Assembly (NCBI GenBank): GCA_012519455.1
Contig: JAAYQE010000114.1
Coordinates: 1 to 36,748, forward strand
Direction of reading: 5' to 3'
DNA from: Syntrophomonadaceae bacterium
GTDB taxonomy: Bacteria; Bacillota; Ch66; Ch109
Length of the DNA stretch: 36,748 bases
The position numbers were made by a program, and so were the translations under genes. The notes below the pieces were generated by a model. It saw only the letters and a list, made by a program, of their open reading frames with translations. It did not search any database and was not told the origin of the DNA. Within the stretch, counting starts at the first letter, position 1. Every line of letters starts with the position of its first letter. Below, in pieces: positions 1 to 36,748 of the stretch.

Positions 1-57
1 ACACTTAAATGACAACTACCTTAAGTCTTTTTAGTCATTTTTGCGAGGTGAATCGCC

Positions 58-594
58 ATTTTAGCAAGTTATCCAATCATCATTACTTATCTTTTCATCT
101 TTATAGCTCGGGTAACGGATATGTCTTTAGACGTAATCCGTATCTTAATGCTCATGCGTGGCCGGAAACTTGCTGCCGCCCTAATTGGTTTTGTTGAAGT
201 TTTTATCTTTATTTTAGCCCTTGGACAAGTACTTCAGGGAGGACTTAACGATATTTTTAAAGTAATTGCCTACGCAGGGGGATTTGCCGTGGGTAATTAC
301 GTAGGCAGTATTCTAGAAGAAAAAATGGCCATCGGGCACCTATCTTTAACCATGTATCCTACGGAAGATTATTTGCAAGAATTTATGGATCGATTTAGGG
401 AGGCTGGTTTTGGGGTAACCTGTATTCACGGACAGGGTCGTAGTGGAGAACGTACTTTTCTTTCGGTCCTCTTAACCCGAAAAGATCTGTACCGGGCTCT
501 TAATCTAATCAAAGAAATCGATCCCCAAACCTTTTACCACGTTTCCGATACCCGGCATATAAAGGGAGGCGTTTTTCCCCGTAAAAGTAAGTAA
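58..594 (+). CDS. DUF2179/DUF5698 (UPF0316, YebE-like) membrane protein, probable ATT start
   Basis: UPF0316-type protein of unknown function: hydrophobic N-terminal half and a soluble C-terminal DUF2179 domain. The first ATG in frame is at 121, but the 21 codons before it read IARVTDMSLDVIRILMLMRG, the conserved family N-terminus including the first membrane segment. The reading frame stays open back to a TGA at 49-51. A Shine-Dalgarno GAGGTG at 45-50 lies 7 nt before ATT at 58, so I place the start at this rare ATT codon (178 aa, near the usual family length of about 170-185). ATG 121 would remove part of the membrane domain. The frame-1 extension is seen directly; use of ATT is inferred. 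Two or three membrane helices lie within residues 5-75. The gene ends just before a bidirectional terminator shared with the convergent acyl-CoA ligase. Confidence 0.8.
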   Translation: MLASYPIIITYLFIFIARVTDMSLDVIRILMLMRGRKLAAALIGFVEVFIFILALGQVLQGGLNDIFKVIAYAGGFAVGNYVGSILEEKMAIGHLSLTMYPTEDYLQEFMDRFREAGFGVTCIHGQGRSGERTFLSVLLTRKDLYRALNLIKEIDPQTFYHVSDTRHIKGGVFPRKSK

Positions 595-620
595 GCGTAA
601 TCGAATGGATTTTTAACTAG

Positions 621-648
621 AAAGATAAGGGCCTTCGCCCTTATCTTT
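621..648. terminator. Bidirectional intrinsic terminator between convergent genes
   Basis: Perfect 12-bp inverted repeat (621-632 with 637-648), stem AAAGATAAGGGC, loop CTTC, with A/T-rich ends giving short U tracts on both strands. It lies between the plus-strand DUF2179 gene and the end of the minus-strand ligase gene. Confidence 0.85.
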
Positions 649-2207
649 TAAAACGCTTCTCGTTTTCTACAATATTTCTCGCGCAACTTTGGTTTTTCAA
701 TCTTACCGGTCGGATTGCGCGGAACCCGGTCAAAGAAAACCTGCCGCGGCCGTTTATACCGTGGTAAAGCCTCGCAATATTCAAGCATCATGGCCTCGGT
801 AATCTCTTTTTGGAGCCGGGTCTCTACAATCGCTACTGGGATTTCTCCCAGACGTCGATCTGGCATCCCAATTACGGCGGCATCTTTAACCGCCTCATGA
901 GCACGAAGATAATCTTCAATTTCTACCGGAAAGATATTCTCTCCTCCGGAAATGACTACGTCCTTCTTACGGTCCACCAAGTAAATAAATCCGTCCTCAT
1001 CCTTCCGGGCCATATCCCCCGTATACAACCAACCTTTTTTTAGTACGCTACGCGTAGCTTCCGGGTTTTTATAATAGCCTTTCATTACTCCCGGGCCTCG
1101 GATAATCAATTCCCCTACTTTACCGTTGGGTACTGGTTGATTGTTATCATCTACAATCATGGCCTCCCAATTAAACCCAGGCCTGCCGATTGCCCCCACC
1201 TTATGTATGTTTTCTAGACCTAGATGAACACAACCTGGCCCCGTAGACTCACTCAAACCGTAATTAGTATCATACAAATGATGCGGGAAGTATTTCTTCC
1301 AGCGCTGCACCAAACTCGGAGGGACCGGCTGGGCCCCAATATGCATCAATCTCCACTGCTCCAGGTTATAGTCCGCAAGGTTTACTTCCCCACTTTCAAT
1401 CGCATCTAGGATATCCTGAGCCCATGGAACCAGCAACCATACAATCGTGGCTCTTTCTTCAGATACTGACTCCAGAATCCACCGAGGGCTTACGCCACGC
1501 AAGATAACCGCCTTAGAGCCGACAATTAAACTACCAAACCAATGCATTTTAGCCCCGGTGTGGTATAGTGGCGGAAGGCAAAGAAAATTGTCTTCGTGGT
1601 TCTGCAAGTGATGCCGATTTTCGGTTATACAAGCGGATACCAGGTTAGTATGCGTAAGAATGATTGGTTTCGGACTACCCGTAGTACCAGAACTAAAATA
1701 AAGGGCTGCATCTTCACAATCTTTAAGATTGATTCCTGGGTCTTCAGTCGAAAACTTAGCCAAAAATTCTGTATATATTTCTACTTTATCGGGACAGCCC
1801 TCGCCTACAAAAATATAGGTCTCCACACTAGGAAGTAGCGTCCGGATTTCCTCAATTCGATCCCGAAACTCAGGTCCATAAACGAGCACTTTGGCTTCTA
1901 CACTATCTATGCATTTTCTGATTTCCTCAGCCGTAAAACGAAAGTTTAACGGTACCGCCAGAGCCCCAGTCTTTAAAATCCCAAAATACACCGGTAACCA
2001 TTCCAGGCAATTCATTAAAAGAATTACTGCTCTCTCTCCCTTTTTAACCCCACGTGCCAACAACGCATTCGCCATTTGGTTGGCCTGATTTTCAAAGTCC
2101 CGCCAGGTAATTTCTCTGCGGCCTTCTACGGCTGGCTCACGCTCAATTAAAGCGATTTCATTGGGGTATACCCGCGCATTGCGGGATAACATTTCCGTTA
2201 TGGGCAT
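648..2207 (-). CDS. AMP-forming acyl-CoA synthetase (fatty-acid--CoA ligase family)
   Basis: 519-aa member of the ANL superfamily that activates a carboxylic acid to its CoA thioester through an acyl-adenylate. Visible motifs: P-loop SSGTTGSPK at 172-180, A5 motif YGLSES at 316-321, WLYTGD ending at D398, hinge DRKKD at 412-416 followed by SGGENIFPVEIE, and the A10 lysine in NPTGKIEK (K502). Length and domain order are complete. The substrate cannot be read from sequence; short/medium-chain or branched acids are plausible because a beta-oxidation-type operon lies about 9 kb away on the same strand. The start is ATG at 2207 with a GGGGG-type Shine-Dalgarno about 12 nt upstream. It is a single gene ending in a shared terminator. 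Confidence 0.9.
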   Translation of the reverse strand: MPITEMLSRNARVYPNEIALIEREPAVEGRREITWRDFENQANQMANALLARGVKKGERAVILLMNCLEWLPVYFGILKTGALAVPLNFRFTAEEIRKCIDSVEAKVLVYGPEFRDRIEEIRTLLPSVETYIFVGEGCPDKVEIYTEFLAKFSTEDPGINLKDCEDAALYFSSGTTGSPKPIILTHTNLVSACITENRHHLQNHEDNFLCLPPLYHTGAKMHWFGSLIVGSKAVILRGVSPRWILESVSEERATIVWLLVPWAQDILDAIESGEVNLADYNLEQWRLMHIGAQPVPPSLVQRWKKYFPHHLYDTNYGLSESTGPGCVHLGLENIHKVGAIGRPGFNWEAMIVDDNNQPVPNGKVGELIIRGPGVMKGYYKNPEATRSVLKKGWLYTGDMARKDEDGFIYLVDRKKDVVISGGENIFPVEIEDYLRAHEAVKDAAVIGMPDRRLGEIPVAIVETRLQKEITEAMMLEYCEALPRYKRPRQVFFDRVPRNPTGKIEKPKLREKYCRKREAF

Positions 2208-2342
2208 AAAAAAAGATAACCCCCTGTCACAATCGACTTTCTTTAAACCTTTAATATAATAATTGATCTTTTATATCGATAAAACCCACGTTCAATTATT
2301 TTTCTACATAATGTCCTGTTTTCCTGCCTACATTTAATGAAT

Positions 2343-2364
2343 ATTATACCTGATTCACCGAATC
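2343..2364 (-). promoter_or_regulatory. Possible promoter/operator for the acyl-CoA ligase
   Basis: On the minus strand a perfect TATAAT (2348 to 2343) is followed upstream by the small palindrome GATTC-N3-GAATC (2352-2364), which lies in what would be the spacer. No good -35 hexamer is visible, so an activator- or repressor-controlled promoter is possible. The rest of the 200-bp gap shows no other clear signal. Confidence 0.25.
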
Positions 2365-2409
2365 TTTGTTGCTAAAAAAATTATCGTGGCCGGTCTAGAT
2401 TCGGATACC

Positions 2410-3861
2410 TTATAGAATCGGGGATAAAAGACGAAAAAAACCCTCCTTTATACGGTTAGACAAAGGTCGATAAGCATAAGTCTCCCCAGTGATTTCTACA
2501 CAATAATCAAGGTCGCGTAGGAACTGTTCTTCTAGTTGACCGCTGACTTTTTGATCATAAATAAACGCATTTATTTCAAAATTAAGGTTAAAACTCCTAA
2601 TATCAAAATTAGCGGTCCCCACCGAACTGGCAAAACCATCCGTTAAAATGAACTTGCTATGCAGAAAACCCCGTTTATACATATAACAGCGTACTCCGGC
2701 TTCTAGTAGTTCTCCTAGATAGGAAAGAGAAGCCCAGTAGACATAGAAGTGATCCGGTTTGTATGGGATAACAATTCGTACGTCCACTCCGGACAGGGCC
2801 GCGATTTTTAAGGCATCCAGCAGACTACTATCAGGAATAAAATAAGGCGTCTGAATGTAGATGTTGTGACGGGCTTTATCGATAAGTTTAAGATAGCCAT
2901 ATTTAATAGCGGCATATTTCAAGTCCGGCCCACTGAATACGATTTGTACGGCGGTGGACCCTTCTTCTCGGCGCATAGGGAAATACTTATCTTTTTCCGG
3001 CAAGGAAGCTTGAGTGGCAAAACGCCAATCCAGTAAAAATCTTAATTGTAAAGTGTCAATCGCACTGCCTCTAATCTTTACATGCGTATCCCGCCAAAAG
3101 CCAAACCGGCGAGAAAGCCCCCGGTATTCATCGCCAATATTAAATCCCCCTACGTAAGCCTCCTGGCCATCAATAATACAAATTTTACGATGGTTACGAA
3201 AGTTTATTCTAAAGTTCAAATAGGGTAAAAATGGAGGGAAAAAAACCGCAGTTTGTCCCCCGGCCTGTTGAAGTTGCTTAAAAAATCGGCGGGGTAACCT
3301 TATACAACCCATCCCATCATAGAGTAATTTTACGTCTACTCCTTGCTTTGCTTTTTCCGTCAGAACCTCCATCATAAGCTGACCCAAAGAATCATTGCGA
3401 ATTATGAAATATTCCATATGGATAAAGTCCTTAGCCTCTTTCAGGCTGACCAACATTTGTTCAAATAAGTCGGGACCATTGTCAAAAACCTCCACCTTAT
3501 TGTCCTGGGTTAAAAGGGAATAGCTGTTGAGCAGATGCATGTGAATAAGGTCCTGGTAATCACCGGTACGGGGATCATTGAACTCTAGCCGATTTTCATG
3601 CAGACAGACATCTTGTCGAGCCAGTAAGGGAAGAATCCTCTGCTCCTCTTCTTCTTTAAGATGAAAACGCCTTTCACGGCGTAAATTTTGTCCCAAAAAA
3701 ATATAGAGTAAAAAACCTAGTACCGGCATGAAGACTAACAGGAGAATCCAGGTCAAGGTAGCGGTTGGATTACGTCGTTCAAAAACTACTACCACCAGAA
3801 CCAAAATCAGGTTAAAGAGAAATATAATTTCCCCTAATTTCCATATAACTTCTGTATTCAA
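2410..3861 (-). CDS. cls: Cardiolipin synthase (phospholipase D family)
   Basis: 483-aa membrane enzyme that condenses two phosphatidylglycerol molecules to cardiolipin and glycerol. Two N-terminal transmembrane segments (about 9-27 and 36-56) are followed by a basic stretch. Two HKD motifs are intact: H224-x-K226-x4-D231 followed by GGFNIGDEY, and H401-x-K403-x4-D408 followed by GTANFDIRS. The length is typical of Firmicute ClsA-type enzymes (about 480-510). It stands alone; an ATG start at 3861 is preceded by an AGGGGG-like site. The 255-bp divergent gap to the radical SAM gene (3862-4116) is AT-rich and must hold promoters for both genes, but I cannot place them with confidence. Confidence 0.93.
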   Translation of the reverse strand: MNTEVIWKLGEIIFLFNLILVLVVVVFERRNPTATLTWILLLVFMPVLGFLLYIFLGQNLRRERRFHLKEEEEQRILPLLARQDVCLHENRLEFNDPRTGDYQDLIHMHLLNSYSLLTQDNKVEVFDNGPDLFEQMLVSLKEAKDFIHMEYFIIRNDSLGQLMMEVLTEKAKQGVDVKLLYDGMGCIRLPRRFFKQLQQAGGQTAVFFPPFLPYLNFRINFRNHRKICIIDGQEAYVGGFNIGDEYRGLSRRFGFWRDTHVKIRGSAIDTLQLRFLLDWRFATQASLPEKDKYFPMRREEGSTAVQIVFSGPDLKYAAIKYGYLKLIDKARHNIYIQTPYFIPDSSLLDALKIAALSGVDVRIVIPYKPDHFYVYWASLSYLGELLEAGVRCYMYKRGFLHSKFILTDGFASSVGTANFDIRSFNLNFEINAFIYDQKVSGQLEEQFLRDLDYCVEITGETYAYRPLSNRIKEGFFRLLSPIL

Positions 3862-4116
3862 TGTAATCCCCCTATAACGTCGTAGTCAACCTAAATATTA
3901 CCTTCTACAGGTTAGAATAAACATAATTTTATTTCCACATACGTCCATATAATACCTTCTAAACACTTCGTTACCAGGAGATTTAGGTATCCCTTGGTCA
4001 AAACCTGTAAAAATAGCAATAATATATATAATACTACTTTTATAAAGGCCTTAAATAGGCTGTTAATAAAATTACCTAGGACGGTTACTCAATGACCGCA
4101 ATTAAGGAGATACAAT

Positions 4117-5013
4117 ATGAACTACCTAACCTTACATCGTACTGGTGACTTAGGTCACCAGGTTACTCAATTAAAGGAACTTCTTAACCCATGTACTTTG
4201 TGTCCCCGTGAATGCGGCGCCAATCGTCTTAATGGCGAACGGGGGGCATGTGGCGCCGGCAAGGAAGCCGAAATATCTGGTTACGGACCCCATTTCGGCG
4301 AAGAAGCTCCACTCGTTGGTAGAGGAGGGTCCGGCACAATATTCTTCGCCTTCTGCAGTCTTCGCTGTGTCTTTTGCCAGAACTACGAAATCAGCCGGGG
4401 CATGGACAAGTACGAAATAACATCAGAAGAACTAGCTCACATCATGCTTAGACTGCAGCAGCAGGGTTGTGCGAACATCAACCTGGTCACTCCAACCCAT
4501 TATGTGCCCCAGATACTGGAAGCATTGCAGGTGGCCTGCGACCTGGGGTTACACTTACCCTTGGTCTATAACTGCAGCGGCTACGAGAAGCTGGATCTAC
4601 TACGCCAGTTGGAAGGGAGCATTGATATCTATCTGCCGGACATCAAATATGCTGACGCTAAAATTGCTCGCAAGTACTCTCGAATTAGCGATTACCCCCG
4701 TACCGCCCAAGCGGCTCTAAAAGAAATGCATCGCCAAGTAGGAGATCTAGTTCTTGACCAGAACGGAGTAGCTAAACGAGGCCTGCTGATTCGTCACCTG
4801 GTTATGCCCGAAGGCCTGGCCGGCACCGCCAGTCTGATGCGTTTTATTGCCGAGGAAATCTCCCTTACTAGCTGGATCAACATTATGCAACAGTATCACC
4901 CTACTTACCTGGCCTACCGATACCCGGAAATATCCCGGCGAATAACGACCAAAGAATTCAAAGACGCTCGAGAAGTAGCCCGAAAAGCCAGTGCAAAATT
5001 CCATCTGTTGTAG
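4117..5013 (+). CDS. Radical SAM protein of the PflX (COG1313) group
   Basis: 298-aa radical SAM protein. The 4Fe-4S/SAM motif is C80-SLR-C84-VF-C87 (CxxxCxxC), and an N-terminal cysteine cluster (C26, C29, C33, C45 in CTLCPRECG and GACGAG) may bind a second metal centre. The family is usually annotated as putative pyruvate formate-lyase activating enzyme, but no glycyl-radical enzyme is near and the real substrate of PflX proteins is not settled, so I give no symbol. A Shine-Dalgarno AAGGAGA lies 6-7 nt before ATG 4117. An alpha/beta hydrolase follows 72 bp downstream on the same strand and is probably cotranscribed. Confidence 0.85.
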   Translation: MNYLTLHRTGDLGHQVTQLKELLNPCTLCPRECGANRLNGERGACGAGKEAEISGYGPHFGEEAPLVGRGGSGTIFFAFCSLRCVFCQNYEISRGMDKYEITSEELAHIMLRLQQQGCANINLVTPTHYVPQILEALQVACDLGLHLPLVYNCSGYEKLDLLRQLEGSIDIYLPDIKYADAKIARKYSRISDYPRTAQAALKEMHRQVGDLVLDQNGVAKRGLLIRHLVMPEGLAGTASLMRFIAEEISLTSWINIMQQYHPTYLAYRYPEISRRITTKEFKDAREVARKASAKFHLL

Positions 5014-5027
5014 TAAGGGAGATGAAC

Positions 5028-5081
5028 ATGTTAAAATGTGGATACAGAAGTTTCTTCATAGTATTGAGATACAGGAGGTAA
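5028..5081 (+). CDS. Candidate 17-codon leader ORF before the hydrolase
   Basis: ATG at 5028 preceded by AAGGGAG, 17 codons (MLKCGYRSFFIVLRYRR), stop TAA at 5079-5081 lying across the Shine-Dalgarno AGGAGGT of the hydrolase gene (ATG 5086). This arrangement could couple translation. It may also be chance: it is short and has no recognisable relative. Nothing beyond position and signal supports it. Confidence 0.22.
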   Translation: MLKCGYRSFFIVLRYRR

Positions 5082-5085
5082 AACG

Positions 5086-5883
5086 ATGATAATTAGGCCC
5101 GAGTACGTCAAGTTGGACCAGCAACCCCGGTTGGCTGATTATCTGTTATTTCCCCGTACGGATCATACCCCGCCCCCACCGGGAGCCTTTGATCGGTTAA
5201 TACCCATAAAAACTGAAAAAGGATTGGAGATTCAGGTGGCTTGCCGCTTTTTCCCTGACCAGGCAAATTGGCCCTGGATTCTCTATTTTCATGGTAATGG
5301 AGAAGTTGCCGCTGATTATAACTACTTCTACCGGAGTTACCACGCCCGTAAGATTAACCTAGTGGTAGCTGACTACCGGGGTTATGGGATGAGCAGCGGT
5401 CAGACTACCTTTCAATCCCTGGCCCAGGATGCACATGACGTATACCGGACCGTACGAGAGGAATTAGTGCAGCGTAATTATTCTTCAGCCTTATGGGTGA
5501 TGGGGCGCTCTTTAGGCAGCATGCCCGCCCTGGAACTAGCGTTTCACTATCCGAAAGAACTTAGGGGACTCATTATTGAAAGCGGGTTCGCCAGCGTAAC
5601 TCGCCTAGCCCGGCAATGGGGGCTCCCTGTCGACTTGTCAGCTCTACTGCCCCTGGAAGAGCAGTGCCTAGACATGATACGCGCCATTACCCTGCCGGCT
5701 CTGGTGATGCATGGGGAACTAGATCATCTAGTTTTCCCTGAGGAGGGTCGTCTAGTCTATGACACCTTGGGCAGTAGTAAAAAACGCTTACTTCTTCTTT
5801 CCGGGGCTAATCATAACGATATTATGCTGGTTAATCCGGAACTGTATTTTAAGGCCCTTGAGGAATTCGTACAGCGTACTTAA
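5086..5883 (+). CDS. Alpha/beta hydrolase (BAAT/YjfP-like serine hydrolase)
   Basis: 265-aa cytoplasmic hydrolase with a complete catalytic triad: nucleophile elbow G140-RSLG (Ser142), acid Asp213 in HGELDHLVFP, and His243 in GANHND. The oxyanion region is HGNGE at 69-73. No signal peptide or cap insertion is evident. The substrate is unknown: an ester, thioester or amide. A strong AGGAGGT lies 6 nt upstream of the ATG. It probably shares a transcript with the radical SAM gene; no biochemical link between them is evident. Confidence 0.85.
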   Translation: MIIRPEYVKLDQQPRLADYLLFPRTDHTPPPPGAFDRLIPIKTEKGLEIQVACRFFPDQANWPWILYFHGNGEVAADYNYFYRSYHARKINLVVADYRGYGMSSGQTTFQSLAQDAHDVYRTVREELVQRNYSSALWVMGRSLGSMPALELAFHYPKELRGLIIESGFASVTRLARQWGLPVDLSALLPLEEQCLDMIRAITLPALVMHGELDHLVFPEEGRLVYDTLGSSKKRLLLLSGANHNDIMLVNPELYFKALEEFVQRT

Positions 5884-5947
5884 CCGGACCGATTCATTCT
5901 ATTACGTAATACGTGATAAATTTCTAAAAAAATCTATTTTAAACCCC

Positions 5948-5976
5948 TTTACACATGAACGATAGCCTACTATAAT
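5948..5976 (+). promoter_or_regulatory. Near-consensus housekeeping promoter for the downstream RNA
   Basis: TTTACA (5948-5953), a 17-bp spacer, then a perfect TATAAT (5971-5976). The predicted transcription start is at about 5982-5984, exactly at the left arm of the closing stem of the RNA described next. This is the best sigma-A-type promoter in the window. Confidence 0.85.
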
Positions 5977-5983
5977 AAGGTTA

Positions 5984-6213
5984 GGGGAACGCCAATACCA
6001 GTAGTTTTTTGAGACTTAGGTTTATGGATTTCGGTTTTACTTCCGCGATAGGCTGTTTGTCGGGTTTAGGTTGAAGGAAGTTTACTCTCGAAAGTACGAA
6101 TGGAAAGTGGGTTCCCAACTTTACGATTGCTAAATAATATTACAAGTGTTTTTCGGGTAACGACGTTGCTTGGCGTTCCCCGCAAGTAAACCCAGGGATA
6201 AAACCCTGGGTTT
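5984..6213 (+). ncRNA. Structured non-coding RNA of about 200 nt (class unassigned; 6S-like or raiA-like size)
   Basis: The 355-bp gap between the hydrolase and sbcC holds no convincing ORF but has all the parts of an RNA gene: a strong promoter, a perfect 11-bp closing stem GGGGAACGCCA (5984-5994) with its complement at 6171-6181, and an intrinsic terminator just after. The enclosed 176 nt contain local helices, for example TACC 5996-5999 with GGTA 6156-6159, an ACTTCC...GGAAGT pairing, and hairpins around CTCGAAAG and GTGGGTTCCCAAC. A 198-nt RNA closed by its own ends is what 6S RNA and raiA-motif RNAs look like in Firmicutes, but I cannot match either consensus by eye. It lacks the SRP GGAA-loop helix and is too short for tmRNA or RNase P RNA. 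Confidence 0.7.
6188..6213. terminator. Intrinsic terminator after the structured RNA (also closes sbcC)
   Basis: 10-bp stem AAACCCAGGG (6188-6197) with its complement (6204-6213), loop ATAAAA, followed on the plus strand by TTTTTAATTTT. On the minus strand it lies 25 bp past the sbcC stop and can serve both directions. Confidence 0.88.
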
Positions 6214-6238
6214 TTAATTTTAATTTAAAATTCACACC

Positions 6239-9200
6239 TTAAATCCGCTGGCAACCGGGGCCACTGATAATGCTCCGACCGCTGGTTTCGGGGATAACCT
6301 GTATCTGGGTACTGATCCGTTCCTTGAGGGCCGCCACATGGGAAATCACGCCGATGAGTTTTCCATCCTGTTGTAGTCCTGCTAGGGTGTCTAAGGCCGT
6401 ATCCAGCGCATCTTCGTCGAGAGTTCCGAAACCCTCGTCTAAGAAAAGGGAATCCACGCGAACGTTTCGACTGGCCATTTGTGACAGTCCGAGAGCCAGG
6501 GCTAAGCTAACAATAAAACTTTCCCCTCCGGACAGGTTCTTAGTGGAACGGATCTCTCCTGCCTGGTAATTGTCAATAACGTTTAGATCCAGGGGCTGGG
6601 TATGGTCACGTAACAGTAGATACCGATCGGTCATTTTTTGTAGCCGACGATTAGCGTGGGCGACCATCATCTCAAAAGTCAAGCCTTGGGCGAAATTCCG
6701 GTACTTCTTCCCATCCGCGGAACCGATAAGTTCATGTAACATATCCCAGCGGGTACACTCTTTTTTCTGTAGCTCGATATCAGCCAGACGTTGCTGCTGT
6801 TTAATCCGCAGGTCTTCATTGTTATCCAGGTCTCGTTTGATCGCGCCTATTTCCTGCTGTGTTTCTTTCAAACTAGATTCATAGGCCGCTAATTTCTGCT
6901 GTACGGTATCGTAAGGCTCATCCGTAATCGCCTTCTTGCGCTCTGCCTGCAGGGTTGTGTGCTTGTCCTGGCGCCGGGTTTGAAGCTCGGTTTTTTCCTG
7001 GTTTAGGGCGTTAACCTTTTCCGTCAGCTGATCTCGTTCTTCTTCAGCTAGACAGGACGTACAGTATGCGTCCTCATCCTCGAAACCGGCCCGCTTTAGA
7101 TGAGCCGTTAATTCCTGTTCGGCCCGAGACAAGACCTCGGTCCGGCGCTGTATAGAATCGTTCAGGGAATCGATTCGGACCTTTATATAATTCACTTCCC
7201 GCTCAATTTTATCATGGTCCATCTGGGCTTGCTCCAGCTCCTTCTCGGCTCTTTCCACCTCATCCGCGCGCTGCTTTTCCTCTATGTCCGGGTTTTTATC
7301 CCCGTAGAGAACGAAGCGTTCTCGGCGCAGGACCTCAAGTTGGCTTCGCCATTCAGCTTGTTCCTGTTGTCTGGCCTCCAGCTCCTCGTCTAGTTTATCC
7401 CGTAACACGCGTTGTTTCTCCAACTCAAGCTTGAGGTCCGTGATATTTTTTTCATGATCACTTTTCTCGATTAGTTTTGTTTGCCACTGACCGCAGCGTT
7501 GGGTAAAATGCCCTAGCAAGCTATTTAGTTTCTCGGGTAGATCATTAATTCCATATATGGCAACTTCTTTAAGGACTTCCCGACGTGCATCAGCGAACTG
7601 TTCTTTTAGGGCTGCGTACTCCTTATCTAACCGATCATAATCACGTTCAGCAAATTCGCGTTTATGCTCCGCATTCTGTAAGGCCTTATCCGCCTCAGCA
7701 TAGGCTTTACGGGCTTTCTCCAACGCTTGTAAAAGTACTTTCTCTTTTTTCGCCTTCTGTTCAACTTCCATGATATGACTAGCGCCTTCTATGATTCTGC
7801 TTTGTACAATAGCCTTTTCATTGGCTACCTTAGCTAAGCGCTCGCCCGGGCTAGCCGTAATTTGTAACTTAAGCCATACCTCGGCGCTGCGTTTCTCTTC
7901 GGCCTCCAACAAAGCTTTCTGCTTTTCAACGTCTTCACCATTCTGCTCGAGATCCCTGGTCGTTGTCGCCTCATGGATCTTCAGCTTAGCCAGCAACTCC
8001 GATATATCCTTTAATTCTTTTTTCGCACTTTGCAGTGCAGCTTCGGCTTCGTCTAAAACTGGAAGATTCCCCTTGGCGTACGGGTGCTCGATGGCGCCAC
8101 ACAGGGGGCACGGCTGGCCGTCTTCCAAACGCGCTCGTTCTGCCTCCAGGTCCCGAATGCGGTTCAGCAATGCCACCCGGGTTTCTAGATGTTCGACTTC
8201 ACGTTCCTGGTCGGTCTTCCTTTCGGTGTAAAAATTAATTTCGCCGACCAAACGCAACTGTTCCTTAACTAATGCATGCCTACGCGTTTTCAGCTCATCC
8301 AGGTTTTGCCTAGTCACGTGGATCCGCTCCAGCGTTTGTTCGGTTACTTCCAGCAAGCCTTTACGCTCCTTCAAAGCATCTAGCTGGTCACGCCAAGCGC
8401 TCAATTCCTGTCCCTTGAGTAAATCCATAATCTCCATATCTAAGTGCTGATATTCCTGCTCTAATTGGGTCAGTTCAGCCTGGGACTTTTTGTAGGCCAA
8501 GGTCAATTCTGCACTAGCGGCAGTGGACAAAGTCTTGATTCTAGAGGCGTCAGCTAACTTCTTATCTGCTGCAGTACATTGGGTATCAAGAGAATGCAGC
8601 GTGTCAAACATTTTGTTTAGCACCTTGAGATTAGTGACCAACCCGGCATCGACCGCATTTTGCCCCAAGTACAACTCGACTTCGCTCAATGCAGCTTGCG
8701 CTGCTTTTAGCGCTTCCTCCCTTTCCCCGATATGTTTGCAGCATTCCTGGTGCTGATGCTTGAGCAACTCAATAAGTTCCGCCAATTTTTCAATTCGCTG
8801 AAGTTTATCGGCTATGCGGAAATCTATTTCCCGGACTTGTTTAATCGTTTCCGCTTCAAGATTCTGCGTAACCCGAGCTTGTTTCTGTTGATCCACCGCA
8901 GTCTGCCAAGTTTGGAGCGCCTCGGCTTGAGCAGTTTCCCAACCAGGAAGGTGCTTACGGGCTTTGACTAACTCCTCCCTCTCTTGATTCTGCTGATTAC
9001 GTAACTCCGAAACCCGTATGTAATCACCTTCCACTACTATCGCTTTACGAGCCCGGTTCAATCGCTCCAAATCTGGCTGAAACGCTTCTTGCCGTTCCTC
9101 GAAGTGCTGCCACTGCTCCTCCAGAACCGCTATTTCTTTTTCCAGTGCCGTAATCCCCTCCAACCAGCCCCGTGCCTTTCGCAGCCACTCGCATTGTTTT

Positions 9201-9907
9201 GCTAGTTCGTCCTGCAAGCAAAGCTTTTCTTGTAGTATGGAATTTAATGCTTGCTCCTGTTCCACGGTTAATAACTGCGTCCCCGCCAGCTCAGCCTGTA
9301 AACTTTCCAGTTTTCTACGTTCTGCCGTCCGATGCTCATGTACCTTGATCGAGATCTGACTGTAGATTTCGGTACCGGTTATTTGCTCCAAGATAGGAGC
9401 CCGTGCATCCGGCGGGGCCTGGAGAAACGCCGCAAAATCTCCCTGGGCCAGCAACATAGAGCGGGTAAAGCGATCGAAATCCATCCCGGACACTTCTTCT
9501 ACCCGTGCGGCCACATCGCGAATTTTGGCCTCCAGTACTTCGCCGGTCTTTGCATTAGAAATTTCATGTCTTGCATTCTGCAGGTTGCCATCCGGTTTTT
9601 TGCGGGCCCGATGCTGACTCCAGTGACAACAAAAACGACCGGCCCGGGTCTCGAAAACCACCTCGGCAAAGCATTCACCGGACTGACGCGTCATGATCTC
9701 ATTACTGGTTGCGGTGATACTGCTTAATCGAGGGGTCCGACCATAAAGAGCCAGGCAAATCGCATCAAGAAGCGTAGTTTTTCCCGAACCGGTGGGGCCG
9801 GTAATAGCAAATATACCATCAGACGTATAGGCAGGATGGGTAAAATCCACCTTCCATTCACCCATTAGCGAATTTAAATTTTTGAACCGTACCTCAAGTA
9901 TCCGCAT
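6239..9907 (-). CDS. sbcC: Exonuclease subunit SbcC (Rad50-like ATPase)
   Basis: Large SMC-like ATPase of the SbcCD nuclease, which cuts DNA hairpins and protein-blocked ends. An N-terminal Walker A (GPTGSGKTTLLDAI) is followed by about 900 residues of coiled coil, interrupted near residue 600 by the zinc-hook CxxC (CPLCG). Then come the ABC signature LSGGES and Walker B DSLFLDEGFGTLDEDAL near the C-terminus. The frame opens at TTG 9913, but the AGGGGG that overlaps the sbcD stop sits 7 nt before ATG 9907, so I take ATG 9907 (1222 aa); the alternative adds two residues. Longer than E. coli SbcC (about 1050) through extra coiled coil. It is translationally linked to sbcD. Confidence 0.95.
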   Translation of the reverse strand: MRILEVRFKNLNSLMGEWKVDFTHPAYTSDGIFAITGPTGSGKTTLLDAICLALYGRTPRLSSITATSNEIMTRQSGECFAEVVFETRAGRFCCHWSQHRARKKPDGNLQNARHEISNAKTGEVLEAKIRDVAARVEEVSGMDFDRFTRSMLLAQGDFAAFLQAPPDARAPILEQITGTEIYSQISIKVHEHRTAERRKLESLQAELAGTQLLTVEQEQALNSILQEKLCLQDELAKQCEWLRKARGWLEGITALEKEIAVLEEQWQHFEERQEAFQPDLERLNRARKAIVVEGDYIRVSELRNQQNQEREELVKARKHLPGWETAQAEALQTWQTAVDQQKQARVTQNLEAETIKQVREIDFRIADKLQRIEKLAELIELLKHQHQECCKHIGEREEALKAAQAALSEVELYLGQNAVDAGLVTNLKVLNKMFDTLHSLDTQCTAADKKLADASRIKTLSTAASAELTLAYKKSQAELTQLEQEYQHLDMEIMDLLKGQELSAWRDQLDALKERKGLLEVTEQTLERIHVTRQNLDELKTRRHALVKEQLRLVGEINFYTERKTDQEREVEHLETRVALLNRIRDLEAERARLEDGQPCPLCGAIEHPYAKGNLPVLDEAEAALQSAKKELKDISELLAKLKIHEATTTRDLEQNGEDVEKQKALLEAEEKRSAEVWLKLQITASPGERLAKVANEKAIVQSRIIEGASHIMEVEQKAKKEKVLLQALEKARKAYAEADKALQNAEHKREFAERDYDRLDKEYAALKEQFADARREVLKEVAIYGINDLPEKLNSLLGHFTQRCGQWQTKLIEKSDHEKNITDLKLELEKQRVLRDKLDEELEARQQEQAEWRSQLEVLRRERFVLYGDKNPDIEEKQRADEVERAEKELEQAQMDHDKIEREVNYIKVRIDSLNDSIQRRTEVLSRAEQELTAHLKRAGFEDEDAYCTSCLAEEERDQLTEKVNALNQEKTELQTRRQDKHTTLQAERKKAITDEPYDTVQQKLAAYESSLKETQQEIGAIKRDLDNNEDLRIKQQQRLADIELQKKECTRWDMLHELIGSADGKKYRNFAQGLTFEMMVAHANRRLQKMTDRYLLLRDHTQPLDLNVIDNYQAGEIRSTKNLSGGESFIVSLALALGLSQMASRNVRVDSLFLDEGFGTLDEDALDTALDTLAGLQQDGKLIGVISHVAALKERISTQIQVIPETSGRSIISGPGCQRI

Positions 9908-9918
9908 CTCCAATCCCC

Positions 9919-11148
9919 CTATTCCGCTTGGGGGTCGTCTTCCTCAAGGGAAGCGACCACCTCTCGGTACGCCAGTAATAGTTCCTCACGCTGTACTTCA
10001 GGCACATCATGCGCCTCCAAACAACGCCAAAACACCTCGTTATGCTTCAGATCATCTAGTGTTTCCTCCATGGCCATACTGCTCATAGCTTGTTCTAGGA
10101 CCCGGTTGTTTTTTACGCGCAAAATTTCCAAGTCGGTCCCGTTTATCGCTTCATCTAGGCGCTCGCGCAAATCACCGATGATCGCATCTCCTTTATAGAT
10201 GACTTCCAGCCAGGCGCGGCTACCGCTCAACCTCAATTCATTGAGACGGGCGGTAATATCCTCCCAATCACCGCAAATCTTTTCTAACGCTTGAAACACC
10301 GGAACCGGAATATGGCTAACTACCGGCTGCGTACCGGTGAACACCACCTGACAGACGCTTTTCGCCCGAGTAGCCTCCCCAAACCCCATCGGCAAGGGAG
10401 AACCGCAATAACGTTGGGTATCCATTCCCCCCACTTTCTGGGACAGATGCAAATGCCCAAGGGCAAGGTAATCAATGTTCGGCGGGAACACGTCAGCTCC
10501 CACATAAGCTAAGGACCCAATATAAAGATCGCGCACCCCATCCCCTTCAACCGTCTGACCCCCGGCTGTAAACAGGTGTCCCATAGCCACCATCGGCACC
10601 GGCCGGCTCAGTTGGGTACGAATTTGCTCGGCTGCTGTAACAACCTGACGATAATGTTGGCGAATCCCTTCCACGAGCTTGCGTTCCTTATCTTCCTGGC
10701 TTTCCCCTGCCTCAGCCTGACGCATATCCCGGTCCCGAAGATAGGGAACCGCACACACGATAAGTTCCGGTTCACCGTTAGGGTCCGACAGGACCAACAC
10801 TTCATCTTCCGGAGACCTGCACATACTCCCAACTACATAAACGTTTAGAAACCGCAGAACCTCCCGAGGTGCATTCAAGAAAGAAGGCGAATCATGGTTA
10901 CCTGCTGTTATTACTACGTGACGACAGGCAGAATTGGCTACCCGGCATAAAAACCGATAATACAATTCCTGAGCGCGGTTGCTGGGGGTACTATTATCAA
11001 ACACATCTCCGGCCACCAGAAGAGCTTCAACTTTCTCCTCCTCAATCAGGTCGGCCAACCAAACCAGAAACGCCTCATGCTCTTCATATCTTTTTCGTCC
11101 ATATAAGGAACGCCCAATATGCCAGTCCGAAGTGTGAATCAGTTTCAT
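9919..11148 (-). CDS. sbcD: Exonuclease subunit SbcD (Mre11-like nuclease)
   Basis: 409-aa Mn-dependent phosphoesterase partner of SbcC. The metal-site motifs are in order: TSDWHIG (D7, H9), VAGDVFD, AGNHDS, MGHLF and ALGHLHL. The C-terminal part provides the SbcC-contact region. The Shine-Dalgarno AAAGGAG lies 7 nt before ATG 11148. Its TAG stop overlaps the Shine-Dalgarno of sbcC. No LexA-like box (GAAC-N4-GTTC) was found in the short upstream gap. Confidence 0.95.
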   Translation of the reverse strand: MKLIHTSDWHIGRSLYGRKRYEEHEAFLVWLADLIEEEKVEALLVAGDVFDNSTPSNRAQELYYRFLCRVANSACRHVVITAGNHDSPSFLNAPREVLRFLNVYVVGSMCRSPEDEVLVLSDPNGEPELIVCAVPYLRDRDMRQAEAGESQEDKERKLVEGIRQHYRQVVTAAEQIRTQLSRPVPMVAMGHLFTAGGQTVEGDGVRDLYIGSLAYVGADVFPPNIDYLALGHLHLSQKVGGMDTQRYCGSPLPMGFGEATRAKSVCQVVFTGTQPVVSHIPVPVFQALEKICGDWEDITARLNELRLSGSRAWLEVIYKGDAIIGDLRERLDEAINGTDLEILRVKNNRVLEQAMSSMAMEETLDDLKHNEVFWRCLEAHDVPEVQREELLLAYREVVASLEEDDPQAE

Positions 11149-11196
11149 AGGTTACTCCTTTTTCAAAAAATTTCGAGGGGTGTCTGACCGACTGCG

Positions 11197-11234
11197 AAAA
11201 AAAGGAAGACCCTCGAAGCGTGCTTCGAAGGTCT
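11197..11234 (-). terminator. Intrinsic terminator of the thl-gctB operon
   Basis: 12-bp stem (11207-11218 with 11223-11234, one G-T pair), loop CGTG, followed on the minus strand by TTCC and a run of seven T. It lies 30 bp beyond the gctB stop and separates the operon from sbcDC. Confidence 0.88.
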
Positions 11235-11263
11235 ATTCTAGACCCGACTATTATTTTACCACT

Positions 11264-12073
11264 TTACGCCAGGAAAATCCCCTCCGCGTCGATTGCTTTA
11301 TACAATAGTTCCAATTCGTGGTAGGTTGGGGGTACGGTTTCTCCACTAACCCGAGAAATATCAAGATCAAAATCACAGTTATTCTTTACATCTTCCGGGG
11401 TAAATCCCGGATGTACGGTATCTAAATACATCTCTCCGGTTACTGCATCAAACCGAAATACGGCCATATTGGTAATTACCGCTGAGGGGCCCCCTCGGAA
11501 AAACTTTCCATAAACCTCCTGTTTAGGTGCCATTTCTCCGCTGGGGAATTTGCGCACCCTCCAGCCGGGAGAGGTAATATATTGACAGGCTTCGGTAAAC
11601 CGGCGTTTTTCCTGTACCATAATAAATACGGTACGCCGGGCTAGAGAATTTATATCCGGGTTGCCGCCGCTGCCGGTTAACCGTATCTGCGGCTTAAGGT
11701 AATTTCCAATCACCGTAGTATTGACATTTCCGTACTTATCAATCTCAGCCCCGCCCAAAAAAGCCAGATCCACTACTCCTCGCTGCAATTGACTAAAAAC
11801 ATCAAACAATCCGGAGCAAATAGCGGCTTGATAAGCGCAGCGGGCATCACCTACTGAAGCGGGTAGATGAATAGGCCGTCCATCTACGGTACCTGCTTCG
11901 TATACACAGCAAGCGTTTGGGGCTGTAGTCCTCTGGGCCAACATAATGGCCAGCATCGGTAACCCGGTCCCTGCAAACACTACCTCCCCGTCTTGGACCT
12001 CTCGAGCTGCGGAAACCGCCAGGATATCACCAACTTTGTATTCGCCGGGTTTAGCTAATTCCTGGTTACGCAT
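11264..12073 (-). CDS. CoA-transferase subunit B (glutaconate CoA-transferase type)
   Basis: 269-aa beta subunit of a family I CoA-transferase, closest by eye to GctB of Acidaminococcus (about 266 aa). The catalytic glutamate that forms the CoA thioester is E59 in VYEAG. The segment FLGGAEIDKYGNVN is typical of the family. Its ATG directly follows the TAA of the A subunit, giving tight 1:1 coupling. In this operon it probably moves CoA between an acyl-CoA (butanoyl-, acetoacetyl- or a dicarboxyl-CoA) and a free acid; the substrate pair is not readable. It is the last gene before a strong terminator. Confidence 0.85.
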   Translation of the reverse strand: MRNQELAKPGEYKVGDILAVSAAREVQDGEVVFAGTGLPMLAIMLAQRTTAPNACCVYEAGTVDGRPIHLPASVGDARCAYQAAICSGLFDVFSQLQRGVVDLAFLGGAEIDKYGNVNTTVIGNYLKPQIRLTGSGGNPDINSLARRTVFIMVQEKRRFTEACQYITSPGWRVRKFPSGEMAPKQEVYGKFFRGGPSAVITNMAVFRFDAVTGEMYLDTVHPGFTPEDVKNNCDFDLDISRVSGETVPPTYHELELLYKAIDAEGIFLA

Positions 12074-13054
12074 TTATCTCGTCCCCCTCTTCACCTTACT
12101 CGAATACTTTAAGGCCGAATTGGACCGCAGGGTTTCCAAACGCCTAATTCCCAATTTTTCTAGATATTCATCATGATTATTCACTCCAAAAATCCACTTT
12201 TCCGCCCAAGCATCAAAGCCTTCCTGAGTACGGGTTTCATTATAAAAATCACGGATAAAGGCTCCATCTGCCTCATACATACCAAAACAGCCGGTTGGAT
12301 GCGCAGCCCAAGGTAACTCAACTATCGCGTCCACCAGATAAGGGGGAATCAGATTGCGTTCTGGTTCCTGACGCAAATATTCTTCAGGGACAACTTCTTC
12401 GGCAATCACGATCAGTTTATTGGCTGCCTTAGCCGCCTCTTCATCACTGAATTTCTGGCCCCAAATTTGAACCGTGCCTTCTTCCCCAACTTGCTGAGCC
12501 AACATAATACAGACATCGGGCCGGGCAGCCGGCACATGCAGAAGGGTACCCATATCATAAAACGTATCGTTAACAAACTGATATTTAGCCCGAGGAATCC
12601 GGGTGTCCGATCCATCACGTAATCCGGTCCGACCTAGTATATCGTACTCGGGATTTATAATGTCGGTACCCAAAGACGCCGCCGTCGGTAAATAAGGCAC
12701 GCCCATGGCTCCAGCCGTTAGCCGCAGTAGCATATGCAGATGGCTGTAGTCTTCGACAATCAATTCCCCGGACATTACCTTGCGGGCCAGATTGCCACCC
12801 AGTTTACCAAATAATTCATGTCCGATCCAACAGGATTCCCATATTTTTACACAGCCAGCCCCAATGAGTACCTCTCCATGCGTTCCGGAATTAACCTCCA
12901 CCAGGTGAAGATTCTTTTTCTGCTGCCGTACAATCTCGTAAATCGCCGCCATAGGTCGACGCCAGATCGTAAAACCGCTGAAAGTCAACATATCCCCATC
13001 TTGAATCATTTGGATCGCATCCGTAAGGGACATCTTTTTACTCGGTTTTGCCAC
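12074..13054 (-). CDS. CoA-transferase subunit A (glutaconate CoA-transferase type)
   Basis: 326-aa alpha subunit, matching the GctA length of about 320 rather than the shorter AtoD/CtfA type (about 220). It opens with SLTDAIQMIQDGDMLTFSGF, the usual N-terminus of family I CoA-transferase alpha chains. GTG start at 13054 with AAAGGGGG upstream. Partner of the adjoining B subunit; part of the thl-hbd-crt-acd-gctAB run. Confidence 0.85.
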   Translation of the reverse strand: MAKPSKKMSLTDAIQMIQDGDMLTFSGFTIWRRPMAAIYEIVRQQKKNLHLVEVNSGTHGEVLIGAGCVKIWESCWIGHELFGKLGGNLARKVMSGELIVEDYSHLHMLLRLTAGAMGVPYLPTAASLGTDIINPEYDILGRTGLRDGSDTRIPRAKYQFVNDTFYDMGTLLHVPAARPDVCIMLAQQVGEEGTVQIWGQKFSDEEAAKAANKLIVIAEEVVPEEYLRQEPERNLIPPYLVDAIVELPWAAHPTGCFGMYEADGAFIRDFYNETRTQEGFDAWAEKWIFGVNNHDEYLEKLGIRRLETLRSNSALKYSSKVKRGTR

Positions 13055-13083
13055 TGCTTGAACCCCCTTTAATCTTTTCTATA

Positions 13084-14226
13084 CTACGCCAGGATCCGCT
13101 TGGCGATTACAATCCTTTGAATTTGATTCGTTCCTTCATAGATCTGAGTAATCTTGGCATCCCGCATATACCTTTCTACCTGGTACTCCCGGCAGTAACC
13201 ATATCCCCCAAACAACTGTACACAGTCAGTAGTTACCCGCATCGCCGTATCCGTTGCATAACGTTTAGCCATTGAAGCTTCAAGGGAATGCGGCAGTTGA
13301 TTATCCTTTAACCAGGCAGCCCGATGAATCAATAAACGAGCAGCCTCGATTTCCGTAACCATATCGGCCAGCATCCATTGCACGCCTTGATTAGCGGTTA
13401 GTGGTCGGCCAAATTGTTCTCGGCTCTTCACATAAGGAAGGGTAAGATCAAAACAACCCTGAGCAATACCCAATCCCTGTGCCCCAATGCTGATTCGACC
13501 CCCGTCCAATAAGGCCATGGCTACGTTAAAGCCTTTGCCTTCTTCCCCCATTCGATTTTCTACCGGGATTTCCATGTTTTCAAAGGTAAGGGCTACGGTT
13601 GCCGAACCATTCAACCCCATCTTTTCTTCTGGTTTCCCGATAATTAAACCTGGCGCATCTTTATCGACAATTAAACAGGTGATTCCCTGGTGATTTCTGG
13701 TTGTAGGATCCGTACGTACGAAAGTTACGTACATATCTGCATATCCACCGGATGTAATAAAAATCTTGTTCCCATTTACGATATAGCGATCTCCTCGGCG
13801 AACCGCGGAAGTACGAAGACTGGCTGCATCAGAGCCGGCAGAGGGTTCGGTAAGGGCAAAGGCCCCCAGCATCTCGCCTTTACACAAAGGTTTTAAATAC
13901 TTCTCCTTCTGTTCTTCCGTCCCGAAAAGATAGGTAGACATACAGCCTAATCCGGTGTGTACCGCGACAATTACTGCGGTCGAAGCACAGGCTTTGGCCA
14001 GTTCCTCGATATACATTGCAAACGATAAATAGTCACCCCCGGCCCCGCCCCATTCCTCGGGTAAAGGAAGTCCCATTAAACCTAGCTCACCCAGTTTTTT
14101 TAAAGTATCCAGTGGAAATTTATGATATTTATCCGTATCAGCTGCTATCGGAGCGATTTCTTTTTGTACAAATCTACGAATGGTATCCCGAAACATTAAT
14201 TGTTCTTCGTTTAAACGAAAATCCAC
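13084..14226 (-). CDS. Short-chain acyl-CoA dehydrogenase (butyryl-CoA dehydrogenase-like)
   Basis: 380-aa FAD-dependent dehydrogenase interconverting acyl-CoA and 2-enoyl-CoA, cytoplasmic. The catalytic base is E364 in IYEGTNQIQR, its usual place in short-chain enzymes. FAD/substrate motifs AFALTEPSAGSD and FITSGGYADM are intact. GTG start at 14226 with AGGAGAG upstream. Such enzymes pass electrons to ETF, but no etfAB lies beside this gene as it does in classical bcd-etfBA clusters, so ETF must come from elsewhere. The direction, butyrate formation or oxidation, cannot be decided. Confidence 0.9.
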   Translation of the reverse strand: MDFRLNEEQLMFRDTIRRFVQKEIAPIAADTDKYHKFPLDTLKKLGELGLMGLPLPEEWGGAGGDYLSFAMYIEELAKACASTAVIVAVHTGLGCMSTYLFGTEEQKEKYLKPLCKGEMLGAFALTEPSAGSDAASLRTSAVRRGDRYIVNGNKIFITSGGYADMYVTFVRTDPTTRNHQGITCLIVDKDAPGLIIGKPEEKMGLNGSATVALTFENMEIPVENRMGEEGKGFNVAMALLDGGRISIGAQGLGIAQGCFDLTLPYVKSREQFGRPLTANQGVQWMLADMVTEIEAARLLIHRAAWLKDNQLPHSLEASMAKRYATDTAMRVTTDCVQLFGGYGYCREYQVERYMRDAKITQIYEGTNQIQRIVIAKRILA

Positions 14227-14279
14227 AGTTTTCTCTCCTCTCTTAAGGAATAAACCTGGAGAGATCGCGGGATTATCCC

Positions 14280-14303
14280 CCGGCGCTGCTGCTTTGTAGC
14301 CGG
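14280..14303 (-). other. Stem-loop in the crt-acd intercistronic gap
   Basis: CCGGC (14280-14284) pairs with GCCGG (14299-14303) across a 14-nt loop, in the 93-bp gap between crt and acd. No U tract follows, so an RNA-processing or stability element is more likely than a terminator. Weak support. Confidence 0.3.
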
Positions 14304-14319
14304 TTAGTTGCTTCGCTTA

Positions 14320-15102
14320 TTATTTTCCGATAAATTTGGGTTTTCTCTTTTCTAAAAATGCGGTCATGCCCTCCCGTTGATCCTGGGTGGCAAAACACAG
14401 ACCAAATAAATCTGCTTCGTGGGTCATCGCTTTATCTACATCCATCTCCAATCCTTCATCCACTGCGGCCTTGCATAAACGCACAGCTACTTGTCCTTTG
14501 GAAATAATTTTATTCGCCAGTTCCCGACAGACCTCCATTAACTTTTCCTCCGGTACTACTCGATTAACCAAGCCAATCCGGTAAGCCTCTTGCGCATTAA
14601 TCATATCTCCGGTAAACAACAGTTCTTTAGCCCAGCTCTTGCCAATCAAGCGGGGTAATCTTTGGGTTCCAGCGAAGCCAGCGATCACGCCCAAACTTAC
14701 TTCCGGTTGCCCAAACTGACTTTTATCCGAAGCCACCCGAATATCACAAGCCATGGCTAGTTCACATCCGCCACCTAGCGCATAACCGTTAATCGCTGCA
14801 ATTACCGGCCGTGGCATGTACTCTAGTTTACGTAAAATCGACTGTCCCAACCGTCCGAAGGCGCGACCTTCTAGGGCCGTCATGTTTTGCATATAGGCAA
14901 TATCCGCCCCGGCTACAAAAGCCTTGCCCCCGGCCCCAGTAAGAATTACCACATGAATCTCCTCATCCGAGCTAACCTCATCAATCACCTGGCTAAGTTC
15001 ATCTAATACTTCTTTATTCAAAGAATTCAAATAGCGGGGACGGTTGATGGTTACGATGGCTGTATTTCCTTCTTTTTCAAAAATCAAGGTATTCCAGGCC
15101 AC
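14320..15102 (-). CDS. crt: Enoyl-CoA hydratase (crotonase)
   Basis: 260-aa crotonase-fold enzyme hydrating 2-enoyl-CoA to 3-hydroxyacyl-CoA. Both catalytic glutamates are present: E114 in GGGCELAM and E134 in GQPEVSLG, spaced 20 residues as in rat crotonase (E144/E164). The oxyanion-hole segments FVAGADI and NGYALGGG are intact. GTG start at 15102 with AGGAGG 9 nt upstream, overlapping the end of hbd. Third step of the operon pathway. Confidence 0.93.
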   Translation of the reverse strand: MAWNTLIFEKEGNTAIVTINRPRYLNSLNKEVLDELSQVIDEVSSDEEIHVVILTGAGGKAFVAGADIAYMQNMTALEGRAFGRLGQSILRKLEYMPRPVIAAINGYALGGGCELAMACDIRVASDKSQFGQPEVSLGVIAGFAGTQRLPRLIGKSWAKELLFTGDMINAQEAYRIGLVNRVVPEEKLMEVCRELANKIISKGQVAVRLCKAAVDEGLEMDVDKAMTHEADLFGLCFATQDQREGMTAFLEKRKPKFIGK

Positions 15103-15118
15103 TGCACCAACCTCCTGG

Positions 15119-15970
15119 TTACTCGTATTGATAAAAACCTCTTCCGGACTTCCGACCCAACCAGCCGGCCTGTACGTACTGCCGAATCAGGGGACAGGGA
15201 CGGAATTTAGGATCACCGAAACCTTCATAAATCGCGTTCAAAATCGCTAAAACGGTATCCAAACCAATTAGATCCGCCTGGGCCAGAGGGCCCATTCGGT
15301 GGTTCATCCCATGGGTCATGGAATTGTCAATACCCTCAATAGTTGCAATTCCTTCATAAACGCAGAAAGCCGCTTCGTTAATCAAAATATGGGAAAGACG
15401 GGTGGAAATAAAGCCGGGAAAATCTTTGGCTTCTACAGGCACCTTATCCATAAAGAGGCTTAGATCAACAATGGTTTTCGTTACTTCGGGACTGGTGGCT
15501 AGACCTTGAATCACTTCCACTAATTTCATCACCGGCGCTGGGTTCATAAAATGCATACCTAACACCTTATCTGGTCTACGCGTTACCCCGCCCAATTTAG
15601 TAATTGGCATCGTAGAAGTATTAGTAGCCAATATCGTATGGGGAGGACAAACTTCATCCAGTTTGCGAAAAACCTTTTCTTTAACCGCCCAATTTTCCAC
15701 CACGGCTTCGATTACGAAATCACAATCTTTAGCGTCCTCAAGATTAGTAGAAGGAATAAGACGTGCCATAACCGCTTCCTTCGCTTCTATCGTCATTTTG
15801 CCTTTCTCCACGCTGCGTGATAGGAGCTTGTTGGTAAAATTAAATGCCTTCTGCACTAAATCTAAGTTTAAATCGTTAAGCATGGTTTCAAACCCATACT
15901 GGGCGGTTAACTGAGCAATTCCTCCACCCATCTGGCCTGCCCCTACCACCATAATTTTCTTAATTTCCAT
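15119..15970 (-). CDS. hbd: 3-hydroxybutyryl-CoA dehydrogenase
   Basis: 283-aa NAD(P)-dependent enzyme of the HAD family, monofunctional as in clostridia. The dinucleotide fold GAGQMGGGIAQ is at 9-19, the catalytic His is in GMHFMNPAPVMKLVE, and the C-terminal dimerisation domain has GLDTVL. It reduces acetoacetyl-CoA or oxidises 3-hydroxybutyryl-CoA. ATG 15970 has AAAGGAGGAGG upstream. It lies between thl and crt. Confidence 0.94.
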   Translation of the reverse strand: MEIKKIMVVGAGQMGGGIAQLTAQYGFETMLNDLNLDLVQKAFNFTNKLLSRSVEKGKMTIEAKEAVMARLIPSTNLEDAKDCDFVIEAVVENWAVKEKVFRKLDEVCPPHTILATNTSTMPITKLGGVTRRPDKVLGMHFMNPAPVMKLVEVIQGLATSPEVTKTIVDLSLFMDKVPVEAKDFPGFISTRLSHILINEAAFCVYEGIATIEGIDNSMTHGMNHRMGPLAQADLIGLDTVLAILNAIYEGFGDPKFRPCPLIRQYVQAGWLGRKSGRGFYQYE

Positions 15971-16024
15971 GCTCCTCCTCCTTTGATGCGGAAAGGTATC
16001 TCGTTAAAAATTAAATGAGGTTAC

Positions 16025-17203
16025 TTAATCAACCTTGATCAACATAGCATCGCCTTGAGCCGCACCACTGCAGATACAGGCTATTCCGTAACCGCCTCCA
16101 CGTGCCCGTAGTGCAAAAATCAAGTGCATCAAAATCCGCGCTCCACTAGCGCCAATGGGATGGCCGAAGGCAATGGCTCCCCCATCTACGTTCACCCGAT
16201 TGACGTCCCACCCGGTAATCCGCGTACTGGTGAGTGCAACCGCAGCAAAAGCCTCATTAGCCTCGAATAAAGCAATATCATTAACCGTTAATCCTTTTTG
16301 TTGGAGAAGTTTAGCGGTAGCTAATCCAGGTACAGTAGCAATGTATTTCGGATCCTGGGCCACCTCTACATGTCCCTTTATCGTTGCTAAGGGCTCAAGG
16401 CCCAATTTCATAGCTTTTTCTCGGGACATAAGCACCAAAGCCCCGGCTCCGTCATTAACTCCCGGCGCATTACCGGCTGTTACCGTTCCATCTTTAATAA
16501 ATATTGGCGGTAATTTAGCTAGCCCTTCGAGCGTTGTATCTGAGCGAGGACCTTCGTCTGTATCTACTATCGTGGTTCCTTTTCTACCTTTGATCTCCAC
16601 GGGAACAATTTCCTCCCGCAAACGTCCGGCCTTGATCGCCTCTGAAGCTAATTGCTGACTGCGTAAGGCCCATTCATCTTGCTCCTGACGGGTAATGCCA
16701 AATTCTTGCGCTACTTCAGAACCGTGTACGGCCATATGACGATTATAGACAGCGCACCATAGGCCATCATGTACCATCAAATCAATGGCTTTAGCGTCGC
16801 CCATACGAACGCCCCAGCGTATTCCCGGTAGAAGATAGGGAGCATTACTCATACTTTCCATACCGCCAGCTACGACTATCTCCGCTTCCCCCAAGCGAAT
16901 AGCCCACTCCCCTAAAGCAACGGAGATCAATCCCGAGGCACAAACCTTATTCACCGTAAGCGATGGAATTTCCCAGGGGATACCAGCCTTCCCGGCTGCC
17001 TGACGCGATGGTATTTGGCCACATCCTCCCTGCAGGACCTGTCCTAGGTATATATAGTCCACCTGTTCATTGGTAATCTGGGCGCGTTTAAGGGCTTCTG
17101 CCAGGACAATTCCGCCCAAATCCACCGCCTTAAGCGCCTGCAAGGCCCCTCCGAAACGACCAAAAGGGGTTCTGGCTGCGCTCACAATCACGGTTTCCCT
17201 CAC
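16025..17203 (-). CDS. thl: Acetyl-CoA acetyltransferase (thiolase)
   Basis: 392-aa thiolase condensing two acetyl-CoA to acetoacetyl-CoA or the reverse. The acyl-carrying Cys88 is in VNKVCASGL, the active-site His in [10 protein letters not shown], and the C-terminal Cys in a variant motif [13 protein letters not shown], where textbook biosynthetic thiolases have CIGGG. GTG start at 17203 with AGAGAGGGGG upstream. First gene of the six-gene operon; a 335-bp gap precedes it. Confidence 0.92.
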
Positions 17204-17318
17204 GTTAAACCCCCTCTCTTAAGCCTTAAAACTAGTTACATCCCAACCGACAAATAGTTTTTACACCATTAGGAAACTTTTTACCACCTCCCGACTAAAA
17301 CTGGAAATTACCCCTGGC

Positions 17319-17346
17319 ACTATATAGGTATTGGAGATATATACAA
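17319..17346 (-). promoter_or_regulatory. Weak candidate promoter for the thl operon
   Basis: Minus-strand TTGTAT (17346-17341), 16-bp spacer, TATAGT (17324-17319), about 115 bp before the thl start codon. Both boxes are partial matches. The rest of the 17204-17538 gap holds only the upstream operon's terminator; I see no ORF or riboswitch in it. Confidence 0.3.
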
Positions 17347-17409
17347 AATATTACAGGCGATTTCGTAGCTATTTCGGTATGGCTTCGCTTAAGGCCAACG
17401 AGTTGTCCC

Positions 17410-17467
17410 CAAAAAAAAGAAGGTCTTGAATTATGGGAAATCACTAACCCAAAATCCAAGACCTTCT
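17410..17467 (-). terminator. Strong two-tier intrinsic terminator of the DUF1538/PII operon
   Basis: An 11-bp perfect inverted repeat AGAAGGTCTTG (17418-17428 with 17457-17467) encloses a second small stem (TGGG/CCCA), and on the minus strand a run of eight or more T follows. It sits 72 bp after the PII-like gene and insulates the thl operon. Confidence 0.88.
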
Positions 17468-17538
17468 AAAATTTTGTTATATAGAATATGACCATAAATA
17501 TATGGTTATCAGTAGAACGTTATAAGGGGAGAATGTTT

Positions 17539-17862
17539 TTATTTTAAATCCATAAGAATATGACTGATCCCTACCACCTGTTCGACCCCAAGGACAAAAG
17601 CGATTCCTCGGCCCGGTTTATCCAGTTTAGTTGCTTTTACAATTTCCTCTAACACCTGGCTGGTTTTTTCCCGCTCGACCAGAGTTAATACAATATCTTT
17701 TTGCGGCTCAATTGTAATCCCAAATAGTTTAGTTTGTTCATGGATTCCGGTTCCACGACCCATCATGATCGTTCCCCCTTCGGCTCCCGCTTTTCTCGAA
17801 GCCTCTACCACTTTCTCGGAATCACCCTTGTTTACGATCGTCACAATAAGATCATGCAGCAT
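17539..17862 (-). CDS. PII-like (GlnB/K superfamily) signalling protein linked to DUF1538
   Basis: 107-aa PII-fold protein (110 aa if GTG 17871 is used). I prefer ATG 17862 because GGGGGTGAGG lies just before it. The motifs GTIMMGRGTGI and GRGIAFVLGVEQVVGI correspond to the T-loop base and the nucleotide-binding C-terminal strand. The canonical uridylylation tyrosine context (YRG) of GlnB is absent, so control by uridylylation is unlikely; nucleotide binding is inferred. It overlaps the end of the second DUF1538 gene by 11 bp, so it is coupled to it. The layout resembles GlnK-AmtB: a small regulator encoded with a membrane transporter. Confidence 0.8.
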   Translation of the reverse strand: MLHDLIVTIVNKGDSEKVVEASRKAGAEGGTIMMGRGTGIHEQTKLFGITIEPQKDIVLTLVEREKTSQVLEEIVKATKLDKPGRGIAFVLGVEQVVGISHILMDLK

Positions 17863-18613
17863 CTTCCTCACCCCCGGGCGTTTGTGAATTGAGTTGTCGC
17901 TGAACCTGCATCTCTTTTCGGCCGTAAAGGACGCCTAAAACCAGTACGGATATCACCGAAGAAACCGCCACTAAGGTAATCATCCCAAACCCTTCTAACA
18001 ATGGATTTCGCCCCTCTATGGCTGACGTAATCCCCAAAATTATGGCCAAAATAAAAGTTACGGTCATGGGCCCGGTAGCAACGCTACCGGAATCAAACGC
18101 AATGGCAATAAAAGGACGAGAACAATAACGGGTTAAAATAAAGGCTAACAAATACCCCGGAATTAAAAAATACGCTAAAGGAATCCCTAAAATAATACGA
18201 CCCATGGAAACCGCTATAGACACCCCAACGCCAAGAGCCAACGTATATAACATCACTTTCTGCGGAATGTAGCCGCCAGAAGCATTTTCTACCTCATAGT
18301 TTAAAGTATGCACCGATGGTTCCGCCAATGTAGTAACTGACCCGATTATAAAACCGATAGGAATTAAGATCCATATCGGAGATATCCCTCCCAACGCGGA
18401 CCCGATAACTTCCCCGGCCGGTAAAAACCCCACTTTAACGCCTTGTAAAAAAAGGGCTAGCCCTACAAAAGTTAATCCCAAGCCTTTTAGTATATTAATA
18501 AATTTGGCCTTGGATAATTTTAGAACCCAAAACTGAAAGATGAAAATACAAGCTACCAGAGGAGAAAAGGCCAGGGCTACTTCTTTTAAAACCTGCTTAA
18601 AACCGATAAACAC
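17852..18613 (-). CDS. DUF1538 integral membrane protein (second of pair)
   Basis: 253-aa polytopic membrane protein with about 6-7 predicted helices. It shares two landmarks with its neighbour: a TLAEPSV motif after the second or third helix and FDSGSVATGP in the middle. DUF1538 proteins often occur as one chain with two such halves; here the halves are separate genes, suggesting a heterodimer. Function is not established; a transporter is my inference from the fold-like duplication and the adjacent PII-like protein. A cytosolic tail of about 20 residues, rich in polar residues, ends the protein. Confidence 0.82.
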   Translation of the reverse strand: MFIGFKQVLKEVALAFSPLVACIFIFQFWVLKLSKAKFINILKGLGLTFVGLALFLQGVKVGFLPAGEVIGSALGGISPIWILIPIGFIIGSVTTLAEPSVHTLNYEVENASGGYIPQKVMLYTLALGVGVSIAVSMGRIILGIPLAYFLIPGYLLAFILTRYCSRPFIAIAFDSGSVATGPMTVTFILAIILGITSAIEGRNPLLEGFGMITLVAVSSVISVLVLGVLYGRKEMQVQRQLNSQTPGGEEDAA

Positions 18614-18628
18614 TTATCTTAAACTCCT

Positions 18629-19321
18629 TTATCCGAAAATCACTCCCATCAACAGTACCGCTAGTACTGGACCAATGTAGGCCAAACCTACTAAGCCAAA
18701 ACCCTCCGTAGAGGTAGTCTTACCCCCCATAACTGAGGCTACCCCTACTCCCAGCGCGAGAATAAAAGGAATAATTAAAGGGCCGGTAGTTACGCCGCCG
18801 GCGTCAAAAGAAACCGGTATATATTGCTCTGGAGCCAGTAGAGATAACAAAAAAGCTAACCCATAACCCGGTAGTAAAAAATAGATAAGAGGCAAATTAA
18901 AAACCAGGCGTACCATCGCTAAGCCTACGCTAACTGCTACTCCGATCGCAATACCCCCAATTAAAAGGCCAGTAGGAAGCACTCCTTCAGAAACAAAATC
19001 AACTTGCATCGCGAGAATCCGTACATTAGGTTCGGCGATGGTAGCAATAAAGCCTAGTAAAAAACCGAAAAAAATAATAATCCACAATTTACCGGTTTTG
19101 GGCAATGCTTCTCCAATATATTCTCCTATCGGCAGTAATCCGAGCTGTACGCCTAATAGAAAAAGGATCAGCCCTACACTAACTAGTACCACCCCTATCA
19201 AAAATTGCAGCATGGTTTCGGCCGGTACCCGAATTAGAGTAAGCTGTAATATAATGACCACGAGCGAAACCGGAATTACCGCCCCGATTACCTCCCGCAA
19301 TGTTTGTTTTACGTCTTGCAT
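18629..19321 (-). CDS. DUF1538 integral membrane protein (first of pair)
   Basis: 230-aa polytopic membrane protein, paralogous to the next gene: TIAEPNV and FDAGGVTTGP correspond to TLAEPSV and FDSGSVATGP there. Two ATGs are close together; AAGGA is only 2 nt from ATG 19327 but 8 nt from ATG 19321, so I use the latter. It starts the operon DUF1538-DUF1538-PII (15-bp gap, then overlap). Function unknown, probable transport. Confidence 0.82.
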   Translation of the reverse strand: MQDVKQTLREVIGAVIPVSLVVIILQLTLIRVPAETMLQFLIGVVLVSVGLILFLLGVQLGLLPIGEYIGEALPKTGKLWIIIFFGFLLGFIATIAEPNVRILAMQVDFVSEGVLPTGLLIGGIAIGVAVSVGLAMVRLVFNLPLIYFLLPGYGLAFLLSLLAPEQYIPVSFDAGGVTTGPLIIPFILALGVGVASVMGGKTTSTEGFGLVGLAYIGPVLAVLLMGVIFG

Positions 19322-19358
19322 AGGCATCTTCCTTTAGCAAAAAATAACCTTCATCTTC

Positions 19359-19381
19359 ATTGTAACTTAACTTATTGTAAC
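19359..19381 (-). repeat. Direct repeat GTTACAAT x2 upstream of the DUF1538 operon
   Basis: Two identical 8-mers (19359-19366 and 19374-19381) with a 15-bp period lie about 40-60 bp before the first DUF1538 start codon. Position suggests a regulator site or overlapping -10-like boxes. Chance is possible in this AT-rich gap. Confidence 0.3.
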
Positions 19382-19388
19382 ATATTTG

Positions 19389-19510
19389 ACAACTCCCCAC
19401 GGATAAATCCGGGGGATCCTTGGTTCATCCTGCCCAGTAACCCGGTACAGTCCCACAAGCTGATACCGTGTGCCCCACGGCCAAATACTTTAACTTGTCA
19501 GCCGTAACCC
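19389..19510 (-). mobile_element. IS200/IS605-type right end / omegaRNA-like remnant without tnpB
   Basis: Read on the minus strand, this 120-nt GC-rich island in an AT-rich gap ends with a hairpin of the type CCCCGGATTTATCCGTGGGG followed by AGTTGTCA. That is the form of right ends after tnpB/iscB genes of the IS200/IS605 superfamily, where the guide-RNA scaffold lies. Upstream are further pairings (CGGTA 19443-19447 with TACCG 19464-19468; alternatively CCGTG 19466-19470 with CACGG 19476-19480). No transposase or nuclease ORF is attached. It could be a decayed copy, a PATE-like non-autonomous element or a solo guide RNA. Family assignment rests on pattern memory only. Confidence 0.45.
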
Positions 19511-19587
19511 TTCCATAAAAATAATTTCCTTAACCGTAAAAACTAGTTAATTAAAAACCTATTATTACCTAAACAAAAATAAATTAG

Positions 19588-19610
19588 GCACTTAGTCCTA
19601 GTGCTATAAA
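19588..19610 (+). promoter_or_regulatory. Palindrome next to a TATAAA box, possible promoter/operator of the mcp leader
   Basis: A near-perfect palindrome GCAC(T)TAG-TC-CTAGTGC (19588-19604) directly abuts TATAAA (19605-19610), upstream of the riboswitch. No convincing -35 or SigD-type box could be placed. The same palindrome could instead be the left-end hairpin of the putative IS605-type remnant, since the minus strand reads TTTAT just before it. Confidence 0.3.
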
Positions 19611-19631
19611 CGAAATTTTGAGGTAATATGG

Positions 19632-19680
19632 AAAGGAACTTTATTAATACCAATAACTACTAAACGGGTAGAGTTCCTTT
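19632..19680 (+). repeat. Inverted repeat in the mcp leader, before the riboswitch
   Basis: AAAGGAACT (19632-19640) and AGTTCCTTT (19672-19680) form a 9-bp stem; inside, TACC (19648-19651) can pair with GGTA (19667-19670). It ends 12 nt before the c-di-GMP aptamer and would be in the same transcript. No known aptamer is recognised in it. Confidence 0.5.
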
Positions 19681-19691
19681 AACCAAATAAT

Positions 19692-19779
19692 GGGCAACGT
19701 ATCCAAAAGGATACTACGCAAAGCTACGGGTCTAAGGCCCCAAAGTTTTTAATTTGGGGCTATGATAGCCGGGTTGCCA
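19692..19779 (+). promoter_or_regulatory. Cyclic di-GMP-I (GEMM) riboswitch aptamer
   Basis: Matches the GEMM-I consensus: P1 GGCAAC (19693-19698) with GTTGCC (19773-19778); a hairpin GTATCC-AAAA-GGATAC (19699-19714); the core ACGCAAAGC followed by CTAAGG; a GC-rich arm GGCCCCAAA with TTTGGGGC; and TATGATAGCCGGGTTGCC closing it. The middle G of GGGCAA, the position that reads c-di-GMP rather than cGAMP, is G. The stretch AGCCGG (19767-19772) of the core is complementary to CCGGCT (19817-19822) in the terminator, so the unbound RNA can antiterminate. This predicts that c-di-GMP switches the downstream chemoreceptor gene off (inference). Confidence 0.92.
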
Positions 19780-19811
19780 TGAAATTGCGGGGTCAATTCC
19801 ATGTACTAAAT

Positions 19812-19840
19812 GTCCACCGGCTTTAAGGTGGACTTTTTTT
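19812..19840 (+). terminator. Riboswitch-controlled intrinsic terminator
   Basis: Stem GTCCACC (19812-19818) with GGTGGAC (19827-19833) followed by seven T, 34 nt after the aptamer and about 88 bp before the mcp start codon. It is the expression platform of the c-di-GMP riboswitch. Confidence 0.9.
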
Positions 19841-19927
19841 ATGTAAAAAACGGAGGTGAAAAGTTTAATCGCAGGACGACAAAAAAACTAATGCCGGTAA
19901 CTTGCAGTTGCTTGAAGGAGGAACAAC

Positions 19928-21928
19928 ATGGTCTTACTGAAAAAATTAAATATTAAATCTAAAGTTTTAATTACCGTTTTATCATTGGTTTTGATTAGTT
20001 TTATTATCATGGGAAGCCTGAATTACATAGGGGCAAAAAATTCACTGACTACACAAATGGAAGACCAAGCCCTTAATATGGCCCAAGCCCAATCAGAAAA
20101 TATTGATAACTGGTTAAAAATCCGTCTTGCAGAAGTTACTACCCTGGCAAGTACCGGAATAGTAAGAAATATGGATGTGGACCAAATAAAACCAGGATTA
20201 GTTTATCACCATGAACGGCTTAAGGAGTTTTATGAACTCTTGTACGTAGCAGAACCGGATGGCACCTGCCATCTTAGTACGGGTGAAACTAATAATATTA
20301 CCGATCGCGACTATTTCCGCCAGGCTATGGCCGGTAAAACCCTGGTATCGGACCCGGTAGTATCAAAGGCTACCGGCAATCCCATTGTGGTAGCTATTGC
20401 CCCCATAAAAAACGATCAAGGCAAGGTTATCGGTGCTTTCGGTGGAGTCGTACTTATCGATACCCTAAACCGCATGGTCTCAGAGGTCAAGATTGGCGAA
20501 ACCGGTTACGCCTACATGTTACAGCAGGACGGCCTTACGCTAGTACACCCGGATAAAAACTGGGTATTAAAGAAAAACCTGCTTAAAGAGGCGGATACTG
20601 ATTCGAATCTGCTTGAGCATCTTACTCAGATGAGTAAAGGTGAAACAGGTTTGGGGTACTACTTATGGGACGGAGATGAGAAACTAATCAGTTATGCCCC
20701 GGTTAAAACTACCGGATGGGGTTTAGCGGTAACTGTTCCTACTAAGGAAATAAACGCTAGTATCAACGCTCTGGCCCAAAACAGTTTAATTGTAGGCGCG
20801 TTATGCTTGTTTATTTTAGGTTTGGCGTTATCCTTTATGATTCAGCTGTTGATCAAACCACTCCTTAGTCTGAATTTAGTCAGTCAAAAGATAGCCGCGG
20901 GGGATCTTTCCGAAAAGGTAGAGGTTAATTCCGACGACGAAGTAGGACAGTTGGCGCAAAATTTTAATATTATGGTAGATAACCTGCGCGGTTTAGTGGA
21001 ACAGATAAGTACAATGACAGTGCAAGTAGCAGATGCCACTGGACAACTAGCCGGTGCTGCCTCGGAAACCGGCACAGCAGCTGAACAGGTGGCAATCAGT
21101 ATGGGCGAATTAGCCCACGGTACCGCTAATGAGGCTGAGCTTACGCAGGATGCGGCGGGCGTAGTTAACGAAATGAGTCAGGCCCTGCAACAGGTAGAGC
21201 TCGGCGCTAAACAAATCGACCAAGTATCCCAAAACTTCCAGGTAGTAGTAAATGAAGGAATGGATGCGGTAAAAGAATTAGATCAGAAAATGGCAGCCAG
21301 TGTAGATTCTTCCGCTGGAGTAGAAAACGCGATTCGCGACCTGGATCAACAATCCAAGGAAATCGGTAATATCGTAGAAGTGATTACTAATATCGCTGGC
21401 CAGACTAATTTACTGGCACTAAACGCAGCCATTGAAGCGGCCCGGGCTGGTGAACAAGGTCGAGGTTTTGCCGTGGTAGCTGATGAAGTACGTAAACTAG
21501 CGGAAGGTTCAGCCCAGGCGGCTAATCAGATCGCCCAGATCATCCAGGATATTCAGAAGGGAACCGAAACAGCGGTCAATGAAGTGGTCAACGCCATCAC
21601 CGTAATCCGAGCCCAGGAACAGGCCGTAATAACCACGGAAAATCTATTTAACAATATAGGCAAAGGGGTAGAGTCCATCCAGCAAGAAATTAGCTCCACC
21701 CTTACCGCTCTGAATCAGCTGGACACCCAGGCACAACGAATTGTGCAAGCTGTAGAAAGTATTTCAGCGATTACGCAGGAATCAGCGGCTTCAACGGAAG
21801 AGGTTTCCGCGATAACGGAAGAACAAACTGCTTCGGTGCAAATGATCGCCTCCTCTGCACAGGAGATTTCCAATTTAGTTAAACAACTAGAAAATGCCGT
21901 GGATAGCTTTAAATTAAACGATAATTAA
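19928..21928 (+). CDS. Methyl-accepting chemotaxis protein (dCache-type sensor)
   Basis: 666-aa transmembrane chemoreceptor: TM1 at about 13-35, an extracellular double-Cache-like sensor at about 36-280 (with [11 protein letters not shown] and a YAYMLQQDG segment), TM2 at about 285-308, HAMP at about 308-360, then the cytoplasmic signalling coiled coil. The CheA/CheW-binding tip is at about 490-525 ([20 protein letters not shown] and onward). No C-terminal CheR/CheB tether pentapeptide is seen. The ligand is unknown; Cache sensors often bind amino or organic acids. AAGGAGG lies 7 nt upstream of the ATG. It is transcribed through the c-di-GMP riboswitch leader, which ties receptor supply to the motile/sessile switch. 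Confidence 0.94.
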
Positions 21929-21956
21929 TAAATAGGAGTTACAGGATCTAGTTTAA

Positions 21957-21988
21957 GCTTGACCCGGGTAGGGATACCCGGGTTAAGC
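21957..21988. terminator. Long hairpin between convergent mcp and carbamate kinase genes
   Basis: 14-bp stem (21957-21970 with 21975-21988, one G-T pair), GGGA loop, very GC-rich centre (ACCCGGGTA). No good U tract on either side, but it is placed between two converging genes, so transcription end for both is the likely role. Confidence 0.7.
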
Positions 21989-22010
21989 AATTTCCGGCTT
22001 AAGGTGATAA

Positions 22011-22952
22011 TTAGCGGACAATATAGGTTCCCCCTTGGCGCTTAAGGGCTCTACCCAGCTCACTAGCCGAGGTAATAAGTACTTCTTTACCGCCTGCTTC
22101 AATGAAACTGATAGCAGCAGCAATTTTAGGCCCCATACTGCCTAGAGGGAATTGACCTTCGGCCATATACTTTTTAGCTTCGCTGATCGTGATGGTTTCT
22201 AACGTCTGCATGTTCGGTTTCCCATAATTAATGGAGACCTGAGCAACCCCGGTTAGGATCACATAAAGATGCGCCCCAATCTCCTGTGCCAAAAGACTAG
22301 AAGCATAATCCTTATCAATAACCGCCTCTACGCCTTTGATCTCGTTATCCTGAATCATCACCGGAATGCCCCCGCCGCCACAGGCAATTATGATATTTTG
22401 GTTCTCAACCATTTGTTGAATAACTTTTTTCTCCATTATGCTTATCGGTACCGGCGAAGGAACTACCCGGCGATAGCCGCGGCCACTGTCCTCCACTACC
22501 TTCCAGCCCTTTTCCCGGATCATCCGATTAGCATATGCTTCAGAAAAAAAAGGCCCGATGGGCTTAGTAGGGGTTTGAAAGGCCGGATCATTACCGTCCA
22601 CAACCACGGTAGTCATAACCGTAGCGATTTCCTTATGCAGTCCCATTCGGTTACATTCCTTACGCAAAGCATTCGTTAATAGATAACCGATAGTCCCCTG
22701 GGTACAAGCCACACAGGCATACAAGGGCAATACGGGCACCTCATCAGCCGCCCTTTCGACTTGAATAAGGACATTTCCCACCTGGGGACCATTGCCATGG
22801 ATAACGACCAATTCGTAATTATCACGCACAATTTCCATAATCGCAGCACTAGCTAGGCTAGCGTTGCTCTCCTGCTCCTCTATCGTTCCCAGCTGATGTT
22901 CCGGATGAAGTGCATTCCCGCCAAAGGCGACGACAGCGATTTGGTTGGCCAT
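22011..22952 (-). CDS. arcC: Carbamate kinase
   Basis: 313-aa amino-acid-kinase-fold enzyme transferring phosphate between carbamoyl phosphate and ADP. Typical segments: AFGGNALHP at the N-terminus, VIHGNGPQVGN, RRVVPSPVPISI and CGGGGIPV, then DKDYASSLLA and GSMGPKIAAA. Full length. It stands alone, without arginine deiminase or ornithine carbamoyltransferase nearby, so it may serve purine, allantoin or agmatine breakdown, or ATP generation from carbamoyl phosphate; this is open. Confidence 0.95.
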   Translation of the reverse strand: MANQIAVVAFGGNALHPEHQLGTIEEQESNASLASAAIMEIVRDNYELVVIHGNGPQVGNVLIQVERAADEVPVLPLYACVACTQGTIGYLLTNALRKECNRMGLHKEIATVMTTVVVDGNDPAFQTPTKPIGPFFSEAYANRMIREKGWKVVEDSGRGYRRVVPSPVPISIMEKKVIQQMVENQNIIIACGGGGIPVMIQDNEIKGVEAVIDKDYASSLLAQEIGAHLYVILTGVAQVSINYGKPNMQTLETITISEAKKYMAEGQFPLGSMGPKIAAAISFIEAGGKEVLITSASELGRALKRQGGTYIVR

Positions 22953-23079
22953 ATATTCTCTCCCTTGCCTTAAAATTTGGTGATTTTTGACCGAAAAAAG
23001 TATATCATAATCATGGTTGATGGAGAAGTTTCTTTATAATTTTATTATTATATTCTTAAATATCGGAGGGTAGATAGCT

Positions 23080-23355
23080 ATGTTTATTATTATTACCATC
23101 TTTCTTATAATCAATATGCTCTCTTTCTTGGTCATGGGATATGATAAACGGAAGGCACGTCAAGGAGGTCAACGGGTAGCGGAAAACACTCTACTGGCTT
23201 TGGCCTTGCTAGGAGGGGCATCCGGAATATATGGCGGAATGCACGTATTCCGCCATAAAACCCTTCATCCTAAATTCACCTATGGTATTCCCCTCTGTAT
23301 CGTGATTAACCTTTTTACCTACGGGTTGATTTCTCAATTAATAAAGTTCCTTTAG
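23080..23355 (+). CDS. DUF1294 small membrane protein
   Basis: 91-aa protein with hydrophobic ends (about 2-18 and 68-88) around the family signature: YDKRKARQGGQRVAE, LLGGASGIYGG and FRHKT-xHPKF. Function unknown; in other bacteria DUF1294 is sometimes fused to a cold-shock domain, but none is here. CGGAGGG lies 7-8 nt upstream of the ATG. A perfect 10-bp inverted repeat (23231-23240 with 23247-23256) lies inside the coding sequence. Confidence 0.88.
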   Translation: MFIIITIFLIINMLSFLVMGYDKRKARQGGQRVAENTLLALALLGGASGIYGGMHVFRHKTLHPKFTYGIPLCIVINLFTYGLISQLIKFL

Positions 23356-23362
23356 CCCGTAC

Positions 23363-23386
23363 GCTAGTTTACTTTCGTAAACTAGC
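23363..23386. terminator. Hairpin shared by convergent DUF1294 and PurM-like genes
   Basis: Perfect 10-bp stem GCTAGTTTAC (23363-23372 with 23377-23386), loop TTTC. On the minus strand the last codons and stop of the PurM-like gene lie inside the stem. No clear U tract, so termination is probable but not certain. Confidence 0.6.
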
Positions 23387-24472
23387 CAAAATTTCCTTGG
23401 AGGGATGGTTAGGGATAGAGGCCACGACTTGCCCGGCATATTCAAAGACCGTCTGGTCCTCACTGGTGATTTCACCGATTAAGGCTGCGACTGCGTTTTG
23501 AGATTTAACTGCCGCTAAAACCTCCTCTACGTCTTCCGGGGCTACTTGCAGTAACATGCGGGCTTGCGTTTCACAAATTAGGATTTCTTCAGGAGTGATA
23601 TCCGCCACCCGTACTGGCACCTTGGATAGATCAATCCTGGCTCCTAAACCACCAAAACGGGCTGATTCACAAACCGCAGCCCCGATGCCGGCCGCCCCTA
23701 AGTCAGAACAGGCTTTGATTTTCCCCGTCCTATAGGCGGCTAGAGTGGTATCCATGGTAGCTCGTTCTTCCGCGAATGCAGCTTCTGCCGGACGCAGAAT
23801 AGGCACCAGACCAGCGCGGTAGAGGGTATCGTTACCATCCTTACCGGTCGTACCAATAATTATTATCTGATCTCCGGCAGACTTGGCTGGTTTGGTTAGT
23901 GGTTTTTCCGTTATTTGCTGACCTACAACTGCTACCACCACCGCCGGAACAATATCACTAAAAGAGGTAGAGAAGCCACCACCAGCGACAAATACGCCCA
24001 TCGCCTCACTCATATCTCTAATCCCTTTCAGCATTAGATTGATACGTTCCTGGCTGGTCATGCTTTGACATTCTCCACAAGTACAGGTTCCGTTGAAACC
24101 ACAGGGCCCCACCAACACTTCTTCTTCCAGAGGACGCGTGCCAATAAAATCAAGAAGAAAAATCGGTCTAGCTCCCATGGCTACTACGTCCCTCATGGCC
24201 CCGCCGGCTCCGGTCGCAGCCCCATCATAAGGTCGAGGAACACAAGGGGAACAGTGACTCTCCATTTTAGCCGCTACGAGACATTCCGTGCCGGGAATTT
24301 TGACTACCGCTGCATCATCGTTAGCCTCGGGCCCCACCACTAAGGCACCCGGCCATATCTGATCAACCTTTTCGTTAAGCTTCTTAAATGCCCCAAAATC
24401 AATGGCTTTATCCACATTATGATGCAGGTGGACGAATAAAGCATGGGTTAACGCCTTTTCAACTTGATTCAC
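23369..24472 (-). CDS. AIR-synthase/PurL-fold protein with a four-cysteine insertion
   Basis: 367-aa protein of the PurM/PurL/SelD/ThiL/HypE ATP-binding superfamily. The N-terminal half reads like one PurL catalytic half: NDDAAVVKI, MESHCSPCVPRPYDGAATGAGG, AMGARPIFLLDF. Between the two sub-domains lies a cysteine-rich loop GPCGFNGTCTCGECQ (four Cys), absent from standard PurM or PurL and suggestive of a metal site. The C-terminal half has CSDLGAAGIGAA and ICETQARMLL, also PurL-like. Purine genes are not nearby and a real PurL is about 740 aa or longer, so a paralogue with another role is likely. GTG start at 24472. It follows glmS by 179 bp on the same strand. Confidence 0.75.
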   Translation of the reverse strand: MNQVEKALTHALFVHLHHNVDKAIDFGAFKKLNEKVDQIWPGALVVGPEANDDAAVVKIPGTECLVAAKMESHCSPCVPRPYDGAATGAGGAMRDVVAMGARPIFLLDFIGTRPLEEEVLVGPCGFNGTCTCGECQSMTSQERINLMLKGIRDMSEAMGVFVAGGGFSTSFSDIVPAVVVAVVGQQITEKPLTKPAKSAGDQIIIIGTTGKDGNDTLYRAGLVPILRPAEAAFAEERATMDTTLAAYRTGKIKACSDLGAAGIGAAVCESARFGGLGARIDLSKVPVRVADITPEEILICETQARMLLQVAPEDVEEVLAAVKSQNAVAALIGEITSEDQTVFEYAGQVVASIPNHPSKEILASLRK

Positions 24473-24517
24473 GATAATTCCTCCTCAACAATAGTTTGCC
24501 ACCTTAATGTGTGTTTT

Positions 24518-24569
24518 AAAAAGGTTTCATCTTCACCATAGTCTTAGTATGGCTTCAGAGTCCCTTTTT
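24518..24569 (-). other. Stem-loop in the glmS-PurM-like gap
   Basis: On the minus strand AAAAAGG (24569-24563) can pair with CCTTTTT (24524-24518), enclosing a small hairpin CCATA/TATGG. It lies about 45 nt before the PurM-like start. It may be a weak terminator or leader element; I recognise no riboswitch in this 179-bp gap. Confidence 0.3.
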
Positions 24570-24651
24570 CGTCCCTTACCTTCACCCCATTACTTTCTCC
24601 GGCTCCTGTGTATTCTCCTGCAGCTTTCGCTTGTTTTCGCTACGGGGAATC

Positions 24652-26490
24652 CTACTCCACCGTTACTGCTTTAGTCAAATTTCGGGGCTGATCTACATTC
24701 GTTCCCCGGGTGACGGCTGCATAATAGGCCAAAAGTTGCAGGGGGATTACCGCCAATATTGAGGTTAAATCGTTATGCGTTCTAGGCAAATAGATAATCT
24801 CATCCACGCACTCCTGCAGCTGGGTGTCCCCCTTCAGGGCCAGACCGATTACTGTAGCTCCCCGGGCCTTGAGTTCTTTTACGTTATTTACAGTTTTTTC
24901 TAAAAGACTTTCCTGGGTCCCCAGAGCGATTATCGGGAAACCTTCTTCAATCAGCGCAAAAGTACCGTGTTTCAATTCTCCAGCCGCATAAGCCTCAGCG
25001 TGAATATAGGTAATCTCCTTAAGTTTTAGTGAGCCCTCCATAGCTACTGCATAATCTAGACCGCGACCAATAAAGAAAATGTTTTCTAATTCTGATCGGG
25101 TATACGTTTCCGCTAGTTTCTTAATCTGTTGCTCACGGTTCAGGATCATTTGCACTTGTTGGGGTAACTGGCGCAAATGGGTAATCATCGTTGCGATCTC
25201 TTCTTCTGACAAGGTCCTCCGTACCTGCGCTAGGTACAGACCTAATAGATACATACAGATTAACTGGGTTGTATAAGCTTTAGTGGAAGCCACGGCGATC
25301 TCCGGCCCGGCCCAAGTATACAATACATCATCGGCCTCCCGGGATATCGAACTGCCTACCACGTTAGTCACCGCCAATACCCGCGCTCCTTTGCGCTTCG
25401 CTTCCCGCAAAGCCGCCAGCGTATCAGCGGTCTCGCCGGACTGACTAATCACCACCACCAAGGTACGCTCATCCAACAGCGGGTCCCGGTAACGAAATTC
25501 GGAGGCAATATCTACTTCTACCGGGATCCGAACCAACTTTTCAATCAGGTATTTCCCGACGATCCCGGCGTGATAAGCGGTACCACAGCCAACCATTTTA
25601 ATCCGAGTAAAATCTTTAATCTGCTGCGGGGTTAAACTAACTTCATTTAGTTGTACATATCGATTATCTAACGAAATTCGGCTACTCAGGGTATCCTTCA
25701 AGGCCCTGGGCTGCTCGTGCATCTCCTTACGCATGAAATGGTCATAACCGGCTTTTTCTGCAGCTGCCGCATCCCATTCCACCTTAAAAATCGCCTTATC
25801 TACTGGAAGCCCTTTCCAGTCTAGAATATACGCTCCTTCCGGCTTTAACACGGCTACTTCTCCATCCTCCAGAATATAAGCTTGTCGAGTATAACTCAAA
25901 ATCGCCGGTATATCCGAAGCCAGAAAATATTCCTTTTCTCCCAAGCCCATAATCAAAGGGCTATCTTTTCGCGCCGCTACCAGTTTACGCGGTTCCTTAT
26001 GGGTAAACACCATCATCGCATACGAGCCTTCCACCCGATTGATCACTTCTAACACTGCTGTTTCTAGGTCTCCTTGGTAAAAATGCTCCACCAAATGAGG
26101 GAGTACCTCGGCATCAGTTTCCGATACAAAGGAATGTCCTTCTTTTTGCAGCCATTCTTTTATGGCCTGATAATTTTCAATTATACCATTATGCACTACG
26201 GCAAAATTACTCGTACAACCCGTATCGGGAGGAGAATTTAAATCCGTAGGCCGGACCTGCGTAGCCCATCGGGTATGGCCGATACCCACATGGCTTTCCG
26301 GAATACCTTCTTCCTGTAGCATGTTTTCTAGGAAGCTAATCTTACCCGCACTTTTCGCTACCGTCAGGTCATCTCCATTAAGTATCGCAATCCCGGCTGA
26401 ATCGTATCCCCGGTATTCCAACTGCTTTAAACAATTTAATAAAATAGGCACGGCAGATTGGGATCCCAAATAACCAACAATTCCGCACAT
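24652..26490 (-). CDS. glmS: Glutamine--fructose-6-phosphate aminotransferase
   Basis: 612-aa GlmS making glucosamine-6-phosphate from fructose-6-phosphate and glutamine, the first step to UDP-GlcNAc. Cys2 is the glutaminase nucleophile (MCGIVGYLG); the N-terminal Ntn domain has GHTRWAT. Two SIS isomerase domains follow, with SQSGETADTLAALR and the C-terminus DQPRNLTKAVTVE. It follows glmM, whose product is converted next. It has its own leader with a glmS ribozyme and a terminator. Confidence 0.97.
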   Translation of the reverse strand: MCGIVGYLGSQSAVPILLNCLKQLEYRGYDSAGIAILNGDDLTVAKSAGKISFLENMLQEEGIPESHVGIGHTRWATQVRPTDLNSPPDTGCTSNFAVVHNGIIENYQAIKEWLQKEGHSFVSETDAEVLPHLVEHFYQGDLETAVLEVINRVEGSYAMMVFTHKEPRKLVAARKDSPLIMGLGEKEYFLASDIPAILSYTRQAYILEDGEVAVLKPEGAYILDWKGLPVDKAIFKVEWDAAAAEKAGYDHFMRKEMHEQPRALKDTLSSRISLDNRYVQLNEVSLTPQQIKDFTRIKMVGCGTAYHAGIVGKYLIEKLVRIPVEVDIASEFRYRDPLLDERTLVVVISQSGETADTLAALREAKRKGARVLAVTNVVGSSISREADDVLYTWAGPEIAVASTKAYTTQLICMYLLGLYLAQVRRTLSEEEIATMITHLRQLPQQVQMILNREQQIKKLAETYTRSELENIFFIGRGLDYAVAMEGSLKLKEITYIHAEAYAAGELKHGTFALIEEGFPIIALGTQESLLEKTVNNVKELKARGATVIGLALKGDTQLQECVDEIIYLPRTHNDLTSILAVIPLQLLAYYAAVTRGTNVDQPRNLTKAVTVE

Positions 26491-26540
26491 GCGCTTTTCC
26501 CCCTATTCTTAATTTCTTTTACTTTTTCCCCGGCTTAGTA

Positions 26541-26580
26541 AAAAAACAAAAAACTCCGCCACCCGGTATCAGGCAACGGA
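26541..26580 (-). terminator. Intrinsic terminator between the glmS ribozyme and glmS
   Basis: On the minus strand TCCGTTGCC (26580-26572) pairs with GGTGGCGGA (26563-26555; three G-T pairs), loop of 8 nt, followed by GTTTTTTG and seven more T. It lies about 30 nt after the ribozyme core and 50 bp before the glmS start. It could attenuate glmS; no clear antiterminator partner was found. Confidence 0.75.
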
Positions 26581-26609
26581 AGGTTAAAAAATACATAGTA
26601 TCATAATCA

Positions 26610-26779
26610 CGGTCCGGTCCTTTGTCCCTTCAATTACTTGCAGGTTTTGCTCCCGAACTTTCGGTGGTGATTACACCGAGGGGCATCCGCCGAATCTATC
26701 GATAAACCCCTTCCTCGTCAACCAGTCTTAACCCTTTTCCAGCTGTCTTGACTGGTTCTGGCGCTTTGTTGGATTTGCC
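26610..26779 (-). ncRNA. glmS ribozyme: glmS ribozyme-riboswitch
   Basis: Self-cleaving RNA activated by glucosamine-6-phosphate, lowering glmS mRNA when product is ample. On the minus strand the cleavage site A|GCGCC lies at 26765/26764. It is followed by CCAGAACCAGTC and its P1 partner GACTGGTTGACGAGG, then GGGGTTTATCGAT, the conserved core TTCGGCGGATGCCCC, the ACCGAAAGTTCGGG helix and the 3' AAGGGACAAAGGACC segment. All the key conserved segments are present. Boundaries are approximate; the 5' limit is the predicted transcription start. Confidence 0.93.
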
Positions 26780-26785
26780 TTCCGG

Positions 26786-26791
26786 ATTATA
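26786..26791 (-). promoter_or_regulatory. -10 box for the glmS leader
   Basis: Perfect TATAAT on the minus strand, placing a start near 26779, about 14 nt before the ribozyme cleavage site, as is common for glmS leaders. No strong -35 box is seen 16-18 bp upstream. The rest of the 478-bp gap (26491-26968) between glmM and glmS holds no ORF. Confidence 0.5.
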
Positions 26792-26968
26792 CCGAACATA
26801 TTTAAGCAACCCGTATTCAGTTTTAAGCTAAAATATTAATCACCCCCTTTCCTAAGCATTAATAGTACAACCAATTGTCCTTTTAAGAAAAGATCCTCGC
26901 TTCATTATACGCTAAAAAATTCAACGTAACCATAAAAATTAAAAAGCACAACCCACCCATCCAATTAA

Positions 26969-28309
26969 TTAGCCTAAATAACGTTCTACCATTCGTACAA
27001 TTACTCCCACTACTTGCTTTAGTTCCTCTTCATCCGGCCCTTCCGCCATTACCCGTATTAGTTGTTCGGTGCCGGAAGGTCGTACTAAAACCCGTCCGGT
27101 ATCACCTAATTTTTCACTAGCCCAGCATATCTTTTCTTGCACGGGAATACAAGTATCTAGTCCATTTTTATTTTTTACTCGCACGTTTAATAAAACCTGA
27201 GGCATACGAGTCATTTGCGTAGCCAGAGCGGATAAGGGCAATCCGGTCTCCCGCATTACGGACATTAACTGTAGCGCAGTAAGTACTCCATCTCCGGTTG
27301 TGTTATGTTCCAGAAAAATTACGTGACCAGACTGCTCTCCACCCAGTTTAGCCCTACTATGTAACATTTCCTCCAGTACGTAACGATCGCCTACTTTTGT
27401 TTCCAGGGTCTTAATGTTTTCTTTCCGTAAAGCTAAATGTAATCCTAAATTACTCATTACAGTAACGACCACCGTATTCATCGGTAGAGCCTTCCGACGC
27501 GCTAGATGCAGACCACAGATGACCAAAATACAATCCCCATCTACCAGATTTCCTTTTTCATCTACCGCAATTACCCGGTCCGCATCGCCATCGTGGGAAA
27601 TCCCCAGATCCGCCCGGCACTCCAGTACGGCTTCCTGTAGAACCCCAGGATAAGTTGAACCACAGCCGGCGTTAATATTAACCCCATTCGGATTACAATT
27701 GATCGGGATCACCCGAGCCCCCAGCCCGGCTAAAACACGTGGCGCTACTTCATAGGCGGCCCCGTTAGCCCCATCAACCACAATCGTCAAGCCGGCCAGA
27801 TCGACCTGGATCGTACTTCGTAAAAACTCTAAATAACGTTCTAGCGCCTTATCCACCTCATAAACTCGGCCTACCTCACCGCCGGTCGGCCGGGGTAACT
27901 GATCTTGATCCGTTAAAACCAGGCCCTCGATTTCTTCTTCTAAAACATCTGGCAATTTAAAACCATTACCCGCAAAAAATTTAATCCCATTATCCTGTAC
28001 CGGATTATGTGAGGCTGAAATAACTACCCCAGCAGCAGCTCCCAAGTTTCGAGTAAGATAAGCCACCCCCGGGGTAGGTAAAATTCCCACCCGATAGACA
28101 TCGGCTCCTACTGAACAAATACCGGCCATTAACGCTGCCTCCAGCATATCGCCGGAAATCCGCGTATCTTTTCCAATCACGATTTGCGGACGCTTTACAT
28201 CCCGACTTAATAAATAGGCCCCGGCCCGACCCAGCCGAAAAGCTATTTCAGGCGTTAGTTCGCCGTTAGCAATTCCTCTGACTCCATCGGTTCCAAACAA
28301 AATCCCCAT
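26969..28309 (-). CDS. glmM: Phosphoglucosamine mutase
   Basis: 446-aa alpha-D-phosphohexomutase converting glucosamine-6-phosphate to glucosamine-1-phosphate. The phosphoserine is S100 in ISASHNP; the Mg site is DGDADR; the phosphate-binding C-terminal motif is [12 protein letters not shown]-terminal GTDGVRG is as expected. It lies in the conserved cdaA-cdaR-glmM order; in other Firmicutes GlmM binds and inhibits CdaA (family knowledge). Confidence 0.97.
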
Positions 28310-28354
28310 CGTGTATAACTCTCCTTTATTCCTTAATTCCTACCCAACCATTTC

Positions 28355-29617
28355 CTAGGGTTTTTCTTCCAAAGCCGTTAGTGTGACCGTAAGTGATTCA
28401 GGGTTAACACGGATCACGTCAACCCCGGCCGGTCCCGTAACCTGAACCCGCACCTGGTGTTTACCCTCACTCAAACCGGTCAGAGGCACCGAGGCCAAAA
28501 AATCCTTAGCCGTCACCTTTTCAATTAGATCCCATGGTCCCTCCAACGAAATCGACACCTCGGCCGGCTGTACTACGGCAGTTAAATGACTGGGTGTATC
28601 CTTCGCCTGTACGGTGATTGGTCCCAGTTCTTTTTCTCCACTTTTTTTAGTTATCTGGATCGTTACCGTTACCTGAGCCGGTTCTACGCCGCTTATACCC
28701 GGAATGGTCTCTAACGGAACTGACCGGACCACGTTTTCCGTAGCTCCGCTGATATCGATCGGAAGCGTAGAAATTTGTTCGATTTGATCTAACGGTACCG
28801 GCAAACTGATTAAATTAACCATTGCCGGCTCCACCTTCGTTTCCACCACCTGAAATCCGGGGGCCGGAGAACCACTCCATAACACCTTAACGGCCACGCT
28901 TTTTAGCGATTGTCCCCGTATTACCGGTACGAATAACTCTATGCTAGCCGGTGTAATCTGCAACCCTTCTAATAGCTTTCCTTCTCGGTCTAAGACTTTT
29001 ACCGGAATCATTTCATTTAAACTTCGATCCGTGTTACGCAAATCTATACTAACATTGGCCTGCTGAACCCGGGCTAACAAGCTTTTTGCCCCAGAAATCA
29101 ATACCTGAGAAGGTTTAAGATCAGGCGTCATAGCCACATATCCCTCTGCGGTTTGGCCCGATAACCTAACTTCTACCGGTATCTGTTTTTCGGCCCGAGT
29201 ATCCACCAGTACTTTGACCCGACTAGGTTTTACCCCAACTAGGGTAATCCCGCCCGGGACGTTAACCTGAACCGGAAGGATCACCTCCCCCGCCGTAATT
29301 CCACTTAAATCTAAATAGGCCATCAGCTCTCGGATATTCAAGCTATCCACATTACCTCTGAGGGTAATCTGGATCCGAGGAAGATCTCCCACTAGTATTA
29401 GATCACTGCTTAGTCCCTGAACAGCTAGGGGGATATCTTCAAAAACCCGATCGCGAATAACCCCTCGTTCATTGGCCGCATAAAACCAAAGGACAATTGC
29501 CAAAAGAATGGCCAGGGCTTTATACCGAAGATTTTTGCCTTTCCACCAGCTGGCACTGGTTGCCAGTTTTTCACGGGATAAGACTTTTTCTTTTTTACTA
29601 TCCTTCATTTTATTCAT
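28355..29617 (-). CDS. cdaR: CdaA regulator, YbbR-domain protein
   Basis: 420-aa membrane-anchored protein: a short basic N-terminus, one transmembrane helix at about 30-47 (LAILLAIVLWFYAANERG), then about four YbbR-like beta-rich repeats outside the cell, seen as repeated runs such as PVEVRLSGQTAEGYV and PSQVLISGAKS. It modulates the diadenylate cyclase. The start ATG overlaps the cdaA stop (ATGAATAA), with GGAGG just upstream, so the pair is coupled. Confidence 0.93.
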   Translation of the reverse strand: MNKMKDSKKEKVLSREKLATSASWWKGKNLRYKALAILLAIVLWFYAANERGVIRDRVFEDIPLAVQGLSSDLILVGDLPRIQITLRGNVDSLNIRELMAYLDLSGITAGEVILPVQVNVPGGITLVGVKPSRVKVLVDTRAEKQIPVEVRLSGQTAEGYVAMTPDLKPSQVLISGAKSLLARVQQANVSIDLRNTDRSLNEMIPVKVLDREGKLLEGLQITPASIELFVPVIRGQSLKSVAVKVLWSGSPAPGFQVVETKVEPAMVNLISLPVPLDQIEQISTLPIDISGATENVVRSVPLETIPGISGVEPAQVTVTIQITKKSGEKELGPITVQAKDTPSHLTAVVQPAEVSISLEGPWDLIEKVTAKDFLASVPLTGLSEGKHQVRVQVTGPAGVDVIRVNPESLTVTLTALEEKP

Positions 29618-30455
29618 GGGATCGCCTCCAGCTCCGAAAACCCGTTGAGGGGGTTTCCGGTTGCAGCAGCGTTTCCAATTGTTCCTTTAATAATTTTTCA
29701 TCCAGGTAACGTAATAAACGGCCATCAATAGCTAGCGAGATAATCCCCGTTTCCTCGGAAACGACAATTGCCACTGCATCGGTATTTTCGGTTACCCCAA
29801 TAGCCGCTCGATGCCGCGTTCCTAAATCTTTACTTAAATAAGGAGAATCGCTTAAAGGCAGTAAACAACCGGCTGCCACTATCCGATCCCGGCGAATTAT
29901 AATAGCTCCATCATGAAGAGGGGTTTTAGGCTCAAAAATATTCCCTAGAAACTCCGCCGAAACCAACCCATCGATCCGAATAGCCCCCTCTACGTAATCC
30001 TGCAGTCCGGTACGCCTCTCGATTACGATTAAGGCCCCGGTTTTAGTTTGAGCAAAGGACTGTACCGCTTTAATAATCTCTCGAATCAGCCGATACCGCT
30101 CCTCTTCCTTTAAATAGGTAGAAGCGCGGGTAAAAAAACGGCCTCGCCCTATTTGTTCCAGAGCGCGTCGGAGTTCTGGTTGAAAGACTACCGGTACGGC
30201 AACAAAAAGACTGGCCCACATTTTATCCAAAATCCAGGCCACGGTTTCTAGCCGTAACCAGTTACTCAAACCCGAGAAAAGGATCAAAACAATTAATCCC
30301 TTGAGTAACTGCATGCCCCTAGTGCCCCGAATAAACATTAATACTTTATATAAAAGAAAGGCGACCAAGGTAATATCTAAAATTACTACAAAAATACGAA
30401 AGGAAAAGAGATCTGCTGGCCCAGTTGGTAACCAACTTTGAATCCATGCTAACAT
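29610..30455 (-). CDS. cdaA: Diadenylate cyclase CdaA (c-di-AMP synthase)
   Basis: 281-aa membrane enzyme making c-di-AMP from two ATP. Three transmembrane segments lie within about 18-92; the DAC domain carries both catalytic motifs, DGA at 182-184 (HDGAIIIRRD) and RHR at 214-216 (LGTRHRAAIG). c-di-AMP controls potassium and turgor and is essential in many Firmicutes. AAGGAG lies about 10 nt upstream of ATG. First gene of the cdaA-cdaR-glmM block. No ydaO-type riboswitch was recognised in its 190-bp upstream gap. Confidence 0.96.
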   Translation of the reverse strand: MLAWIQSWLPTGPADLFSFRIFVVILDITLVAFLLYKVLMFIRGTRGMQLLKGLIVLILFSGLSNWLRLETVAWILDKMWASLFVAVPVVFQPELRRALEQIGRGRFFTRASTYLKEEERYRLIREIIKAVQSFAQTKTGALIVIERRTGLQDYVEGAIRIDGLVSAEFLGNIFEPKTPLHDGAIIIRRDRIVAAGCLLPLSDSPYLSKDLGTRHRAAIGVTENTDAVAIVVSEETGIISLAIDGRLLRYLDEKLLKEQLETLLQPETPSTGFRSWRRSHE

Positions 30456-30560
30456 CCCTAATTCTCCTTATACTCGGTTTTTCTCCTTCTCTATCATATC
30501 CGCTTACATTCGTGTGAGCAAGAGCAACCTCTAATTTCCATTTGAAAGAAATTATAAATC

Positions 30561-30592
30561 CTAACAAAAAAAGGGATATCAACTATCCCTTT
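30561..30592 (-). terminator. Intrinsic terminator after leuA
   Basis: Stem AAAGGGATA (30570-30578 with 30584-30592), loop of five, followed on the minus strand by further T residues. It ends the ilv-leu operon before cdaA. Confidence 0.88.
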
Positions 30593-30648
30593 AAAAATAA
30601 AAACTTACTTGTTTGAGCTAAATCTAAACTTTATCCTAAATCACAGCG

Positions 30649-32199
30649 CTATTCTTTAGTTTCGACCTTAGGAAAACTATTCCCGTTCTTCTCTAATTCG
30701 TAGGCTACTTTGTTAACCGCATCAATATAAGCTTTAACGCTGGCCTCGATTACGTCGGTACTTACCCCCCGACCAATAAAGAAACGATCATTAAACTGTA
30801 CCCGCACTGTAACCTCACCAAGGGCGTCTTTGCCGCCGGTGATAGCATTCAAAGAATACTCATTAAGTACCGTATTTAACTGGGTAATACGATCAACCGC
30901 TTTAAGGGCGGCATCCACCGGACCATCCCCTATTGACGCTTCTTCGATCACCGTCTCACCATCAAACAAGCCCACTGTCGCTGTAGGTACTACCTTGCTG
31001 CCGCTGAAAAAGTGCAAATAATCAAGACGATACTTTTCCGGTATGGCGCCTAATTCCTCCTTAATTATGGCCTCAATATCATGGGAGGTAATTTGCTTTT
31101 TGCGGTCCGCCAAGGCTTTAAAAAGATTAAAAGCCCGATTCAGTTCATCATCATTTAACTCAAACCCTAACTCCTGTAAACGTTCGCGAAAAGCATGCCG
31201 GCCAGAATGCTTCCCTAGTACCAGATTATTATGAAATAGACCAATCAATTGCGGATTCATGATTTCATAAGTGGTCCGTTCCTTCAACACCCCATCCTGA
31301 TGGATCCCGGATTCATGCGAAAAAGCATTTTTACCTACGATCGCTTTATTAGGCTGAATCGGCATCCCGGTAAGCGTGCTAATCATGCGGCTAGTACGAT
31401 ATATTTCACCATAATTAATCCCGGTTTCTTTTTGGTAGACCATCCGCCGGGTATACAAGGCCATGACAATTTCCTCCAGGGAAGCATTACCAGCTCGTTC
31501 CCCGATTCCGTTTACGGCACATTCCACCTGTTCAGCCCCGGCCTCAATCGCTGCGAGTGAATTAGCTACTGCCAGACCCAGGTCATTATGACAATGTACG
31601 CTAAATCTAGCCCGATCACTGTTGGGGACCTTTTCGCGTAAAGTTCGGATGATCGCTGCATATTCTTCGGGAGTCGAATATCCTACGGTGTCGGGAATAT
31701 TGATTGTCGTTGCTCCGGCCTCAATCACTGCGGTTACGATGCGACACAAAAATTCCATTTCACTACGTGAACCATCTTCGCAAGAGAACTCAACATCCTC
31801 CACGTAACCCCGGGCCCGCTTGACCGCATGTACCGCGGCTTCTATTACCTCATCCGGATTTTTTTGGAGCTTATACTGCATGTGGATGGGTGAAGTAGCA
31901 ATAAAGGTGTGTATCCGCGGTGTTTCTGCCTTCTTTAAAGCTTCCCAGGCTGCATCTACATCCTGATCTGCAGTCCGGGCTAGAGCAGCGATAACGGGAC
32001 CCTTCACTTTTTGCGAGATTATTTTTACGGATTCAAAATCACCCCGAGAAACAATCGGAAATCCGGCCTCAATAATATCTACACCCAAGCGGGCTAGCTG
32101 CCGGGCAATCTCTAACTTTTCTTGCACGTTAAGGCTTACCCCTGGGGATTGTTCTCCATCACGCAAGGTAGTATCAAAAATATAAACCCGGTTACCCAT
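30649..32199 (-). CDS. leuA: 2-isopropylmalate synthase
   Basis: 516-aa enzyme condensing 2-oxoisovalerate with acetyl-CoA, the first committed step of leucine synthesis. The TIM-barrel metal motifs are [15 protein letters not shown] near the start and [16 protein letters not shown]; the C-terminal LeuA regulatory domain is complete (about residue 370 on), so leucine feedback is likely. The frame stays open further upstream, but GGGGGAG sits 7 nt before ATG 32199 and the extra 18 residues would overlap ilvC, so I take 32199. Last gene of the operon; leuCDB are not in view. Confidence 0.95.
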
Positions 32200-32242
32200 A
32201 TCACCGCTCCCCCTTTTTTTATAAACTATCCTAGTTCCATCA

Positions 32243-33250
32243 TTACTTCTCAATCCATTTCATCATTTTTCGTAGTTCAGTTCCTACTTTTTCGATCAAA
32301 TGATCTGCATCCCGTTTCCTAAGCGCATTATACTTCGGACGTCCAACCTGGTTTTCTAAAAGCCAATCTTTGGCAAAGGCTCCCTCCTGAATTTCAGCGA
32401 GTACTTTTTTCATTTCTTTCCGCGTTTCCTCATTGATTATCCGTCGACCTACGGTAAGATCGCCGAATTCCGCGGTATCGCTAATCGAATAACGCATTTT
32501 TTGGATTCCGCCTTCATACATCAAATCCACAATCAGCTTAAGTTCATGAAGGCACTCAAAATAAGCGATTTCTGGTTGATAACCGGCCTCTACCAGCGTA
32601 TCAAAACCAGCTCGTACTAGTTCAGTAGTTCCCCCACAGAGGACACACTGTTCCCCAAACAAATCGGTCTCGGTTTCTTCTTTAAAAGTCGTCTCCAAAA
32701 CTCCAGCCCGGGTCGCTCCGATCCCTTTAGCATAAGCTAAGGCTAGATCTTTACCCTGACCGGTAAAGTCTTGCTGCACCGCAATTAGACAAGGCACCCC
32801 AAAGCCTTCCACATACTGCCGGCGTACCAAGTGACCGGGGCCCTTAGGCGCCACCATTAACACATCAATATACGGGGGAGGTACGATCTGGCCAAAATGA
32901 ATATTAAATCCATGGGAAAACATTAAGGCATTGCCTTCTTTAAGATGCGGGACTACTTGCTCCCGATAGACCCGACCTTGAATTTCATCAGGTAATAGTA
33001 CCTGAATAATGTCTCCTTGCTGCGCGGCCTCCTCCACAGTCATTACCGGGATGCCGGCTTCAATTACCTTATTCCATTCTTCCGTCGTCTCCGGGGTCGT
33101 AGGTGGTCGTAGTCCTACGACTACCCGAACCCCACTGTCCCGCAGGTTTTGCGCTTGGGCATGACCTTGACTACCGTATCCCAGTACCGCTACGGTTTTA
33201 CCTTCTAATAACTTTAAATCTGCATCGTTTTCATAATACATCCGTGCCAT
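32243..33250 (-). CDS. ilvC: Ketol-acid reductoisomerase, class I, long cofactor loop
   Basis: 335-aa enzyme converting acetolactate to dihydroxyisovalerate. The Rossmann motif [17 protein letters not shown] is at 24-40; the metal-binding acidic residues are in TDLFGEQ and YECLHELK-like segments. The beta2-alphaB loop that selects the cofactor runs R48 to W59 ([12 protein letters not shown]), 12 residues rather than the common 7, with no basic residue after R48. Cofactor preference may therefore differ from standard NADPH (inference). AAAGGAGGT lies 10 nt before the ATG. It lies between ilvN and leuA. Confidence 0.96.
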
Positions 33251-33308
33251 ATGATATGACCTCCTTTAAAATAAAAGTTTATTTTTATTTATCCACTTCC
33301 TGGTAAAT

Positions 33309-33788
33309 CTATTTTCTTCCTCTGACCATTGATACTTGTCCCGTTCGTACCATTTCCAAGATACCGAAGGGACGTAAAGCATCTTCAATTGCGTCTAGTT
33401 TGTTTTTTTCGCCGGTAGCTTCAATTATAAGGGAACGTCGACCGAAATCCACGATCCGCAAACGGAAAACCTCGCAAATCTGCATGATCTCTCCCCGAAC
33501 CGCCGGTTCTGCGGTAACTTTAAACAAGACTAAATCGCGGTTAACCGCTGGTTCATGGGTAATGTCACTGACCTTAATAACATCCACCAGTTTGTGTAAT
33601 TGCTTGCAAACCTGTTCTATAACCTCCGGTTCTCCGTCTACCACGATGGTCATACGGGAAAACTGAGGATTATCCGTAGTGCCTACATTAAGGCTCTCAA
33701 TATTGTAGCCCCTGCGACTAAAAAGACCAGCTACCCGATTCAAGACGCCGGGATAATTGTGTACCGTTACCGCTAAAACATGCCGCAT
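33309..33788 (-). CDS. ilvN: Acetolactate synthase small subunit
   Basis: 159-aa regulatory subunit with an N-terminal ACT domain (HVLAVTVHNYPGVLNRVAGL and RRGYNIESLNVG) that binds valine, plus a C-terminal domain. GTG at 33800 could also start it, but ATG 33788 shares its A with the ilvB stop (TAATG), the usual coupled arrangement, and lies at a better distance from GGGGGG. Activates and regulates IlvB. Confidence 0.95.
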   Translation of the reverse strand: MRHVLAVTVHNYPGVLNRVAGLFSRRGYNIESLNVGTTDNPQFSRMTIVVDGEPEVIEQVCKQLHKLVDVIKVSDITHEPAVNRDLVLFKVTAEPAVRGEIMQICEVFRLRIVDFGRRSLIIEATGEKNKLDAIEDALRPFGILEMVRTGQVSMVRGRK

Positions 33789-35473
33789 TAGTCCATACAC
33801 CCCCCCAGCATATCATCCAGCGAACCACCGGGCGGTACCATAGGAAACACGTTTTCTTCACGATCAACCACAAAGTCGAGTAACACCGGACCAGGGATAG
33901 ACAGGGCTTTTTCCAGGGCTGGCCGTACTTCTTCCGGCCGTTCTACCCTAATCCCGACGGCTCCATAGGCCTCGGCTAACTTAACAAAATCCGGGCTAAC
34001 CCCTAGTAGATCGGTTTGCGAGTAACGCCCACCGTAAAACAACTGCTGCCATTGCCGTACCATACCCAGATAACCGTTATTTAAAATAGCTACTTTTACC
34101 GGTAAATTGTAGGCTACAGCGGTGGCCATTTCCTGCGAATTCATTTGGAAGCTACCGTCGCCAGAGATACCAAAAACAATCTTATCCGGCTGACCAATTT
34201 GCGCCCCAATAGCTGCAGGTAAACCAAATCCCATGGTCCCCAGACCACCAGAAGTTACCATAGTACGGGGCTGGGAAAATTTATAATACTGGGCGGCCCA
34301 CATCTGATTCTGCCCTACTTCCGTAGTAATAATCGCTTCTCCCCGGGTTACTTCGTAAATTTGCTCAATTACATGCTGCGGCTTAACATTTTCTCCATCT
34401 TGCGTATAATGCAAGGGATATTCTTGCTTCCATTGTTCAACACGATCTAACCATTCTGCCCGTTCCCCGGTATCCGCATTAACCCGGGCTAATAATTCAA
34501 TAAGGACCGTGCGCGCATCCCCGACGATCGGTACGTCCACACGGACATTTTTACCAATCTCCGCTGCATCAATATCAATGTGTACCACTCGAGCCTTAGG
34601 AGCAAAAGTTTCAATCTTACCGGTTACCCGATCATCAAACCGCGCCCCGACCGCAATCAAACAATCGCATTCACAAATAGCATAATTGGCATAGTGAGTT
34701 CCATGCATCCCTAGCATCCCCAGGGAAAGGCGATGTGTTTCGGGAAAAGCTCCTAATCCCATTAAAGTAGTAGTTACCGGAATCTTTACTTTCTCTGCCA
34801 GGGCCAAAATTTCATCAGTAATACCGCTAATAATTGCGCCTCCCCCTACATAAAGAACCGGTCGGTAAGACTCATTAATTACGTTAGCGGCTTGATTAAT
34901 CTGCAGTAAATTAACTTTCTTTAAAACCCGATAGCCCCGTAAATTTACGGTCTTGGGATAATCAAACCGGGCTTTATTAACTGTAATATCACTAGGAACG
35001 TCAATAACCACCGGCCCCGGCCGCCCGGTCGTAGCAATATAAAAAGCCTCCTTAATAATACGGGCCAGATCTTTCGTATCTTTAACCAGGTAGGAGTGTT
35101 TCGTAATCGGAAGGGTAATCCCGGTAATGTCCGCTTCTTGAAAGGAATCCCGCCCTAGAGAGGTTAACCCTACCTGCCCGGTAAAAACAATTAAGGGTAC
35201 CGAATCCATATGGGCCGTAGCAATCCCGGTTACAGCATTAGTAGCCCCGGGCCCTGAGGTGGTAATACATACGCCTGGACGGCCGGTTACTCGCGCATAA
35301 GCGTCCGCCGCATGTACAGCCCCCTGTTCATGCCGAGTTAAAATATGCCCAATATTAGATTTAAAGATCTCATCATAAATATTTAAAACTCTTCCTCCCG
35401 GATAGCCAAAAATGGTATCCACGCCTTCTTCCTGAAGGCAACGAATTAATATCTGAGCCCCAGTAAGTTCCAT
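33788..35473 (-). CDS. ilvB: Acetolactate synthase large subunit
   Basis: 561-aa thiamine-diphosphate enzyme condensing two pyruvates (or pyruvate and 2-oxobutanoate). The N-terminal Glu that activates ThDP is in [16 protein letters not shown]; the Mg-ThDP motif is [16 protein letters not shown] ending in ILNN. The longer open frame (to 35542) overlaps ilvD; GGGGGTGAGG lies just before ATG 35473, so this start is chosen. Operon neighbour of ilvD and ilvN. Confidence 0.96.
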
Positions 35474-35489
35474 AACCTCACCCCCTGTA

Positions 35490-36748
35490 TTAATAATCCC
35501 TAAATATAGCACCCTTACTGGCCGAAGAGACCATTCGCGCATAACGAGCCATATAACCAGTTTTTATCTTCGGTTCCGGCGGGCTCCAAGCAGACCGGCG
35601 CCGTTCTATTTCTTGCTTCTCAACCTCCAAGCTTAGCACTCCGCGGGGAATATCCACTAAAATAGCATCCCCTTCTTGAACGAGAGCAATTAATCCACCT
35701 TCTGCAGCCTCCGGAGAAACGTGTCCAATGGAAGCTCCCCGGGTAGCACCGGAAAACCGGCCATCAGTAATTAAGGCTACCTCTTTATCTAATCCCATTC
35801 CGGCCACCGCGGAAGTTGGCGTCAACATTTCTCGCATACCCGGGCCCCCTTTAGGCCCTTCATAACGAATGACCAAGACATCGCCAGAATTAATTTTCCC
35901 GTCAAGAATAGCTTTTACCGCTGCTTCTTCGGAATCAAAGACACGGGCCGGTCCACGGTGCGTCATCATCTCTGGCGCCACCGCTCCTTTCTTGACTACC
36001 GCTCCTTCAGGTGCTAGATTGCCCCGTAAGATGGCCAATCCCCCACTAGCACTATAGGGATCATCTACAGAACGTATAACTTCAGGGTTTAGAATCCTAC
36101 GACCGGTTACGTTTTCCGCCATCCTCTTCCCGGTTACGGTTAAGGCTTCCCCTTTAAGTAACCCGTGCTTTAACAGTTCCGACATTACTGCGGCAACGCC
36201 GCCGGCTTCGTCGAGATCCTCCATAAAATGAAACCCAGCCGGCGCCAATTTACATAAATGAGGTACTTGTTGACTTACCTGATTAGCCAGTTCCAGATCC
36301 AATGGTACTCCCGCTTCATGGGCAACCGCTGGCAAATGAAGGATCGTGTTGCTAGAACCACCCAGAGCCATATCCACCGCTAGAGCATTATAAAAAGCAG
36401 CCGGGGTTAGAATATCCTGGGGTCGGGTATTTTCCCGGATCATTTCCATAACCTGCCATCCGGCTTGTTTAGCCAAACGAATCCGATTAGCGTGGACCGC
36501 CGGGATGGTACCGTTGCCGGGTAGCCCTAACCCAAGTGCCTCAGTTAAACAATTCATCGAATTAGCCGTAAAAAGTCCGGCACAGGAGCCACACCCCGGA
36601 CAAGCCGCCTCTTCCAGTTCATGCAGTTCGGCTTCCGTCATCCGGCCTCCGGCGACCGCTCCTACCCCCTCAAAGACCTGACTTAAACTAACGCTTTTAC
36701 CCTGAAAACGGCCCGCTAACATCGGTCCCCCGCTAACAAATACGGCGG
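35490..36748 (-). CDS. ilvD: Dihydroxy-acid dehydratase, 5' end beyond the window
   Basis: C-terminal 419 or so codons of IlvD, which dehydrates dihydroxy acids to 2-oxo acids using an Fe-S cluster. The frame is open to the right edge: the codons before ATG 36722 read AVFVSGGP, which joins directly to MLAGR as in the family, so that ATG is not the start. An Fe-S cysteine region is visible ([19 protein letters not shown]). Full-length enzymes have about 555 residues, so roughly 135-145 are missing outside the window. Confidence 0.95.

Follow-up and report, generated by a model that had tools for sequence, protein, structure and literature searches.

What is encoded in the short interval between an alpha/beta hydrolase gene (5086-5883, + strand) and the sbcC gene (6239-9913, - strand)? 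The initial annotation placed an unassigned, stand-alone structured RNA at this locus and considered 6S RNA, the raiA motif, possibly in divergent form, or a new class of RNA as candidates. We analyzed the interval within its window, that is, the whole stretch of 36,748 nucleotides (contig G000:C275), and compared the copy found there (W) with homologues from other genomes. In the following we describe the predicted gene, its relatives, and the question as to how its RNA may work.

Anatomy of the predicted gene

The gene faces the end of sbcC and codes for a predicted transcript of about 230-240 nt including the terminator (5984-6217, + strand, as are all elements described in this section). 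It has homologues in the genomes G445 and G444, and these copies contain no common ORF. Upstream lies a sigma-A-type promoter (5948-5976) consisting of TTTACA (5948-5953), a 17-nt spacer and TATAAT (5971-5976), with 11 of 12 matches to the consensus. Promoter-like sites are not rare in this stretch, since 2 were found where shuffled sequences predict 2.9.

The predicted RNA begins with the 5' arm GGGGAACGCCAA (element 1, 5984-5995), which is invariant in all four intact copies and, based on pairing probabilities, provides the left strand of the closing stem P1 and also of an alternative helix. The conserved sequence CCAGTAGTYTYT (5998-6009) was assigned by sequence comparison as the 5' strand of a second helix, P2, and folding together with comparison identified AAAGTACGAATGG (6091-6103) as the 3' strand. 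The arm closed by P2 (6010-6090) is variable: its sequence is unconserved, and its length ranges from 60 to 95 nt between the trimmed blocks of the different copies. The following internal block GGAAAGTGGGTTCCC (6102-6116) is identical at 15 of 15 positions in the four intact copies and includes TGGGTTCCC (element 2, 6108-6116), a segment able to pair with 5985-5994 (P ~0.89 in 3'-truncated RNAs, all four copies). Comparison of the copies also revealed an invariant TTCGGGT block (6152-6158). The 3' arm TTGGCGTTCCCC (element 3, 6170-6181) is the right strand of P1 and holds the second UUCCC segment. The intrinsic terminator (6188-6217) has the form AAACCCAGGG-ATAAAA-CCCTGGGTTT followed by a T-rich tail. 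Its hairpin (6188-6213) has near symmetry, and sbcC transcripts from the opposite strand may terminate there as well.

Several of these elements had been proposed in the initial annotation. The promoter and the terminator, which starts 6 nt past the right arm, are present as described. The closing stem is perfect and located as claimed, but comprises 12 bp (5984-5995 with 6170-6181) instead of 11, owing to one additional A-U pair. The 16-codon frame indeed has no Shine-Dalgarno sequence, but starts with an ATG at 6025 rather than near 6031 and is not conserved in the homologues. In the fold predicted for W, P1 encloses the P2 arm and further hairpins, with pairing probabilities of 0.98-1.0 across the first nine pairs of P1. 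Folding of 5980-6216 gave a structure more stable than those of dinucleotide-shuffled sequences (z = -2.68; 2 of 200 shuffles were equally good).

Homologous copies in three genomes

A first covariance model, made from the W sequence alone, detected three copies in the order of genome G018 (G445:C248, 70.6 bits; G444:C176, 58.2 bits; G444:C64, 49.5 bits); among 399 genomes sampled from the phylum it returned only the window itself and two hits at noise level. A four-sequence model scored the same three copies at 150-196 bits, partly by construction because it was built from them, and uncovered an additional, decayed copy in G445 that was absent from the model (51.4 bits). With this model a convincing hit was obtained in none of the other genomes of the class (63 genomes) or of the phylum sample (398 genomes); low-scoring matches in other members of the phylum mostly cover the AU-rich middle or do not contain the invariant blocks, and we discarded them as chance. 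Including the window, three genomes thus carry five copies, one of them decayed. The four intact ones are W, G445a (L071/L107) and the G444 pair a and b (L072/L109 and L073/L110).

Other searches for homologues were negative. Blastn against 200 relatives produced chance fragments only; within the family of the window genome, the best fragment (L006) falls into an ORF that reads as murF-like. Neither plasmid and phage collections nor pattern scans of viral contigs contained a homologue, and one candidate from the latter (L093) proved to be a chance match. Relatives with sbcC and hydrolase synteny were examined and do not carry the RNA, and a scan of genome contigs for SbcC yielded no useful relative.

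In all four intact copies TTTACA is followed after 17-18 nt by TATAAT or TACAAT (TAYAAT), which stands 7-8 nt before the GGGG at the start of the RNA, and a terminator hairpin with the sequence CCCAGGG follows a few bases past the 3' arm. The spacer between the promoter hexamers is unconserved. Pairwise alignment of the RNAs gives scores of 47-98, where shuffled sequences reach at most 25-27. The upstream flanks of every pair score no better than chance, nor do the downstream flanks with the exception of W and G445, both of which contain sbcC coding sequence at this position. The copies occupy three contexts, adjoining sbcC in W and G445, and at two other places in G444. No reading frame is common to the four copies, and peptides translated from the conserved blocks occupy differing frames, with stops in W and G444a. 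Given flanks that do not align and the lack of a common reading frame, we conclude that this locus is very probably a real noncoding RNA gene that stands alone and belongs to a new family absent from Rfam, with a transcript predicted from the sequence. What sets the finding above chance is that promoter, arms, core and terminator occur again at independent loci. This gene adds an undescribed RNA family to little-studied uncultured bacteria.

Rfam searches at gathering and relaxed thresholds, covering the window, the region of the RNA and the homologous loci, revealed nothing over the RNA. The Rfam scan suggested by the initial annotation, covering 5880-6260 with E up to 10, also left the RNA itself unmatched; three listed hits fall on the terminator, far below threshold. 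The two known families named as candidates could not be upheld. There is no match to the 6S model RF00013 at E up to 10, and a canonical 6S RNA resides elsewhere in the same genome (G000:C240:2370-2550, 94.2 bits). The raiA model RF03072 has no match in 5880-6260 at E up to 10, nor in the window genome; the same search readily found raiA above cut-off in 9 of 101 relatives, which serves as a positive control, and the raiA members from these relatives, read beside the W RNA, have no motif in common with it. A literature search for RNAs of Syntrophomonadaceae or Syntrophothermus returned nothing relevant. What stands from the initial annotation is the unassigned, stand-alone structured RNA, with a promoter-RNA-terminator layout that is kept in the homologues, and the new class as the option left once 6S and raiA fail.

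The G445 locus has cls, sbcC, sbcD and the hydrolase gene in common with the window, at 61-79% protein identity. In the window genome's own family, this SbcC is missing or the hydrolase is just 43% identical. The proteins beside the RNA are far closer to those of G445, a member of another family, than to those of the window genome's own family. The contig may therefore have been acquired, or may have been misplaced in the assembly bin (contamination); such doubt about provenance touches the lineage that carries the RNA, and not the existence of the RNA.

Other features were observed near the copies and in the window. A 72-aa protein (VECDFNxGDTVMVEQEG) with no NCBIfam match adjoins the RNA in G445 (L107:19018-19233, - strand) and in G444 (L110:182-397, - strand), on the upstream side in one genome and on the downstream side in the other. 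The window includes fatty-acid oxidation genes, a glmS ribozyme (26602-26776, - strand, 109.4 bits) upstream of a 612-aa ORF (24652-26490), and a c-di-GMP-I riboswitch (19683-19781, + strand, 70.3 bits) ahead of a 666-aa ORF (19928-21928).

Possible alternative pairing and modes of action

Three blocks are nearly invariant: a 5' block GGGGAACGCCAA.ACCARTAGT, the internal block GGAAAGTGGGTTCCC, and a 3' block consisting of TTCGGGT and then TGGCGTTCCCC. These blocks are kept in spite of the fact that the neighboring SbcC proteins are only 61% identical, which implies a specific binding partner or target. The 3' part is less uniform: W, G445a and G444a carry the arm GGCGTTCCCC, and G444b and the decayed G445 copy carry the altered sequence GTCGCTnCGTTAATTGGCGTG. 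The 3' arm of W is the same as that of G444a, that of G445a differs by one base, and that of G444b contains two P1 mismatches. The decayed copy (L107:6491-6618, - strand) lies about 12 kb from the intact copy, belongs to the same subtype as G444b, and has no recognizable 5' arm and an altered 3' arm. Because it has the same altered 3' part as G444b, these few sequences suggest two paralogous subtypes that arose by an ancient duplication predating the separation of the two genomes.

The 5' arm GGGGAACGCCA is complementary to the 3' arm UGGCGUUCCCC and also to the invariant internal segment UGGGUUCCC. Only three helices of at least 6 bp are possible at aligned positions in all four copies, namely between the 5' arm and the internal segment (GGGAAC/GUUCCC, nine pairs with a bulged G when extended), between the 5' arm and the 3' arm (P1, ACGCCA/UGGCGU), and between the internal block and the 5' strand of the terminator (UGGGUU/A[A,G]CCCA). 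P2 pairs in 92-96% of cells, and its changes are one-sided only. Folding of RNAs truncated before the 3' arm predicts pairing of the 5' arm with the internal segment in four of four copies (probability 0.88-0.89). In the full-length RNAs of W, G445a and G444a the 5' arm moves to the 3' arm (0.98-1.0); for G444b, with its two mismatches, no such shift is predicted.

The initial annotation had proposed covariation in the closing stem as a check. The arms of this stem barely vary in three copies and contain two mismatches in the fourth, and among the four sequences not a single pair changed on both sides in any helix counted, because the columns are too conserved. Neither fold is therefore proven by compensatory changes. 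Furthermore, in 5-14% of shuffled middles the 5' arm finds a partner that matches the internal segment in quality. Given this chance level and zero covariation, the argument for a switch rests on the invariance of both partners and on the internal pairing that G444b retains without P1.

Based on these folds we propose a trans-acting mechanism with two UUCCC segments, which we consider possible rather than probable. Of the two C-rich segments, the internal UGGGUUCCC and the 3' arm UGGCGUUCCCC, the G-rich 5' arm GGGGAACGCCA would mask only one at a time. As transcription proceeds, its first partner would be the internal segment; the 3' arm, once made, would displace this helix to form P1 and set the internal UUCCC free. 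In this exposed state UUCCC could base-pair with target mRNAs at their G-rich ribosome-binding sites, similar to the UCCC-type RNAs. In Gram-positive sRNAs, UCCC segments pair with Shine-Dalgarno regions, and LhrC contains several such segments and is encoded by several gene copies (PMC4132741). UUCCC is present internally in all four copies and in the 3' arm of three, and which of the two is exposed depends on the fold, as seen in predicted folds only. Besides the zero covariation and the shuffle frequency given above, three observations count against this mechanism: of the 28 genes of the window, glmS alone carries GGGGAA at the ribosome-binding site; the invariant internal block (GGAAAG...) is longer than required for pairing; and folding predicts no switch for G444b, which no longer has a perfect 3' arm. 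Taken as a whole, a new-family RNA gene with a trans-acting two-segment mechanism is the best explanation we can offer, and a tentative one. That the RNA represents a new class of self-masking regulatory RNAs, in which a single G-rich 5' arm is passed between two competing C-rich segments as transcription proceeds, to give two target-binding states, appears unlikely.

The main rival is a rigid structured RNA that, like raiA/ModT, 6S or SRP RNA, functions together with a protein or a ligand. According to this explanation, which has a real though less than even chance of being correct, pairing of the internal UGGGUUCCC would be incidental, P1 would be the only real closing stem, and the invariant blocks would be tertiary or protein contacts. 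Long invariant blocks (GGAAAGUGGGUUCCC, UUCGGGU) that exceed the needs of base pairing are consistent with this idea, and so are the dominance of P1 in the full-length ensemble of three of four copies and the stand-alone gene with a strong promoter. A rigid RNA is more difficult to reconcile with G444b, where the 3' arm breaks P1 while the 5' arm and the internal block stay intact, and with the similarly altered 3' arm of the decayed G445 copy.

The third shared helix raises the question whether the RNA could be a cis-acting attenuator, in which the internal UGGGUU pairs with AACCCA or AGCCCA of the terminator, and formation of P1 leads to antitermination downstream. All four copies allow this pairing and the terminator sequence is unusually conserved, but the helix provides only 6 bp to compete with a 10-bp terminator. 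In W, G445a and G444a the gene that follows is convergent, which leaves antisense read-through as the only cis target; we therefore consider an attenuator very unlikely. Even less credit is due to a small non-autonomous mobile element with the 12-bp ends as terminal inverted repeats. The inverted ends are perfect, there is more than one copy per genome, and one copy is found near recombinase remnants and tRNA genes; however, the ends show no visible target-site duplication, copies within the same genome are strongly diverged, and the promoter hexamers and the terminator lie outside the repeats, conserved at fixed distance with an unconserved hexamer spacer.

A second, divergent 6S RNA that binds RNA polymerase as an open-promoter mimic is strongly disfavored. 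Some Firmicutes carry two 6S RNAs, and the length of about 200 nt and the end-closing stem would fit, but besides the missing RF00013 match and the canonical 6S RNA already in this genome, the homologous loci also show no Rfam match over the RNA, and the predicted fold is branched instead of a rod with a central bubble. Equally improbable is a short coding gene or a dual-function RNA, because the GKWVP- and RVTTLxGVPR-like peptides readable from the conserved blocks share one frame in G445 and G444b but fall into different, stop-containing frames in W and G444a, the invariant blocks show no change at any codon position, and a Shine-Dalgarno sequence is missing.

Comparison with known RNAs

The RNA resembles 6S RNA (RF00013) in length and in its end-closing stem, but differs by the absence of a match to this model and by its coexistence with a canonical 6S RNA. 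ModT, the RNA of the raiA motif (RF03072), is a stand-alone, highly abundant, structured RNA that acts in trans and independently of its neighbors (PMC11706538). The RNA described here is similar to raiA/ModT in its size of roughly 200 nt, its stand-alone gene with a SigA promoter and a terminator, and its occurrence in Bacillota, but has no match to it in sequence or model. With the UCCC-type RNAs (LhrC, RsaE, FsrA) it shares repeated UCCC segments and, as in the case of LhrC, more than one gene copy (PMC4132741). Unlike these RNAs it is larger, its sequence is strongly conserved, and both of its C-rich segments are complementary to its own 5' arm. If functional, this two-partner arrangement would be a simple and testable RNA design that changes its target-binding segment by refolding.
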